Positions 1-64,000 are shown, counted from the stretch's first letter. The stretch: 64,000 nt of DNA from an uncultured Chlorobiaceae bacterium (GCA_903843305.1 CAIMPI010000015.1:1-64000); one strand, 5' to 3'. The notes: generated from the sequence alone by a model not told the origin. A program made the numbers and translations.

Positions 1-1302
<1,302 letters not shown>

Positions 1303-1317
1303 CTAAAGGGTACCGAA

Positions 1318-1668
1318 TTACTGGATATTTTTCTGACTATTCGTTTTTTCTGACTCCGATTTTTTCAGATAGATGATTCCTTCAGGATCAACCATACCAT
1401 AAAGAACCATAATCAGGTGGCCATGCTCATCAAGCTCATGAATTTCCACATGAATGGCATCCCTTTTTTTAACGTTGTTTCCTTCATTATCCCTGAAATT
1501 AAACAGAGCTTTAACCCCGCCATTGGGAGTAGCACCTTCAAACTGGTAAGAACCATCTTCAAGGCACTCAAGTGCACAACCCGAAGAAGAAGAATCTATA
1601 GGACAACCTGCACACTGAGAGTAAAAGCCCTCCTCTGATTCCGCATAGTCACAAACCGGAAATTTCAT
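1318..1668 (-). CDS. Conserved small Cys-rich protein, function unknown
   Basis: A 116-residue soluble protein I cannot assign to a named family. Cysteines cluster at the N-terminus (C6, C19, C22, C31, C35; the CAGC pair looks like a metal or Fe-S site) and are absent from the rest. The middle is a predicted beta-rich segment and the C-terminus is a Ser/Lys/Glu tail. The stop lies 18 nt upstream of the ferredoxin-NADP reductase start on the same strand, so it is probably the first gene of the transcript. A redox or metal-binding role is inference from the cysteines and the neighbour only. Confidence 0.6.
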   Translation of the reverse strand: MKFPVCDYAESEEGFYSQCAGCPIDSSSSGCALECLEDGSYQFEGATPNGGVKALFNFRDNEGNNVKKRDAIHVEIHELDEHGHLIMVLYGMVDPEGIIYLKKSESEKTNSQKNIQ

Positions 1669-2087
1669 AATCAGTCACTCATTTTTTTCAAAATTACGAT
1701 GCTTAATATAACATATTTCTAATTCATCTAAAGACCATCAAAATAACACAAAAAAGGAATGGAAAGATGTGACTTTATGTACTTTACTCTCTCTTCAAAA
1801 CACGAATATCTGGGTTTTTCGGAAACAATTGGCTCTAAAGTTAGCCGCAAACTTTACAATCTATGGGTTGTATTGAAGGACGATAATTGTATTTTTTTAA
1901 AATAATTACCTTATTACTCGCAACCGGAAATACACAATATCACCTACGTCCCCCTTTTTTGTGTGGAGATTAACGGGGTTCTTTGTATCTTTTGGGACAA
2001 AGCTGCACGCGCAGACAATGGTTTACGGTATTTTATTTAACACTACGCAACAGTAACATACTGTAAGCAAAGAGTCGGTTATAACTC
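1669..2087. other. Divergent intergenic region
   Basis: This gap of 419 bp separates the minus-strand Cys-rich gene from prfC and should hold promoters for both. I see no gene in it. It contains a 7-bp perfect hairpin (TAAAGTT, 7-nt loop, AACTTTA at 1836-1856) and, at 1936-1955, a 20-mer identical to one at 39291-39310. No riboswitch family was recognised. Confidence 0.5.
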
Positions 2088-3665
2088 ATGGATTTAATTA
2101 AGGAAACTGCAAGACGAAAGACTTTTGCCATCATCAGCCACCCTGATGCAGGCAAAACAACACTGACTGAAAAATTCCTGCTTTTTGGTGGTGCAATTCA
2201 AACTGCTGGTGCCGTTAAAAGCAACAAGATCCGCAAGACAGCGACCAGCGACTTTATGGAGATTGAAAAGCAACGTGGAATATCAGTTGCAACATCGGTC
2301 ATGGGGTTTGAATATGCCGGAAAACGGGTCAATATTCTCGACACCCCGGGACATAAGGATTTTGCTGAGGATACTTACCGGACTCTTACCGCCGTTGACA
2401 GTGTGATTCTTGTGGTCGACTGCGTCAAGGGGGTTGAGGAACAGACTGAAAAGCTGATGGAGGTCTGCCGCATGCGCAATACACCGGTCATCATCTTTAT
2501 CAACAAGATGGATCGTGAGGGCAGAAACCCTTTTGAGTTACTCGACGAGCTTGAACACAAGCTGCAGATCAGCGTCAGACCACTAACCTGGCCGATCAGC
2601 CAGGGGCAGACCTTCAAAGGGGTATACAATCTGTACAAAAAAGAGCTTAATCTTTTCGAGGCCAATACCACCCGCATCAGCGAAAGCCTGATCAAGGTCA
2701 ACGATCCGAACGATCCCGAACTTGAAAAATGGATTCCGGAAAGTTTCTGCGAGAAACTCCGTGAAGCAGTAGCCCTGATAGAAGGTGTGTATGAACCTTT
2801 TCATGAGGAGACCTATCGCGACGGACTTCTTGCACCGGTATTCTTCGGCAGTGCTATCAACAATTTTGGAGTCAGGGAACTGCTTGAAACATTCCTTGCC
2901 GTTGCACCAAGCCCGGATGAACGAGAAGCAGTTGAGCGAATGGTAAAAGCGTCGGAAGAGGCGATGAGTGGGTTTGTCTTTAAAATACATGCCAATCTTG
3001 ATCCAAACCACCGCGACCGCACCGCTTTTTTCCGAATCTGCTCAGGCAGCTTTGAGCGCAACAAGTTCTACTACCATACCCGGCTGAAGAAAAAAATACG
3101 GTTTTCAAGCCCGACCCAGTTCATGGCCAATGAAAAAAGTGTTGTTGATGAGTCATGGCCGGGAGATGTTATCGGACTCTATGACAACGGTTCCCTGAAA
3201 ATAGGCGATTCCCTTACGGAGGGTGAGGATCTTCATTTCCGGGGTATTCCGAGTTTTTCGCCGGAAATCTTCAAGGCACTTGAAAACCGTGACCCCATGA
3301 AGGCCAAACAGCTCGACAAGGGTGTACGTCAGCTTACCGAAGAGGGTGTCGCACAGCTTTTTATCCAGCACGGCACACGCAAAATTATCGGAACCGTAGG
3401 AGAACTGCAGTTCGACGTGATCAAATTCCGTCTGGAACACGAGTATGGTGCACAGTGCGACTTTACTCCCCTGCGTTTTCACAAAGCATTCTGGGTTACG
3501 GGAAGCAACAAGGAGATGCTTGAAGAGTTTCTTCGCCGCAAATGGAATGCCGTTGCCCGCGACAAAGAGGATCATCCTGTTTTTTTTGCAGAAAGCGAAT
3601 GGATGCTGAAAATTGCCAAAGATGACTATCCCGAGCTTGAATTCCATACCACCTCGGAGTTCTGA
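2088..3665 (+). CDS. prfC: Peptide chain release factor 3 (RF3)
   Basis: A 525-residue translational GTPase, normal length for RF3. The G1 motif is [12 protein letters not shown] (residues 17-28), G3 is DTPGHKDF and G4 is NKMD. The family-specific segment [16 protein letters not shown] follows G1. RF3 recycles RF1/RF2 from the ribosome after termination. The ATG at 2088 gives the family N-terminus [20 protein letters not shown]. The gene is 10 nt upstream of the copper-efflux TolC-like gene, so some read-through is possible, though function does not link them. Confidence 0.95.
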
Positions 3666-3675
3666 AAATAATCCC

Positions 3676-4995
3676 ATGAAAAAAGTTTATGCTCTTGCGT
3701 TACTGACACTGCTCTCTTTCTTGTCTGCACCAGCAAGATCAGAAGAGAAAAAATTACCAGCAGAACAGCTCCCTGCTCTTATTGCAATAGCGGTAACAAA
3801 TAATCCGGAACTAAAAGCATCCGAGTCACGCTGGCACATGTTTGCGAGCAAGGTAAAGCAGGCCGGAGCACTCGATGATCCAATGGTCATGTTCAAAATG
3901 CAGAACATGGTGGCCCGGAAGCCATGGGTTTTCAACCAGGATCCCCAGTCCGCCAAGGTCATCGGTATTTCCCAGCAACTCCCTTTCTGGGGCAAACGGG
4001 CTCTCCGGAAGGAGGTGGCCCGGCATGAAGCCGAGTCGTATAAATGGGCTGTCGAAGAACGCAAGCTCGAGTTGACACGGATGGTTAAAGAAAACTATTA
4101 TCAGCTCTGGAGCGTTGACAAGCAATTAGAGATCATCGGAAAAAACCTGAAACTTCTCAGGGATGCGGTTGCTGTTACTGAGCTGAAATACTCTATAGGT
4201 CAGGGTGTGCAACAGGATATTTTCAAGGCTGGACTGGAAAAATCAAAAATGATCGATATGCAGATCACCCTGCAGCAACAGCGCAAGAGCCTTGAAGCAA
4301 ACCTGAATTACCTTCTCTGCCGCTCAGGAAATACTCCAATCGGTCCTGTCGCAGACTTCACTCTCCCGAGCGTCACTCTCTCTCCTGAACAACTGAATAC
4401 CATAGCCACGGAACAACGTCCACAGGTAAAAAGTCTGACCAGTATCGAGAACAAGACTGCGGCCTCCCTCCGTCTGGCAAAAAAGGAGTTCTATCCCGAT
4501 TTTAACATTTCACTGGAATATATGTTCCGTGACCGCGTTTCAACGGATATGGCAACCGATCCTGGCGACAATATGGTGAGCCTGGGTGTGACCTTCAACA
4601 TTCCTTTCCAGCAGGAAAAACGGCGGGAAATGCAAGCTGAATCAGCCTTTGAGAGAACCATGGCGACTGAGGAACTGCATGCCCTGAAAAACTCTATCTC
4701 CTATACCATCACCGAAACCCTTGCCCAATTAGAGCGCCGCCGTAAACTGGCAGAACTCTACAAGGGCGGAATTATCCCCCAGGCAGAGCAATCCCTCGAA
4801 TCAGCGCTTATCAGCTATCGGGTCAGCAAAGTAGATTTTCTGACACTCCTCGACAGCAGGATGAATCTCTTTACCTATGAACGGGAGCTCTATGAATCAC
4901 AGGCAGAATATATGATGAAGCTTGCGCAGCTTGAAGCAACCATTGGAACCGATCCAACCGCAGCGTCAGGCAATACTCAATATCATGAGCATTAA
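3676..4995 (+). CDS. TolC-family outer membrane efflux protein of a metal RND system
   Basis: About 440 residues with a Sec signal peptide (MKKVYALALLTLLSFLSAPA). Two long helical TolC repeats follow, with an internal Q-rich coiled coil near residue 195. The open frame continues upstream to 3613, but ATG 3676 is preferred because it starts the signal peptide and leaves prfC intact. The protein would form the outer-membrane channel for the CusB/CusA-like genes that follow with overlaps. It is CusC-like in role but, unlike E. coli CusC, has no evident lipobox. Confidence 0.85.
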   Translation: MKKVYALALLTLLSFLSAPARSEEKKLPAEQLPALIAIAVTNNPELKASESRWHMFASKVKQAGALDDPMVMFKMQNMVARKPWVFNQDPQSAKVIGISQQLPFWGKRALRKEVARHEAESYKWAVEERKLELTRMVKENYYQLWSVDKQLEIIGKNLKLLRDAVAVTELKYSIGQGVQQDIFKAGLEKSKMIDMQITLQQQRKSLEANLNYLLCRSGNTPIGPVADFTLPSVTLSPEQLNTIATEQRPQVKSLTSIENKTAASLRLAKKEFYPDFNISLEYMFRDRVSTDMATDPGDNMVSLGVTFNIPFQQEKRREMQAESAFERTMATEELHALKNSISYTITETLAQLERRRKLAELYKGGIIPQAEQSLESALISYRVSKVDFLTLLDSRMNLFTYERELYESQAEYMMKLAQLEATIGTDPTAASGNTQYHEH

Positions 4996-6238
4996 CAATC
5001 TCACAGCCATGCACAAGAAAACTGTCATTCCCCTGCTTCTTGTTCTTCTTGCGTTTGCCGTTGGCTGTGGCTGGTTCTTGTGGCAAAATCAACATCCCGT
5101 CAAGACAACCGCACAGAAAGCAATTCAGCACAGGCAACTCTATACCTGTTCGATGCATCCTTTTATTATCAGGGAGAAGCCTGGAGTCTGCCCTGTCTGC
5201 GGCATGGAACTGATCAAAAAGATTGAGAACGGCAGCAGCGCTCAGCCTGCAACAGTCGATCACCTCTCACTCTCGCCGACTCAGCGTGTTATGGCTAATG
5301 TCGCTACCGTTGAAGCGACATATAATACGTTGAACAAAGAGATCAATGCTGTGGGCATTGTACAATACGACCAGTCGCGACAGGCCAAGGTCACTGCCTG
5401 GGCAGCAGGCCGTATCGAAAGACTGAATGTAAACAGTGTAGGAGCAATTGTCAGCAAAGCGAATCCGTTAGCGGAAGTTTACTCCCCCGATCTCATTGCT
5501 GCACAGCAGGAGTACCTGCTGGCTTTCAAGAGTCGTAACCAATTGAAAAACTCACCATTCACCTCCATTGCACAGAGTGGAGATGGTCTGGTTGCAGCAG
5601 CAAAACAACGCCTTATCCTTTTTGGGGTCAAGGAGAGGCAGATCAACGCTTTGGAGAAAACAGGCAAGCCCAGTATCAGGGTACCCATCTATACTCCTTT
5701 ATCCGGTATTGTCATTGAAAAAATGGTTCAGCAGGGACAATACGTCAATACAGGAGAGGTGCTGTTCAACATTGCCGATCTTTCAGCCGTCTGGGTTGAG
5801 GTAGAGGTTTACGAGAACGAATTTCAGAATCTGCATATAGGCCAGCAGGTTGAAATCCGCTCACAGTCATTCCCGCAGTCTACCTTTACCGGCCACATCT
5901 CTTTTATCTATCCCTTTCTTGATCCAAAGACAAGGACTGTCAAGGTGCGGATTGCAATGCCCAATCCTGAAATGAAACTGAAGCCTGAAATGTTCGTTAA
6001 TGCCACGATAAAGGTGCCGCTCAGTCCAACAATTGTAGTACCTGTCACCGCACTCATGGACACTGGCAAACGGCAGATTGTATGGGTAGAAAGTTCACCC
6101 GGGATGTTCGAATCGCGTGAGGTTCAAGTTGGGCTGCATATCAATGAGAAAGTTCAGATTTTGTCGGGCCTCAACCCTGGCGACAAGGTTGCGGTTTCAG
6201 GCGGATATTTGATTGACTCTGAATCCCAACTGAAATGA
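4985..6238 (+). CDS. cusB: CusB-like periplasmic adaptor with heavy-metal-binding domain
   Basis: About 418 residues. An N-terminal hydrophobic anchor (KTVIPLLLVLLAFAVG) is followed by a small heavy-metal-binding domain, YTCSMHPFIIREKPGVCPVC plus GMEL, of the kind found in CusB/SilB proteins. The HlyD-type barrel-sandwich and beta-barrel domains come next (PIYTPLSGIVIEKMV, then VWVEVEVYENEF). Starts at 4985 or 5009 are both possible; 4985 overlaps the TolC-like stop by 11 nt. The protein links the inner-membrane pump to the outer-membrane channel and can hand over Cu(I)/Ag(I). It overlaps cusA at ATGA (6235-6238). Confidence 0.88.
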   Translation: MSINNLTAMHKKTVIPLLLVLLAFAVGCGWFLWQNQHPVKTTAQKAIQHRQLYTCSMHPFIIREKPGVCPVCGMELIKKIENGSSAQPATVDHLSLSPTQRVMANVATVEATYNTLNKEINAVGIVQYDQSRQAKVTAWAAGRIERLNVNSVGAIVSKANPLAEVYSPDLIAAQQEYLLAFKSRNQLKNSPFTSIAQSGDGLVAAAKQRLILFGVKERQINALEKTGKPSIRVPIYTPLSGIVIEKMVQQGQYVNTGEVLFNIADLSAVWVEVEVYENEFQNLHIGQQVEIRSQSFPQSTFTGHISFIYPFLDPKTRTVKVRIAMPNPEMKLKPEMFVNATIKVPLSPTIVVPVTALMDTGKRQIVWVESSPGMFESREVQVGLHINEKVQILSGLNPGDKVAVSGGYLIDSESQLK

Positions 6239-9200
6239 TAGAGAAGATCATTGAGTATTCCGCTCGTAACCGGATCGTCGTGCTGATGGTTTTCGGCTTA
6301 ATCATTGCCTGGGGTGGCTGGTCAATTTACAAGACGCCGGTCGATGCCATTCCCGACTTGTCCGACAATCAGGTGATCGTCTTTACTGACTATCCGGGCC
6401 GTTCGCCTCAAGTGGTCGAAGATCAAGTCACCTATCCGCTTGCGGCTAACCTGCAAGGGCTTCCTCAGGTTCGTGCCGTGCGCGCATCGAGTGCCTTCGG
6501 CTTCTCAATGATCTATGTCATTTTCGACGACAAGGCTGACATCTACTGGGCCAGAACCCGCGTTCTTGAGCGATTGAATTATGCGGCTTCACTGTTGCCT
6601 CAAGGGGTGGTTCCCACACTTGGCCCGGATGGCACGGGTGTTGGCCATGTTTTCTGGTATACCATTGAGGGTAAAGGGTACGACCTGGAACAACTCAGAA
6701 CCCTTCAGGACTGGTTTATTCGTTACCAGCTCAACACGGTACCGGGAGTTGCCGAGGTGGCCTCTATCGGCGGTTTTGTGCGGGAATACCAGATTGATCT
6801 CGACCCTGGCAAGCTCTTTGCCTATAACATCAAGGTCGGCAAAGTAATGGATGCTGTCAAGGCTTCCAACAGGGATGTGGGAGGCAAACTGATTGAACAG
6901 GCTGATGCTGAGTACCTGATCCGTGGCAGTGGGTATGTCAAGTCCAGAGCTGATCTGGAGAACATCGTCGTCGGAGCCGACATGCGCGGTATTCCCGTCT
7001 ACCTCAAGAACCTTGGCACTGTTCAGATTGGGGGTGCTATCCGACGAGGCCTGCTGGATATCAATGGCAATGGTGAGGCGGTGGGCGGCATCGTGGTAAT
7101 GCGATATGGCGAAAACGCTAAGGATGTCATTGATCGGGTCAAGCTCAAGATCACCGAGCTGGAAAAGGGGTTGCCTCCGGGTTTGAAAATAAAGGTCTCC
7201 TATGACCGCTCAGACCTGATCATGAGGGCAATTGACACACTGAAGAAAAACCTGCTGGAAGAGTCGATCGTCGTCTCTCTGGTGATTCTTATCTTCCTGC
7301 TCCACTTCCGGAGCGCTCTGGTGATTGTGCTGACCCTGCCGATTGCCGTCCTGATTGCCTTTATCACCATGAAGTTGATGGGAGTCACCTCTAATATTAT
7401 GTCGCTTGGCGGTATCGCCATCGCGATTGGTGTTCTGGTAGACGCAGGGGTGATTATGGTAGAAAACTGTTATCGCCATCTCTCGGAGATACCGCCTGAA
7501 GAACGGGATGCAAAAAGGCTGGAGATTGTCATGAGTTCAGCAAAGCAGGTCGGGCGGGCGATCTTCTTCTCGCTGGCTATCATCGTCCTCTCCTTTGTAC
7601 CGGTTTTTATGCTGGAGGGTCAGGAGGGCAAGCTCTTTCACCCGCTGGCCTTCACCAAGACCTTCTCGATGATGGGGTCGGCCATGATTGCCATCACGCT
7701 GGTGCCGGTGCTGATGTACTACTTTATGCGAGGCAAGATGCGTCCTGAGAGCGCCAATCCTGTATCAACCTTTTTCATCAAGCTCTATTCGCCGGTTATC
7801 CGCTGGGTGCTGGTCTGGAAAAAGACAACCATTGCGCTTAATATTCTCGCCCTCGCCATTGCTGTGCCGCTGTTCATGAATCTCGGCTCTGAGTTCATGC
7901 CGCCCCTCGACGAAGGATCACTGCTCTACATGCCGGTAACGCTGCCCAACGTCTCCATCACCGAGGCAAAACGCATTATCCAGATACAGGACAAGATCAT
8001 CAAGAGCGTGCCGGAAGTTGAGCAAGTTCTTGGCAAGGTCGGGCGGGCCGAAACCTCCACCGATCCTGCGCCAGTCTCCATGTTTGAAAGTATCATTATC
8101 CTGAAACCCAAAGAGCAGTGGCGAGCGGGAATCAAAAAAGCTGACATCGTGGCCGAGCTGGACTCCAAACTGCAACAGGTCGGCGTGCGTAACGGCTGGA
8201 CCCAGCCGATCATCAACCGCATCAACATGCTCTCCACCGGCGTACGCACTGACCTGGGTGTCAAGATTTTCGGCAACGACCTGAATGTGCTGAAAGATCT
8301 GGCGCTTCAGGCGGAAGCGATTCTCAAGCCGATCAATGGAGCTGCTGATGTGGTGGCGGAAAGGGTTACCGGCGGCAATTACCTGGATATCACTATTGAC
8401 CGCGAAGCTGCCGCCCGATATGGGGTAAGTGTCGGTGACATTCAGGATGTAATTGAGACGGCCCTCGGTGGAGAGATGCTCTCCACTACCGTAGAAGGAC
8501 GCAACCGCTTTCCAATCCGCATCCGATACCTGCGCGACTACCGCGACAATGTTCCGGCAATCGGTCGTATTCTTGTCGGCGGTATGGAGGGTGCCCAGGT
8601 GCCGCTCTCTCTGGTCACAACCATGAAGATCTCAACCGGTGCGCCTGAAATTAACAGCGAAGGCGGACTTCTGCGTTCACTGGTCTACCTGAACGTTCGC
8701 GGCCGGGATATGGGCAGCTTTGTCACCGAAGCCAAAGAGGTACTGGAACGAAAGCTCAAGCTGCCAGCCGGTTACTATGTAGCCTGGTCAGGGCAGTGGG
8801 AGAACCAGATTCGTGCGAAAGAGCGTCTCCAGATACTGATACCGCTGGGGATGGTCATCATCTTCATCCTTCTCTACTTTACGTTCAATTCGGTACTGGA
8901 GGCCTCCATGGTGATGCTTTCGGTACCTTTCGCCCTTGTTGGCGGGGTCTATCTGGTCTCGGCTCTCAATTATAACCTTTCGGTGGCGGTCTGGGTCGGC
9001 TTTATTGCCCTTTATGGCATCGCCGTTGAAACGGGTGTGGTGATGGTTATCTACCTTCACGAGGCGCTTGACAAAAAACTGCTGAATGGCCCTTGCAGTG
9101 AGCAGGATATCTACGATGCCGCCTTCGAGGGAGCGGTGCTCCGTCTGCGTCCCAAACTGATGACTGTGGCGGTCGCGCTGTTAGGACTGATTCCGATCAT

Positions 9201-9372
9201 GTGGTCAACCGGTACCGGAGCAGATGTGATGAAACCAATTGCCGCTCCGATGATTGGGGGAATGATGTCATCGGCAATTCATGTCCTTATCATGACGCCG
9301 GTCATCTTTGTCCTGATGAAAACACGGGATTTGAAGAAAGGTCGGTTGCACCATTCGGGCATGAAACACTAA
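6235..9372 (+). CDS. cusA: CusA-like heavy-metal RND efflux pump (HME family)
   Basis: A 1045-residue RND transporter. It has the HME-family N-terminus (YSARNRIVVLMVFGLIIAWG), a first periplasmic loop with DGTGVGHVFWYTIEGKG and TLQDWFIRYQL, and the TM4 charged motif GVLVDAGVIMVENC. The C-terminal segment RPKLMTVAVALLGLIPIMW and APMIGGMMSS is characteristic of CusA/SilA/CzcA. Many methionines line the C-terminal helices. The DGTGVGH and VASIGGFVREYQ segments resemble the copper/silver subgroup; substrate assignment also rests on CopA and the CusB-type metal domain nearby. It is translationally coupled to the adaptor. Confidence 0.92.
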   Translation: MIEKIIEYSARNRIVVLMVFGLIIAWGGWSIYKTPVDAIPDLSDNQVIVFTDYPGRSPQVVEDQVTYPLAANLQGLPQVRAVRASSAFGFSMIYVIFDDKADIYWARTRVLERLNYAASLLPQGVVPTLGPDGTGVGHVFWYTIEGKGYDLEQLRTLQDWFIRYQLNTVPGVAEVASIGGFVREYQIDLDPGKLFAYNIKVGKVMDAVKASNRDVGGKLIEQADAEYLIRGSGYVKSRADLENIVVGADMRGIPVYLKNLGTVQIGGAIRRGLLDINGNGEAVGGIVVMRYGENAKDVIDRVKLKITELEKGLPPGLKIKVSYDRSDLIMRAIDTLKKNLLEESIVVSLVILIFLLHFRSALVIVLTLPIAVLIAFITMKLMGVTSNIMSLGGIAIAIGVLVDAGVIMVENCYRHLSEIPPEERDAKRLEIVMSSAKQVGRAIFFSLAIIVLSFVPVFMLEGQEGKLFHPLAFTKTFSMMGSAMIAITLVPVLMYYFMRGKMRPESANPVSTFFIKLYSPVIRWVLVWKKTTIALNILALAIAVPLFMNLGSEFMPPLDEGSLLYMPVTLPNVSITEAKRIIQIQDKIIKSVPEVEQVLGKVGRAETSTDPAPVSMFESIIILKPKEQWRAGIKKADIVAELDSKLQQVGVRNGWTQPIINRINMLSTGVRTDLGVKIFGNDLNVLKDLALQAEAILKPINGAADVVAERVTGGNYLDITIDREAAARYGVSVGDIQDVIETALGGEMLSTTVEGRNRFPIRIRYLRDYRDNVPAIGRILVGGMEGAQVPLSLVTTMKISTGAPEINSEGGLLRSLVYLNVRGRDMGSFVTEAKEVLERKLKLPAGYYVAWSGQWENQIRAKERLQILIPLGMVIIFILLYFTFNSVLEASMVMLSVPFALVGGVYLVSALNYNLSVAVWVGFIALYGIAVETGVVMVIYLHEALDKKLLNGPCSEQDIYDAAFEGAVLRLRPKLMTVAVALLGLIPIMWSTGTGADVMKPIAAPMIGGMMSSAIHVLIMTPVIFVLMKTRDLKKGRLHHSGMKH

Positions 9373-9515
9373 ATGCTCTCCATTGCAGAGTATGCTGAAC
9401 CCTATGACACATTTTCGCTGTCGTCTCGAACGGTAACATGAGATTAAGCGTTATGTACTACTCGATAGATACAATGATCCAATAAAGAACCTTTTATTAT
9501 CAATGATTCTAGGAT

Positions 9516-9863
9516 ATGAAAAGAATAACAGTACTTGCCGCAACACTCCTGAGTCTTTCCGCACCGACACCCTGTGATGCTGCAATAGTTGCAAAAACCT
9601 TTACAGTCGGGTATACAAAAGCCAATGATATTTCGCAAAAGTCCTTCACCGTGAAAACTGGCGAGAAAGTACGTCTTGAGGTCATCCCGACAGAGACCGG
9701 CTCCGGATGTATGAGCAGCATCATGGTTCCCGGACTTTGGAACAAGCCTCAACCTCTGGTAAAAGGCAAAAAAATTGTCATGGAGTTCACACCACAAAAA
9801 CCCGGTGCCTACAAAATAACCTGCGCCATGGGTTTGCAGCGTGGAGTGATCAACGTGCGATAA
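9516..9863 (+). CDS. Periplasmic cupredoxin-like protein
   Basis: A 115-residue secreted protein with a signal peptide (MKRITVLAATLLSLSAPTPC, cleavage probably near CDAA). The mature ~95 residues look like one cupredoxin fold: FTVKTGEKVRLEVIPTETGS, then GCMSSIMVPGL, and near the C-terminus YKITCAMGLQRG. The conserved Cys/Met pairs (GCM, TCAMG) match the Cys-Met ligands of cupredoxin_1 domains found beside copper ATPases. It lies 9 nt upstream of copA on the same strand and probably binds periplasmic copper. Confidence 0.75.
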   Translation: MKRITVLAATLLSLSAPTPCDAAIVAKTFTVGYTKANDISQKSFTVKTGEKVRLEVIPTETGSGCMSSIMVPGLWNKPQPLVKGKKIVMEFTPQKPGAYKITCAMGLQRGVINVR

Positions 9864-9872
9864 CTCTTTTCC

Positions 9873-12137
9873 ATGACCACTCAGACATACAGCGTCAAGG
9901 GGATGCACTGCGCAAGTTGCGCAGCCATCATCACGAAAAAGCTCTCAAAGGTTGAGGGCATTAAAGAGGTCAATGTCAATCTGGCGACTGAAACAGCGAA
10001 GCTTGAGTTCGACGACAACAGCCTGACATCCGAAGCGCTCAATGAGGTCATCAACAAATATGGCTACTCCCTTGAGGTCGAACAATCTCCTGGGACTCTG
10101 TTGGCTCCTGTATCCGATTCAGGCAAAAAAAGGGAGGAAAAAGAACAAGAACTGCACGCTCAGCTCAGAAAAGTGCAGTTTGCCCTCCCCGTCGCCCTGC
10201 TGGTCTTTCTTCTCATGATGTGGGATATCGGTTCCATGTTCTTTCACATTATCCCGCATCTGCCTGTATCCATGGAGCTTCTGAATATTTTCTTCATGCT
10301 TCTTTCCACCTGGATGGTCTTCCGAACCGGAGCGCCATTCCTGCATGGCATTGTCATGTTTATCAGAAGCGGAGCCGCAAGCATGGATACACTGATCGGC
10401 ATCGGCACCTTGACTGCATATCTTTACAGCGCTGTTATCACGCTGATTCCATCCGTAAAACAATTTCTGCACGCACCCGATTCCACTTATTTCGACGTTA
10501 CGATTGTCGTTATCGGCTTCGTCCTCCTGGGGAAATATCTGGAAGCCCGCTCAAAAATGAAAACCGGCGAGGCTATTGAAAAGTTGATCAATTTGCAGGC
10601 GAAATCTGCTCTTGTGCGGAGGAGTGGAGTGGAGATTGAAATTCCTGTGGAGCAAGTGAGAAAGGGCGACACCATTATCGTGAAGCCCGGCGAAAAACTT
10701 CCGGTTGACGGCATTATCACAGCGGGATACTCATCCATTGACGAATCAATGGTGACAGGCGAATCGATACCGGTCGACAAAAAGGTGGGCGACAAGGTGA
10801 TTGGCGGCACCATCAACAAGCAGGGAGCATTCACTTTTACCGCTTCCAGCGTCGGCTCAGAGACAGTGCTTGCACGCATCATCAGGATGGTCGAGGAAGC
10901 ACAGGGGTCAAAAGCGCCCATCCAGCAGATTGCCGATAAAGTTGCTGGCATCTTTGTGCCAATTGTGCTGGTTATCGCTGTACTCACCTTTTTGATCTGG
11001 CTGACTGTCGGCACCTCATATCTCGGCTTTTCAGCCAGTCTTTCTTATGGTATTATGGGCATGGTCGGTATTCTGGTAATCGCCTGCCCGTGTGCGCTTG
11101 GGCTCGCCACACCGACAGCCATCATTGTCGGCATCGGAAAGGGCGCCGAATACGGCATTTTGATACGGAATGCCGAAAGCCTCGAAAAACTCAGCTCCAT
11201 TGATACGGTTGTGTTCGACAAGACCGGCACCATCACCACCGGAAATCCACAGGTGACTGACATTATTTCGCTTGACAAGGAGAGAAGCGTCACTTCCCTG
11301 CTGCAACTCGCCGCCACCATTGAGAACCGTTCGGAACATCCGCTGGCGCAGGCAATTGTCGAAGCCGCTCGCAAGCAGCAGCTTACCCCTGGCGAAATCT
11401 CTGACTTCAAAGCACGCGAAGGGATCGGCGTTTCGGCCATGATTAACAATACTCAAGTAAACATCCGCAGGCCGATTGAAAGCGAAAAAACGATGCCCGA
11501 GCTTCAAAAACTTCAGGAAGAGGGAAAAACCGTTGTCCTGATTGAGGAGGATGGCAGATGCACAGGGTTGATTGCCCTCGGAGATACCGTCAAATCTCAC
11601 GCGCGGGAGGCTGTTGCATCACTGCAACGCAAGGGATTACAAGTGATCATGCTCACCGGTGACAACCTTCCGGCTGCACGCTTTATGGCAAAGCAGGTTG
11701 GCATTGACGAGGTGATTGCTGAAGTTCTACCCCGAAACAAGGCAAAGAAAATCAGGGAGTTGCAGGCACAGGGCAGAAAAGTGGTTATGGCTGGCGACGG
11801 CATCAACGATGCGCCAGCGCTTGCCCAGGCCGATGTCGGCATTGCCATGGCTACCGGAACAGACGTTGCCATCGAATCCGCCGGTATCACCCTGCTCAAA
11901 GGCGATATCAACAAGGTGGCGCAGGCCATCACCCTTTCACGTGCCACCATGCGCGTCATCCGCCAGAACCTCTTTTGGGCCTTTATTTACAACATCATCG
12001 GTATTCCGCTTGCCGCTGGTGCACTGTTTCCGTTCTGGGGTATCTTTCTGAACCCGGTTTTTTCCGGCCTTGCCATGGCTGGCAGCAGCGTGTCGGTAGT
12101 GAGTAATTCGTTGCGACTGAAGGGGAAAAGGCTGTAG
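9873..12137 (+). CDS. copA: CopA-type Cu(+)-exporting P1B ATPase
   Basis: A 754-residue P-type ATPase. It has one N-terminal heavy-metal-associated domain (GMHCASCAA, residues 10-18), the actuator motif VTGESIPV, the transmembrane metal site CPCALG, the phosphorylated DKTGT, the HP motif (SEHPLAQ) and the hinge GDGINDAP. The last helix carries [15 protein letters not shown], the P1B-1 copper signature. It exports cytosolic Cu(I). The upstream cupredoxin and the CusABC-like genes form with it a two-step copper detoxification block. No copper-responsive regulator is visible in the block. Confidence 0.95.
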
Positions 12138-12148
12138 GTGGAAATTTT

Positions 12149-13105
12149 TCAATAGTATCGATGAGGAAACAGGTCGACTGGCTGTGTTGCTTTCTTGCGC
12201 AGAATTGAGGTCGTTACAGTTTCATCCCCTTTCAGAGTATCGCAAAGCAGCGACGACAACGAATCGTAGCTCTTACAGTCAACGAAGGCTTTAGCATGGC
12301 TCGACACCGCATAACAGTAAAGGCAACCATGCCCGCAGGTGTTGTAGCTCCCGATATCGCGGCTCTCGACACAGCCGCAGGAGTGACGCTGGCTGCCGTC
12401 TTTTTTTACCCGCAACAGTCGGTGACCGGAGATGCGCTCAATGAGTTCTGCGTCAATACAGCGGCTGTGCATAATGCCGTGGCGCGAAAGGTCAATATCT
12501 TGGCTGCAGGTAAAGAGCGTGATGCCATTACGACCTGCAGCATCAGCAAAACGAGCGGCAAGCTCCCCCATCGCTGATGTATCAGGCAGAACATAGCGAG
12601 TATCCCGCATCCGGCTTTTGATTTTACAATAGTCGTCAAGAAAGCTGATGATGCAGCGCTCCGTGTATCCGGAGAGTTCACCTGCCAGACGACTGAACGC
12701 TGCTGTATGCCATTCAGGAGTAAAACGATCCGTCAGAACAACGGGGTCATACCGCCACACCACCTTTTCAGGGCCAATCAATCCGGAAAGCTGCCGAAAA
12801 ACCTCAAGAATTTTGCCCTTTTCAGGAACACCAGGCTCAAGCGTTGCATCATAAGGGGTCAGTGTAAACAGGAAATAATACGCATATCCCAACGCATCAA
12901 TCTCCGGCAAACGGGAGAGAAAGTTTTCAGGATTTTTCGTCCAGAAAACAAAGGCATCAACCGTTTCGGGCATGAGCAAAATCCGGCTCACCTGCTTCGA
13001 CTGCATGGGGTTACGCACCAGCACCTCCCCTGCCCTCAGGCGATTAATAAACCACTCACCATAAAAAGCTGGTATATCCGTCCTTCTGCTTGCACTGATT
13101 ATCAT
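12149..13105 (-). CDS. DUF1848 family protein with C-terminal radical-SAM-like Cys cluster
   Basis: A 318-residue protein starting MIISASRRTDIPAFYGEW, the hallmark of DUF1848. Other family motifs are FWTKNPENFL, WRYDPVVLTDRF and SFLDDYCK. Near the C-terminus it carries CGHGCLYCYA, a CxxxCxxC arrangement like the [4Fe-4S] site of radical SAM enzymes, but at the opposite end of the chain. Family function is unknown. It ends 11 nt from convergent copA. Its ATG overlaps by 4 nt the stop of the small frame upstream, placing it last in the AlbA_2/Fic/antitoxin operon. Confidence 0.88.
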   Translation of the reverse strand: MIISASRRTDIPAFYGEWFINRLRAGEVLVRNPMQSKQVSRILLMPETVDAFVFWTKNPENFLSRLPEIDALGYAYYFLFTLTPYDATLEPGVPEKGKILEVFRQLSGLIGPEKVVWRYDPVVLTDRFTPEWHTAAFSRLAGELSGYTERCIISFLDDYCKIKSRMRDTRYVLPDTSAMGELAARFADAAGRNGITLFTCSQDIDLSRHGIMHSRCIDAELIERISGHRLLRVKKDGSQRHSCGCVESRDIGSYNTCGHGCLYCYAVSSHAKAFVDCKSYDSLSSLLCDTLKGDETVTTSILRKKATQPVDLFPHRYY

Positions 13106-13260
13106 AGACTATCCCCTCTCCGTTTCATGCAATATGCACACATGGAGTGAACCAGCAAAAAGATGCGTGAAGGATTCCCCTTATCAAAGAGTTCCTGAGT
13201 ATCAGAAACCACGATAAGGTTATACAGATCTTTTACAAAACCCAGCTTTATAGAATGCAA
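13102..13260 (-). CDS. Small unassigned reading frame coupled to the DUF1848 gene (possibly decayed)
   Basis: A 52-codon frame starting TTG at 13260-13258, 6 nt after a GAGG ribosome-binding sequence. It ends in TGA overlapping the DUF1848 ATG (13102-13105). The protein contains LGFVKDLYNLIVVSD and IFLLVHSMCAYC and matches no family I recognise. The same frame stays open further upstream into the antitoxin gene, so a longer gene may have been truncated or frameshifted here. A toxin partner for the antitoxin would be expected in this position, but no RelE or ParE signature is visible. Coding status is uncertain. Confidence 0.3.
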   Translation of the reverse strand: MHSIKLGFVKDLYNLIVVSDTQELFDKGNPSRIFLLVHSMCAYCMKRRGDSL

Positions 13261-13330
13261 GGCTTTCCTCGCATAGCTGCTTTCCGCCTGTTGTTTATCG
13301 AGAATGATCTTGAACTGCGACCTATATGTT

Positions 13331-13612
13331 TCATTCTTGGGATTTTTCAGCAAACATCTTCCTGATCTCCTCAGTACTGTATACTTCCCCGGATTCGGCT
13401 GCTGCCAGGCCTTGCTCAACCGATTCGATAAATTGTTTGCGGTACACCAGGTTATCATACTCAACGGGCGAAATCAATACACCGACGGGTCTGCCGTTTT
13501 GGATAATAATCAGAGGATGGCCTGTTGCCTGAACCTTTTTCATGCAGGCAGAGAGCCCTGTCTTAAATTCCCCCATCGGAATGATATCTCTTGCTATCTG
13601 GATGCTTTTCAT
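13331..13612 (-). CDS. Phd/YefM-family antitoxin
   Basis: About 93 residues from the ATG at 13612, preceded by GGAGGTGG. The N-terminal half resembles a Phd/YefM DNA-binding domain (DIIPMGEFKTGLSACMKKV, then PLIIIQNGRPVGVLISPVEY). The acidic C-terminal tail would bind a toxin. The ATG overlaps the Fic gene stop by 4 nt (ATGA). Immediately downstream lies only the small frame at 13102-13260, so either the toxin has decayed or the antitoxin serves the adjacent Fic protein. The second option is inference, since the usual FicA antitoxin belongs to another family. Confidence 0.8.
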   Translation of the reverse strand: MKSIQIARDIIPMGEFKTGLSACMKKVQATGHPLIIIQNGRPVGVLISPVEYDNLVYRKQFIESVEQGLAAAESGEVYSTEEIRKMFAEKSQE

Positions 13613-14571
13613 TTTACCACCTCCCAATAACCGCCCCTTGCTGGGCCGATACGACGTAACCGTCCCTCTTTTTGCAGCTTCTGCAGATTACGCTCTATTG
13701 AACGGGTTGAGAGGCCAAGAGTATTTGCAAGTTCCGCAATAGTCATTGCATGGTTGTGATCAAGAGCATTAATGATTATCTCCGACGTTTTCTCCGACAC
13801 TTTCTCCGACGTTTTTGTGAGCGCTTCGGTCATGGCATCCAGCAACGCATGAAGCATGAACTCAATAAAGGAGGTCGAATCACCCACTTTATCGGCTGCC
13901 GCCAGGGCCTCATAATAGGCCGTTTGACGCTTTTTGATCACCGTTTCAACCGGCAGATAGGCCAACATCGGCTGCCACTGGCTGAGGATCAGTGTTTGCC
14001 ATAATCGCCCCATGCGTCCGTTCCCATCAGCGAAAGGGTGTATAAATTCAAACTCGTAATGAAAAACACAACTGGCAATCAAGGGATGCACCGGAGCCGA
14101 AACGAGCCAACCGAGCAGATCGGCCATGAGTTCGTAAACCCTGCCTGCAGGGGGAGCGATATGTACCAACCCCTGATTGTTGTAAATGCCGACGCCACCC
14201 CTGCGGTAATGGCCAGCATCATCAACCAGCCCTGCCATAAGAACGCCATGGGCGGCAAGAAGATCCGCCGAAGAGTGCGGCTTCCAGTTTGAGAGATGTT
14301 CATAGGCCACAAAAGCATTGCGCACCTCCTGAATTTCACGCGGCAAGCCAACCACCGGTTTGCCATCCAGCACAGCAGTTACCTGCTCAATGCTCAGGGT
14401 GTTATTTTCAATAGCAAGTGATGCCTGAATGGTGCGAATACGATTATTGCGCCTTAGTTGTGGCGCCATCATATCATCCTCTGGCACCGACCAGCGGGTG
14501 ACCAGCTCAACAATCTCCGCCAGCCGCTGCACGATGTGCGGCGTGATGGTGTAGGGTGGCTCGTAACTCAT
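13609..14571 (-). CDS. Fic-domain protein with N-terminal inhibitory helix and C-terminal winged helix
   Basis: A 320-residue Fic protein. The catalytic motif HPFADGNGRMGR (residues 178-189) fits HxFx(D/E)GNGRxxR. An (S/T)xxxE(G/N) inhibitory motif, SLAIEN at 51-56, places it in the class II self-inhibited group. The C-terminal ~70 residues form a helix-turn-helix (TIAELANTLGLSTRSIERN) after a Ser/Glu-rich linker. Such proteins transfer AMP from ATP to hydroxyl side chains. Both ends overlap neighbours by 4 nt (AlbA_2 upstream, antitoxin downstream), so expression is tightly coupled. The target is unknown. Confidence 0.92.
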   Translation of the reverse strand: MSYEPPYTITPHIVQRLAEIVELVTRWSVPEDDMMAPQLRRNNRIRTIQASLAIENNTLSIEQVTAVLDGKPVVGLPREIQEVRNAFVAYEHLSNWKPHSSADLLAAHGVLMAGLVDDAGHYRRGGVGIYNNQGLVHIAPPAGRVYELMADLLGWLVSAPVHPLIASCVFHYEFEFIHPFADGNGRMGRLWQTLILSQWQPMLAYLPVETVIKKRQTAYYEALAAADKVGDSTSFIEFMLHALLDAMTEALTKTSEKVSEKTSEIIINALDHNHAMTIAELANTLGLSTRSIERNLQKLQKEGRLRRIGPARGGYWEVVK

Positions 14572-14593
14572 ACCCCAGCCCTCCGAGTTTCTG
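14565..14593. repeat. 29-bp imperfect direct repeat, copy B
   Basis: It matches copy A at 15323-15351 at 26 of 29 positions. On the minus strand it contains the ribosome-binding region GGAGGGCTGGGGT and the ATGAGTT start of the Fic gene. Similarity stops sharply at both ends. Confidence 0.85.
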
Positions 14594-15329
14594 GCAAACC
14601 AGTATTATCAATATCCAGAATTTCCCAATGTCCCAATTTGGTCGGACCGACATGATGGATTTTAAGGGCGGCTTTGAGCGTATTGAGGTGATGCTGAACG
14701 CTGTTAATACTCATCTCACATAGATCAGCCATAGCTTTAAAACTAAGATCGGACTGCTCCTTAATTAAGGCAAGCAACTTTTCTTTAGGGTTTCTTTGAG
14801 GTTTCTGTGAGGTTTCTTCGACTCTTCCCTCTTTAGTATCGCCCGTAACTTGATTAGCCTCCTCAATCAGTTCGAGAATGTCGCCATCAAAGTCGTGACG
14901 GTCAATAATGGCGGAGCTGCTGGTTGTTGCAAAGACCGCGCAGCGCAGTTGTAGGGGTGGCTCGGTGGAAAAAAAGAGTTTTGCCGCATTGAGCAATTTA
15001 CCATTCTCCCGAAGTCCAAGCTTGTCGAGCGCATTTTCCGCGTTATCCCAAGTCAGCCCGGCACGTTCGACAAAACGCCTGATTTTTGCGGTATCAAGCT
15101 TCTCCAGAGAAAGTGCACCTATAGCCTGCGATACATCACGCAGAGTCTTTTCGTTGGCATAAAGACCAACCACATTCCCGTTCGGCGCCACACCGAACCA
15201 AAGCTCACCAGCCCCATGTTTGTTGAGGATAGCAACCATCGAAATCAGCCCTTGCTTCAGCTCTGCAAGAGTTTTTTTGAGTTCGACACTCTCACTCTCT
15301 CTCATCGGCTCACTCAGTTCAGAACTCAT
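14568..15329 (-). CDS. AlbA_2 (Schlafen-like) domain putative transcriptional regulator
   Basis: A 253-residue protein. It begins with the AlbA_2 signature ESVELKKTLAELKQGLISM followed by LNKHGAGELWFGVAPNGNVV, as in the COG2865-type putative regulators. The C-terminal ~70 residues, after a Lys/Glu-rich linker, look like a winged helix (LIKEQSDLSFKAMADLCEMS). The protein is shorter than many COG2865 members, which carry an extra ATPase-like domain. It is first in the coupled operon with Fic, and its stop overlaps the Fic ATG. An imperfect 29-bp repeat brackets the gene. A nucleic-acid-binding regulatory role is inferred. Confidence 0.75.
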   Translation of the reverse strand: MSSELSEPMRESESVELKKTLAELKQGLISMVAILNKHGAGELWFGVAPNGNVVGLYANEKTLRDVSQAIGALSLEKLDTAKIRRFVERAGLTWDNAENALDKLGLRENGKLLNAAKLFFSTEPPLQLRCAVFATTSSSAIIDRHDFDGDILELIEEANQVTGDTKEGRVEETSQKPQRNPKEKLLALIKEQSDLSFKAMADLCEMSINSVQHHLNTLKAALKIHHVGPTKLGHWEILDIDNTGLPETRRAGV

Positions 15330-15351
15330 AACCCAGCCCCCCCAGTTTCTG
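15323..15351. repeat. 29-bp imperfect direct repeat, copy A
   Basis: It matches copy B at 14565-14593 with 3 mismatches. On the minus strand it contains the start context (GGGCTGGGTT, ATGAGTT) of the AlbA_2 gene. It also encodes, in another frame, QKLGGLGYEF followed by a stop, which may be the C-terminus of a lost upstream gene. Confidence 0.85.
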
Positions 15352-15583
15352 CCGGATCAACTGATCCAGTTCGTTACTATGCAAAAAGCGGCTTACCACT
15401 TGATAGTACCGGTAAATGCACGTGATAATATAGGTAAGGGTTTTGGATATTTGCGGTTATCAGGGGTAAATGGCAGGGTTTTTTGTAATTTTTCCACTGG
15501 AGTGTTGTAAAATACCAAAGCGAAAAAAAGAGATGGGAAAAGGAATTGATAGCTATCTGTAACTCATTTTCATAATAGCGATA

Positions 15584-16126
15584 ATGGAAGTAATAAAAGA
15601 TGTTCAGAGCCTTGAGAAAGAGGGCTATTATGAACAGTGTGCGTTCATCCACTGCAACTTTAACGGCGCCGATCTCTCCGTGATCAGATTTGTCAATTGC
15701 CGGTTTGACGGGTGCGATCTCAGCTTGGCCAAACTCAAAAACAGCAGCCTTCAGGAAGTGAAATTTGTGAACTGTAAATTACTTGGCGTACTGTTCAGTG
15801 ATTGCCGGGAATTTATGCTGGAACTTGATTTTGATTCTTGCTTACTGAAGCTTTCGCTCTTTTCGGGGTTGAAGCTCAAAAATACACGATTCAAAAACTG
15901 CAACATGCAGGAAGCTGATTTCAGCGAAGCCGACTTGACAGGAGCAATATTTGAGAACTGCGACCTCTTGCAGACCACATTCTTCCACACCAACCTCGAA
16001 CTTGCAAATTTCACTTCCGCCTTCAACTACTCCATCAATCCAGAAACAAACCGCCTCAGAAAAGCCAGATTCTCACTTCCCGGGGTAATTGGTTTAATGG
16101 ATACATACGGCATAGAGATAGAGTAA
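15584..16126 (+). CDS. Pentapeptide-repeat protein, Qnr/McbG-like
   Basis: A 180-residue protein built from pentapeptide repeats of A(D/N)LXX type: CNFNGADLSVIRF, then CRFDGCDLSLAKL, and a second block EADFSEADLTGAIFENCDLL. A break near residues 75-95 separates the two blocks, as in Qnr proteins. The C-terminal segment (INPETNRLRKARFSLPGVIG) also resembles the Qnr/McbG group. Known members mimic DNA and protect gyrase from quinolones or toxins. The gene stands alone, diverging from the AlbA_2-Fic operon. Whether this copy protects gyrase is not shown by sequence. Confidence 0.75.
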   Translation: MEVIKDVQSLEKEGYYEQCAFIHCNFNGADLSVIRFVNCRFDGCDLSLAKLKNSSLQEVKFVNCKLLGVLFSDCREFMLELDFDSCLLKLSLFSGLKLKNTRFKNCNMQEADFSEADLTGAIFENCDLLQTTFFHTNLELANFTSAFNYSINPETNRLRKARFSLPGVIGLMDTYGIEIE

Positions 16127-16134
16127 AGCACCAA

Positions 16135-16164
16135 CAAGAAAGCCGCATTGCTGCGGCTCTCTTG
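16135..16164. terminator. Hairpin between convergent genes
   Basis: CAAGA-A-AGCCGCA pairs with TGCGGCT-C-TCTTG around a TTGC loop: 12 base pairs with one mismatch. It sits between the pentapeptide gene and hppA, which converge, and could end both transcripts. No long T-run follows. A separate perfect 16-bp palindrome, CCTGCTGATCAGCAGG, lies at 16174-16189. Confidence 0.6.
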
Positions 16165-16203
16165 TAAATGAATCCTGCTGATCAGCAGGAAACAAACCGA
16201 TGT

Positions 16204-18687
16204 TTAGTCGTCCACCTTGATCCTCATGGAGAAGAAGGAGCGGTGTACAAAAACCAGCGAGAGCGCAAAGAAAACAGCGGCCAGAGTAAGAGCCAACTGC
16301 GGGGCAAGTTCAATTGCGAGCTCAATAGCAAGCAGACCAAAGAGTGTGGTGAACTTGATGATCGGGTTCAAAGCAACCGAAGAGGTGTCTTTGAAAGGAT
16401 CGCCGACGGTATCACCAACAATGGAGGCATCATGAAGCGGAGTGCCCTTGGCGTTGAGTTCGGTTTCAACAATCTTCTTGGCATTGTCCCAAGCACCACC
16501 GGCATTAGCCATGAAGATGGCCTGGTAAAGACCGAAAAGCGCAATGGAGATAAGATAGCCGATAAAGAAGAAAGAATTAAGACATGCAAAGGCAAGTGTA
16601 GTGAAGAAAACGGTAAGAAAGATATTGATCATACCTTTCTGCGCAAACTTCGTGCAGATTTCCACAACCTTCTTGCTGTCCTCGATCGAGGCTTTTTCAA
16701 CGGAGCTGTCGAGCTTGATATTCTTCTTGATGAATTCAACGGCAAAGTAGGCGCCTGTGGTCACGGCATTGATTGATGCGCCGGTAAACCAGTAGATCAC
16801 CGCACCACCCATCATAAGCCCAAGCAGGAATGGAGGCGACAGAATCGAGAGCTTTGCAATGGCTGCAGTGTCTGCAAGACCATTGGTAAGGATCATGATA
16901 ATCGAGAAGATCATCGTTGTGGAACCCACCACAGCGGTACCGATAAGCACCGGTTTAGCTGTTGCTTTAAAGGTATTGCCTGCGCCATCGTTAGCTTCAA
17001 GGTACCTTTTTGCATTGGTAAAGTCAGGCTGGAAGCCAAACTCACTCTGGATGTTCTGCTTGATGTTCGGAATCGTTTCGATAAGCGAGAGCTCGTAGAC
17101 CGACTGTGCGTTATCGGTAACCGGACCGTAGGAATCGACAGCAATGGTAACCGGGCCCATACTGAGGAATCCGAAAGCGACAAGACCGAAAGCAAAGACA
17201 GAAGGAGCAAGCATGATTACTTTGTCAAGCCCGACAGTCGCGAGACCTTGAGCGCTTATCAGCTCAGGAGTCAAACCGAGAGTGGTTATGCCAAGAGTAC
17301 TCAGGCCATAAGCAGCACCCATCAAACTGACAATGGCAAGGCCCATCCAGTATGCACTGAAGTTACCGGCAACAAGACCTGCAAGAATGTTCAGGGCAGC
17401 GCCTCCTTCTTTAGAGCATTGTACGACGTTACGGACATGAGAGCACTCTGTTGAGGTAAAGCGGTTCACCAGTTCAGGGATAAGCGCACCGGCAATCGTT
17501 CCGCAAGTGATGATCGAAGCAAGCTTCCACCACATGGTGCCGTCACCGAGGGTGCTGATCAGGTACCAGGATGCGATGTAGGTAAGGATAATCGAGACAA
17601 TCGAGGTAAGCCAGACAAGCGTGATGAGAGGCTTCTCAAAGTTCATCTCGTCAGCATTGCTGTACTTCATCTTGGCCAAAGCAGCATTGGTCCAGTAGGA
17701 AAAAGCACTGGCAAGAATCATCACAAGACGCATGGCGAAGATCCAGACAAGCAGCATGATCTGCACTTCAGGAGCCTTGATGGCAAGCAGAATAAAAGAG
17801 ATAAGAGCAACACCGGTAACACCGTAGGTTTCAAAACCGTCAGCGGTAGGACCAACCGAGTCGCCAGCATTGTCACCGGCACAGTCTGCAATAACGCCAG
17901 GGTTGCGGGCGTCATCTTCCTTGATCTTGAAAACAATCTTCATGAGATCGGAACCGATGTCGGCAATCTTGGTAAAGATACCTCCAGCGATACGAAGCAC
18001 CGAAGCGCCAAGAGATTCACCGATAGCAAAGCCGATAAAACATGGGCCAGCAAAGTCTTTAGGCACAAAAAGCAGAATGCAGAGCATGACGAAAAGCTCG
18101 ATGCTGATAAGCAGCATACCAATACTCATACCTGCCCTGAGCGGGATAGCATAGGTAGGAAAGGGTTTTCCTCCCAGACTGGCAAATGCAGTCCTTGAGT
18201 TGGCAAAGGTGTTGATTCTCATGCCAAACCAGGCAACGGTATAGCTTCCGAGAATACCGATAAGACTGGCGACAAGAATGAAAATAACCTTGATGGTTTC
18301 CAGGTGGCGAAGCCATCCGAAGTAAGCAACAATAATGGCGCCGATAAGAACCCAAAGAACAAGAATGAATTTACCCTGCGTCACAAGGTAGGTTTTGCAA
18401 GTGGCATAAATCAGTTCACTGATCTCGCGCATGGCGCTGTGAACCGGAAGATTGCGGATACCCATGTACTGCACAGCACCAAAAATCATACCAAACAAGC
18501 AGATTGCAAGACCCCACAACAGGAGCGTGTCACCAGGGATTCCACCAAGGAACGCTACTGAGTGTAAATCCGGCAATACTAAATCGGCCTCGCTTGCCAG
18601 CGCATTGGGCGCTTGCAACAAAACGCCAAGGCCTCCCAGAACTGAGACAGCTCTGGCCCACCATGTTACGTTAAACGGTTTTTTCAT
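16204..18687 (-). CDS. hppA: Membrane-bound ion-translocating pyrophosphatase
   Basis: An 827-residue polytopic protein that couples PPi hydrolysis to H+ or Na+ transport. Catalytic motifs are DDARNPGVIADCAGDNAGDS with GPTADGFE, DSYGPVTDNAQ, and near the C-terminus GDTVGDPFKDTSS. The segment GNTFKATAK has Lys and Thr at the sites that mark K+-independent enzymes. The chain has an N-terminal signal-like helix and is longer than typical (~700 residues). A divergent, Na+-regulated H+-pumping group has been described that includes Chlorobium limicola; this gene probably belongs to it. It is transcribed divergently from pth. Confidence 0.93.
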   Translation of the reverse strand: MKKPFNVTWWARAVSVLGGLGVLLQAPNALASEADLVLPDLHSVAFLGGIPGDTLLLWGLAICLFGMIFGAVQYMGIRNLPVHSAMREISELIYATCKTYLVTQGKFILVLWVLIGAIIVAYFGWLRHLETIKVIFILVASLIGILGSYTVAWFGMRINTFANSRTAFASLGGKPFPTYAIPLRAGMSIGMLLISIELFVMLCILLFVPKDFAGPCFIGFAIGESLGASVLRIAGGIFTKIADIGSDLMKIVFKIKEDDARNPGVIADCAGDNAGDSVGPTADGFETYGVTGVALISFILLAIKAPEVQIMLLVWIFAMRLVMILASAFSYWTNAALAKMKYSNADEMNFEKPLITLVWLTSIVSIILTYIASWYLISTLGDGTMWWKLASIITCGTIAGALIPELVNRFTSTECSHVRNVVQCSKEGGAALNILAGLVAGNFSAYWMGLAIVSLMGAAYGLSTLGITTLGLTPELISAQGLATVGLDKVIMLAPSVFAFGLVAFGFLSMGPVTIAVDSYGPVTDNAQSVYELSLIETIPNIKQNIQSEFGFQPDFTNAKRYLEANDGAGNTFKATAKPVLIGTAVVGSTTMIFSIIMILTNGLADTAAIAKLSILSPPFLLGLMMGGAVIYWFTGASINAVTTGAYFAVEFIKKNIKLDSSVEKASIEDSKKVVEICTKFAQKGMINIFLTVFFTTLAFACLNSFFFIGYLISIALFGLYQAIFMANAGGAWDNAKKIVETELNAKGTPLHDASIVGDTVGDPFKDTSSVALNPIIKFTTLFGLLAIELAIELAPQLALTLAAVFFALSLVFVHRSFFSMRIKVDD

Positions 18688-18997
18688 TGTTCTTTTTTTT
18701 TCACTGTTTTTTCTGACTCAAGGGAAAAAATATTGTCAACAGAACCATGACAAGAAAACAGCCCTGCCAACAAAAGTAAGCTCCAATTTGCAACTTTTTT
18801 CACGAATCTCAATACCTTTTTAAACAACTTCACAAAGGTATTACACTCTTGAAAGATGAGTATTTGATTTTTTCCGGAACGAAATGAACTGTTATTATTC
18901 ATTGTGTTGCGAGTCTGCAGTATATTCTTTCCTCTATTTTTGCTACTCTTGCATAGTAACATTCAAAACCACTCCTCCGGATATACTGTTGGTATCT
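18688..18997. other. Divergent promoter region of hppA and pth
   Basis: This AT-rich gap of 310 bp separates two divergently transcribed genes and must hold promoters for both. The pth frame stays open back to 18884, but that extension does not resemble the family, so I treat it as non-coding. No known RNA or operator was recognised. Confidence 0.5.
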
Positions 18998-19570
18998 ATG
19001 AAACTTGTTGTTGGTCTTGGGAATCCTGAATCCCAGTATGGTGGCACACGGCACAACATCGGCTTTTGTGCAGCCGAAATAATTGCAGATTCTTTTAAAG
19101 TCGGATTCAGTAAAGGAAAAGGAAAATATCTTGCGGCGAAAATCAGGCACAGAGGAGAGAGTGTTATCATCATCAAACCGATGACCTATATGAACCTGTC
19201 AGGTCACGCTGTAGTAGCAGCAATGAATTTTTACAAAATCAGTCAAAGCGATATTCTGGTAATTTGCGATGACCTTAACCTTCCTTCAGGCTCCATACGC
19301 ATACGTCCGAAAGGATCAGCGGGTGGACAGAACGGACTGAAACACATTATCGAATGTCTCGGAAGTGATGAATTCGCACGGCTGAGGATAGGCATCAGAG
19401 CAGATGAACAGCCTCTGAGCTCCTTTTCGTCGTTTGTACTTGGAAAATTCAGCGAAGAAGAAAAAATAGTTATGGATAAAGTACTGCCAGTTTGCAGGGA
19501 TGCCGCACTTGATTTTGCAATATATGGAATCGGACATGCCATGAATAACTATAACAAGTCAATCATTTAG
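18998..19570 (+). CDS. pth: Peptidyl-tRNA hydrolase
   Basis: A 190-residue protein starting MKLVVGLGNPESQYGGTRHN, which contains the family Asn (GLGNP) and catalytic His (TRHN). Other family motifs are KPMTYMNLSG, ICDDLNLPSG (catalytic Asp) and GSAGGQNGLKHI. It frees tRNA from prematurely released peptidyl-tRNA. The frame is open to 18884, but ATG 18998 fits the family N-terminus exactly. Its stop overlaps the convergent hydrolase gene by a few bases. Confidence 0.95.
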   Translation: MKLVVGLGNPESQYGGTRHNIGFCAAEIIADSFKVGFSKGKGKYLAAKIRHRGESVIIIKPMTYMNLSGHAVVAAMNFYKISQSDILVICDDLNLPSGSIRIRPKGSAGGQNGLKHIIECLGSDEFARLRIGIRADEQPLSSFSSFVLGKFSEEEKIVMDKVLPVCRDAALDFAIYGIGHAMNNYNKSII

Positions 19571-20394
19571 CATGCTATGAGCTGGACAATTTTTTCAGAT
19601 GAATCAGGAGTGGAGTGTTTTTTTAAAAACAATATTGCCCGGGTATTGAACTCTTTCGGTTGATCGACGTTACAAACATGGCCGGAATTTCTAATTACCT
19701 CAAGCCATGAATTGGTATGCTTGGTAATTATATAGCGAACCGCAGGCAGAAACATGTGATCTTCCTCACCCATAAGATAAAGTGTCGGAATGGCGGTATC
19801 TTTTTCTTCGAAATATTTTAAAAGCGGAGTAACTTTGTACGTCAGGGTGAACCAGCGCATGAACTCTTTCTGGGCAACCTTTTTAGCCTCATGAACAAAG
19901 AGCAGCCTTGACTTTTTATGGCGCTCGCTGGGCATGATAATCCAGGCAAAAAAGCTGTAGAGCCAAATGAACGGAACAACACTCTTGAACATATTTCCAA
20001 GGGCAACAAGAACCTTTGCCCGAATATTAAGCCTTATAATTGCGCCTCCCATAATCATTGAAGTAACCCTTTCCGGCGCTATTTCACTGAGATTACGGAT
20101 GAGAATGGTCCCCAGTGATATACCTATGAAGTGGGCCTTCTGGATCTGGAGAGAGTCAAGCACTTCAAGAATATCACGGGTAATATCCTCAAACTCGTAA
20201 TGACGCACTTCCTTTGGAGCGGCCATCCCCTTTGACTTGCCATGCCCTCGAAGATCAACAAGCAGTACATTGAAGTGCTTGATAAACTCCTTTATCTGAA
20301 GAAACCATATTGAAGAACTGCCGCCCGCTCCGTGAACAAACACAACCCAAGGAGCCTCGGGGTCATCCAACTTGTATGTCTTGTAATGAAGCAT
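19567..20394 (-). CDS. Alpha/beta-fold hydrolase
   Basis: A 275-residue hydrolase. FVHGAGGSSSIW gives the oxyanion region, GISLG the nucleophile elbow, LMGEEDHMF the acid and NSGHVC the catalytic histidine. The DLRGHGKSKG motif is typical of the broad family. The substrate cannot be read from sequence. It converges with pth and is followed on the same strand, upstream, by an rRNA/tRNA methyltransferase and hisC; these may share a transcript, although there is a 63-nt gap at its start. Confidence 0.85.
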   Translation of the reverse strand: MLHYKTYKLDDPEAPWVVFVHGAGGSSSIWFLQIKEFIKHFNVLLVDLRGHGKSKGMAAPKEVRHYEFEDITRDILEVLDSLQIQKAHFIGISLGTILIRNLSEIAPERVTSMIMGGAIIRLNIRAKVLVALGNMFKSVVPFIWLYSFFAWIIMPSERHKKSRLLFVHEAKKVAQKEFMRWFTLTYKVTPLLKYFEEKDTAIPTLYLMGEEDHMFLPAVRYIITKHTNSWLEVIRNSGHVCNVDQPKEFNTRAILFLKKHSTPDSSEKIVQLIAC

Positions 20395-20457
20395 TGAAGA
20401 GAACAGTTATGTGCATTGAATTTATATGTAAACAAAACAACATCAAAAACCAAAAAG

Positions 20458-21000
20458 TTACTCGCCTCTCCGAAAAACACGCACCAGTTCAAACACGGCT
20501 ATACCCGCAGCAACCGCAACATTCAATGAATGTTTGGTGCCATACTGAGGAATTTCGAGCACCTCGTCACAGAGTTTGAGCAACTCGTCTTCAAGACCGT
20601 CAACTTCATTACCAAGAAGAAGGCAAAGCGGAAAATCACCACGATTGACAGCCGTGTAAGATCGACTTCCATCAGCAATCTCAAGTCCGAAAATTTTTAC
20701 ACCATCTTGCTTCAACATTGCAAGAGGCGTCAACGGATCAGCATGATACTCCCACAAAACGGTTTCCTGTGCACCCAGCGCCGTTTTGTCTATCTCCTTT
20801 CTCGGTGGTGTTGCAGTATAACCGGAAAGAATCATTTTTTCAATACCAGCCGCATCTGCGGTGCGAAACATGGCGCCAACATTCCACATACTACGAATAT
20901 TATGCAACATCAGAAAAAGAGGATGTTTCGGCGATACTGCATACTGCTCTGCACTCAACCGATTCATTTCGTCACCATGTAACTTTCTGAACTCCCTCAT
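20458..21000 (-). CDS. SpoU (TrmH) family RNA methyltransferase
   Basis: A 180-residue SPOUT enzyme. Motif 1 is NIRSMWNVGAMFRTADAAG, motif 2 is LCLLLGNEVDGL and motif 3 is IPQYGTKHSLNVAVAAGI. These form the trefoil-knot AdoMet site for 2'-O-ribose methylation. The N-terminal extension is short (about 30 residues), so it is not an RlmB with an L30e-like domain. The substrate RNA is not determined. Its start is 1 nt downstream of the hisC stop (21002), so the two are surely co-transcribed. Confidence 0.88.
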   Translation of the reverse strand: MREFRKLHGDEMNRLSAEQYAVSPKHPLFLMLHNIRSMWNVGAMFRTADAAGIEKMILSGYTATPPRKEIDKTALGAQETVLWEYHADPLTPLAMLKQDGVKIFGLEIADGSRSYTAVNRGDFPLCLLLGNEVDGLEDELLKLCDEVLEIPQYGTKHSLNVAVAAGIAVFELVRVFRRGE

Positions 21001-21001
21001 A

Positions 21002-22069
21002 CTAAAACGACCTGAGCTTTTCTATGATCCGCTGATTTTCTTCAACAAGACCAACGTTGAATCTCAGACAGTTCTCCATGAGGTGATAACCGGAAACATT
21101 ACGAACAAGAATACCCTCACTGCGAAGGCTTTGAAAAACAGCCTGTGCGTCGCTGACCCTGATAATCAAAAAATTTGTATCACTCAAGAACGGTTCTACA
21201 CCATCAATGGAAAGTAATTCGATATAAAGTTTATTCCGTTCATGAAGAATATACGATACAGCATCAGTAACCAGCGAATAATTTGCCAAAACCTGCGTGA
21301 GCGTTATCTCGGCAAGCCTGCTGGAAGCAAAAGGAATTTTAGGTTTGGCAAGTTCGGCCATCAGCAATGGATGTGCAATCGCAAAACCAATCCGGATACC
21401 AGCAAGAGCCAGCGCTTTAGACATGGTACGAAGCACAACAAGATTAGGGAGTTCGTCGATGAGTTCAAGAATAGAACGCTGTCGGGAAAACTCAATATAG
21501 GCTTCGTCAACCAGCACAATAGCATCAGAAGATTCCGCAATCAGACGCACATCTTCGAAGGTCATTGATTTGGAGGTCGGATTATTCGGCGTTGAGATTA
21601 CAATAACATCAACAGCCTCGTCACGCGCGGTCTGAAGAATTGCATCCAGGTCAAAATCAAGATTTGGAAGCATGGGGACGCGGATAATCCTGGACTGCAA
21701 GAGCAGAGCTATTTTTTCGTAAAGCGAAAACGAAGGGTCGGGAACAAGCACCTTTCTGCCGGGGCCCAGACATGCAAGAAATATCGTATAGAGCATTTCA
21801 TTTGACCCGTTGCTCATCATCACCGAATCAGACGAAATACCCAGAAAATCCGCATAAGCCTGCATGCCTCGGTAAGGAAGGATATCTGGATAGCGGTTCC
21901 AGGGCTCCTTGATAAACTCTCCTATAATTTCCTCTTTGAGCCACATCGGGACATCAAATGGGCTTTCATTCTGGTTCAGCTTTATCTCAGCATGCTGTCC
22001 TCCCTCAACCTTGTATGCCGCAATATTCTGCAATGCGGGATTAACCAGACGCGCTATATCTCTCTTCAT
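21002..22069 (-). CDS. hisC: Histidinol-phosphate aminotransferase
   Basis: A 355-residue fold-type I PLP enzyme. NGSNEMLYTIFLA binds the phosphate, STPNNPTSKSM contributes the substrate-binding region, VLVDEAYIEF carries the PLP-ring Asp, and TMSKALALAGIRIGFA holds the Schiff-base Lys. It converts imidazole acetol phosphate to histidinol phosphate. No other his genes are near. Threonine-phosphate decarboxylase (CobD) is a homologous alternative; the NQNESPFDVP start and overall length favour HisC. Confidence 0.9.
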   Translation of the reverse strand: MKRDIARLVNPALQNIAAYKVEGGQHAEIKLNQNESPFDVPMWLKEEIIGEFIKEPWNRYPDILPYRGMQAYADFLGISSDSVMMSNGSNEMLYTIFLACLGPGRKVLVPDPSFSLYEKIALLLQSRIIRVPMLPNLDFDLDAILQTARDEAVDVIVISTPNNPTSKSMTFEDVRLIAESSDAIVLVDEAYIEFSRQRSILELIDELPNLVVLRTMSKALALAGIRIGFAIAHPLLMAELAKPKIPFASSRLAEITLTQVLANYSLVTDAVSYILHERNKLYIELLSIDGVEPFLSDTNFLIIRVSDAQAVFQSLRSEGILVRNVSGYHLMENCLRFNVGLVEENQRIIEKLRSF

Positions 22070-22245
22070 GTAACACCTGTCATTGTTGGGGTAAATCGCT
22101 CATACCACAAGGATGAGCTGGAGGCCTGCGATGTTTTATTAAAAAAAGCATCTTTTTCTGACAATTCATGAAAAAAATCTGGACAATCCTCATTTTTTTT
22201 ATAGATTTAAACAGGACAAAAAAAATCCAATATAGCGGAGGAAAA

Positions 22246-22668
22246 ATGATAGAAATTAAAAAAAATGATTTTGATCTTCTCGACGATATTTACAGCCTTG
22301 CGTGGTGGATGACGGGAAATGAAAAAGAGTCTCAAGACCTTGTAAGCAGCACTTATCTTTATGCTGGACCAAACATAAAACAGAGTGATGTGTTAAAAAA
22401 ATTCAGGGCCTGCTATCTTGATAAATTCGGGCAATACACCGATTTCTGTATCAGCGAGCCGCTCTGCAAGACCCATTTACAGCTTATTGATTCGTTGAAG
22501 GAATGGGCGGCGGATATCAAGCTCTCTGTTCTGCTGTGTGAAATATCAGGCCTTCAACACAGGCAAATAGCAGAAATTGTAGAGAAACCACTGGATACGG
22601 TAAGGATATGGCTGCTCTGGGGAAGACAATTATTAGTAAATAACTGCCAGCTTAAAGCTTCCGCCTGA
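22246..22668 (+). CDS. Short sigma-70/ECF-like protein
   Basis: A 140-residue protein starting at ATG 22246, with a strong GGAGG ribosome-binding site 6 nt upstream. The N-terminal part resembles ECF region 2 (DDIYSLAWWMTGNEKESQDLV), and the C-terminus has a region 4 helix-turn-helix (LSVLLCEISGLQHRQIAEIV, then DTVRIWLLWGRQLL). It is shorter than usual (about 170-190), with a shortened linker. No anti-sigma gene is adjacent. It may be an alternative sigma factor or a degenerate regulator. A strong terminator follows. Confidence 0.7.
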   Translation: MIEIKKNDFDLLDDIYSLAWWMTGNEKESQDLVSSTYLYAGPNIKQSDVLKKFRACYLDKFGQYTDFCISEPLCKTHLQLIDSLKEWAADIKLSVLLCEISGLQHRQIAEIVEKPLDTVRIWLLWGRQLLVNNCQLKASA

Positions 22669-22685
22669 ATAACCTCTTTTTCTGG

Positions 22686-22720
22686 AAGGCCACTTATCCT
22701 GAAAGTGGCCTTTTGTTTTT
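22686..22720 (+). terminator. Rho-independent terminator after the sigma-like gene
   Basis: AAGGCCACTT pairs perfectly with AAGTGGCCTT (10 bp, 7-nt loop ATCCTGA) and is followed by TTGTTTTT. It ends the sigma-like transcript 18 nt after the stop codon. Confidence 0.92.
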
Positions 22721-22774
22721 ATACTCACCTCTTTATATTCGATAGCTACCCGTTAAACTTATACTTTTTCATTC

Positions 22775-23764
22775 ATGATCATTATCACTGGCGGAGCGGG
22801 ATTTATCGGAAGTGCTATGGTTTGGGAACTCAACCGCAGGGGTGAAGAAAATATCTTCATCGTTGATGATCTGGGATCAACAACTACAGAAAAATGGCGC
22901 AACCTTTGCGGACTTCATTTTGCTGATATCATCCCTATAAATATTTTTCCCGAGCTGCTTGAGAGAGGTGCGCTTGCAGATATTTCGGCCATCCTCCATA
23001 TCGGCGCTAACAGTTCTACGACTGAAACTGATGCTGATCATCTTCTGACCAACAATTTTGGCTACTCAAAAAAAATCAGTTCTTTCTGCATGGCACATGA
23101 TGTCAGACTTATCTATGCATCAAGCGCAGCAACCTATGGTGATGGCTCAAACGGATACAGTGACGAGATTCAGTGGCTTGACAGGCTTCGCCCACTCAAC
23201 ATGTACGGTTACTCAAAGCAGTTGTTTGACCGCTGGGCCCTTAAAAACGGCATTCTCAACCATGCTGCTGGCCTCAAATTCTTCAACGTTTACGGCCCGA
23301 ATGAGTATCATAAAGGAGACATGAGTAGTGTAGTCTACAAAGCATTCCATCAAATACACGAAAAAGGCTCGGTGCAACTCTTTCAGTCGCACAGACCCGA
23401 CTACCAGGACGGTGAACAATTGAGAGATTTTATCTATGTCAGGGATTGCACAAAAATCATGACATGGCTGCTGGAAAATCCGGCAACAGGCATCTTCAAC
23501 GTCGGCAGTGGAAAGGCAAGAAGTTTCAAGGATTTGGCAACGGCAACATTTACGGCTCTTGGAAAACAACCAGTCATCAATTACATACCAATGCCGGAAA
23601 CCCTGCGCGACAAATACCAATATTACACTTGCGCAGATATAACAAAGCTTCGACTGGCAGGATTCAGTGAACAACTTACCTCAATTGAGGATGGAATACG
23701 CGAGTATGTGCAGCACTATCTAAGCTCCGACAATCCGTATCTTGATTACGGGAACCTTCTTTAA
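22775..23764 (+). CDS. hldD: ADP-L-glycero-D-manno-heptose-6-epimerase
   Basis: A 329-residue short-chain dehydrogenase. MIIITGGAGFIGSAMVWELN binds NADP, DDLGSTTTEKWRNL is typical of HldD, and the catalytic YGYSKQLFDRWA gives YxxxK. It makes the heptose donor for lipopolysaccharide inner core, so this organism probably builds heptose-containing LPS. The gene stands alone downstream of a terminator. A TATACT box at 22760-22765 ends only 9 nt before the ATG, suggesting a very short leader. Confidence 0.92.
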   Translation: MIIITGGAGFIGSAMVWELNRRGEENIFIVDDLGSTTTEKWRNLCGLHFADIIPINIFPELLERGALADISAILHIGANSSTTETDADHLLTNNFGYSKKISSFCMAHDVRLIYASSAATYGDGSNGYSDEIQWLDRLRPLNMYGYSKQLFDRWALKNGILNHAAGLKFFNVYGPNEYHKGDMSSVVYKAFHQIHEKGSVQLFQSHRPDYQDGEQLRDFIYVRDCTKIMTWLLENPATGIFNVGSGKARSFKDLATATFTALGKQPVINYIPMPETLRDKYQYYTCADITKLRLAGFSEQLTSIEDGIREYVQHYLSSDNPYLDYGNLL

Positions 23765-23918
23765 AACCTGGTTCAGCGGTTTGTAAACTAAGCCGCTGAA
23801 AATAAAACCTTAAGTGATGCAACGTTTTTTTTGAGCAAAAAAAAAATCTTATATTGACCAGAAGTTCACCCGAATAGTTCTTTCTTTTTTTTTACAACTT
23901 TTAAGCGAGGAATTTAAT

Positions 23919-24107
23919 ATGGCACTTTTCATTACTGAAGAATGTACTTATTGCGGAGCCTGTGAACCAGAATGTCCGGTCACTGCAATCTCTGCTGGCG
24001 ACGATGTTTATGTCATTGATCCCGGGACTTGCACTGAGTGTGTTGGTTACTCTGACTCTCCAGCATGTTCCGCTGTTTGCCCTGCAGAGTGCATAGTTCA
24101 GGGGTAA
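23919..24107 (+). CDS. 2[4Fe-4S] ferredoxin
   Basis: A 62-residue ferredoxin with two Cys clusters: CTYCGACEPECP, and CTECVGYSDSPACSAVCP, in which eight residues separate the second and third Cys. This spacing is typical of the soluble ferredoxins of green sulfur bacteria, which accept electrons from the type I reaction centre. They drive pyruvate synthase, 2-oxoglutarate synthase and ferredoxin-NADP reductase. GAGG lies upstream of the ATG. It is monocistronic, with a terminator about 20 nt after the stop. Confidence 0.95.
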   Translation: MALFITEECTYCGACEPECPVTAISAGDDVYVIDPGTCTECVGYSDSPACSAVCPAECIVQG

Positions 24108-24124
24108 CAAAAAATCAAGCTAAT

Positions 24125-24161
24125 CAAAAGGCGGAAGGCTGTGAGCCCCATCCGCTTTTTG
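24125..24161. terminator. Terminator hairpin between ferredoxin and Dabb genes
   Basis: CAAAAGGCGGA pairs with TCCGCTTTTTG (11 pairs, one G-T), with an inner GGCT/AGCC stem. T-runs on both strands make it bidirectional for the convergent genes. Confidence 0.88.
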
Positions 24162-24173
24162 ATTGTACCTCCA

Positions 24174-24476
24174 TCACACCTCGTAATCCACAATCCTGCG
24201 CTCTTCGCTCACTTCTCCGATAAAAGACTTCACATTTTCGTGCTCTGGATGTACCTGATATTCGGCAAGGGCTTTCCTGTCAACGAATTGACTATACAAC
24301 GCCACATCGCAAGAACTGCCGCTGCAACTAAAATCAACTCCTGCTTCTATAGCTATCATCCCGGGAATTCTTCCCTGAAGGGCCAACAGCTTTTCCTTGA
24401 TAAGATAGGCATTGGTTTTCCGGTCATTGCCGCAAGCAACATCCTTAAGCCGCCACATCACGATATGCTTGATCAT
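24174..24476 (-). CDS. Dabb (stress-responsive alpha/beta barrel) domain protein
   Basis: A 100-residue protein starting MIKHIVMWRLKD, the Dabb signature, with LLALQGRIPGMIAIEAGVDF and ALAEYQVHPEHENVKSFIG. These dimeric ferredoxin-like folds occur as stress proteins and occasional cyclases. The function here is unknown. It converges with the ferredoxin gene and lies 38 nt downstream of the carboxypeptidase gene on the same strand. Confidence 0.88.
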   Translation of the reverse strand: MIKHIVMWRLKDVACGNDRKTNAYLIKEKLLALQGRIPGMIAIEAGVDFSCSGSSCDVALYSQFVDRKALAEYQVHPEHENVKSFIGEVSEERRIVDYEV

Positions 24477-24514
24477 TATTACTCTTGTGAATTTGGTTAG
24501 AGTGTACAGAGAGT

Positions 24515-25780
24515 TTAAGAAAGTGTAACTTTCTTTTTGTTTTTCCGGACAGGTTTCGATGCAACAAGTTCGCGCTTCTTCGATTTCCTGTTTTCCTTCA
24601 ATTTGGCAACCATCTGCTTCTTCGATTGCCTCTTGTCCTTCACTTTGGCAACCATCTGCTTCTTCGATTGCCTCTTGTCCTTCACTTTGGCAACCATCTG
24701 CTTCTTCGATTGCCTGTTCTCCTTCAATTTGGCAACAAGCTGTTTCTTCGACTTATGATGAGCCTTGAGCGAAGATGCAACTTCCGATTTTCCATGTTCT
24801 TTAACAACGAGAGGAACCGTGCGGTGTGAATCACCTCGGGACGTTGTACTGAACCATGCAGGATTCGGCTTGTCGGTCATAAAAGCCATATCGAACATGT
24901 TGGCCGCAACATTCCATCGGTCGGTTTTAGCGTTCAACATCACCAAAAGAATATCCTTGTTATCCTTTATAGCTCTTGCAATCAAACACCCTCCAGCCCT
25001 GGTTGTATAACCAGTCTTGATACCAACGGCATAGGGATATTTATCAAGAAGCTTGTTGTGTGTTCTCAGATCATAAACTTTGTGAGTCGTCTGTTCAATG
25101 AAAACGGCCTTCTCAAGACGAGCAACCTGGTTAAATACGGGATTCTTTACTGCATATTCTGTAAGACGCAAAAGGTCCCCGGCTGTTGATATATTGCCAG
25201 CATAAATACCTTTGTCAAAACCGGCTGGGTTGGTAAACCAGGAATTTTTCATTCCGATCATTTTTGCCTTGTTGTTCATGGCAGAAACAAACGAATCGAT
25301 AGTGCCTGAAAGATGTATCGCTATGGCAAATGCGGCATCGTTGCTTGAATTCACCATCGCAGCTTTGACAAGATCAATAAGCTTGATTTTATCCCCGACT
25401 CTGAATCCTGCCAATGATGGCTCAACCCGTGTCGACTCTTTCGTAATCAGCACATCCTGATCAAGCTTACCGCTTTCAATCGCCATTATACAAGTCAGTA
25501 TTTTGGTGAGGCTTGCTGGAGAAACCGGCCTGTCGATATCCTTGGCCATCAGAACTGTGGAACTACCGGTATCCTTGACGATATAGGAGTTTATTGGAAC
25601 CTGGGGTTCCTTTGAATCATCTCTTGTTTGAGCACATAGAAATAAAGGGAACATCGTGGCCGTAAAGACAAGAACAATAACACTCTTTTGTTGCAAGATC
25701 AAAGCAGAGAGCTTCCTGTGTAAACGGGAGGCCTGTTTCCGTGAACGGGAAATCGCGGATATCAGGGTTTGAAGTAGCAT
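24515..25780 (-). CDS. D-alanyl-D-alanine carboxypeptidase (PBP5-type, S11) with basic repeat tail
   Basis: A 421-residue S11 peptidase. Motifs are SxxK (SLTK, residues 90-93), SxN (SSN, 145-147) and KTG (255-257), and a membrane-spanning signal helix lies around residues 32-50. It trims D-Ala from peptidoglycan pentapeptides. From about residue 340 the usual PBP5 C-terminal domain is replaced by a Lys/Arg-rich tail of 14-residue tandem repeats (QSKKQMVAKVKDKR). The tail may bind cell wall or membrane phosphates instead of an amphipathic anchor; that role is inference. Confidence 0.92.
   Translation of the reverse strand: MLLQTLISAISRSRKQASRLHRKLSALILQQKSVIVLVFTATMFPLFLCAQTRDDSKEPQVPINSYIVKDTGSSTVLMAKDIDRPVSPASLTKILTCIMAIESGKLDQDVLITKESTRVEPSLAGFRVGDKIKLIDLVKAAMVNSSNDAAFAIAIHLSGTIDSFVSAMNNKAKMIGMKNSWFTNPAGFDKGIYAGNISTAGDLLRLTEYAVKNPVFNQVARLEKAVFIEQTTHKVYDLRTHNKLLDKYPYAVGIKTGYTTRAGGCLIARAIKDNKDILLVMLNAKTDRWNVAANMFDMAFMTDKPNPAWFSTTSRGDSHRTVPLVVKEHGKSEVASSLKAHHKSKKQLVAKLKENRQSKKQMVAKVKDKRQSKKQMVAKVKDKRQSKKQMVAKLKENRKSKKRELVASKPVRKNKKKVTLS
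24554..24754. repeat. 42-bp tandem repeat inside the carboxypeptidase gene
   Basis: Four units of 42 bp (14 codons) plus a partial fifth encode the basic tail. Two central copies are identical at the protein level and nearly so in DNA; the outer two differ at a few sites (LKEN for VKDK). In-frame units allow the tail to grow or shrink by slippage. Confidence 0.9.
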
Positions 25781-25928
25781 TGGTGGAACGGTTCTTTTTT
25801 AAGCGAGGAAACAAAGATTTAACTCATACTCAATAAAAGAATCCAAAGATATAAATAGCAACTATTTATTACCTTTTTTTCAAAAAAATTATTCATGCCA
25901 ATTTTTTTGAACTTTGAGCATCCGCTCT

Positions 25929-26555
25929 TCAGCGTTCAGATATTGCCAGTTTAAGTGCAAGACCGATAAACACCATGGCTGCGATCCTGTTGACAGTTTT
26001 CTGTGCAAAGGGGGAATTACGAAATCTGTCGCCAAATCCACCGGCAAAAAGAGAAATAACACCAAACACAAGGAGAGTTGCCATGATGAAAACACCCCCG
26101 AGTTGAAAAAATTGCACCATCATGGAACCATGACGAGGATCGGCAAACTGCGGCAGAAAAGCCATAAAAAAAAACGAAACTTTGGGATTGGTTATATTCA
26201 TGATAATCCCGCGCCGGTAGAGACTCCCTCTGGAAAGAGCCTGAACCTGCCCATGATGATCAGTAGAAGCTGTTGCCTTAAGCGCCTGCCAAGCAAGATA
26301 GAGCAAATATGCCGCACCCATAAATTTCATGATACTAAAAGCAATCACCGATGAGTGGACGATGGCGGCCAGTCCAAAAGCAACAGCGACAGTATGCCCG
26401 ATGAGTCCTGTAGCGAGACCGAATGTTACATAGAGTCCTGCCGCCCGGCCATTCTGGGCAGACTGTGCAATAACGAAAAGATTGTCGGGTCCAGGGGAAA
26501 GTGCAAGAATAACTGATGTCAAAAAAAATGCAAGGAGTACGTTACTGTCAATCAT
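25929..26555 (-). CDS. LysE/RhtB-family amino-acid exporter
   Basis: A 208-residue protein with about six transmembrane helices. The family N-terminus LALSPGPDNLFVIAQSAQNG is followed by GAAYLLYLAWQALK and NPKVSFFFMAFLPQF. Members export lysine, homoserine, threonine or related compounds; the substrate cannot be predicted. It is a single gene on the minus strand, 53 nt after the start of a small membrane protein gene's stop, so possibly in one transcript with it. Confidence 0.9.
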   Translation of the reverse strand: MIDSNVLLAFFLTSVILALSPGPDNLFVIAQSAQNGRAAGLYVTFGLATGLIGHTVAVAFGLAAIVHSSVIAFSIMKFMGAAYLLYLAWQALKATASTDHHGQVQALSRGSLYRRGIIMNITNPKVSFFFMAFLPQFADPRHGSMMVQFFQLGGVFIMATLLVFGVISLFAGGFGDRFRNSPFAQKTVNRIAAMVFIGLALKLAISER

Positions 26556-26608
26556 GGAGTACTTTCGGTTTTGCTATGAATAAATCAATACGTTATGCCA
26601 TGCGCCCT

Positions 26609-27073
26609 TCATGCCGGTTTAGCGGCTTGTCTTGACTGGGATGAAAGTTTGCCCCCATAATGACCAAGCAGCGTCACAACAGGCAACATGGAAAAAAGAA
26701 GTGCAAGATAGAGCCAGTGTTCGATGCGTTGGTGGCTCATAACATCAGGAATGGCGAGTCTAATACTTACAGCAGAGACACATAAAAGAAATAGCACACA
26801 GGAAAGTCTTATTTTTTTTATAAATATTGGCGCTTTGGCTGCTCGATATTTTGTTTTCCAGTCGTGAATACCTGAAAAAAATGAGCATGGAATCGCCATC
26901 AGTACAATAACAATGAGATGCTCAACAGTATGTTCAAAATAGGTACTCCCTGTTGAAAGAGTCAGCAGAAGATAGAGCACGGCGACAGGAATCAGTCCAT
27001 TACTGAAATGGGCTGCAATGGCATGAAACAAAAAGGTTTTTTTCATCTCCTCAAGGAAACTACGGCCTGCCAT
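26609..27073 (-). CDS. Four-helix membrane protein, DUF2231-like
   Basis: A 154-residue protein with four hydrophobic helices. HFSNGLIPVAVLYLLL near the N-terminus and LLGHYGGKL at the C-terminus resemble DUF2231-type small membrane proteins, and conserved His residues (HFSNG, FEHTVEHL, GIHDW) could bind heme. I cannot assign a function. It lies upstream of the LysE-type gene on the same strand and diverges from the chlorophyll synthase gene. Confidence 0.6.
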   Translation of the reverse strand: MAGRSFLEEMKKTFLFHAIAAHFSNGLIPVAVLYLLLTLSTGSTYFEHTVEHLIVIVLMAIPCSFFSGIHDWKTKYRAAKAPIFIKKIRLSCVLFLLCVSAVSIRLAIPDVMSHQRIEHWLYLALLFSMLPVVTLLGHYGGKLSSQSRQAAKPA

Positions 27074-27300
27074 AAGACACCTCTCCTCTTTAGCATAAAA
27101 TTAAAAAAAACAAGAACAGATTTTCGCAAACATTAATAACAACGTAAGTTCCACCTTATTTCTTTAGTTTAAAAAAAATCTTCATGAAATTTCAGGATAT
27201 TGCACACAGAACCGTGCTCTTTTGCGATTGAAGATTCATTTCTTCAGTTTTACCTGTTATTTTCAGGCAGTCAGCATTTTCCCAAACTAAGTCTCTACGT

Positions 27301-28302
27301 GTGAGTGATTTTCGTCCCATCAAGAGTTCAGAGCCTCAACAGCCAGATCAGAGCGAATTCAGTACGCCATTAAGTGTCCGGAAGCTGGTTCAGGCAAGAG
27401 CGATGCCTCCTGAAAACCTTTCCAGACTTGCCCTGGTTATACGATTTCTCAAACCGGTTACCTGGATTCCGGTTATGTGGAGCTTTATTTGCGGCGCCGT
27501 TGCAAGCGGCGCGTTTAGCTGGAAAGAGATGTCTGGCATGAAGTTTCTGCTCGGTATGCTGCTTACCGGTCCATTGGCAAGTGGAACATGCCAGATGCTT
27601 AACGACTATTTTGATCGTGATCTTGATGAAATCAATGAACCGAACCGCCCAATACCCGGAGGGGCCATTTCACTGAAAAACGCCACCATTCTGATTGCCA
27701 TCTGGTCAGTTCTTTCGGTAATCACCGGCTATCTGATTCATCCGCTGATCGGCTTTTATGTTATCATCGGCATTGTTAATGCACACCTCTACAGTGCAAA
27801 CCCCATCAAGTTGAAAAAACGGCTTTGGGCAGGAAATATCATTGTGGCAGTTTCCTACCTTATCATCCCATGGATAGCTGGAGAAATAGCATATAACCCT
27901 GACTTTACTCTCTTATCGCTCCAGCCATCGCTGATTGTTGCCGGACTTTTCACGCTCTCCAGTACGGGCACCATGACTATAAACGACTTCAAATCGATTG
28001 AGGGCGACAGGCAAGTTGGTATCAGAACGCTTCCTGTGGTCTTTGGAGAAAATAACGCTGCCAAAATCGCTTCGGTGCTCATCAATACCGGCCAGCTTCT
28101 GGCATCATGCTACCTGTTCATGATCGGCCAATCCACCTGTGGAGTAATAGTCGGCGCCCTTGTCGTTCCCCAATTTTTTCTTCAGTTTGCACTGGTAAAA
28201 TCACCATCAACAATGGATGTTCGCTATAACGCTATTGCACAGAACTTTCTGGTTACCGGTATGCTGATCTGCGCCTTTGCCATCAGAGCCACTAAACCAT
28301 GA
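27301..28302 (+). CDS. bchG: (Bacterio)chlorophyll synthase, BchG/ChlG family
   Basis: A 333-residue UbiA-family membrane enzyme read from GTG at 27301. The prenyl-diphosphate site NDYFDRDLDEINEPNRPIPG and second Asp motif DFKSIEGDRQVGIRTLP are diagnostic of chlorophyll synthases. It esterifies chlorophyllide or bacteriochlorophyllide a with phytol or geranylgeraniol. Green sulfur bacteria carry three paralogues (BchG, ChlG, BchK) and I cannot be sure which this is; the BchG symbol is a best guess. The N-terminal 40 residues are polar and variable, so a downstream start is possible. No pigment genes are adjacent. Confidence 0.85.
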   Translation: MSDFRPIKSSEPQQPDQSEFSTPLSVRKLVQARAMPPENLSRLALVIRFLKPVTWIPVMWSFICGAVASGAFSWKEMSGMKFLLGMLLTGPLASGTCQMLNDYFDRDLDEINEPNRPIPGGAISLKNATILIAIWSVLSVITGYLIHPLIGFYVIIGIVNAHLYSANPIKLKKRLWAGNIIVAVSYLIIPWIAGEIAYNPDFTLLSLQPSLIVAGLFTLSSTGTMTINDFKSIEGDRQVGIRTLPVVFGENNAAKIASVLINTGQLLASCYLFMIGQSTCGVIVGALVVPQFFLQFALVKSPSTMDVRYNAIAQNFLVTGMLICAFAIRATKP

Positions 28303-28305
28303 GAT

Positions 28306-28644
28306 TCACCTGGATTTCAACTTCTCCACCCAAAGAACAATCAACCGCATTCGCCTCCGTTTTTTACGACGATAAGGAAACGCATCCTGAAGAGCTTGAA
28401 TCACAAGAAGCATTGCCGGTGAATGCCATCTGCCGGGATGCTCCTCAAGCCACTTCCCCACGATAGCACAGACCTGACCCTGGGTTGTTCCATCAGGAGT
28501 TGTGAATAACCAGCGATTACAAACATCGCACACTCCTGCCACATACCCTCTGTAATCACCAATATTGAGATCGACTGCCGACTGCCCACTTTCCAGCTTC
28601 CTGTACTCCCGCCACACAGCAACCAGATCATATCCGCTGATCAT
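28306..28644 (-). CDS. Rap1a/Tai-like domain protein, signal peptide apparently frameshifted off
   Basis: A 112-residue protein. GYVAGVCDVCNRWLF, then GQVCAIVGKWLEEHPG and ALQDAFPYR follow the Rap1a/Tai immunity-protein pattern (GYVxGvxD, TxGQv, WLxxHP, AFP). Rap1a-like proteins are normally secreted, but this frame starts directly at the domain (MISGYDLVAVW). A strong signal-peptide coding stretch (LLSLFPLILFCFS) lies just upstream in another frame, beginning at TTG 28684 after a GAGAGG site. So the gene may be broken by a one-base change. The C-terminus is highly basic. Confidence 0.6.
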   Translation of the reverse strand: MISGYDLVAVWREYRKLESGQSAVDLNIGDYRGYVAGVCDVCNRWLFTTPDGTTQGQVCAIVGKWLEEHPGRWHSPAMLLVIQALQDAFPYRRKKRRRMRLIVLWVEKLKSR

Positions 28645-28740
28645 GCGAAAAGCAGAAAAGAATTAAAGGGAACAGGGAGAGCAAAAAAACTTCCTCTCTC
28701 TGAGGAAAACTGTCATAAAAAAACAGTTGCATCACCAAAA

Positions 28741-29595
28741 CTAAAACCTTTTTTGATAGATATGGCAGTAGGGCTGATGACCTGTTTTTGCGTAATAGTC
28801 CTGATGGTACTCCTCAGCATACCAGAATTTCCCTGCTTTGTCAACACTGGTCGCGACATGATATCCTTTGCTCTTCAACTCCCCAATCAGCTTTTCGGCT
28901 ACTCTTTTCTGCTCTTCATCCACATAAAAAATAGCAGACCGATACTGTGTGCCGATATCAGGCCCCTGCCTGTTACGCTGTGTCGGGTCATGAATCTCGA
29001 AAAAAAGTTTTGCAAGAGTTTCATAACTGACCAAAGCAGAATCGAACTCGACCTCAACAGCTTCAGCGTGTCCTGTCTTGCCGCTACAAACCTGTTTGTA
29101 GGAAGGATTATCAATGACGCCTCCTGTATACCCCGATTTGACGGAAAGCACTCCCTTTACTTTTTTGAAATGGTACTCAACGCCCCAGAAACATCCTCCT
29201 GCAAAAATCGCCGTTCGCGTCACTACAGCAGAGGTTGTTTCATGTAAAAAACTCAGGGAAATTGAATTAACACAATGACGAACATTTTTCTCTGTCAACC
29301 CCTCTTTGAAAAAAACGTGACCAAGATGAGCGCCGCAACTGGCACACACTATCTCAGTGCGCCGTCCATCGGCATCAGGAATCTGCCTGACTGCACCTTC
29401 GATGGCGTCATCAAAACTTGGCCATCCAGTGCCTGAATCAAACTTGTCAGACGATCTGAAAAGCGGTGTATCACATCGGCGACAGAGATAAGTCCCCGAC
29501 TCTTTACTCAGGTAATACTTGCCACTTCCGGGCCTTTCAGTTCCTTTCTGGACAATTACCCTCTCTTCTTCCGGATTCAATTGATTATAGCTCAT
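28741..29595 (-). CDS. msrBA: Fused peptide methionine sulfoxide reductase MsrB-MsrA
   Basis: A 284-residue fusion. The N-terminal MsrB domain (about 1-125) has two zinc CxxC pairs (CRRC, CASC), SGTGWPSFDD, and the catalytic Cys in RHCVNSISL. The C-terminal MsrA domain (about 130-284) has GCFWGVEYHF with its catalytic Cys, GYTGG and PTQRNRQGPDIGTQYRS. Together they reduce both stereoisomers of methionine sulfoxide. No signal peptide is present, so it acts in the cytosol. A second, secreted MsrB is encoded at 38.7-39.2 kb. Confidence 0.95.
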   Translation of the reverse strand: MSYNQLNPEEERVIVQKGTERPGSGKYYLSKESGTYLCRRCDTPLFRSSDKFDSGTGWPSFDDAIEGAVRQIPDADGRRTEIVCASCGAHLGHVFFKEGLTEKNVRHCVNSISLSFLHETTSAVVTRTAIFAGGCFWGVEYHFKKVKGVLSVKSGYTGGVIDNPSYKQVCSGKTGHAEAVEVEFDSALVSYETLAKLFFEIHDPTQRNRQGPDIGTQYRSAIFYVDEEQKRVAEKLIGELKSKGYHVATSVDKAGKFWYAEEYHQDYYAKTGHQPYCHIYQKRF

Positions 29596-29678
29596 AGATT
29601 TTTATTTAGTGCAACAGTCAAAACTTTACAGGCTGCCAACCAGCACAGTTGACGTAAACAAAATAATGCGCAGCAACG

Positions 29679-29707
29679 TTGCAAAAATGGCTGTCAAGTC
29701 CTATACT
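29679..29707 (+). promoter_or_regulatory. Sigma-70-type promoter of tRNA-Val
   Basis: TTGCAA, a 17-nt spacer, and TATACT. The predicted start near 29714 lies 9 nt upstream of the mature tRNA. Confidence 0.7.
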
Positions 29708-29722
29708 ATGTCTGAGTTTTAT

Positions 29723-29796
29723 GGACAATTAGCTCAGTTGGTTAGAGCGTTCGCTTCACACGCGAAAGGTCATCGGTTCGAATCCGCTATTGTCCA
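29723..29796 (+). tRNA. tRNA-Val (anticodon CAC)
   Basis: The cloverleaf is readable. The acceptor GGACAAT pairs with ATTGTCC, the D arm is GCTC/GAGC, and the anticodon stem TTCGC/GCGAA encloses TTCACAC with anticodon CAC. The T-loop is TTCGAAT, with one mismatch in the T stem. It decodes GUG. The encoded 3' end is followed by ACC rather than a full CCA, so CCA is probably added post-transcriptionally. Confidence 0.93.
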
Positions 29797-29942
29797 CCGC
29801 CTTGCCCTTCCTGTGTTAGCGCATCCCCTGCTTTCTTTAAGCTATTGTCTGATGAACAAATAGTGAACAAAAATTGATCACTTCCGAATAATAATGTAAG
29901 CAAAACCGTTTGGTTTATTGTATCCCAACGCAAATCCAATAG

Positions 29943-30273
29943 TGAAGTGGACCCCAACCGGTAGACAAAAAGTGGCTGAGTTTAAGTTCGTAGCCTGACC
30001 TGTTCATGTAGCGGAAAGGTGCTTGTCTGCTTCTTCAGTTTCCTATAGTTATCAACTATTTTTGCACCGCCTCCGGTCGCTGCTCGGTAAACCTTATCTG
30101 GTGTACTGTAGCCCAACGACTGATGCGGACTCCAATCATTGAACAGGAAGAAATATTCCTTTAATCCGCACTGTAATCCTGCCGCGGTGGAGTAACCTTT
30201 CAGATAAATATCCTCATGTTTGACACTCCGCCAGAGCCGTTCGACAAAGATGTTATCCAGTGCTCGGCCACGT
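29943..30273 (-). mobile_element. IS3-family insertion sequence remnant (3' part of transposase)
   Basis: On the minus strand from about 30272 to the stop at 29984-29982 the frame reads GRALDNIFVERLWRSVKHED, then FFLFNDWSPHQSLGYSTP, the C-terminal end of an IS3-type OrfB integrase with its last catalytic Glu region. The 5' part of OrfB and all of OrfA are missing; similarity breaks at about 30273. TGAAGTGGACCCC at 29943 looks like the terminal inverted repeat of the element. It lies between tRNA-Val and a flavin-reductase-like gene. The region 29797-29942 holds nothing else I can name. Confidence 0.85.
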
Positions 30274-30298
30274 TATGGAGGCTTTTTGTCGCCAATAT

Positions 30299-30670
30299 TT
30301 ATAATGTCTGTTCAATGGAATTGGCGGTTACCGCCATTACTGCACGTGCCCATGAAAATTTTGCTTTGGTTATTTCAAAATCAGAACCAGTGGTTTCTAT
30401 GCTTGCGGTTCCTTTAATCAGAAAACCGGCACCTGGCCCAATATTTCCTGCGACCTTGCGGCTTCCCAAGGTAATCAATACCTGATGGTTAAAAGCAATG
30501 TTTGCTTCTGTACGATGCATGTACCCGACTGGAATCAATATGCGTTCAGCATCAGTAATTCGGATATAACTGTTCCAGGTATTGACCATATGAGGTCCAT
30601 CCTGACCCAATGTTGCTATCGCAACCACTCCGTCATGCTTTAATACTTCCGTTAATTTCTCTGGAATCAT
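30299..30670 (-). CDS. Pyridoxamine 5'-phosphate oxidase-like FMN-binding protein
   Basis: A 123-residue split-barrel protein. VVAIATLGQDGPHMVNTWNS and GPGAGFLIKGTASIE are typical of small FMN-binding PPOX-family proteins of anaerobes. It could be a flavin reductase or a pseudo-oxidase; the pathway is unknown. The chain seems complete, ending SIEQTL, although the IS remnant begins only about 25 nt beyond its stop. It lies 53 nt downstream of a ferredoxin-NADP-reductase-like gene on the same strand. Confidence 0.85.
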   Translation of the reverse strand: MIPEKLTEVLKHDGVVAIATLGQDGPHMVNTWNSYIRITDAERILIPVGYMHRTEANIAFNHQVLITLGSRKVAGNIGPGAGFLIKGTASIETTGSDFEITKAKFSWARAVMAVTANSIEQTL

Positions 30671-30723
30671 CTTTATACATCTATTGTGTTGGTGATACTC
30701 TTTCTCTATAAAGTTACCTCACA

Positions 30724-31431
30724 TCAGAACTCCTCGATATACAACTCCCCTGGATCATTTGGATTATGCCTTGTATAACCAAAATCATGAAGCCACTCAG
30801 AAACATGACTGACCATCTCGGGTTTTCCGCTGACAAAAAAGTGCGTCCGTTCAGGATCAGGTGTTATGTTAAACTCATTCTGTAACGTATTGTTCCTCAA
30901 CAGATCCTCTATACATAATCGATAGCCGTCCCAACGATGAGCCGACCCCTGAATCACCACCATTTTGCTTTCAGGCCTTTCAACAATGTGTGAACGCAAA
31001 AAACTGATATAGGGAGCAATACCAGTTCCTGTTGCAACCATGACTATATCACTGCCGTCAGGTGTTTCATCAAGTCGAAAGAGTCCGCTTATCTTTGAGC
31101 CAACATAAACCCTGTCTCCCGCATTCAGGTTAAACAGCCTGGAAGTTAACTGACCGGACTTGACCTGTGAAATGTAAAACTCCATCTGACGGGTCTCAGT
31201 CTTCGCTGAAGCGATTGAGTAGGGCCTCTTGATAAGCTTGTCAGGTTCAGCAGGTACCGACTCGGGTTCCGAATTGGAAGAGCGCATCTCGTAGCCATAA
31301 AGACCGAGCAGTATATTCTGTCCAGCCTCAAACTCTTCTCTTGCGTCATCGGTATCGATTCTGAAAATCATGATATCTGGAGTAACCATGATTTTACCGA
31401 TAACTGTAGCATTATATAATGGAGTATCCAT
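30724..31431 (-). CDS. FAD/NAD(P)-binding oxidoreductase, plant-type FNR (Fpr-like)
   Basis: A 235-residue flavoreductase. The FAD motif is RPYSIASA (RxYS), and the NADP-binding motif is VATGTGIAPYISFLRS. The C-terminus ELYIEEF matches bacterial Fpr-like enzymes. It is unrelated to the TrxR-like reductase at 0.2-1.3 kb, so two structurally different ferredoxin/flavodoxin reductases occur here. A Fur-box-like palindrome lies 60-90 bp upstream, suggesting iron control, and a PPOX-like gene follows in the same direction. Confidence 0.88.
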   Translation of the reverse strand: MDTPLYNATVIGKIMVTPDIMIFRIDTDDAREEFEAGQNILLGLYGYEMRSSNSEPESVPAEPDKLIKRPYSIASAKTETRQMEFYISQVKSGQLTSRLFNLNAGDRVYVGSKISGLFRLDETPDGSDIVMVATGTGIAPYISFLRSHIVERPESKMVVIQGSAHRWDGYRLCIEDLLRNNTLQNEFNITPDPERTHFFVSGKPEMVSHVSEWLHDFGYTRHNPNDPGELYIEEF

Positions 31432-31490
31432 AAATGATCAAGCTTCCTTATACTGTAATTTGCAGTGGCAGTGTAATGAGAGAGAAAAAT

Positions 31491-31524
31491 AATAATTGTT
31501 ATCATTATAACAAGTTATGATAAC
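31491..31524. promoter_or_regulatory. Fur-box-like palindromic element
   Basis: AATAATTGTTATCATTATA (31491-31509) matches 14 of 19 positions of the E. coli Fur consensus, and 15 when read on the other strand. It overlaps a larger inverted repeat: GTTATCAT (31498-31505) and ATGATAAC (31517-31524), with ATAAC-AA-GTTAT nested inside. It lies upstream of the Fpr-like gene. Confidence 0.5.
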
Positions 31525-31540
31525 GAAATAATACCTGTGC

Positions 31541-32950
31541 CTACCTCCATCCGCCACCAAGTGACCGATAAAGCTCTGCCAGGGCGGCAAGGTGTTGACG
31601 TCTTAGATCAGCAAGATTGAGTTCCGCACCAAGCGAATTGGTCTGTACGACAATAACTTCAAGATAAGTCGCCAGCCCACTCTGAAAGAGCATTCCAGAA
31701 TTGGTAACTGCCTTCTGCAAGGTAGCAACCCGTTCCTCTGCGATAACTTCCTGCTCTTTTATTTTCTCAAGTCGTACAAGTGCATCAGAAACCTCAGCCA
31801 CCGCGTTTAACAACGATTGCTTGAATGAAAGTTCAGCCTGATCCCGTTTTATTTTTGACTGTTCATAGTTCGCTTTCAACTGACCCCGCTGAAACAGCGG
31901 CTGAAGCAACGATCCCTGCAGCACACTAAAGAGGGAACCCGGAACGTTAAACCAATCACTCGATTTCAGTGCACTCACTCCGCCCTGGGCTGTAACAATA
32001 ATCGAAGGATAAAATGCTGCTCCAGCTTCATCCACATCTGCACTTGCACCCCTGACAGCAAGTTCGGCAGCACGAACATCGGGACGATTCTGAAGCACGG
32101 CTGCAGGAATCCCGATAGAAAGATCATCAACGACTTTTGCATTAAAAAGCAATTGATTGCGGCGAATCGGGCCGGGCATCCTCCCGCAAAGAGTACTCAA
32201 CGCATTTTCCTGCAATGCAATGTTTTGTTCGATAAGAGGAATTGATCCGGCAATCGACTGTCTTGCTGCTTCCTGCTGCCTGATAGCAAGACCACTGACC
32301 TGCCCGGCTGTATACTGAAGCTGGATCATCTTCAGTGTTGTATCGGCAAGAGCAAGATTTTTTTTTGAAAGAGCAAGCTGTGCATCCAGCATAAGAAGAT
32401 TATAATAGCCAGCGGCCACATCCGCCACTAACCTGGTACGCACAGCTTTGGCAGCTTCCTGTGTTTTCAAATACGCAGCAAGTGCTGATTGGCTCCGGCT
32501 GCGAATTTTTCCCCAGATATCGAGTTCCCATGAAGAAGAGACTGACGCAATATACTCTTGAGGAGTTTTCTGGGCGCCATTATCAGACGACTTGTTGTGA
32601 ATATCCTGAACTCCAACAGACAGAGAAGGAAGAATTCCAAGCTTTGCGGAATTACGCAATTGCTCTGCATAATCGATATTTTTCAAAGCTATCTGAAGGT
32701 CAATATTGTTCACCACCGCTGTATCAATCAGTGCACACAATGTTTTATCTGCAAAAAAACTTCTGTAGGGAAGCTTTGCAATAACCGTATCAGCAGAAGC
32801 GCCTGAAACAGCAGGAGAAGAACCACGATAACCCGCAGGAAATGCCTTATCTTGCGGCATTGACTCACGCGTTCCGCTGCACGCCGTCATACTGGCGCAA
32901 ACCAGGATAAGCATACCTGCCAGGAGCAAAACATTTATCCGTTTTTTCAT
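31541..32950 (-). CDS. Outer-membrane efflux lipoprotein (OprM/NodT family)
   Basis: About 469 residues from ATG 32950, preceded by AGAGAGG. A lipoprotein signal (VLLLAGMLILVCASMTAC) puts the lipidated Cys at about residue 24. OEP repeats follow, with WELDIWGKIRSRSQSALAAY and NRPDVRAAELAVRGASADVD, both typical of the RND-system OprM/NodT group. An open frame extends further upstream into the pump gene, but the start at 32950 gives the signal peptide. It is the last gene of the MFP-RND-OMP operon, 16 nt after the pump. Confidence 0.9.
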   Translation of the reverse strand: MKKRINVLLLAGMLILVCASMTACSGTRESMPQDKAFPAGYRGSSPAVSGASADTVIAKLPYRSFFADKTLCALIDTAVVNNIDLQIALKNIDYAEQLRNSAKLGILPSLSVGVQDIHNKSSDNGAQKTPQEYIASVSSSWELDIWGKIRSRSQSALAAYLKTQEAAKAVRTRLVADVAAGYYNLLMLDAQLALSKKNLALADTTLKMIQLQYTAGQVSGLAIRQQEAARQSIAGSIPLIEQNIALQENALSTLCGRMPGPIRRNQLLFNAKVVDDLSIGIPAAVLQNRPDVRAAELAVRGASADVDEAGAAFYPSIIVTAQGGVSALKSSDWFNVPGSLFSVLQGSLLQPLFQRGQLKANYEQSKIKRDQAELSFKQSLLNAVAEVSDALVRLEKIKEQEVIAEERVATLQKAVTNSGMLFQSGLATYLEVIVVQTNSLGAELNLADLRRQHLAALAELYRSLGGGWR

Positions 32951-32966
32951 AACCTCTCTTTTGACA

Positions 32967-35900
32967 TCAAGATAGTTTCTTTGAGCGCGCTTTTTCTTCA
33001 ATAAGAACCTCTTCAAGCAGCTCTCCAGCCTCAACAATTGGAGATGCCACTCCGGTAATGCGCTCCTGCAGATACTGGAAGGTGACAAACAACACCGGAA
33101 CAACAAAAATACCGAGCACCATACCAACCAGCATTCCACCAATAGCCGCTGCACCAATCGAGTGGTTCCCCTGAGCCGCAGGCCCGGTAACAAAGAGAAG
33201 CGGCAAGAGACCCGCTATAAAGGCAAGAGAGGTCATCAGAATAGGGCGAAGCCTCGCTTTTGCTCCTTCAATAGCCGCAGCAGAGAGCGTACTGCCGGAA
33301 ACCCTCCGCTGAAGGGCAAATTCAACAATCAAAATGGCATTTTTAGCCAGAAGCCCGATCAACATGATAACGGCAACCTGGACATAGATATTATTTTCTA
33401 TACCAGCCAGTTTGATGCCAAGAAAAACGCCAAGCAGTCCTGTCGGTATCGAAAACATGACCGCAAGAGGAAGCAGATAGCTTTCGTAAAGAGCAGACAA
33501 AAGGAAATAAACAAACAAGATCGAGAGCAGAAAAATAAAGAGCAACCCGCCGGTTGACTCAATCTCTTCACGGCTCTGGCCTTTCCAGTCGTAGCCGTAG
33601 CCCGATGGCAAAGTGCTCATGGAGACCTCTTCAACCGCCTTGATTGCCTGACCGGTACTGAATCCAGGCTTGACGACCGCATTGATTGAAATCGCATTAA
33701 AAAGATTGAAATGGTCAACCGACTCCGTACCGTACACTTTTTTAAGAGTAATTACCGATGAAATCGGCACCATATCACCTCTGGAATTTTTGATAAAAAC
33801 CCCGTTCAGTGAAGATGGTTCTGTGCGATCCGAAGACTCCGCCTGCATCACCACACGATAATATTTGCCAAAGCGGTTGAAATCCGACGCCTGCATACTG
33901 CCATAATATGCCTGCAAAACGGTCATGATGTCTTTGACATTCACCCCAAGCTGACCAGCCTTGATATTATCAACCTCAAGCTCATACTGCGGATAGGTCG
34001 CTTTGAAGTTGGTAAAAGCAAACCCGATTTCCGGGCGCTTCATCAATGCATCAAGAAACCCCTTCGATATCCCGCTGAACTTGTCGATCGAACCACCACT
34101 GCGATCCTGCAACACAAACTCAAGACCTCCGACAGTACTGAAGCCAGGAACTGTGGGCTGCGCAAGGGCAAAGAATGAGCCATCCCTGTTGCTCAGCTTC
34201 TTTGACATCGTGGCAAGAATCTTCTTGATATCCCCTTGGGCGCCCCGATCCTGATGATCACGCAGTTGCACAAAAAGCAGACCGGATGAGGGCGAAGAGC
34301 TTCTTGTGAGAATGTTAATACCAGAGACAGCAATCACCTTGCGCACGGATGGCATGGAATGCAACGTCGTAGTTGCGTTATCGAGCGTCTTCTGGGTACG
34401 CTGCAACGACGCGCCAGGCGGCAGGGTGACAGAGACAATCACAAAGCCGTTATCCTCATCAGGAATAAAACCTGTCGGCATAATTTTGAAGAGCCAGAAC
34501 GAGAGTGCAATCACCACGCCGAGAGCGCCAAAGGTGATGAGCTTGTTGCGAATGAGAAAAACAAGAGAGCCAAGATATTTTCGCTTGATCGCCTCAAAAC
34601 TGACGTTAAAACTGGTGAAAAAGCGCTGTCCAAAGCCGCCAAATCTCTTGAGTTTGTGATGGTTACCAGCACCATCAGTACCGTGCAGATTCGTCAAAAA
34701 GAGAGCGCAAAGCGCGGGACTTAGCGTCAGGGCGTTTACGGCTGAAATAAGAATGGCAATGGCCAGCGTAAAGGCAAACTGCCGATAAAAGACACCCGTC
34801 GAGCCCTCGAGAAAACCAACAGGCAAAAACACGGAAGACATCACCAGCGTAATGGTGACAATGGCTTTGGTAATCTCCCGCATGGCTGAAACCGTTGCAA
34901 CCTTGGCCGGATATCGTTTCTGTTCCATTTTGGCATGAACCGCCTCAACCACCACAATCGCATCGTCAACCACAATCCCGATCGCCAGCACAAGACCGAA
35001 AAGCGTCAGAACGTTGATAGAAAAACCGAAGAGGTTCATAAAGAAAAAGGTGCCAATAATGGCAACCGGAACAGCAATAGCGGGAATAAGCGTGGAACGT
35101 AAATCCTGCAGGAAGATAAAAACTACCAGAAAGACCAGCAGAAAGGCTTCAATGAGCGTATGAATCACCTGAGTAATGGACTCATCAACCACCTTTTTGG
35201 AGCTGTAGGGAATCGAATAGGAGATGCCTGCCGGGAAGGAGACGGAAACCTTTTCGAGGGTTTTGCGAAGACCGATTTCAACCTTGTTGGCATTTGAACC
35301 TGGAGCCTGAAAAACCGCAAGAACCACCGCAGGGTCACCATTTGCTTTGGTATCAACGGTATAACGGTAAGCGCCAAACTCCACGCGGGCTATATCTCCA
35401 AGCTTGAGCAGTGAACCGTCAGGATTCGAGCGAATCACCATATTTTCATACTCGCCGGGATAGCGATTCTTCCCCTTGTACTTCATCACATACTGCATGG
35501 CCTGGGTGCTGTTCTCGCCAAACGATCCGGGAGCAGCCTCCAGATTCTGGCTCTGAATAGCCGCAGCGACTTCTTGTGGCGTAACCTGGTAAGCTGCCAT
35601 CTGCTTCGGCCTCAGCCAGATACGCATGGAATAGTCAAGGTTGCCATAAACCGATACCTGACCAACGCCCGGGACCCTCGACAAATCATCAACAATATTT
35701 ATTTTGGCATAGTTCTGCAGAAATATCGTATCGAACTGCGGAACCTTGCTGGCTAGATTGATCAGCATAATCTGACTATTCTGGCGCTTGACTGTCGTCA
35801 CACCAATCTGGTTCACCTCAGCAGGCAAGCGGCTTGTCGCCTGAGACACACGGTTCTGCACATTCACCGCAGCCTGATCGGGATTGGTACCCTGCTTGAA

Positions 35901-36179
35901 AAAGACAGTAATAGAGAGGGAACCATCATTGGCAGAAGTGGAGGTCATGTAGGTCATGTTTTCCACGCCATTGATGGCCTCTTCGAGGGGAGGAGCCACA
36001 GAGCGGCCAACCGTCTCAGCGCTTGCGCCGGGATAGCTTGCCGTCACCGACACACTTGGTGGGGCAATATCAGGAAACCGTGTAATTGCCAACTGATTCA
36101 TTCCGACAAGGCCGAGAATCACCAGAATAACCGATATGACCGTTGCGAGAACCGGTCTGGAAATAAATCTTTCAAACAT
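32967..36179 (-). CDS. AcrB-type RND multidrug efflux pump (HAE1 family)
   Basis: A 1070-residue inner-membrane pump. The N-terminus MFERFISRPVLATVISVILV, the LAITRFPDIAPPSVSVTASY segment and the TM4 proton-relay motif GIVVDDAIVVVE define the HAE1 family. Other markers are PGASLQRTQKTLD and the late motif AAIEGAKARLRPILMTSLAF. It exports hydrophobic compounds with proton exchange. It differs in family from the CusA-like pump at 6.2-9.4 kb, which is a metal pump. It lies 27 nt after the adaptor gene. Confidence 0.95.
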   Translation of the reverse strand: MFERFISRPVLATVISVILVILGLVGMNQLAITRFPDIAPPSVSVTASYPGASAETVGRSVAPPLEEAINGVENMTYMTSTSANDGSLSITVFFKQGTNPDQAAVNVQNRVSQATSRLPAEVNQIGVTTVKRQNSQIMLINLASKVPQFDTIFLQNYAKINIVDDLSRVPGVGQVSVYGNLDYSMRIWLRPKQMAAYQVTPQEVAAAIQSQNLEAAPGSFGENSTQAMQYVMKYKGKNRYPGEYENMVIRSNPDGSLLKLGDIARVEFGAYRYTVDTKANGDPAVVLAVFQAPGSNANKVEIGLRKTLEKVSVSFPAGISYSIPYSSKKVVDESITQVIHTLIEAFLLVFLVVFIFLQDLRSTLIPAIAVPVAIIGTFFFMNLFGFSINVLTLFGLVLAIGIVVDDAIVVVEAVHAKMEQKRYPAKVATVSAMREITKAIVTITLVMSSVFLPVGFLEGSTGVFYRQFAFTLAIAILISAVNALTLSPALCALFLTNLHGTDGAGNHHKLKRFGGFGQRFFTSFNVSFEAIKRKYLGSLVFLIRNKLITFGALGVVIALSFWLFKIMPTGFIPDEDNGFVIVSVTLPPGASLQRTQKTLDNATTTLHSMPSVRKVIAVSGINILTRSSSPSSGLLFVQLRDHQDRGAQGDIKKILATMSKKLSNRDGSFFALAQPTVPGFSTVGGLEFVLQDRSGGSIDKFSGISKGFLDALMKRPEIGFAFTNFKATYPQYELEVDNIKAGQLGVNVKDIMTVLQAYYGSMQASDFNRFGKYYRVVMQAESSDRTEPSSLNGVFIKNSRGDMVPISSVITLKKVYGTESVDHFNLFNAISINAVVKPGFSTGQAIKAVEEVSMSTLPSGYGYDWKGQSREEIESTGGLLFIFLLSILFVYFLLSALYESYLLPLAVMFSIPTGLLGVFLGIKLAGIENNIYVQVAVIMLIGLLAKNAILIVEFALQRRVSGSTLSAAAIEGAKARLRPILMTSLAFIAGLLPLLFVTGPAAQGNHSIGAAAIGGMLVGMVLGIFVVPVLFVTFQYLQERITGVASPIVEAGELLEEVLIEEKARSKKLS

Positions 36180-36206
36180 TAATAGATAGGTTTAGCTCAG
36201 CCGTTT

Positions 36207-37379
36207 TCATTTTCGGGGCTCCCCTGCAGCAGGAATAATCCTGACCGGCGTAATCACAGCGCCATCCTGCAATTTGTCAACACCTACCATCACAAAGGTA
36301 TCGCCTTCGTTCAGGCCGGAACTCACCACATAGCTATCTGTATTTCTGGCCGCCACGGTAATTGCCTGTTTCCTGACCTTGTTTCCCTTGTCGAGCAGAA
36401 AAACAAAGACCTTGTCCTGCAGTTCAACCGTCGAAGCCTGCGGCACCATAAGCGCCTGATGATAGACCGATTCCATCACCACCGTACCGGTATTTCCTGA
36501 GCGTAACAGAGCCTGGCGATTGGGAAAGACTGCCCTCACCCTGACCGACCCCGTCGCTTGATCAAACTGCCCGCTGACCGTTGTAATAGAGCCTTTTTCG
36601 CTGAAGCGGCTGCCATCGGCCAGCAGCAGTGAAACCGGAGGAACCTTATGCAGCGTCTGCTGCATTGAGGAGCCAGTAAATTGCTTCTTGAAACGAATAT
36701 AATCGAGCTCACTCATACTGAAATAGGCATAAACCTCGCTGACATCACTGAGCATCGTCAACCATCCCGCCTGATTTTTTGTGACAAGACTCCCGATTCT
36801 GAAGGGAATTTTTCCGATATAACCGCTGACCGGAGCCTTGATAACCGTATAACCGAGATTGACCGAGGCAGAACGGAGAGCCGCTTTCGCCTGTTCCAGA
36901 GTCGCCTGGGCCACCTGATAATTAGCCCTGGCACCTTTAAGCTGAATATCCGATACCACGTTGCTCTGAACAAGCGGAACCAGTTTATCCATATCAATCT
37001 TTGCCGCATCAAGCCGCGCCGCTGCCGCATGTTGGGCCGCCAAAGCACCGTTATACTGCTCGCGATAAACCTGATCATCAATTTTGAACAGTGACTGACC
37101 AGCCTTGACAAAGGCTCCTTCATCGACATAAATCTGCTGGAGAGTACCATCAACCTGGGGCCGAATTTCAACATTTACCTTCCCCTCAAGCAGGGCGGCA
37201 TATCCAGTTGTAACGGTTGCATCCGAACGCTGAACCGTCGCTACCGATAACGTGGGTCGATCCTGCTTTTTGGCATCTTTACCTCCACTTCCCGCTCCAC
37301 ATCCGTATAACAATATCGGCAGGCATATTCCGAGAACTACCTGAATCCTGAAAAACCTCTGCACCAGCTTATTGCTCAT
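36207..37379 (-). CDS. RND efflux membrane fusion protein (HlyD/AcrA family)
   Basis: A 390-residue adaptor with a lipoprotein-like signal (VVLGICLPILLYGCGAGSGG). The barrel-sandwich halves are VNVEIRPQVDGTLQQIYVDE and GYTVIKAPVSGYIGKIPFRI, with a helical hairpin between and a beta-barrel and membrane-proximal domain after. It connects the AcrB-type pump to the OprM-like channel. It is the first gene of the three-gene operon. A 13-bp palindrome (37450-37462) lies about 70 bp upstream. No regulator gene is adjacent. Confidence 0.92.
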   Translation of the reverse strand: MSNKLVQRFFRIQVVLGICLPILLYGCGAGSGGKDAKKQDRPTLSVATVQRSDATVTTGYAALLEGKVNVEIRPQVDGTLQQIYVDEGAFVKAGQSLFKIDDQVYREQYNGALAAQHAAAARLDAAKIDMDKLVPLVQSNVVSDIQLKGARANYQVAQATLEQAKAALRSASVNLGYTVIKAPVSGYIGKIPFRIGSLVTKNQAGWLTMLSDVSEVYAYFSMSELDYIRFKKQFTGSSMQQTLHKVPPVSLLLADGSRFSEKGSITTVSGQFDQATGSVRVRAVFPNRQALLRSGNTGTVVMESVYHQALMVPQASTVELQDKVFVFLLDKGNKVRKQAITVAARNTDSYVVSSGLNEGDTFVMVGVDKLQDGAVITPVRIIPAAGEPRK

Positions 37380-37449
37380 AATCTCTTCTTGTTATTATCC
37401 GCTGAAACGTCCAGCTCCTGAAATCTGCCGGTATTTCCTGATTCAATTA

Positions 37450-37462
37450 TCACCTCAGGTGA
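37450..37462. promoter_or_regulatory. Candidate operator upstream of the RND operon
   Basis: TCACCTCAGGTGA is a perfect inverted repeat with one central base. It sits in the promoter region of the efflux operon and could bind a repressor; no regulator is known here. Confidence 0.3.
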
Positions 37463-37627
37463 GTTCATGATTGGCGAATCCAGCCTGTTACCTGCATTTT
37501 TCTTCTTATTTGCAGTACTACAACATAACATTTTCAACATAAATTGCTTCCGCTCAAACTCCTGTAGATTTATTTTATAACTGACTTGTCTAAAATTATC
37601 GGATACCCTCGAAAACCTTTGTACTGG

Positions 37628-38407
37628 TTACCAACGGCTGGTATTGTGGCATGACGCGCAACTTGCACTTGTCCGGCGATGCAATTCGTCATCCGGCACT
37701 TGAGAATCACTTATTTGCTTTGCGTTATTTTTGACTCTTATGTTTGGCGATGTATCTGATTGGGCATCAATTTCCTGGGGGCGTAACGCAAGCTGCGGGG
37801 ATATTGACGACCATTTGCCTTCATCGGTTATTGGATGGATGTTTCTTTTAGAGTCATGTCCGTGATGACTTTCTCTTCCCTCTCCTCTCTCTGAATAACC
37901 ATAGAACTCTTCTTCCCCCAAGCCTCTTTCTGTAGCTGTATCAGCAAAAGCCAGTTCTTGTGAAACTCCATTGACATCAGCCCGTTTATCAGGTGCCTGT
38001 CCTCCTTTATTGTCCCAAGAATTGGAAATGCTTCTTCCAAGATCCAGAATTCCGGAAAATGGCTGAACCTTGAAGTAGGTGCCGAAACCAAAAAAGAGGG
38101 AAAGCACCAGGATCACAAGAAGTTCTCCGGGACTCTGTAATCCCGTTTTTGCCTTGCTTTTCAGATAAGAGAAAAAAGCTTTCCAGTTGATAAAAAAAAG
38201 ATGGCAGAGAGAAAGTATGGAAAAAGCAAATCCAAAAATGATATGCTGGTTTTGCCAGGCTGGTTTGTTCAGTCCACATAATTCCCAAACAAAACCAGGA
38301 GCTCTGCCTGGGAAAATATAGAGAATAACTCCAGAAACGAGAATCATGAGGAAAGAGAGGAAAAGCCCAAAACTGGTAAATGACCGCCAATTGAAAGATC
38401 GATTCAT
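37628..38407 (-). CDS. DUF4405-like membrane protein with C-terminal CxxCH motif
   Basis: A 259-residue protein. About 120 N-terminal residues form three to four helices with conserved His pairs (WQNQHIIFG, LCHLFFINWKAFF), the pattern of DUF4405, a cytochrome b-like family. About 110 polar, low-complexity residues rich in Asp, Glu, Ser and His follow (HHGHDSKRNIH). The last residues, SCASCHNTSRW, contain CxxCH, a covalent heme c site. A membrane-anchored cytochrome is plausible but heme attachment is not proven. It is monocistronic, in a redox and efflux neighbourhood. Confidence 0.6.
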   Translation of the reverse strand: MNRSFNWRSFTSFGLFLSFLMILVSGVILYIFPGRAPGFVWELCGLNKPAWQNQHIIFGFAFSILSLCHLFFINWKAFFSYLKSKAKTGLQSPGELLVILVLSLFFGFGTYFKVQPFSGILDLGRSISNSWDNKGGQAPDKRADVNGVSQELAFADTATERGLGEEEFYGYSERGEGRESHHGHDSKRNIHPITDEGKWSSISPQLALRPQEIDAQSDTSPNIRVKNNAKQISDSQVPDDELHRRTSASCASCHNTSRW

Positions 38408-38606
38408 AGGATTTCTTTGCTTATTTGTTCATTTATTACATGTCTGCTGTAAGGTGGGACGACTTATTTTTTCTTTTCTTGCGGGGCAAATTTGATTTTC
38501 ACCATGTTAACCGCAAGCTGCGCGAAGATAAAAGCCGGAACTACTCGTGAAGCGATCCTTGGTGATCAGATGAATATTTCTTTGAGGCGTGGAAAACGTG
38601 CCGCAC

Positions 38607-38628
38607 CTCCATAGGGGTTCCTATGGAG
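38607..38628. repeat. Perfect 9-bp hairpin in an otherwise unassigned gap
   Basis: CTCCATAGG, a GGTT loop, and CCTATGGAG. It lies in the 274-bp gap between the periplasmic MsrB gene and the DUF4405 gene. A 35-codon frame on the minus strand of the gap (ending KIKFAPQEKKK) has no recognisable match. Confidence 0.5.
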
Positions 38629-38681
38629 TTCCTGCACCGGAACGAATTTGAAAAAAATATCTTCCTGCAAAGAAGTGAGAA

Positions 38682-39236
38682 TCAAGATTTATCCGGCTCG
38701 AACTCGAGTACGATAGAGTTCATGCAGAAACGTTTTCCCATAGGGGGCGGTCCGTCGTCGAAAACGTGACCAAGGTGTGCTTTGCAGCGTCCGCACACGA
38801 CTTCTGTTCTCTCCATCCCGAATGACAAGTCTTTCCGGTACAAGACACTGTTCGTGTGTACGGTTTCAAAAAAACTTGGCCATCCGCAGGTACTGGCAAA
38901 CTTGGCATCGGATCGGAAGAGCATATTACCACATGCCGCACAGAAGTAGGTTCCTTTTCCCTCATAATCCCAGTACTTACCTGTAAATGCCTGCTCAGTT
39001 GACCCATGGCGCGCCACGTCATACACCGCAGGAGAAAGTACCTGTTTCCATAGGGAATCAGAAAGATTCAAGCTGGTTGTATCAGTACGCGAGTAGTATG
39101 GATTGACGGGTTGTTGCTCTTCAATCATTGCTTCAGGTTTTTTAGTTACTGTTGGGAGCTGCGCCCCATTGCATGCAGATAGCGTAACCATCAACACCAG
39201 AAAGAAAAGAACAGTTCGTTTTACTGAAGTAATCAT
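38682..39236 (-). CDS. Periplasmic MsrB-type methionine sulfoxide reductase (lipoprotein)
   Basis: A 184-residue protein with a lipoprotein signal (LFFLVLMVTLSAC, lipobox LSAC). The MsrB domain has zinc CxxC pairs (CAAC, CGRC), STCGWPSF, GHVFDDGPPP and the catalytic Cys in RFCMNSIVLEF. It would repair R-methionine sulfoxide in envelope proteins. It is separate from the cytosolic MsrB-MsrA fusion at 28.7-29.6 kb. Electron supply to the periplasm is unclear; the DUF4405 protein downstream is a speculative partner. Confidence 0.9.
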   Translation of the reverse strand: MITSVKRTVLFFLVLMVTLSACNGAQLPTVTKKPEAMIEEQQPVNPYYSRTDTTSLNLSDSLWKQVLSPAVYDVARHGSTEQAFTGKYWDYEGKGTYFCAACGNMLFRSDAKFASTCGWPSFFETVHTNSVLYRKDLSFGMERTEVVCGRCKAHLGHVFDDGPPPMGKRFCMNSIVLEFEPDKS

Positions 39237-39294
39237 GATTTTTTAAACCTGAACATTATGCTTTTTTCATGGAATTTCTGGTAAGTGCTAAATA

Positions 39295-41457
39295 TCACCT
39301 ACGTCCCCCTAATTTGACTTTTGCCAGCATATTTTTGACGTTTTCAATGTTGATAATTGGTTTTTTGAGAGGTTGGAGGTTGGGATCTTCGTAGGTGTCT
39401 TCTGGTATACCGGTCTGGACGGGATAAATGAGTATATAGCTGTTTTTCTGGAAATATCTGTTGAGATAGACTGGAATTTTGGCCATCTTTGGCTGGTATG
39501 ATGGGTGATTTTTCCGACTCATCACAATAATGAGGTTATCATCATTTTTAATCTCACTTGACAGAACCAGAAAATCATCCCACTCCTTGAAAACCTTGTA
39601 CTCGACATTGGGAAAATTCTCCGCATAGGCTTCTTTCAGATACGCAATGGTTTGTTTTGATGCGTACACCATCAGCTTACTACCTGTATTTTTTATAATG
39701 TTAATGAGCCTCTGCATCCAGAGCACGAAACCAATCTCATTTTCCGCTCCCTGCGGAATAACAGCAATAGTCCTCTTGATTGTAGCAAGAGGCTGGAATG
39801 GCTTATAAATAAAGGTTGTGACATTACTCCTGCCAAGAATTTTCTCTGATGAACTGCCGAGAAAACTGTCTGAGAGAACACTCTTGTGGTGAACTCCCAA
39901 AATCAGATCCGTGATTTTCTGCTCTCTGATAACACCTGCAATGCCATTTACTACATCGTTGTCATAACGAAGCAGCCCAGTCAGCACATTATCGGTGGAC
40001 GATGCAGCCACTGTGGCCATTTCAAGAATTTTCTCTGCATTCTTTTCTGCTGTTTCGTCGGGCAAACTGTTATCGGCAACATGCATGGCATAAATACCAT
40101 TGCGGGTTTTACCGGATCTCACGGTGACACTAAGATTGACCAGTTCGTCAACGGTGTTCATGTCATTCGTATGAATCAGTATCCGTTTTTCAGCGGTCAG
40201 TTGTCCAGGTTTTGCAGCAGCGTCATCAGCCGCATCAGCCAAAGCGATATTACGAGCACCTTTTTCGCCAATAACTGTTGCCAGAGTGCAGGTTACAAGA
40301 ATAAAAAGTATTGTGCCGTTCAGAACACTTTCATCAAGCAGTCTGACCGGAGTGCCGTTGAGGGTATACCCGGTAATCATGTTGTACCCGATCATTACCG
40401 TCGCAAGAGCCAACGCGGCATGAGCACTGATCAGTCCGAAAATTAACCTTCGCTGATCAAGCGAAAACCCGAAGAGTTTCTGGGTAATCCAGGCTGAAAG
40501 ATATTTGGCCACTGTAGCGGCTAACGTAACGACCAGGGCGACCTTAATGGTTTCATAACCCTTGAAAAATGCCTGAATATTGATCAGCATACCGACACCA
40601 ATCAAAAAAAACGGAATAAAGATGGCATTGCCGACAAACTTGATTCTGTTCATGAGCGGCGATGTTCGGGGAATCAACCGGTTCAGGGCAAGACCTCCAA
40701 GAAATGCACCGATAATGGCTTCAACACCAGCCGCTTCAGCAAGAAAACCACTGAAAAAGACCATTGCCAGTACAAAGAGGTACTGCAAGACACTGTCATC
40801 AAAATGCTTGAAAAACCAACGCGCAATCACCGGAAAAAGCAGAAGGACAACCAGGCCGAAAAGTGTTACCCCGATAACAAGCCGTATCCAGAATCCGCTC
40901 ATCAACTCCCCTGATGAGATTCCAACCACAACCGCCAACACCAGCAGTGCAAGAGTATCGGTGATAATGGTACCTCCGATAGCTACATTAACCGCCTTGT
41001 TCTTGGCAATGCCAAGCTTGCTTATGACCGGATAGAGAATAAGCGTGTGCGATGCAAAAATACTGCCGATAAGTATTGATGAAAGCAGCGAGAACTGCAG
41101 AATATAGAGCGCCACGATAATGCCCAGCGCAATGGAAATAAGGAAGGTGTAAAGCCCGAACAGGATACTTTTAGTGCTGTTTTTGCGAAAATCGGCAACA
41201 TCAATCTCCAACCCCGCAAGAAACATGATATAGAGCAGACCAACAGTTCCGAACAAAATAATACTGCTGTCGCGCAACATCAGGTTCAATCCGTGAGGGC
41301 CAATAACCGCACCGGCAATAATCAGGCTGATCAAGCTTGGAATTTTCAGCCGACTCAGAAGAACCGGCGCAAACAGGATGATAAACAGTATTAGTGAAAA
41401 CTGTAATACAGGGTTTTTCAAAGGCAACGATAAATCGAGCAGGCTCATCAACAGCAT
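39295..41457 (-). CDS. CPA2-family cation/proton antiporter with C-terminal universal-stress-like domain
   Basis: A 720-residue protein. The N-terminal ~400 residues are a 12-13 helix Na+/H+ exchanger fold (RLKIPSLISLIIAGAVIGPH, FLAGLEIDVADF, GGTIITDTLALLVLA, GVEAIIGAFLGGLAL). The C-terminal ~300 residues are cytosolic, with two weakly UspA-like segments. It resembles KefB/GerN-type exchangers and would exchange Na+ or K+ for H+. The final codons overlap a 20-mer repeated at 1936-1955. Confidence 0.88.
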   Translation of the reverse strand: MLLMSLLDLSLPLKNPVLQFSLILFIILFAPVLLSRLKIPSLISLIIAGAVIGPHGLNLMLRDSSIILFGTVGLLYIMFLAGLEIDVADFRKNSTKSILFGLYTFLISIALGIIVALYILQFSLLSSILIGSIFASHTLILYPVISKLGIAKNKAVNVAIGGTIITDTLALLVLAVVVGISSGELMSGFWIRLVIGVTLFGLVVLLLFPVIARWFFKHFDDSVLQYLFVLAMVFFSGFLAEAAGVEAIIGAFLGGLALNRLIPRTSPLMNRIKFVGNAIFIPFFLIGVGMLINIQAFFKGYETIKVALVVTLAATVAKYLSAWITQKLFGFSLDQRRLIFGLISAHAALALATVMIGYNMITGYTLNGTPVRLLDESVLNGTILFILVTCTLATVIGEKGARNIALADAADDAAAKPGQLTAEKRILIHTNDMNTVDELVNLSVTVRSGKTRNGIYAMHVADNSLPDETAEKNAEKILEMATVAASSTDNVLTGLLRYDNDVVNGIAGVIREQKITDLILGVHHKSVLSDSFLGSSSEKILGRSNVTTFIYKPFQPLATIKRTIAVIPQGAENEIGFVLWMQRLINIIKNTGSKLMVYASKQTIAYLKEAYAENFPNVEYKVFKEWDDFLVLSSEIKNDDNLIIVMSRKNHPSYQPKMAKIPVYLNRYFQKNSYILIYPVQTGIPEDTYEDPNLQPLKKPIINIENVKNMLAKVKLGGRR

Positions 41458-41636
41458 GGCGTATATTAAATTTTTGTCGCCAGATACTTAAAAAAAAGCA
41501 GCTTCAACAATAAAACCGGCCAAGGCAAAACGCGGTACAGTTCTTCGGAAATATGCATATCTTTTCAGTCGAACCCAAACAGACAACGTATGCCCTTCGC
41601 ACGCTCAATCTCCAGAAACCCTTTTCCTTACCATCC

Positions 41637-41963
41637 ATGCACTGGTTCTATCTGATTATCGCCATTTTGCTTGAAGTCTCCGGCACAACCTGCATGAAAT
41701 TTTCTGAAGGATTCAGTAAACTTGTGCCAACACTTTTTATCTTTATTTTCTACGGGCTGAGCTTTTCCTTTCTCTCACTGGCACTCAAGGTACTGCCCAT
41801 CGCATTGACGTATGCTATCTGGTCGGGGGTCGGAACAGCGGCAATTACCGTTATCGGCGTACTCTGGTTTGGAGAAGGGATCAATGCCATCAAACTTATC
41901 TCCCTGCTGCTGATTATTATCGGCGTTGCAGGGTTACACTATGGTCAGGAACAGCTTCACTAA
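41637..41963 (+). CDS. Small multidrug resistance (SMR) family transporter
   Basis: A 108-residue protein with four transmembrane helices. HWFYLIIAILLEVSGTTCMK carries the essential Glu of TM1, and ALTYAIWSGVGTAAITVIGV matches SMR TM3. Family members function as dimers exporting quaternary cations, guanidinium or polyamines; EmrE-like and SugE-like members cannot be separated with certainty. ATG 41637 is chosen because it starts TM1; the frame is open back to 41553. It lies 3 nt before proB. Confidence 0.9.
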   Translation: MHWFYLIIAILLEVSGTTCMKFSEGFSKLVPTLFIFIFYGLSFSFLSLALKVLPIALTYAIWSGVGTAAITVIGVLWFGEGINAIKLISLLLIIIGVAGLHYGQEQLH

Positions 41964-41966
41964 CCT

Positions 41967-43049
41967 ATGAAACAGCAACACATTTATAAAAAAATTGTCG
42001 TCAAGGTCGGCACCAACGTCATTACAGGAAAAAACGGCGAACTGGACCTTGAGATCCTCAGCAGCCTGACTGCACAGATAGCCACACTGCAAAAACAGGG
42101 AATTCAGGTTATTCTCGTCTCATCAGGCGCAGTCGGAGCCGGACGGTCGCTTGTCAAGCTCTCGGGTACCATCGCGCCCGTTGCCGCCCGGCAGGTACTC
42201 TCCTCCACCGGACAGATCAAGCTGATCAGCACCTATAACGACCTTTTTTTACAGCACGGACTAATCACCGCACAGATTCTGGTCACCAAGAGTGATTTCA
42301 GCGACCGCCTGCACTATCTCAACATGCAGACCTGCTTCACCTCCCTTCTCCAGCAGAACATCATCCCTGTCGTCAATGAGAACGATGCTGTTTCGGTCAC
42401 GGAGCTGATGTTTACCGATAATGATGAGCTCTCCGGCCTTATCGCCTCCATGATGGATGTTGAGGGCTATATCATTCTCTCGCATGTTGACGGTCTCTTC
42501 GACATGAAAAGCGGCAACGGCACTATCATCCCGGTCATTGACCCCTCGACCAAACATTTTCACCAGTACATCAATCCGGGAAAATCAGAGTTCGGCAGAG
42601 GTGGCATGCTGACCAAATGCCATATTGCGCAAAAGCTCTCTCGGCTTGGTATTACCGTTCATATCGCCAACGGACGCACGCCGGATATTCTCCTCTCAAT
42701 TCTTGAGGGAGAAAAAACTGGCACAACATTTCTGCCACAAAAACCGACACACGGGCCAAAACGCTGGATTGCCAACAGCGAAGGGATGGAAAAGGGGGCC
42801 GTCACCGTCAATATGGGCGCTGAAATGGCGCTGGTGGCCGGAGAGCGAGCCAACAGCCTGCTGCCGGTAGGAATTGTCTCGGTTGAAGGGAGCTTCCTGA
42901 AAGGCGACATTATCAAGGTCTGCTCCACGGACGGAACCATCATTGGATACGGCATGGCACAGTACACTTCAGAAAAAACAGTGGCGCTCATGGGACAGAA
43001 AGATCAGAAGCCTCTGATTCATTACGACTATCTCTACATTACAAACTGA
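41967..43049 (+). CDS. proB: Glutamate 5-kinase
   Basis: A 360-residue amino-acid kinase. VVKVGTNVITGKNGELDLE is the ATP-binding start, and VSSGAVGAGRSL and VNENDAVSVTELMFTDND mark the active site. A C-terminal PUA domain (about residues 275-350) is present, giving the two-domain form found in E. coli. It phosphorylates glutamate in proline synthesis and is normally feedback-inhibited by proline. It is followed by proA after 12 nt. Confidence 0.95.
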   Translation: MKQQHIYKKIVVKVGTNVITGKNGELDLEILSSLTAQIATLQKQGIQVILVSSGAVGAGRSLVKLSGTIAPVAARQVLSSTGQIKLISTYNDLFLQHGLITAQILVTKSDFSDRLHYLNMQTCFTSLLQQNIIPVVNENDAVSVTELMFTDNDELSGLIASMMDVEGYIILSHVDGLFDMKSGNGTIIPVIDPSTKHFHQYINPGKSEFGRGGMLTKCHIAQKLSRLGITVHIANGRTPDILLSILEGEKTGTTFLPQKPTHGPKRWIANSEGMEKGAVTVNMGAEMALVAGERANSLLPVGIVSVEGSFLKGDIIKVCSTDGTIIGYGMAQYTSEKTVALMGQKDQKPLIHYDYLYITN

Positions 43050-43061
43050 ACTCCATTCGAC

Positions 43062-44318
43062 ATGAAGGAAACGATAACGAAACAGCTTGGAGCGGTCTTG
43101 CAGGCAAGCCGCGAGATCATCACCCTTACCGACGAGGCGATCAACCGTCTGCTCTGCGACCTTGCCGACAGCATATCTGCGCATCAGGAGTCTATTCTCA
43201 CCGCCAATAAAAAAGATGTGGAGAGAATGGATCCCGCAGATCCAATGGTTGACCGGCTGCTGCTGAACCCTTCAAGGCTCGAAGCCATTGCCGCCGACAT
43301 CCGCAACGTCGCTTCGCTCACCTCCCCACTCGATGTGGTGCTTGAAGAGCGAGTGCTTCAGAATGGGCTTGGCCTGAAAAAGGTGACTGTTCCCATCGGC
43401 GTCATTGGCATCATCTACGAAGCAAGGCCGAATGTCACCTTCGACGTCTTCGCCCTCTGCCTGAAGTCGGGTAACGCCACCGTACTCAAGGGCGGCAGCG
43501 ATGCCATGTACTCCAACATCGCCATTGTTGAGCTTATCCATAGCGTCCTGAAAGAGCACAGCATCAACCCCGATACCATCTACCTGCTGCCCGCAGCGCG
43601 GGAGGCCGCAGCGGTCATGCTGAACGCCGTAGGGTATATTGACATGATCATCCCCAGAGGAAGCCAGAAGCTGATCGACTTTGTGCGCGACAACGCCAAG
43701 GTTCCCGTTATCGAAACCGGCGCAGGTATTGTGCACACCTATTTCGACAAGAGCGGCGACCTTGAGCTTGGCAAACAGGTAATATTCAACGCCAAAACCC
43801 GTCGCCCAAGCGTCTGCAATGCGCTCGACACCCTCATCATCCACAGCAACCGCCTTGGCGACCTCCCTGCTCTCGTTGAGCCGCTTCTGGAAAAGCAGGT
43901 GCTGCTCTTTGCCGATGAGGCCGCTTTTGCCGCCTTGCATGGGCACTACCCTGATGCGCTCCTTCAGTTAGCCGACGCGGAGCACTTCGGGACAGAGTTC
44001 CTCTCCCTGAAAATGTCGGTGAAAACCGTCTCATCCCTTGACGAGGCGCTGGAACATATCGCCCACTACAGCTCACGCCACAGCGAAGCCATCATCGCCA
44101 CCGATGCCGCCACAACCGCCACCTTCCTGAAGCGCGTTGATGCCGCTGTGGTCTATGCCAACACCTCAACCGCTTTTACTGATGGCGCACAGTTCGGTCT
44201 TGGGGCCGAGATCGGCATCAGCACCCAGAAGCTCCACGCCCGAGGGCCAATGGCGTTGAAGGAGTTGACGACCTATAAATGGATTATTGAGGGGAACGGG
44301 CAGGTGAGGCCGGTGTGA
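43062..44318 (+). CDS. proA: Gamma-glutamyl phosphate reductase
   Basis: A 418-residue aldehyde-dehydrogenase-fold enzyme. [12 protein letters not shown]-like [37 protein letters not shown] and the catalytic Cys region [16 protein letters not shown] identify it. It reduces glutamyl phosphate to the semialdehyde for proline. It ends a proB-proA pair. Accessory DNA begins after its stop: the integron cassette boundary is 173 bp downstream. The intervening DNA (44319-44490) holds a weak 6-bp hairpin and no gene. Confidence 0.95.
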
Positions 44319-44542
44319 TGGATTAGGGGGAATGTGCTGATGGTTTAGAGGGATTGGGATAAGCCAGCAAGAATAAACAGATATCATTTTTATACAATCT
44401 TTTAGATGACTTTTCGGATTAATTTGGAAGTTGCGAAATACAGAAATTTGTTTCTGCTTTTTCCGAATTAGGTAGTTCAGTCTAAACAATGTTAGAGCCC
44501 CGCACTCAGTGATCTTTACTTCAAGCAGACTATAGTACTTCT

Positions 44543-45499
44543 ATGATTGATGAGAGATGTCCAATTTGCGATTTGCTACTGGAGGAGAAGGGCGCTTCCG
44601 GTAACAATTACCAGTACCGATGCCAGCGCTGCGGTACGTTTCAGCTTACGGTAACTGCGAAGCATATGTTGGTGCACGAGTTTTCGGGCGCGGACGACCT
44701 GAAAAGAGCAGTTCTAAGTCACGCGGTACGAAAGATGCAAGCGAGCACGGAATGGCCCCAACTGACTAGCCATTCCTGCGAGCAAATCCTGAAGCAAAGC
44801 GGCCTGCCGAAGCCGGTGGAGCAAGCGCAGAACCTCCTCCTCTGGCTAGGCAAGGCTGCGGAAGCGAGCGATTCGATCGTGACCGAAAGTTGTGAAGCGC
44901 TGCAGGCAATCATTGGCGGTCGGCGGCCGGAGTCGGTTTACTACGTCGCCAGTTACCTGGTGAACCAAGGTTCAATCACGTATGACCGGACGGATAATGC
45001 CAAATTGACACCGCCATTGAGGTTTCAGATGAAGTTCGAGGGATGGGGGCGCTACGATCAACTCATGCACGAGTCTGCCGAATCTCGAATCGCTTTCATG
45101 GCCATGAAGTTCGGCGACCCTGAACTAGACGCAATCGTAGAAAACGTTTTCCGACCAGCAGTGGCTGCTGCAGGATTTGAACTTAGGATTCTCACAGACG
45201 TTCCGAAGGCTGGTCTCATAGACGACCGGCTGAGGGTAGAAATTCGACGTAGTCGATTCCTCATCGCTGACATCACACACCAGAACCCGGGTGCCTACTG
45301 GGAGGCTGGTTTTGCGGAAGGCTTGGGCAAGCCCGTGATCTACACTTGCAAGAAAGAGGCGTTCGCGGCTGGCGCTTCTCACTTTGATACGAATCACCAC
45401 CTTACTGTAATGTGGCATGAGGACGCAAAGCAGGTCACTGAGGACCTAAAGGGTACCGTCAGGGCGACCCTACCAAGTGAAGCGAAACTCAATGATTAG
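44543..45499 (+). CDS. Zinc-ribbon protein with nucleoside-deoxyribosyltransferase-like domain
   Basis: A 318-residue cassette-encoded protein. Residues 6-30 form a Cys4 zinc ribbon (CPIC, CQRC). The middle (about 50-170) is helical and may hold a winged helix. The last ~130 residues resemble the nucleoside 2-deoxyribosyltransferase/TIR-like N-glycosidase fold: IAFMAMKFGDPELD, then LIADITHQNPGAYWEAGFAE, with GLGKPVIYT. E254 in YWEAGF is at the position of the catalytic Glu of the family. It could cleave a nucleotide such as NAD+, as other defence effectors do; this is inference. The exact family is not recognised. Confidence 0.65.
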   Translation: MIDERCPICDLLLEEKGASGNNYQYRCQRCGTFQLTVTAKHMLVHEFSGADDLKRAVLSHAVRKMQASTEWPQLTSHSCEQILKQSGLPKPVEQAQNLLLWLGKAAEASDSIVTESCEALQAIIGGRRPESVYYVASYLVNQGSITYDRTDNAKLTPPLRFQMKFEGWGRYDQLMHESAESRIAFMAMKFGDPELDAIVENVFRPAVAAAGFELRILTDVPKAGLIDDRLRVEIRRSRFLIADITHQNPGAYWEAGFAEGLGKPVIYTCKKEAFAAGASHFDTNHHLTVMWHEDAKQVTEDLKGTVRATLPSEAKLND

Positions 45500-45520
45500 G
45501 TCTACAGTTTGGTAGACGGA

Positions 45521-45578
45521 CTCTAACAAGCCATTTGAGCCGACGCATATCGGCGCGGCTCAAATGGCTTGTTATAAC
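45521..45578 (+). other. Integron attC recombination site
   Basis: R'' CTCTAAC, then AAGCCATTTGAGCCG pairing perfectly over 15 bp with CGGCTCAAATGGCTT, then R' GTTATAAC. The apex is ACGCATATCGGCG, in which CGC/GCG can pair with one unpaired A on the 5' side, the extrahelical base typical of attC. The layout closely parallels the 60-bp attC of aadA1 (CCGACGC...GGCGCGG). Confidence 0.9.
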
Positions 45579-45610
45579 TTGACTCAGCATTACACCAAAA
45601 AGAAGTAATT

Positions 45611-48600
45611 ATGCTGTCACCTCGTGACCTGCTCAAAGGATTGCTGGAATACATCGAAGAGCAAGCCAAAGACATTGACCCGAAAGGCTACCGCATTTCT
45701 GCTGCGAAGGGGTTTGTTCGCCGCAATACTGATTTGGCTGGACTCCCTGGTCTGGAATTCGATCTTCGACCAGAGGGTGACCACATCTGGCTACATCTGG
45801 CGCGCCTCGAAGCCCATCGCCCGCCAAATGTTTCTGAGCAGTTCAAGGGGCTGTTCATTATCAGCAATGACCCGTTTGGTGAGCCTCCCGCACTGGATGA
45901 AGGCCATCTGATCACGTGGATTGCCCAGTATGAATCAACGCCTGATCCTCAATTGGCTAAAACTCATGACGCAAAGCCAGGAGAAGAAAAGTTGAGGCAG
46001 AAAGCTGACGCTGCTCTCCAGGAATACTTGCCTCAATGGAACGCTTGGGCTGAGGGTGAGCGTCCGCGTCGCAAGAGCATCTCCCTCTATGGTGATCTGT
46101 TCGCATTGAGACACCAGATTGAAGCCGAAGAGACAGCCAAACCTCAGGAGCTTGTATGGGGCGTAGGCGTTGCCTCCTGGCAGATACCGTTTGAGGAAAG
46201 CATCGTCAGTTTTGAATATCCATTACTCACTCAAGCCGTCGAAATTTCTATAGACGAAAAAAGCATGGCGCTGGATGTCCGTCCCAGATCTACCGATACG
46301 CGAGTGGAAATGGATGCGTTCGCTGCATGCTCACTGCCCGGAGCGACTGATGTTGAGCGTGCTATCAAGGAGCATCTCGCAAAGCATCACGAGAATCCTG
46401 TTACCCCGTTTGATGCTTCGAGCTATTCCGATATACTCAAACTTGCTGCATCAAACATGGATAGCAACGGTAGCTATCGAGAAATCCTTTCAAGGGGCGA
46501 CCTTGTTCCTGCCCCCGATGCCGACTTGATCGTTACAGATGCCTGGGTATTACTTTCACGACCGCGCACCACTCACTATCTGACGGATGACTTAAAACGC
46601 CTGAAGGAGAAACTTGCGAACGGATGCGATATTCCATCTGGCCCGCTCGCCATTGTTACTCCGCCTTCAGATACACCAGTTGAATTCGAGGCTATTCGTT
46701 TCCGTGGGCTATCAAGTCGCGGATCAACTCATGGTAAAGCCGAGGAGCTTTATTTTCCCCTGCCCTACAATGAAGAGCAGGTTACCATCATTCAACGACT
46801 TGAAAAAGCTGCGGGTGTCGCTGTGCAAGGGCCGCCAGGTACGGGCAAGACACACACCATTGCCAATGTTATTTGCCACTATCTGGCGACTGGCAGACGG
46901 GTTCTTGTTACCTCACGTGGAGAGCCTGCGCTTCAGGTACTCCAATCCAAAATACCAGAGGAGGTCCGCGCCCTGACTGTGGCGCTTATGGCCAGCGACC
47001 GTGAAGGTGTCCGCCAGTTTCAAGCATCAATCGAGACGATTCAGCATCAGGTATCCCAGCTCAATCCGGAACAGACACGGCTTGACATCGCGACACTGGA
47101 GAACGCCATTGATCGCGCCCACCACGAACTTTCCTCCATTGACGCACGCATTGATGAGATTGCAATTGCACAGCTTTCAGAGATAGAGGTTGATGGCGTA
47201 CCAATGCGTGCACAGAAACTTGCTGAGTTGGTTACTGCCGGATTGGAACAGCACGGCTGGTTTGATGATGAGATGACGCTCTCTCCGGAAAATGCGCCCC
47301 CTCTCACTGAAGAAGAGGCTGGCAAACTCCGTGAAGCACGGCGAAAGGTCGGACAGGATTTGGTTTATGTGCAGGCAAACTACCCCTCTGCTGATTCACT
47401 TCCTGCAACGGCTGCAATCGCCGAGCTGCATGAAACGCTCTCCAGTATAAGGAGAATTGAGGCTGAGGTTGAACGTGGTGACCTTCTTGATTTGAAGGCT
47501 ACAACTGCCGAGGTTCTCATCGCAGCGAGGGATCTTCTTGAGTTAGTTGAAGAAGCCAAAACTTTGGCCGAGGAGTTGGAGTCCGGCGAGAGCGACTGGC
47601 CCCTTGATTTGCGAATCAAATGCAGACAGCCATCTTTTACTTCTGAACGGCAAGCGCTTGAGTCTTTATTTTCAGACATTAACGCACTCATTGGAGCGCG
47701 CGCTGAATTCCTCAAGCGACCCGTGGAGTTCCCTGATGCAGGTTTGCACACAGTCAAAACCCGGGAAGCTGTCGCCCGCGCCGTCGAGACTGGCAAGCCG
47801 TTTGGCTTTATTACACTTGGTTCAAGCGAGGCGAAAGAGCATATCGCTTTGATTAAAGTCTCAGGACTCTCGCCTGCGTCACCAGACGACTGGGCTCATG
47901 TGCAGCGGCATATTGAACTGGATGAAAAAGTACTCTCTTTTGTGAGCCGGTGGAATCAATTTGCAGACGAACTTTCCATACCCCGCCTAGAAGGTGGCAT
48001 CTCTGCTTTACGCCGAATCGAGATGGTTGCCATCTTTGCGAAAAAGGCTCATCGACTGGCTACAGAATTCGATGCCACATTACCAAAAAAGGCCGAGGCA
48101 GTCTTCTTTTCAGCTCCTGCCAAAGCGTTGATGGGCAGTTCCGCCGAACTTCTTGAGGTCAAGAACCAGTTACTACGCCACCTTACCAAGGCAGAGCTAT
48201 CGAAAGCAGCAACCCAACTCAGCACTTTTCAGGAAAAACTTGCTGGCAAGAGCGGACCTGTATCTACTGCGCTCAAACAGTTCATCGAAAATCAACTTGG
48301 AAATCCGGATATTCCCTCTGAACGCGTCGCTGCGCAATATGCGGAGTTGACAGCCGAATTGAGGCGCATTGCCTCCCTGACGGTGGATCTCGCACAAATC
48401 AAGGATTCCGCTGCCCGTATTGAACAGGCTGGCGCTCCGAAACTGGCCTCGCGTGTTCGTTCTCAGCCAATTGAAATGTCTGGCGAAGATGCCGTTTTTC
48501 CTGTGACCTGGCGGCAAGCGTGGAACTGGGCTCGTATTCGAACTCATCTCGACAATATTGAAGCCAGAAATGAATTGGTTGGACTTTCGGCCAGACGCAG

Positions 48601-50182
48601 AGACCTTGAGGGTGGCCTCTCTCGTCTCTACAAGGATTTGGTTTCCAGGTCGGCATGGTTGGCAACCAAACGGAATGCCACGCCCAGGGTTCTCCAAGCC
48701 CTTGCTGGCTATGCAACCGCTATCCGCCGTATCGGTCAGGGAACAGGCCCAAACGCAACACGGTATCGCAGAGATGCACGAGAAGCTATGTTGGATGCTG
48801 CCGGTGCCGTCCCCTGCTGGATCATGAGCCATGCCCGTATATCGGAGGCCATGCCGCCAGACATCGGGGCTTTCGACCTTGTCATTGTCGATGAAGCGAG
48901 CCAGTCTGATCTCTGGGCGCTGCCCGCCATTCTGCGTGGCAAGAAGATTTTGGTCGTAGGTGACGATAAACAGGTCTCCCCTGATGGAAGTTTTATCTCG
49001 GGTCAAAAAATTCAGGCACTCAAGATTCGCTTTCTTTCCGGGCAGCCCTATGGAAGAGAGATGACACCAGAAAAGTCTCTCTATGATCTGGCAGCCTGCG
49101 TCTTCGCTGCTGAACAAGTCATGCTACGCGAGCATTTCCGTTGTGTCCCGCCCATCATTGCCTACGCCAATCGTCTGTTTTACAAAGGGGGGATTCAGCC
49201 GTTACGTATTCCAAAGGCCTCAGAGCGAATTGAGCCGCCGCTTGTCGATATTTACGTCACCGATGGCTTCCGTGACAAGCACGATCATAACGATTACGAA
49301 GCTCAAGCCATCGCCGAGGAGATTTCGGCCATTCTGAATAATGAGGCTTTTACAAGTCGCACGATTGGTGTCGTTTCACTGCTGGGCTTGGATCAAGCTA
49401 AACACATTGATTCCATCGTACGCCAACGGTGCGATGCCGCCGAACTCCTTCACCGCAAGTTTGCATGCGGGGAGGCCCGCACTTTTCAAGGCAGTGAACG
49501 GGACATCATGTTCCTGTCGATGGTTGCTGACAGCAAAAATTGTCACGCACTTTCTGGCCTGAAATTCGATCAGCGGTTCAATGTAGCAGCCAGCCGGGCA
49601 CGAGATCGAATGTATCTGGTTCGCTCCGTGAAAACAGCCGATTTGTCGGATAAAGATTTACGGCTTACCTTGCTCAACCACTTCAACCAGCCGATAGTGA
49701 CTGAAAAAGAGGAAGCAAGCGTGCTGATTGATCAATGCGAGTCAGGGTTTGAGCGGGAAGTGTTTTCCATCCTTGCATCTCGTGGGTATCGCGTTATGCC
49801 ACAAGTGAAAACAGGTGCTTACCGCATCGACATGGTCGTTGAGGGCGCAGGGGATAATCGCCTTGCAATTGAGCTGGATGGCGACGAATACCACGGCCCG
49901 GACCGATGGCCACATGACATGAATCGTCAGCGTGTTCTGGAACGAGCTGGCTGGGTTTTCTGGCGCTGCTTCGCTTCCACGTGGTCACTTCGCAAAGATG
50001 ATGTTCTGCAAGAACTACTGGAGCGTCTTACTGCTCTTGGAATTGAACCGATGGGAGCCATAGAACATGCGCCAAACCTTGTAGAAAAAAGGATATGGAA
50101 ATTCATGCCCATAGAAGATAATGGACAGGTCGTTGATGAAATGCAAGCTGTTTTGGAACTTGCAATATCAAGTGCAAAATAG
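45611..50182 (+). CDS. Large SF1 helicase with C-terminal PD-(D/E)XK-type nuclease
   Basis: A 1523-residue protein. The Walker A is GPPGTGKT (residues 407-414), Walker B is VIVDEAS (about 1092-1097), and helicase motifs include VVGDDKQVSP, TFQGSERDIMFLS and RFNVAASRARDRMYL. The ATPase is split by ~550 mostly helical residues. The C-terminal ~130 residues resemble a Vsr/PDDEXK endonuclease (YRIDMVVE, then AIELDGDEYHG and RQRVLERAGWVFWR). The first ~380 residues are of unknown fold. Similar helicase-nuclease fusions are known in anti-phage systems. The start is 33 nt after the attC. A dedicated partner is not obvious. Confidence 0.85.
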   Translation: MLSPRDLLKGLLEYIEEQAKDIDPKGYRISAAKGFVRRNTDLAGLPGLEFDLRPEGDHIWLHLARLEAHRPPNVSEQFKGLFIISNDPFGEPPALDEGHLITWIAQYESTPDPQLAKTHDAKPGEEKLRQKADAALQEYLPQWNAWAEGERPRRKSISLYGDLFALRHQIEAEETAKPQELVWGVGVASWQIPFEESIVSFEYPLLTQAVEISIDEKSMALDVRPRSTDTRVEMDAFAACSLPGATDVERAIKEHLAKHHENPVTPFDASSYSDILKLAASNMDSNGSYREILSRGDLVPAPDADLIVTDAWVLLSRPRTTHYLTDDLKRLKEKLANGCDIPSGPLAIVTPPSDTPVEFEAIRFRGLSSRGSTHGKAEELYFPLPYNEEQVTIIQRLEKAAGVAVQGPPGTGKTHTIANVICHYLATGRRVLVTSRGEPALQVLQSKIPEEVRALTVALMASDREGVRQFQASIETIQHQVSQLNPEQTRLDIATLENAIDRAHHELSSIDARIDEIAIAQLSEIEVDGVPMRAQKLAELVTAGLEQHGWFDDEMTLSPENAPPLTEEEAGKLREARRKVGQDLVYVQANYPSADSLPATAAIAELHETLSSIRRIEAEVERGDLLDLKATTAEVLIAARDLLELVEEAKTLAEELESGESDWPLDLRIKCRQPSFTSERQALESLFSDINALIGARAEFLKRPVEFPDAGLHTVKTREAVARAVETGKPFGFITLGSSEAKEHIALIKVSGLSPASPDDWAHVQRHIELDEKVLSFVSRWNQFADELSIPRLEGGISALRRIEMVAIFAKKAHRLATEFDATLPKKAEAVFFSAPAKALMGSSAELLEVKNQLLRHLTKAELSKAATQLSTFQEKLAGKSGPVSTALKQFIENQLGNPDIPSERVAAQYAELTAELRRIASLTVDLAQIKDSAARIEQAGAPKLASRVRSQPIEMSGEDAVFPVTWRQAWNWARIRTHLDNIEARNELVGLSARRRDLEGGLSRLYKDLVSRSAWLATKRNATPRVLQALAGYATAIRRIGQGTGPNATRYRRDAREAMLDAAGAVPCWIMSHARISEAMPPDIGAFDLVIVDEASQSDLWALPAILRGKKILVVGDDKQVSPDGSFISGQKIQALKIRFLSGQPYGREMTPEKSLYDLAACVFAAEQVMLREHFRCVPPIIAYANRLFYKGGIQPLRIPKASERIEPPLVDIYVTDGFRDKHDHNDYEAQAIAEEISAILNNEAFTSRTIGVVSLLGLDQAKHIDSIVRQRCDAAELLHRKFACGEARTFQGSERDIMFLSMVADSKNCHALSGLKFDQRFNVAASRARDRMYLVRSVKTADLSDKDLRLTLLNHFNQPIVTEKEEASVLIDQCESGFEREVFSILASRGYRVMPQVKTGAYRIDMVVEGAGDNRLAIELDGDEYHGPDRWPHDMNRQRVLERAGWVFWRCFASTWSLRKDDVLQELLERLTALGIEPMGAIEHAPNLVEKRIWKFMPIEDNGQVVDEMQAVLELAISSAK

Positions 50183-50275
50183 TTTTCAAGAACGTTCTGT
50201 CAGGGCGTTCGAGAGGGATGATTCGCGTTTTTGATGGCTCATTGAAAAACCAACTCAGCTTTCAAAAACTCTTGC

Positions 50276-50304
50276 TTGGTATTACATAAAACATTGCATA
50301 TAAT
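50276..50304 (+). promoter_or_regulatory. Strong sigma-70-type promoter of the PIN toxin-antitoxin pair
   Basis: TTGGTA, a 17-nt spacer and TATAAT. The expected start (about 50311) coincides with the ATG of the toxin, so the transcript may be leaderless. The gap from 50183 to 50275 holds no gene. Confidence 0.7.
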
Positions 50305-50310
50305 ACCACC

Positions 50311-50742
50311 ATGAGAGTTCCCGATATTGTACTCGACACAAATGTTATCATAGCAGCCCTACGTTCAAAGAGAGGGGCATCGTACAAGTTATTGTCATTA
50401 GTTGGAACGCATCAGTTTGAAATCCATGACTCAGTAGCACTAATCCTTGAGTATGAAGATGTCATTCAACGTCACCGGGAGGGACTTGGATTATCAAACG
50501 AGGAGGTATCAATGTTTATTGATACGCTCTGTTCAATGGCACACCATCACAAGATATATTTTATATGGCGACCATTTTTGACTGACCCAAATGATGAACT
50601 TGTGCTCGAATTAGCGGTTTCTGCACAATGTGAATATATCGTTACACACAACATAAAAGATTTCAGAGGTACTGAAAAATTTAGTATTCGAGCAATAACC
50701 CCGAAAGAGTTTTTGCAAATTATTCGTGAGGTAAAAGAATGA
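50311..50742 (+). CDS. PIN-domain toxin (VapC-like)
   Basis: A 143-residue PIN nuclease of the PIN_3/COG1569 type. Acidic residues in the expected places are D9 (VLDTNVII), E49 (LEYEDV), D95 (PNDELVLELA) and D117 (IKDFRG). It probably cleaves tRNA or rRNA. The order is toxin first, antitoxin second. Its stop overlaps the antitoxin ATG by 4 nt. It lies in the island between proA and lolD. Confidence 0.88.
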   Translation: MRVPDIVLDTNVIIAALRSKRGASYKLLSLVGTHQFEIHDSVALILEYEDVIQRHREGLGLSNEEVSMFIDTLCSMAHHHKIYFIWRPFLTDPNDELVLELAVSAQCEYIVTHNIKDFRGTEKFSIRAITPKEFLQIIREVKE

Positions 50743-50975
50743 GCGCATTAAGTTTACGTTTACCCAAATCATTACACGAGCAACTTCGAGAAGTAGCACA
50801 AGAAGAGGGTATTTCGGTCAATCAGTTTGTTATGCTTGCTGTCGCTGAAAAAGTTGCTTCTCTTTCAGCAATTGAATATTTAGAAAAACGGGCACAACGC
50901 GGTAGTCGTGAAAAATTTATTGAAATTTTAAGCAAAGTTCCTGATGTAGAACCAGAAGAGTTTGACAAGTTGTAA
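50739..50975 (+). CDS. Antitoxin, ribbon-helix-helix type
   Basis: A 78-residue protein. ALSLRLPKSLHEQLREVAQE is the beta strand and first helix of an Arc/HicB-C-like ribbon-helix-helix, followed by GISVNQFVMLAVAEK. The C-terminal ~30 residues are acidic and would bind the PIN toxin. It is coupled to the toxin by the ATGA overlap and may autoregulate the promoter at 50276-50304. Confidence 0.85.
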   Translation: MSALSLRLPKSLHEQLREVAQEEGISVNQFVMLAVAEKVASLSAIEYLEKRAQRGSREKFIEILSKVPDVEPEEFDKL

Positions 50976-51050
50976 CGTCATCAAACAAAGCGTGCATTGA
51001 ACCGGCGGGATTCTTCAGCAGTTTTAAAATTTTTTCTGGCTTTGAGGAAT

Positions 51051-51413
51051 ATGTCCTATAGCAATTTAAGCAAATACCCATTTGAAATTCATCCTCTTTC
51101 AAAAGAAGATGGTGGTGGTTATATGATTTCATTTACTGACGTTTCTGAATGTATTTCAGATGGAGAAACCATAGCGGCAGCAATTGAAAATGGCATGGAT
51201 GCCTTACAAGAAACAATAGCTGCCCTGGAAAGCTTGAACATGCCTGTTCCAGAACCAGGTAGTGGCGGCACGTATAGTGGCAAGTTTATTCAAAGGGTTC
51301 CTAAAAGCATTCACTCCCGTTTGGTTATGAGAGCCAAACAAGAGGGTGTCAGCATGAACTCTCTTGTAAGATCCATGTTGGCCGAGAGCTTGGGCAAACG
51401 CGAAACAGTGTAA
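51051..51413 (+). CDS. hicB: HicB-family antitoxin without a visible HicA
   Basis: A 120-residue protein starting at ATG 51051 after GAGG. The N-terminal HicB fold (YPFEIHPLSKEDGGGYMISF, then ECISDGETIAAAIENGMDAL) is followed by a C-terminal ribbon-helix-helix (VPKSIHSRLVMRAKQEGVSM). HicA toxins usually precede hicB; the 75 bp upstream hold no HicA on this strand. It may be a lone antitoxin left over, or act in another way. It is the last gene before lolD. Confidence 0.82.
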   Translation: MSYSNLSKYPFEIHPLSKEDGGGYMISFTDVSECISDGETIAAAIENGMDALQETIAALESLNMPVPEPGSGGTYSGKFIQRVPKSIHSRLVMRAKQEGVSMNSLVRSMLAESLGKRETV

Positions 51414-51466
51414 CCAAAATTTGACAACGTATAAGGGAACAGCGGCAAAACCAGACCAGCGTAATA

Positions 51467-52159
51467 ATGCTCACAGCAAAAAATATCAGCAAGTCATACA
51501 CCATACCGGGGAAGCGCACCATACAGATCCTTCGCGGGGTCGATCTGACTGTCGGCGAAGGTGAGATGGTGACCATCATCGGCGCATCGGGAAGCGGTAA
51601 AACAACCTTGCTGAACCTACTCGGCACCCTCGACACCCCCGACAGCGGCGAGATACTCTTTGACAAGGAGCTATTGTTCAGGGATACAAAGTACACCCTC
51701 TCCCAAAAGGCTCTGGCCAAGTTCAGAAACCAGAAAATCGGCTTTGTCTTCCAGTTCCACCACCTCCTCTCCGACTTTACCGCTCTCGAAAATGTGGCGA
51801 TGCCCGAATTTATCGCCACCAGCAAACTTCCACCAGCAAAGAAACGGGCAGGAGAGCTGCTTCAAAGCCTCGGCCTCTCGGAGCGCCTCGACCATTTACC
51901 ATCGGAGCTCTCCGGAGGCGAACAGCAACGGGTCGCCATAGCCCGCGCCCTGATGAACAACCCTAAGCTGGTGCTTGCTGACGAGCCAAGCGGCAACCTC
52001 GACAACCAGAACAGCCACATCCTCTACGAGCTGATGGCCAAGCTGAGCAAAGAGCGGCGCACCTCCTTCATTATCGTTACCCATAACGAAGAGTATGCGG
52101 CGCTTGCTGATCGATGCCTGCGTATGACGGATGGTGTGCTGCGAAAATGTGAGGGATAA
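51467..52159 (+). CDS. lolD: LolD-like lipoprotein-release ABC transporter ATPase
   Basis: A 230-residue ABC ATPase of the MacB/LolD group. Walker A is GASGSGKTT, the signature is [16 protein letters not shown] and Walker B is [12 protein letters not shown], with H at ITHNEE-like VTHNEE. LolCE membrane subunits are not adjacent, so the gene is separate from its partners, as often in green sulfur bacteria. The role in lipoprotein sorting is inferred from the family. Confidence 0.85.
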
Positions 52160-52224
52160 AGGTTATGTTCACATTTGTAACAACCTTCGTTTTCTCAAAT
52201 AAAACTCATTCAAGGAGATATCTG

Positions 52225-52434
52225 ATGAACACCCAAGATGAAGATTCGACAATCTACAAAGTCGTTATCAATCACGAAGAGCAGTACTCCATCTGGCCAG
52301 CTCAACGTGAACTGCCACTTGGCTGGAGTGATGCAGGAAAAAGCGGCCCGAAAGAAGAATGCCTCGCTTACATCAAGGAAGTCTGGACAGATATGCGTCC
52401 GCTCTCGTTACGAAAAAAGATGGAGCAAAAGTAA
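52225..52434 (+). CDS. MbtH-like protein (NRPS accessory)
   Basis: A 69-residue protein from ATG 52225, preceded by AAGGAGA. It carries the MbtH signature: [17 protein letters not shown], the [13 protein letters not shown] segment, and [11 protein letters not shown], with all family Trp residues. MbtH proteins bind and activate adenylation domains of non-ribosomal peptide synthetases. No synthetase lies in the window, so its partner must be elsewhere or lost. An alpha/beta hydrolase follows 110 nt downstream. Confidence 0.92.
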
Positions 52435-52544
52435 TTCTCTTGAAGTTATCCTTCTCTCAGCATTGCGTGGCACCAGTCAATAACTGAATGGACTATCGTT
52501 GCATTACAATTACCAGAACAAAAAGTGTATAACCTGCTCCAGAA

Positions 52545-53453
52545 ATGATTGGACAAGAACAACAGAGTGCACCACAAACTGAGATACATAACAAGCAGCT
52601 CTCTGCTGAGAGTCGCTTCATTGAGGTGAATGGATTCAATGTTCATTACCGGATGGCCGGTAGCGGAGAGCCACTTGTTGTGCTGCTGCACGGCAGTTTT
52701 CTGAGTATCCGTTCATGGCGAAATGTGTTTGAGAGACTGGCAGAAACCACAACGGTCATTGCTTTCGATCGGCCTGCATTTGGCCTGACCTCACGCCCCC
52801 TGCCCTCAAAGGTAACCGGCGTTAGTTACACTCCTGAAGCCCAGAGTGACCTGGTTATCGCACTGATAAAAAAACTCGGGTTCAAGAAAGCTGTGCTGGT
52901 TGGCAATTCAACTGGTGGCACTCTGGCGCTTCTGACCGCGCTGCGCTATCCCCAGCATGTTGAAGGTCTGGTGCTTGCCGGGGCGATGATTTACAGCGGT
53001 TATGCCACCAGCGAGGTGCCGGCACTCATGAAACCGGCCATGAAAGCATTGACACCTCTTTTTTCCCGTATGATGAAGTTCATCATTACCAGACTCTATG
53101 ACCGCAATATTCGTGGCTTCTGGCACAACAAGGAGCGCCTTGGCGACGATGTTCTGGCAGCCTTTCGCAGTGACCTGATGATTGGTGACTGGTCGAGAAC
53201 ATTCTGGGAGCTTTTTCTTGAGACACACAATCTCAGACTGGATGAACGACTGAAAACCATGTCGCGGCAGTCTCTCGTCATTACTGGCGAATACGATCTT
53301 ACGGTTAAATCAGAAGAGAGCATCCGGCTGGCCAGTGAACTTCCCAACGCTGAGCTGGTGGTTGTTCCCGATTGCGGGCATCTTCCGCAAGAAGAACAAC
53401 CAGAAGCCTTTATTGTCGCTGTAAGGAATTTTCTGAAAAGAGTCGTTGAGTAG
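52545..53453 (+). CDS. Alpha/beta hydrolase
   Basis: A 302-residue hydrolase. LLHGSFLSIRSWRNVFERLA holds the oxyanion region, VGNSTGGTLALL has the nucleophile Ser, GEYDLTVK the acid and DCGHLPQEEQP the His. It has a cap region of about 65 residues. No substrate is clear. It follows the MbtH-like gene in the same direction; if an MbtH-linked pathway exists, it could be a thioesterase, which is speculation. Confidence 0.85.
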   Translation: MIGQEQQSAPQTEIHNKQLSAESRFIEVNGFNVHYRMAGSGEPLVVLLHGSFLSIRSWRNVFERLAETTTVIAFDRPAFGLTSRPLPSKVTGVSYTPEAQSDLVIALIKKLGFKKAVLVGNSTGGTLALLTALRYPQHVEGLVLAGAMIYSGYATSEVPALMKPAMKALTPLFSRMMKFIITRLYDRNIRGFWHNKERLGDDVLAAFRSDLMIGDWSRTFWELFLETHNLRLDERLKTMSRQSLVITGEYDLTVKSEESIRLASELPNAELVVVPDCGHLPQEEQPEAFIVAVRNFLKRVVE

Positions 53454-53469
53454 AAAGTATTTTGGCGCT

Positions 53470-54543
53470 TCAGGCCAGAAGATGGAGGCGTGAAAAGACA
53501 TAATCAAGCGAGTCCTCGTTCAGAACCAGCCGGGAAAAGCCCGTCAAGCCCAGTTCCATTGGCCTGTTATCCCTGTCACTGGTGAACTTGCGGCTCTGTT
53601 TGCCGTTGTACCAGTAAACAAGCCTGATTTTATTCCCCTCAATTTCAAGAGCCGTAATACCGCGTTTTCCAATGGAACAGCCCGAGTTAAAGATACTTGG
53701 AATAGTGATATTGTTGTAACGACCGCTACGGAGACCGATTTTCTTTCCCCGCTTGTAACATGCGTCAAGTTCAGTTTTCAACAATATTATCTTCTGCTTG
53801 ATAACGGTACGCTTTTCATCATCTGCAGACGGATAAGCCCGGCACAACTCCTCAATTCTGTAGTTCAGAAAATCCACCTTTGAGAGTGATTCAAACAGAG
53901 GACGATGGGTATGACCTATGATAGAGACAATTTTTGCCTGGTTTGAAAACTCATAAATCGATTTTTCTATGGCGAATCTTCTGGAACTGTTATAGGATTT
54001 GGAAAAATTCCTTATCCCAACAGGCTTTGCAATGTAACGAATAAAAAAAATTACGGCACGGCTGACCATTGGGTAGGTTTCCCACAAAAGCTCCGATGCC
54101 TGATGGCCATGAAAAAGCAGCATGGTTTCATTGCCATAATGAAATTTCAGCGAATTGACCATGGAAGACGCAAGCTGATAATCTTTCTCATCAAGCAAGC
54201 CTGCATCATGGTTGCCATAAGTTTTCCAGAAAAAGCCGTTCTCTTTAAATTTGAGAAACAGGTTGTATAAGTCGCCCCACTCCGATACAATGCTGTCAAG
54301 AGAAAACTTGAAGAGTTCTTCAACATCGCCATTGAGTACAAGACTGTATTTTTCAGGCAGATAATAACTTTCGAGCATGGTTCTGACCATTTCAACATTC
54401 CGCCTGAACTCGTCGCGCCTGCCACCATTTCCCATATGAAGATCACTCAGAATCAGAACCTTTGACGATGAGTCAAGAGTAACCGGCCTTGCTGTTTCAA
54501 GCAGGCGTTCAAGATAGGGATGTTTTGTTGTACGAAACCTCAT
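53470..54543 (-). CDS. Calcineurin-like metallophosphoesterase
   Basis: A 357-residue enzyme. The metal-binding motifs are SDLHMGNGG, LNGDVEELF (GDxxE), YGNHDAGLL, FHGHQASEL and IGHTHRP. It hydrolyses a phosphate ester or nucleotide, unknown in this subgroup. It converges with the upstream hydrolase and diverges from trmH. A hairpin of 10-bp arms lies in the divergent gap. Confidence 0.85.
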   Translation of the reverse strand: MRFRTTKHPYLERLLETARPVTLDSSSKVLILSDLHMGNGGRRDEFRRNVEMVRTMLESYYLPEKYSLVLNGDVEELFKFSLDSIVSEWGDLYNLFLKFKENGFFWKTYGNHDAGLLDEKDYQLASSMVNSLKFHYGNETMLLFHGHQASELLWETYPMVSRAVIFFIRYIAKPVGIRNFSKSYNSSRRFAIEKSIYEFSNQAKIVSIIGHTHRPLFESLSKVDFLNYRIEELCRAYPSADDEKRTVIKQKIILLKTELDACYKRGKKIGLRSGRYNNITIPSIFNSGCSIGKRGITALEIEGNKIRLVYWYNGKQSRKFTSDRDNRPMELGLTGFSRLVLNEDSLDYVFSRLHLLA

Positions 54544-54597
54544 AATGTAACCATGCGTATCAATCTCTACCCCGATTATTTCCGTTCACGAGCGTTT

Positions 54598-54635
54598 ACT
54601 TTTTTTATTGATATAATGATATACTTAAAAAAAGT
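54598..54635. repeat. AT-rich inverted repeat in a divergent gap
   Basis: ACTTTTTTTA (54598-54607) and TAAAAAAAGT (54626-54635) are perfect arms around an 18-nt loop that contains TATAAT and TATACT. It may be a promoter or operator for the diverging phosphoesterase and trmH genes. A second weak stem (CAAGG with AGGC, then GCCT with CCTTG) lies at about 54661-54691. Confidence 0.4.
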
Positions 54636-54784
54636 AAGCTCCGCAAGGTCGAGATTATTACAAGGTTAAGAGGCCCGTAACCGCCTCCTTGTCTGATTGT
54701 AATTGAGAAAAACAGGAAAAAAAGCTTTCTTGTTTCCAATACAATTTTTGCAGAGTCCTACTTCGTCAACATTTTTCGACTATT

Positions 54785-55438
54785 TTGATCTCTCCTGAAC
54801 GATTCCGTAAAATCCGTTACATGTTGCTCCATCGCCAGCCGGATCTGACGGTTGTCATGGATAATGTGAATAAAGCTCACAACCTGTCGGCCATAATCAG
54901 AAGCTGTGACAGTGTCGGCATCAGTGAAATCCACGCCGTTTCATACCGTAAATCCATCTATACCGAGCAGAATGCTGCAGCGGGAGCAAGTAAATGGATA
55001 ACGCTGAACTTGTACCCTGACATTGAAGCGGCGTACAAAAAGTTATCGGAATACGGGATGCAAATCCTTGTTGCAACAAACAGTGAGGGAGGCCTGGATT
55101 TCAGGAATGTCGACTATACCATTCCTACAGCCATTGTCTTAGGCGCCGAATGGGACGGCATTTCCGAAGAGGCGATCAAAGGGGCAAACAACATTATTAT
55201 GGTGCCCATGCTGGGCATGGGGGAATCCCTGAATGTTTCTGTGGCCACTGCGGTCATTCTCTTTGAAGCACAACGCCAGAGAGCAAACAAAGGAATGTAC
55301 AGCAAACGCCAGCTCAAACAGGAATGCTTTGAGCGAATGCTCTTTGAGTTTGCCTATCCGCGCCTGAGTCGGGAACTCCGGGAAAAAGGGTACCCCTATC
55401 CACCTCTTGATGAACAGGGGAACTTGCTCTCATCATAA
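54785..55438 (+). CDS. trmH: tRNA (guanosine-18-2'-O)-methyltransferase
   Basis: A 217-residue SPOUT enzyme starting at TTG 54785; this gives ISPERFRKIRYMLLHRQPDL, aligned with the E. coli TrmH N-terminus. Motifs are NVNKAHNLSAIIRSCDSVGI, VLGAEWDGIS and VPMLGMGESLNVSVATAVIL. It methylates G18 in the tRNA D-loop. The C-terminal 55 residues are the TrmH-specific extension. TTG is unusual but no ATG fits. Confidence 0.9.
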   Translation: MISPERFRKIRYMLLHRQPDLTVVMDNVNKAHNLSAIIRSCDSVGISEIHAVSYRKSIYTEQNAAAGASKWITLNLYPDIEAAYKKLSEYGMQILVATNSEGGLDFRNVDYTIPTAIVLGAEWDGISEEAIKGANNIIMVPMLGMGESLNVSVATAVILFEAQRQRANKGMYSKRQLKQECFERMLFEFAYPRLSRELREKGYPYPPLDEQGNLLSS

Positions 55439-55484
55439 CAATACCGGACAGTGAGGAGTTTTCACAAGCCCGGCAAATCGATGC

Positions 55485-56468
55485 TCAGGCAATAACCTTG
55501 CGGGGCAGTTTTTTAGCCTGATTAATCCATTCTTTTATGTACTCAACTGATGGTGCAAGTGGAACCAGATTTTTCTGTTTGTTGATCGCCTGCATTTTGG
55601 CATAAAGATTCGAAGGGTTACGCTGTGAAAGTTCAAAAAGCGAACCAACACCGGAAGCTTCAAGCAGATCAACTGTGGCAGTACTTATCCCTTTAACCCT
55701 TGCGAGATCTACACGATTAACCAGTTTGAGAATTACCTCCTCCCCAATACCTGTTGCAACAGAAAGCTCCTTGCGTCCACTCTTGTCACGCCCTTTTTCA
55801 AGAAGTTGTTCAAGGCTTTTCACGCCTGCTGAGACCAACTTCAGGGTATTTGCTTCATCAATACCTTCAAGAGTCACCAGTGCAAGAGTTGGAGACTCAC
55901 TCGCTTTGACGGCAACAGGAACCGGCACAACGACCGGTGTACTTACTTTCAGCACAACAGGCTCAAACTTAACCGGTTCCGGCTGGGAGACCACAACGGA
56001 TTGAAGAGCAGGTCTGGCAACCATCAACATCTCTTGGGGATCATCCTTGACGCTCACTTCTCCCCTGATTACCCTGCCTGCAAGATTGGCAATACCGGGA
56101 AGAATTCTCGTCGCCGTATCACTTGCCATTGTTGCCACGTAGGGAAAGAGGGAAAGGGGATTGCTGAACAACAGTCGGCGAATCTCTTCGGGACGAGAGA
56201 GAACATTGAGTGGACCCTCACGATCAATGATTGCCTGGCACGCAAGACGCCCCCCAAACTGTATCTGCCGTTCGGATAAAAATGCTTTTTCAATTTCAGA
56301 TAGTGGAGAAAGACACTCACTCCCTTCCCGAACGGTTACATAGCAAGTCTGGCAGATGCCACGCCCTCCGCACAGATGACCGACATGGCTGTGGTTTAAC
56401 TGAGCCACCTTCCCGATTGTCTGACCGAGGAAAGCGTCACAGGTGATATCGTTAATAACAAGTTTCAT
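55485..56468 (-). CDS. [2Fe-2S] ferredoxin-domain protein with C-terminal helix-hairpin-helix (DUF4332-like), chlorosome-type
   Basis: A 327-residue protein. The first ~95 residues form an adrenodoxin/plant-type ferredoxin with ligands in CGGRGICQTC and a fourth Cys in RLACQ, like the chlorosome envelope proteins CsmI, CsmJ and CsmX. The middle (about 95-195) is a hydrophobic then Val/Pro-rich linker. The last ~130 residues carry helix-hairpin-helix repeats (LEGIDEANTLKLVSAGVKSL, GVGSLFELS). Chlorosome proteins of this class may carry electrons that control quenching. The helix-hairpin-helix part is not found in classical Csm proteins. Confidence 0.75.
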   Translation of the reverse strand: MKLVINDITCDAFLGQTIGKVAQLNHSHVGHLCGGRGICQTCYVTVREGSECLSPLSEIEKAFLSERQIQFGGRLACQAIIDREGPLNVLSRPEEIRRLLFSNPLSLFPYVATMASDTATRILPGIANLAGRVIRGEVSVKDDPQEMLMVARPALQSVVVSQPEPVKFEPVVLKVSTPVVVPVPVAVKASESPTLALVTLEGIDEANTLKLVSAGVKSLEQLLEKGRDKSGRKELSVATGIGEEVILKLVNRVDLARVKGISTATVDLLEASGVGSLFELSQRNPSNLYAKMQAINKQKNLVPLAPSVEYIKEWINQAKKLPRKVIA

Positions 56469-56555
56469 AACAGTAATATGTTAGCTGATAATAAATAAGA
56501 AGTACAATTGTGAAATTTTAGAACAATAGCTTCCACCGCAGCGGCTTCCTGAACA

Positions 56556-56978
56556 TCACTGTTTTTTTTCGCCGAAACTGGCAAGATAAAAAGATTCCTT
56601 CTCCTGCATCAACGCCCGATCCTCCGGCGACTGATCATCATAACCAATCAGATGAAGTGCTGAATGGAAGGTGACACGCAGAAGCTCCTCTTGAACATCG
56701 ACCCTGAATTTTGCAGCATTTTCCCTGACAACATCAAGTGAGATATAAAATTCTCCATCAACCTCACGTCCCTGATTGTAGCGGAACGTGATCGTATCGG
56801 TAGGATAATCATGACCGAGAAACTCGCGGTTGATTCGCTGTATCATCTTATTACCACAGTAGACCCCTACAATAGATTCAACAGTATAACCCTCATGTTC
56901 AAGAACAAGCATAACAGCATTTTCGAGCAACTCTTCCGGGATTTGCCTTTTTGTTGAGTTGTAAATCTCCAGCGTCAT
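56556..56978 (-). CDS. ybeY: YbeY-type endoribonuclease
   Basis: A 140-residue protein. [15 protein letters not shown] and the metal site [11 protein letters not shown] identify YbeY, which acts in 16S rRNA 3' maturation and quality control. Most YbeY proteins have HxxxHxxxxxH; here the third His is replaced by Asp (GYDD). Bacteroidetes-type proteins often show a similar change. The start overlaps the hflX stop by 4 nt (56975-56978), so the two are coupled. Confidence 0.9.
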
Positions 56979-58264
56979 GACGGTAGCTGTTGTGAAGCGT
57001 TGATAAGAGCATCAATATGGCTGAGCTGATTGTTACGTACCCTGAAGGTCAGTTCAACCTCTTCATCAACATAGTTTTTATCGATAACTTCCGTATGCTC
57101 ATACAGATAACTAATAAGTTTGTAATTGGAAACATGCACGCTGATATGGCGTTCCGTGTATTCACGTGCAACCTGCTGGCCGATTCGCTCCTTGAGAAGC
57201 GAGATATTGGTTCCCCGAATAGCGGAGATAAAGAGTGCATCCGGATATTTTTCGGCAAGCTCCTGCAAACGCGAAGGATCGTCGAGAACATCAATCTTGT
57301 TAAAAACCTCAATAATATTGTCGTGACTGACACCAATCTCCTTCAGTGTTTCGCGCACCACCGTCATCTGATCCTCAAAACCTGGGTGGCTGATATCAAT
57401 CACATGAAGCAGAAAATCAGCCTGCAGCACCTCATCAAGAGTCGATTTAAAACTCTCCACCAGCGTATGCGGCAGCTTGCGGATAAAGCCAACAGTATCC
57501 GACAGCAGCACAAGCTTGTTGATGTTAAGCTCCAGACGACGGGTTTTGGTGTCGAGCGTGGCAAAAAGCCGGTTCTCGGCAAAAGCCTCAGCCTCAGGGC
57601 AGAGCGTATTCATCAACGTTGACTTGCCAGCATTGGTATATCCCACAAGAGAAACCCGCTGCACAGTCTGGCGACTGCGAGTCTGAGTGTCATGCTGCAA
57701 GGCAACCTCACGCAGCTTCTTTTTCAGGAGAGCAATACGGTTACGAACCAGACGACGGTCAGTCTCAATCTGGGTCTCACCTGGCCCCTTGTTGCCGATT
57801 CCCCCCTTCTGCTTCGAGAGATGAGTCCACTTACCGGATAAACGAGGAAGCATATACTCAAGCTGAGCCAGCTCTACCTGCATTTTAGCTTGAGCTGATT
57901 GTGCCCTGATGGCGAAGATCTGGAGGATAAGGCCTGTACGATCGATAACCTTGCACTCCAGAGCCTTTTCCAGGTTTCTGGCCTGCGCAGGAGTAAGATC
58001 GTCATCAAAAATCACCAAATCAATTTCATGTTCCTTTACAAACAGAACAAGCTCATCAACTTTTCCTTTTCCAATACAAAAGGAGGGATCGCGCAGTTTT
58101 CTTTCTTGTATGAACGAGTCAATAACATCCGCACCAGCCGTGTCGGCAAGAAAAGCAAGCTCTTCAAGATACTCCTCAACCAGTGATCGAGGTGTTTCAG
58201 GGGGGGAACAGAGACCGACAAGAAAAGCCTTTTCTCTTTTATTTTCAGGAGTAACAGTATTCAA
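56975..58264 (-). CDS. hflX: HflX ribosome-associated GTPase
   Basis: A 429-residue GTPase. The N-terminal HflX domain has [17 protein letters not shown] and [16 protein letters not shown], and a coiled coil includes [17 protein letters not shown]. The GTPase motifs are [20 protein letters not shown] and FNKID. It binds 50S subunits and rescues stalled ribosomes. It is followed by ybeY. Confidence 0.95.
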
Positions 58265-58471
58265 TGGTATTGTATAAATTACGTAAAAATGAAAAATAAT
58301 GATCAGAACATGGCTTTGCTATATTACAACCATTGTTTTATCTTGGCAGTTCACCTTTCGATTCATAGATAGAACCGTTTAAAAAGGTACGCTTTTTTAC
58401 TTTCACCCCCATACCTTAGAAGTCGAATAAAGCTGGAATGATCCTAACAGGCAAATATAAGCGCATATCAG

Positions 58472-59395
58472 ATGAATCAGAACGATAGCCCGAACTCTGC
58501 TGGCAAAGAGTCGGTAAAGCTGATAACGCTTGAAGATGCTTATGCATACTGCCGCAAGATTTCGAAAAAGCACGCAAAAACATTCTACCTTGCAAGCCTG
58601 TTTCTGCCCAAAAATCAGCAGAAACCTATTTTTGCCATATACGCCCTGCTGCGCACGGTCGATGACGTTGTTGATATGGCGGAGGAGAAACTTGCAAACG
58701 GACTCATCACTCGAGAAGAGATCAGCCGAATGCTGGAAGGATGGAAATCAAAGCTCAAAGCCTGCTATGCGGGAAAGGTTGAGAACGATCCGATCATGAT
58801 GGCCTGGCACGACACGCTGAAAAGCCACACAATACCGATAGAGCTGCCCCTCGATTTGATGGATGGCGTCGCCATGGATATAGAGTTCAAACCCTTCGAT
58901 ACCTTTGAAGAACTTTACGTATACTGCTACAAGGTAGCCGCCGTGGTGGGACTGATGACTTCTGAAATTTTCGGCTACAGCGATAAGCAGGCGCTGCAAC
59001 ATGCCATTGAGCTCGGGATTGCCATGCAGTTAACCAACATTCTGCGAGATGTAGGTGAAGATGTCAACCGTGCCAGAATTTACCTGCCACTTGAGGATCT
59101 GCGCCGCTTCAACTATTCAATTGAAGAGCTGATGCAGAAGAAGATCAACAGCAACTTCATTGAGCTGATGAAGTTTCAAATCGAAAGAGCGAGGAACTAC
59201 TACCGCCTGGCGGACAAAGGAATCCCAATGCTTGAACGGAGAAGCCGCTTTGGAGTCGCCATCAGCAGCATCAACTACGGTAATATTTTAACTGCCATCG
59301 AAAAAAACGACTACGACGTTTTTTCAAAACGGGCCTATCGTTCTTTTTTTCAAAAAATCAGTACCATTCCTTATGTCTGGTACAAAACCCGTTAA
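58472..59395 (+). CDS. crtB: Phytoene synthase (squalene/phytoene synthase family)
   Basis: A 307-residue prenyltransferase. The first Asp-rich motif lies in YALLRTVDDVVDMAEE, the second in NILRDVGEDVNRARIYLPLE. HAKTFYLASLFLPKNQQKPI is the usual N-terminal segment. It condenses two geranylgeranyl diphosphates to phytoene, the first carotenoid step toward chlorobactene or isorenieratene. HpnC/D squalene-type paralogues are an alternative, but the organism type favours CrtB. The gene is monocistronic. Confidence 0.85.
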   Translation: MNQNDSPNSAGKESVKLITLEDAYAYCRKISKKHAKTFYLASLFLPKNQQKPIFAIYALLRTVDDVVDMAEEKLANGLITREEISRMLEGWKSKLKACYAGKVENDPIMMAWHDTLKSHTIPIELPLDLMDGVAMDIEFKPFDTFEELYVYCYKVAAVVGLMTSEIFGYSDKQALQHAIELGIAMQLTNILRDVGEDVNRARIYLPLEDLRRFNYSIEELMQKKINSNFIELMKFQIERARNYYRLADKGIPMLERRSRFGVAISSINYGNILTAIEKNDYDVFSKRAYRSFFQKISTIPYVWYKTR

Positions 59396-59465
59396 AAGTT
59401 AGAACTCCGCAGGGTTTCCCCATATATTTATTCACACACAGAACGTAGAGAAAGAAACGATCGCT

Positions 59466-61001
59466 ATGCAGAAAGAGAACGAACAGAACAAAAACACTCC
59501 GGAACAGCCATTTCAAATTTCCTTGAACGACCAGATGCAGCGCCGTCTCGAAGAGCGTCAGCACCTTATAGATGCCGGAATCAACCCCTATCCAACGCAC
59601 TTCGAGGTGACCCACTCTTCCAGGGAAATCATAGACGATTTCGAAGAAGAGGTTAAAACTCCAGTCTCCCTGGCCGGAAGAATCATGACCATCAGAAAAA
59701 TGGGAAAAGCCTCCTTTTTCCATCTTCAGGACTCCGCAGGCAGAATCCAGATATACATGAAAAAGGACGATGTCGGTGAAACAACCTACAACACTTTTAA
59801 GTTGCTTGATATAGGCGATATCGTTGGCGTCATGGGCTACACCTTCAAAACAAGAACCGGCGAAATATCGGTCCATGCCGAATCGCTGGAACTGCTTACC
59901 AAATCGCTACGCCCAATCCCCGTTGCCAAAGAGAAAGAGGTGGATGGTGAAAAAGTTATTTTTGACGCCTTCAGCGACAAGGAGCTTCGGTACCGGCAGC
60001 GTTATGTTGACCTGATTGTCAACCCGGAGGTTAAACAAACCTTTATCAAGCGCTCCGCCATTGTCTCTTTCATGCGGAACTTTTTTGCGCAACAGGGTTG
60101 GCTTGAGGTCGAAACACCCATCCTGCAACCCATCTATGGAGGCGCTGCTGCCCGTCCGTTCACCACGCACCACAATGCGCTTGACATGCAGCTCTACCTG
60201 CGCATCGCCAACGAGCTTTACCTCAAACGGCTTATTGTGGGGGGTTTTGACGGAGTGTTTGAATTTGCCAAGGATTTCCGCAATGAAGGCATTGACCGTT
60301 TTCACAACCCTGAGTTCACACAGGTTGAGCTTTATGTCGCCTACAAGGATTACAACTGGATGATGGAGCTGGTCGAGGAGCTGCTCTTCCAGACCGCGAT
60401 GGAAGTCAACAAGAGCGATACCACTCTCTTTCTCGGCAACGAGATCAGCCTTCAGACTCCGTTCCGGCGCCTGAGCATTATCGATGCCATTGCCGAATAC
60501 ACCGGCAAGAATATTCGCGGACAATCCGAAGATGAGCTGCGCTACACTGCCAAGGATCTTGGTCTTGAACTCGATCCAAAAATCAGCAGCGGCAAGATAA
60601 TCGACGAGATTTTCGGTGAATTTGTAGAGCCAAAACTTATTCAGCCAACCTTTATCACCGACTATCCTACCGAAATGTCGCCTCTGGCCAAAGAGCACCC
60701 CTCACAGCCGGGCATCGTCGAACGATTTGAACTCATTATCGGAGGCAAAGAGGTGTGTAACTCATTCTCTGAATTGAACGATCCCGTCATTCAGCGCGAA
60801 AGGCTGGAGTCGCAAGCAAAACTGCGGCAGCGCGGCGACGAAGAGGCGATGATTGTTGATGAAGATTTCCTCCGCGCCATCGAATACGGCATGCCGCCAT
60901 GCGCAGGCCTTGGCATCGGAATCGACCGGCTGGTGATGATTCTCACGGGACAGGATTCCATCAGGGATGTGATTTTCTTTCCGCATTTGAAACCGGAGTA
61001 G
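59466..61001 (+). CDS. lysS: Lysyl-tRNA synthetase, class II
   Basis: A 511-residue class II synthetase. An OB-fold anticodon domain (residues ~60-160, [20 protein letters not shown]) is followed by motif 1 ([20 protein letters not shown]), motif 2 ([20 protein letters not shown]) and motif 3 ([11 protein letters not shown]). It loads Lys onto tRNA. Length and motifs are normal. The HepT gene follows 33 nt after its stop, at the edge of a toxin island. Confidence 0.96.
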
Positions 61002-61034
61002 GGATGGGTTGCCAAACTTCAGGAGCACACCACC

Positions 61035-61457
61035 ATGCCACTTGATCTCAGCAGTTTGAAAAAGGCAATTGCCTCACTCGAAAAGTCAATCAGCAGTTAT
61101 CACGTGCTTTGCGGCAACAGCACACTTACCAATGATGATCTTGACACCGTCAAAGCGGGAGTGATCCAGAACTTTGAAGTTGCTTATGAACAGTGCTGGA
61201 AGTTTATGAAGCGATGGATTGAACAAAACGTCAACCCTGATGCCGTTGACGGCGTAAGCCGACGTGAACTGTTCAGAGTGTGCGCCGAAGAGCGCCTTAT
61301 TGACGATGTTCAACATTGGATGGCATTTCACCAGTCACGAAATCTCACCTCTCACACCTACGATGCCGATAACGCGGAAGAGGCATTTGCTTCGGCACTG
61401 CTCTTTGGTGAGGCTGCCCGAGATGTTCTCAAACGCCTGGAGGCACGGAATGATTGA
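61035..61457 (+). CDS. hepT: HepT-like HEPN toxin (HI0074 family)
   Basis: A 140-residue helical protein. The catalytic RX4HXY motif is RNLTSHTY in SRNLTSHTYDADN. FEVAYEQCWKFMKRWIEQ is typical of the nucleotidyltransferase-substrate-binding family. HepT is an RNase toxin, silenced when its MntA partner adds AMP to the motif Tyr. It overlaps the mntA start by 8 nt. The two form a complete HepT/MntA pair. Confidence 0.88.
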   Translation: MPLDLSSLKKAIASLEKSISSYHVLCGNSTLTNDDLDTVKAGVIQNFEVAYEQCWKFMKRWIEQNVNPDAVDGVSRRELFRVCAEERLIDDVQHWMAFHQSRNLTSHTYDADNAEEAFASALLFGEAARDVLKRLEARND

Positions 61458-61764
61458 TGTTACACCAAAACAGCTTGAAATTATTCTCGGTATGGTATCG
61501 CAGTTTTTTCCTGATTGCGAAGTGCGGGTTTTTGGTTCACGCTACAACGGCACAGCAAAGCACTATTCCGACCTTGATTTGGCGCTTGTCGGGCAAGGCA
61601 GGCTTGATTGGCGACGACTTGCAGAGCTGAAAGAGGCGTTTCAGGAATCCGACCTCCCATTTCGTGTTGATCTGCTCGACTGGAATGCGATTTCAGCGGA
61701 GTTTCGCAATGCTATTGAAACAAGTGGCTATGAGGTGATTTCCGTGATTGTGGAAAGGTATTGA
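61450..61764 (+). CDS. mntA: MntA-like minimal nucleotidyltransferase antitoxin
   Basis: A 104-residue protein from ATG 61450. GSRYNGTAKHYSDLDLAL fits the GSX10DXD motif of MNT enzymes. It would AMPylate the HepT Tyr and neutralise the toxin. Its stop overlaps the TTG of the following HEPN-type frame, so that frame may be co-translated. Confidence 0.88.
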   Translation: MIDVTPKQLEIILGMVSQFFPDCEVRVFGSRYNGTAKHYSDLDLALVGQGRLDWRRLAELKEAFQESDLPFRVDLLDWNAISAEFRNAIETSGYEVISVIVERY

Positions 61765-61784
61765 ACGAACAAAAAAGAGTGGTA

Positions 61785-62723
61785 ATGAAAAAGCCTATTA
61801 TATTGTTTGTTGATAATTTGATTGAGCCAATTAAAATGGCCATAAGAGATATCGAATCGATTAAAATCGATATCTCTTCAATAGATAAAGAATTTATTTT
61901 GAACAGTCTATTCGTGTATAGCTTTGCTCTTTTTGAATCCTCTTTATCTGATTGTTTCAAAAAATACTTAACCGCATTTCCAGAAAAAATAACTTTTACA
62001 AAACAAGATACAGAACAGCCAAAAAATGATCACAAAGACGCATTACTCAACGAAATTTTTACATATAAATATCTTGAATTATTAATCGAAAGAGAAACAC
62101 TAAAAACATTTTATGGTTCAATAAATTCTATATTGCAAATATTTTGTGAAAAATTTTCAATAGACCAAATATCAGACGACATAATTAATCCATTAATTGA
62201 GAAAAAGGAAAGAAGAAATATATTAATACACAATAATTTAGTTATCAATAGAGAGTATTGTCGAAAAGTATCTTGTAGCAATAATGATTTAGGGAAAAAA
62301 CTAAAAATAACAATTCAATATTTAATCGAAACAATTGGTGAGATGATTGCGATTTTACAAACAATTGAGATAATGATAAGAAATAAATATTCTACCTATA
62401 CACAACTGAAAGTCGTTCGTGACATCTGGAATTATCTTTTTAATTCATCAATTTTGATTTTTGAACAGCATTGGATCATACAAAATAACAAAATAGTTGG
62501 ATATAATACGAAATATGCGAAAAAATATTCAAACAACTATTCTTCAGGAGAGCAGACTCTTCTTGCATTATTTTTATTAAATTATAGTGAAAGTCTTATA
62601 GGTGATGTCCTTAATATACGAAATTTAAAGATGTTTTGTGGACTTGATATGGATAAAGTTGCATATATTGTAGAGGTTTTTGACAAATATCCGTTATTAC
62701 TTCAACCAATGAACAATAAATGA
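61785..62723 (+). CDS. AT-rich HEPN-type protein of unknown function
   Basis: About 312 residues from ATG 61785; TTG 61761, overlapping the mntA stop, is an alternative start. The chain is helical and contains ERRNILIHNN, an RX4H pattern typical of HEPN ribonuclease or abortive-infection domains. The gene is strikingly AT-rich, with Ile/Lys/Asn-heavy codons unlike its neighbours, suggesting recent transfer. I cannot assign a family. A C-terminal segment (YSSGEQTLLALFLLN) is not explained. It sits between two HepT/MntA pairs. Confidence 0.6.
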   Translation: MKKPIILFVDNLIEPIKMAIRDIESIKIDISSIDKEFILNSLFVYSFALFESSLSDCFKKYLTAFPEKITFTKQDTEQPKNDHKDALLNEIFTYKYLELLIERETLKTFYGSINSILQIFCEKFSIDQISDDIINPLIEKKERRNILIHNNLVINREYCRKVSCSNNDLGKKLKITIQYLIETIGEMIAILQTIEIMIRNKYSTYTQLKVVRDIWNYLFNSSILIFEQHWIIQNNKIVGYNTKYAKKYSNNYSSGEQTLLALFLLNYSESLIGDVLNIRNLKMFCGLDMDKVAYIVEVFDKYPLLLQPMNNK

Positions 62724-62897
62724 TTTGCTTTTATACGCATTAATGTTCAATGTATCACGCCACAAAACTTTTGATTCTTTCACTTATGTTGGTTTTTGGC
62801 TTTTAGTGAACTTTTCTTTTTCCCGAATATTCATGGAAAAAGTATGCTTGCGACGACTCATTGAGCAAAAGGCAATCAACCATCATTTCAACCATCC

Positions 62898-63212
62898 TCA
62901 TTTCCTTTCTTTCTGATACAGCGCAACGCCAAAGCGCTGGATATGATCAAGCACATGTGCGTCACTGATATTGAGCAGCAGTGAGAGGTCAATCGCATAG
63001 GGCAGCAGCAGATCATCAAGCTCGTTTATAACTTTGGTCAGAACGGCAGAGGTCAAGTCTGATCCGCCAACAAGCGTTAAGTCAATATCCGATCCTTGCC
63101 GGTAGCTGCCTTTTGCCCGCGAACCGTAGAGAACTGCTTGTTCAATCTGCGGATAATGGGAAAAAACGCCGAGAATACCTTCAATCACCGATTCGGCAAG
63201 TCCATAACTCAC
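62898..63212 (-). CDS. mntA: MntA-like minimal nucleotidyltransferase antitoxin
   Basis: About 104 residues from GTG 63212. GSRAKGSYRQGSDIDLTL fits GSX10DXD. The GTG overlaps the stop of the upstream HepT gene by 4 nt (GTGA), a better start than the ATG further upstream, which would lie inside that gene. It is the antitoxin of the second, oppositely oriented HepT/MntA pair. The 62724-62897 gap holds only a short unsupported frame. Confidence 0.87.
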   Translation of the reverse strand: MSYGLAESVIEGILGVFSHYPQIEQAVLYGSRAKGSYRQGSDIDLTLVGGSDLTSAVLTKVINELDDLLLPYAIDLSLLLNISDAHVLDHIQRFGVALYQKERK

Positions 63213-63631
63213 AAAGCCTCCTTCTCTTTCAAGCCGTCCATCTTGCTCTGAAAAACCGTCAATGCTGCACAATAGCGGTTCAGGATAGCCTCAACAATCT
63301 CACGAGCAGTCTCTTCGTTATAGGTGTGAGAGGTTAGGTTGCGGTCACGAATCATATCCATCCAGATATCACCATCCTCAATCAGTCCAAGCTTGAAGGC
63401 GAGACGGGTAACATCTTTCGAACCATAAAGAGCCTCTGTACCGCGATGTTCAAGAAAATCCTTCAACGTCTTCCAAGCCAGCTCATGGGTATATTCAAAC
63501 GACTGTATCAATCCCTGCTGTTCGAGATCGGAAAGATCACGCTCGGCGGCAAGAGCAACCGCATTCTGCATTCGGGCAAACGCATGATTGAAATGGTTCA
63601 GCCGTTGTATCCACCGAATATCTTGTTTCAT
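63209..63631 (-). CDS. hepT: HepT-like HEPN toxin (HI0074 family)
   Basis: About 140 residues. RNLTSHTY in IRDRNLTSHTYNEET is the RX4HXY motif. FEYTHELAWKTLKDFLEHRG is the family helix. It is the second HepT here; its sequence differs a lot from the first, so the modules were probably acquired separately. ATG 63631 or 63634 both fit. It converges with the AT-rich HEPN gene side of the island. Confidence 0.88.
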   Translation of the reverse strand: MKQDIRWIQRLNHFNHAFARMQNAVALAAERDLSDLEQQGLIQSFEYTHELAWKTLKDFLEHRGTEALYGSKDVTRLAFKLGLIEDGDIWMDMIRDRNLTSHTYNEETAREIVEAILNRYCAALTVFQSKMDGLKEKEAL

Positions 63632-63669
63632 CATAAGATGATATAATTGCTAAAAAATAAGAGGTTCAA

Positions 63670-64000
63670 TCATTCCTGCACCCCGTAATATTCGCGATAC
63701 CATGCCACAAAGCGTTTGATGCCCTCGGGCACGGTGGTCTCCGGTTTGTAGTGAACATCCTGCATCAGTTGATCAACGTCAGCATAGGTGTCGGGCACGT
63801 CTCCGGGCTGCAATGGCAGGAACTCTTTTATGGCCGTGCGGCCAAGCTGCTCTTCAAGCGCTTTGATGTAATCCATCAGGTCAACCGGATTGCTGTTGCC
63901 AATATTGTACACCCTCCAGGGTGCTTTGCTTGTCGCGGTATCGGGCTTGAGGCCTGACCACTCGGGATTGGGTTCAGCAACATGATTGAGCGTTCTCAGA
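63670..64000 (-). CDS. NAD-dependent nucleotide-sugar epimerase (UDP-glucuronate 4-epimerase type), partial C-terminus
   Basis: Only the last ~110 residues are in the window; the gene continues past the right edge. The frame reads [19 protein letters not shown], then [35 protein letters not shown] and FVAWYREYY. These are hallmarks of the UDP-glucuronate 4-epimerase group, which supplies galacturonate for surface polysaccharides. The N-terminal Rossmann part is outside the window. Confidence 0.85.

Follow-up and report, generated by a model that had tools for sequence, protein, structure and literature searches.

Introduction

Integron cassettes are usually several times smaller than 4.7-4.8 kb. 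Integrons have been described as stores of anti-phage genes (PMC12409362), and the defence genes found in them are reported to be size-reduced, with larger multi-gene systems being absent (Darracq et al. 2025, as reviewed in PMC12409362). In excision tests, cassettes of at least 1,500 bp were termed very large, yet no stringent length limit was found (PMC5371416). The default distance over which attC sites are joined is 4 kb (PMC5371416), and the same criterion was used in PMC9668308. Among candidate or named anti-phage proteins, the closest to the gene studied here are PDC-S37, the antiphage ProA of NCBIfam and Hhe; our literature search retrieved no paper describing PDC-S37 or this "ProA".

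This study analyses a helicase-nuclease gene in a 64,000-nucleotide stretch of DNA from an uncultured Chlorobiaceae bacterium, hereafter referred to as the window. The genomes nearest to the window belong to the same genus, and the family was assigned through a named relative (L068). We consider it likely that the helicase is a stand-alone, probably anti-phage gene, acquired by this Chlorobiaceae lineage in the form of an oversized integron cassette of approximately 4.7 kb.

Structural features of the helicase-nuclease

The open reading frame at 45611..50182 (+ strand) is real and intact, begins with ATG and encodes 1523 residues. Pfam matches comprise AAA_11 (residues 386-583), AAA_12 (1166-1337) and REase_MTES_1575 (1380-1473), the last scoring 106 bits against a cut-off of 38.2. 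The SF1 motifs GPPGTGK, DEASQ, GDxKQ, EHFRC, FQG and RFNVAxSRA are conserved or invariant across homologues. Motif I (GPPGTGKT, residues 407-414; 46829..46852, +) is invariant at residues 407-413 in 12 homologues, as is motif II (DEAS, residues 1094-1097; 48890..48901, +). Alignment with human UPF1 covers residues 387-485 and 1091-1361, so that about 450-550 residues separate motif Ia from motif II and interrupt the first RecA domain. The two ends of this insert, the parts covered by AlphaFold models, are mainly helical.

Within the MTES_1575 nuclease domain (49748..50029, +), residues D1407, E1421 and D1423 are invariant in the same number of homologues (12), and the helicase motifs and nuclease acidic residues are retained in homologues of as low as 25% identity. 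Judged by these sequence features, the protein is a UPF1/Dna2-like SF1 helicase with a C-terminal MTES_1575 (PDDEXK/Vsr-like) nuclease. A Foldseek search against the PDB matched the fold of its C-terminal half best to UPF1, IGHMBP2, Sen1 and Dna2. The family-specific N-terminal region (residues 1-385; 45611..46765, +) is conserved among 56 homologues and modelled by AlphaFold with pLDDT mostly above 85, and a fold search of this region against the PDB gave no match at E<=0.001. Codon comparison with three near relatives yielded dN/dS values of 0.10-0.15 for the whole gene and 0.02-0.08 for the nuclease part. Strong purifying selection thus acts on the gene, which is maintained rather than decaying in the window genome.

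The initial annotation had described a 1523-residue SF1 helicase-nuclease starting 32 bases past an attC site, and its open reading frame, length, position and domain order are confirmed. The PDDEXK/Vsr-like end that it proposed corresponds to the REase_MTES_1575 domain with its conserved acidic site, so the degenerate nuclease that would have spoken against it was not encountered; the N-terminal stretch of roughly 380 residues that it left unassigned likewise proved to be family-conserved and well modelled, with no PDB counterpart. Its description of a helicase split by about 550 helical residues holds for the split itself, at 450-550 residues, and for helicity at the two modelled ends.

Genomic context and integron remains

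The helicase gene is flanked by proA (gamma-glutamyl phosphate reductase) on one side and by a lolD-like ABC gene on the other. In sister genomes this interval is variable, carrying a restriction endonuclease (REase)-methyltransferase pair, toxin-antitoxin genes, ATPase-HNH pairs (Septu-like, judged by eye) and the helicase in differing states. The helicase is intact in G300; residues ~669-1030 are deleted and the frame is broken in G302 and G280, and residues ~180-911 are deleted in G209 and G241. In G302 and G300, genes for a 177-aa putative REase and an N6/N4 methyltransferase stand upstream of the helicase on the same strand. No such genes adjoin the helicase in the window, where it is intact nonetheless. 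Across the family the distribution is patchy, with matches at E<=1e-90 in 22 of 86 genomes. An Rfam search of 44-52 kb gave no match.

Upstream of the helicase, an attI site with part of the spacer that normally comes after intI occupies 44386..44491 (+), with its recombination point at G44491^T44492. It shares 73% identity over 110 bp (E 4e-13) with the attI beside intact intI in sister genomes (L021/L146); for another sister attI (L153) the figure is 80% over 82 bp. The core TCAGTCTAAACAATG^TTAG is identical in the window and L021. No integrase gene is present at the window attI, the end of proA lying ~68 bp upstream of the attI match. Integrases above the family cut-off occur in 12 of 61 genus genomes; the only intI remaining in the window's own genome is a broken fragment with stops on another contig, followed by a clear attC (38.9 bits). 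The attC scores given here come from a covariance model trained on nine sites that belong to other integrons, with the test sites left out.

Cassette 1 (1,080 bp; 44492..45571, +) is inserted at this attI, which is a true attI rather than a secondary site because the upstream DNA matches the sister-genome attI sites. TTAGAG at its 5' end pairs with CTCTAAC, the R'' of the attC at its 3' end, over a distance of 1.03 kb. The encoded 318-aa protein (44543..45499, +) combines an N-terminal zinc-ribbon-like part with a C-terminal nucleoside-deoxyribosyltransferase (NDT)/TIR-like part, resembling a PADLOC TIR effector (E 7.6e-6) and, below the family cut-off, Pfam Nuc_deoxyrib_tr (E 4e-4). The attC of cassette 1 (45521..45577, +; R'' CTCTAAC, R' GTTATAA) folds on its bottom strand at -26.3 kcal/mol (z = -10.4), with 0 shuffles equally good. 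It is the top match of the attC model in 44-52 kb, yet a weak one (11.7 bits, E 0.24). An apparent near-copy elsewhere proved to be the palindrome's own reverse strand only. The R' of this attC, GTTATAAC, spans 45571-45578, and 32 bases separate it from the helicase ATG.

Probable cassette structure of the helicase gene

The helicase itself starts at a cassette boundary, G^TTATAAC at 45571. The 5' boundary GTTATAACTTGACTC is common to the window and G300, and its counterpart in L067, a contig carrying a helicase 90% identical to that of the window, is GTTAGAACTTGACTC (also given as GTTAGAAC). Upstream of this shared boundary the DNA is unrelated: the window has the NDT/TIR-like-gene cassette, G300 has a different, Shedu-like cassette (SduA_C) at the equivalent junction, and L067 has other DNA. 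At the 3' side, flank homology between relatives stops at 50216-50220. The left arm of a broken attC (50194..50220, +) is recognisable only when relatives are compared: it aligns with the complete L067 attC and with degenerate counterparts in G302, G300 and G209. Truncated or mutated forms that end with GTTAGCC or GTTAGAC are retained in G302, G300, G181, G280 and G241. Complementarity between the window's 5' boundary and R'' is partly kept (GTTATAAC/GTTCTGTC). Scanning 50183-50310 revealed nothing resembling a complete attC, in line with the initial annotation, which had seen no attC there; the left arm, which it had missed, does persist. Since only this arm remains, we refer to the element, 4,649 bp from the 5' boundary to the break inside attC (45572..50220, +), as the remnant of a giant cassette 2. 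With its attC broken after the left arm, the window helicase gene is now immobile.

Forms with both ends were identified in two metagenome-assembled genome (MAG) contigs. In L067, which belongs to another phylum, the 5' boundary G^TTAGAAC lies 32 bp ahead of the ATG and the R'' GTTCTAAC 13 bp past the stop codon; the two ends, GTTAGAAC and GTTCTAAC, are perfect 8-base complements 4.6 kb apart. The complete attC of L067 (5111-5173) has a counterpart in G015, with 90% identity over 58 bp (E 1.6e-16); this G015 attC stands behind an unrelated Chlorobiaceae gene, and a second attC match lies upstream of that gene. Compared with plasmids, the L067 3' element gave chance-level matches only. The second contig, L090, comes from a Methylococcales sponge symbiont and encodes a homologue of 35% identity. 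Its attC (dG -32 kcal/mol) follows the helicase stop codon by a few bases, the R'' ACATAAC complements the 5' boundary G^TTATGT perfectly, and up to six more attC matches lie on the same strand of this 8.9 kb contig. The helicase cassette measures 4,678 bp in L067 and 4,785 bp in L090; in the window its length is no less than 4,649 bp.

The attC model matched both L090 and L067, and in 80 other homologue loci (1.3 Mb) it returned no site at E<=1. The L067 helicase attC carries ATT in place of GTT in its R' and scores only 19.6 bits (E 0.12). Because model sensitivity is limited (E 0.12 and 0.24), the L067 helicase attC and the window attC were identified on sequence identity and folding. In G315 a helicase adjoins attC sites in the opposite orientation and was not counted as a cassette.

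A different history would have the helicase resident downstream of proA, with cassettes (cassette 1 in the window, the Shedu-like one in G300) inserted ahead of it at a secondary site. Several observations weigh against a cassette history, the first and last of them also speaking for residence: two sister genomes place the helicase downstream of the REase-methyltransferase pair, which in G302 it follows directly with no attC upstream; in G302 the 5' boundary has degenerated to GTAAGAC and no cassette precedes it; and helicase copies sharing 84-86% identity within the genus, and 62% in a second genus, carry no cassette ends. The MAG origin of L067 and L090, the weak model scores of the L067 helicase attC and of the cassette 1 attC, and the ATT in the L067 R' also count against a cassette history. 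Residence is nevertheless unlikely in our assessment, since cassette 1 is preceded by a true attI and not a secondary site, the helicase's 3' flank holds half of an attC that occurs in complete form behind an unrelated gene, and both cassette ends are present in L067 and L090. Of the two options left by the initial annotation, a truncated giant cassette or a resident gene, the intact L067 and L090 forms, the upstream attI and the left half-attC favour the former with moderate confidence. Under the cassette history, the helicase cassette would once have offered its folded attC to an integron integrase as a recombination substrate.

Likely movement between lineages

A tree built from 35 homologues places L067, which is binned as Deltaproteobacteria (Myxococcota), nearest to the window, and in it the second-genus Chlorobiaceae copy branches apart from the window group, beyond proteobacterial entries. 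Both placements make horizontal movement of the helicase gene likely, with the qualification that L067 is a MAG contig and could be misbinned. The match to L067 points to a recent exchange of this gene between Chlorobiaceae and a member of a different phylum.

A broader proposition, for which we judge the chances to be even, is that integrons shuttle giant single-gene helicase-nuclease defence cassettes (~4.7-4.8 kb, ~1,520 residues) across phyla. Standard surveys would overlook such cassettes, given the default limit of 4 kb for joining attC sites; if this is true, surveys clustering attC sites at <4 kb (PMC5371416; PMC9668308) can split or miss them. If a cassette of about 4.7 kb does hold a whole helicase-nuclease, size sets no hard limit, in agreement with the excision tests of PMC5371416.

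Biological function

Homologues of the helicase adjoin BREX, DISARM, Wadjet and type I and type III restriction genes; ten hand-picked neighbours, given as illustration and not as a rate, include BrxL, DrmD, JetD, HsdR and a type III REase. Homologues stand beside BREX on Acinetobacter plasmids, and on a Sphingobium plasmid a methyltransferase, an REase and a helicase homologue occur in a row. Some copies stand alone between housekeeping genes. A PADLOC scan assigned 211 families to 136 proteins among nearest neighbours and 69 to 84 among distant ones; families rather than proteins were counted, so no enrichment figure is derived. The survey for recurring partners proposed with the initial annotation was carried out by all-against-all neighbour clustering of 89 loci, in which no cluster appeared in more than three, indicating that there is no obligate partner gene. 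A phage origin was considered and set aside, as one weak phage-collection match and two distant viral-contig matches were all that was found.

The link to anti-phage defence put forward at the outset is supported by the homologue neighbours and by similarity to PDC-S37, ProA and Hhe; by this analogy, the window protein is probably an anti-phage defence protein. The most likely mechanism is autonomous recognition, movement and cleavage. The N-terminal region and the insert may recognise or load on foreign DNA, the UPF1/Dna2-like SF1 motor would move the protein along DNA driven by ATP, and the C-terminal PDDEXK nuclease would cut the foreign DNA. The helicase-nuclease would thereby act autonomously, without an obligate partner gene.

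Two other functions have to be weighed. The arrangement upstream of the helicase in G302 and G300, like the consecutive genes on the Sphingobium plasmid, could mean that the helicase stands third in a restriction operon of the order REase-methyltransferase-helicase and works only with it. The window helicase is intact without adjoining REase or methyltransferase genes, however; the sizes of these proteins differ greatly between settings (177 and 310 aa versus 928 and 1080 aa), and the neighbour clustering of 89 loci detected no partner common to more than three, which makes operon dependence improbable. Alternatively, the best PDB folds of the C-terminal half (UPF1, IGHMBP2, Sen1 and Dna2) and the copies standing alone between housekeeping genes would suit a role outside defence, as an enzyme of repair or replication similar to Dna2 or UPF1. 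Patchy presence (22 of 86 family genomes), decay by internal deletion in sister genomes, transfer across phyla and defence genes among homologue neighbours all argue against such a role, which we regard as improbable. An autonomous, probably anti-phage function is the reading retained here.

Comparison with known systems

Like the window protein, PDC-S37 (PDLC05009) is a single large protein, and it is the best match in the PADLOC library (215 bits). Profile positions 298-1340 (of 1550) align to window residues 390-1475, leaving residues 1-389 uncovered; PDC-S37 is itself a PADLOC candidate. The antiphage ProA model (NF058533, 1903 positions) aligns to residues 376-1476 with 212.9 bits, below its equivalog cut-off of 1500 bits, and its N-terminal part is unmatched. 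Hhe (NF042953, PDLC02194) aligns over the second half of the motor and the nuclease (134 and 113 bits), below the NF042953 cut-off of 2000 bits, and Pfam detects no DUF4011 in the window protein. The SF1 core is shared with UPF1, IGHMBP2 and Dna2 (Foldseek E-values of 5.7e-14 for UPF1 and 5e-11 for Dna2, itself a helicase-nuclease). Unlike these enzymes, the window protein has a C-terminal nuclease, a large insert in the first RecA domain and an unrelated N-terminus.

With integron-borne anti-phage cassettes (PMC12409362), the locus shares a defence-like gene carried as an integron cassette. Defence-like integron cassettes are themselves known, and what is unusual here is the size: this cassette measures 4.65-4.8 kb and encodes one protein of ~1,520 residues.

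Integron cassettes upstream of the helicase

The junction upstream of the helicase gene carries different cassettes in the window and in the sister genome G300. In G300, the cassette gene, an ORF on the reverse strand at 8049-9212 of the reversed locus L044, encodes a protein whose nuclease domain matches Shedu SduA_C at 54.6 bits, against a cut-off of 27. The product of cassette 1 in the window (44543-45499) combines zinc-ribbon-like and nucleoside-deoxyribosyltransferase/TIR-like parts and is possibly a nucleotide- or NAD-directed effector.

Helicase decay and gene content of the variable region

Large internal deletions have disabled the helicase gene in several sister genomes (loci L043, L045, L046, L048, L055, and L047), and two of these disabled genes share an identical deletion junction (residues ~669/1031). 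Upstream of the helicase, L043 and L044 encode a putative 177-aa restriction endonuclease, without a confident Pfam match, paired with an N6/N4 methyltransferase, whose reading frame is broken in G300. Downstream of the helicase in the window lie a PIN toxin gene, with a TIGR00305 match above the cut-off, and a ribbon-helix-helix antitoxin-like gene (together 50311-50975), followed by a HicB-like gene extending to 51413. In genome G044, a 1588-aa protein and a 466-aa ATPase-like partner are encoded near the helicase (L053 771-6934).

Additional copies of the proA 3' end occur within the variable region, at 7837-7951 of L044 in G300, 5116-5230 of L046 in G181, and 3054-3124 of L049 in G256 (all coordinates of reversed loci). 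The arrangement looks as though an element targeting the proA end had integrated at these places.

Integron traces at other loci

A second integron remnant was observed on contig C46 (L159) of the genome from which the window derives, at positions 6628-6969 and 7746-7834; it comprises a C-terminal integrase fragment and a single ORF of 210 aa, along with a strong attC that scores 38.9 bits. In G315, which represents a second Chlorobiaceae genus, the 62%-identical helicase is abutted by a GNAT-like gene and integron attC sites (L170 19-114 and 906-1026) in the orientation opposite to the helicase.
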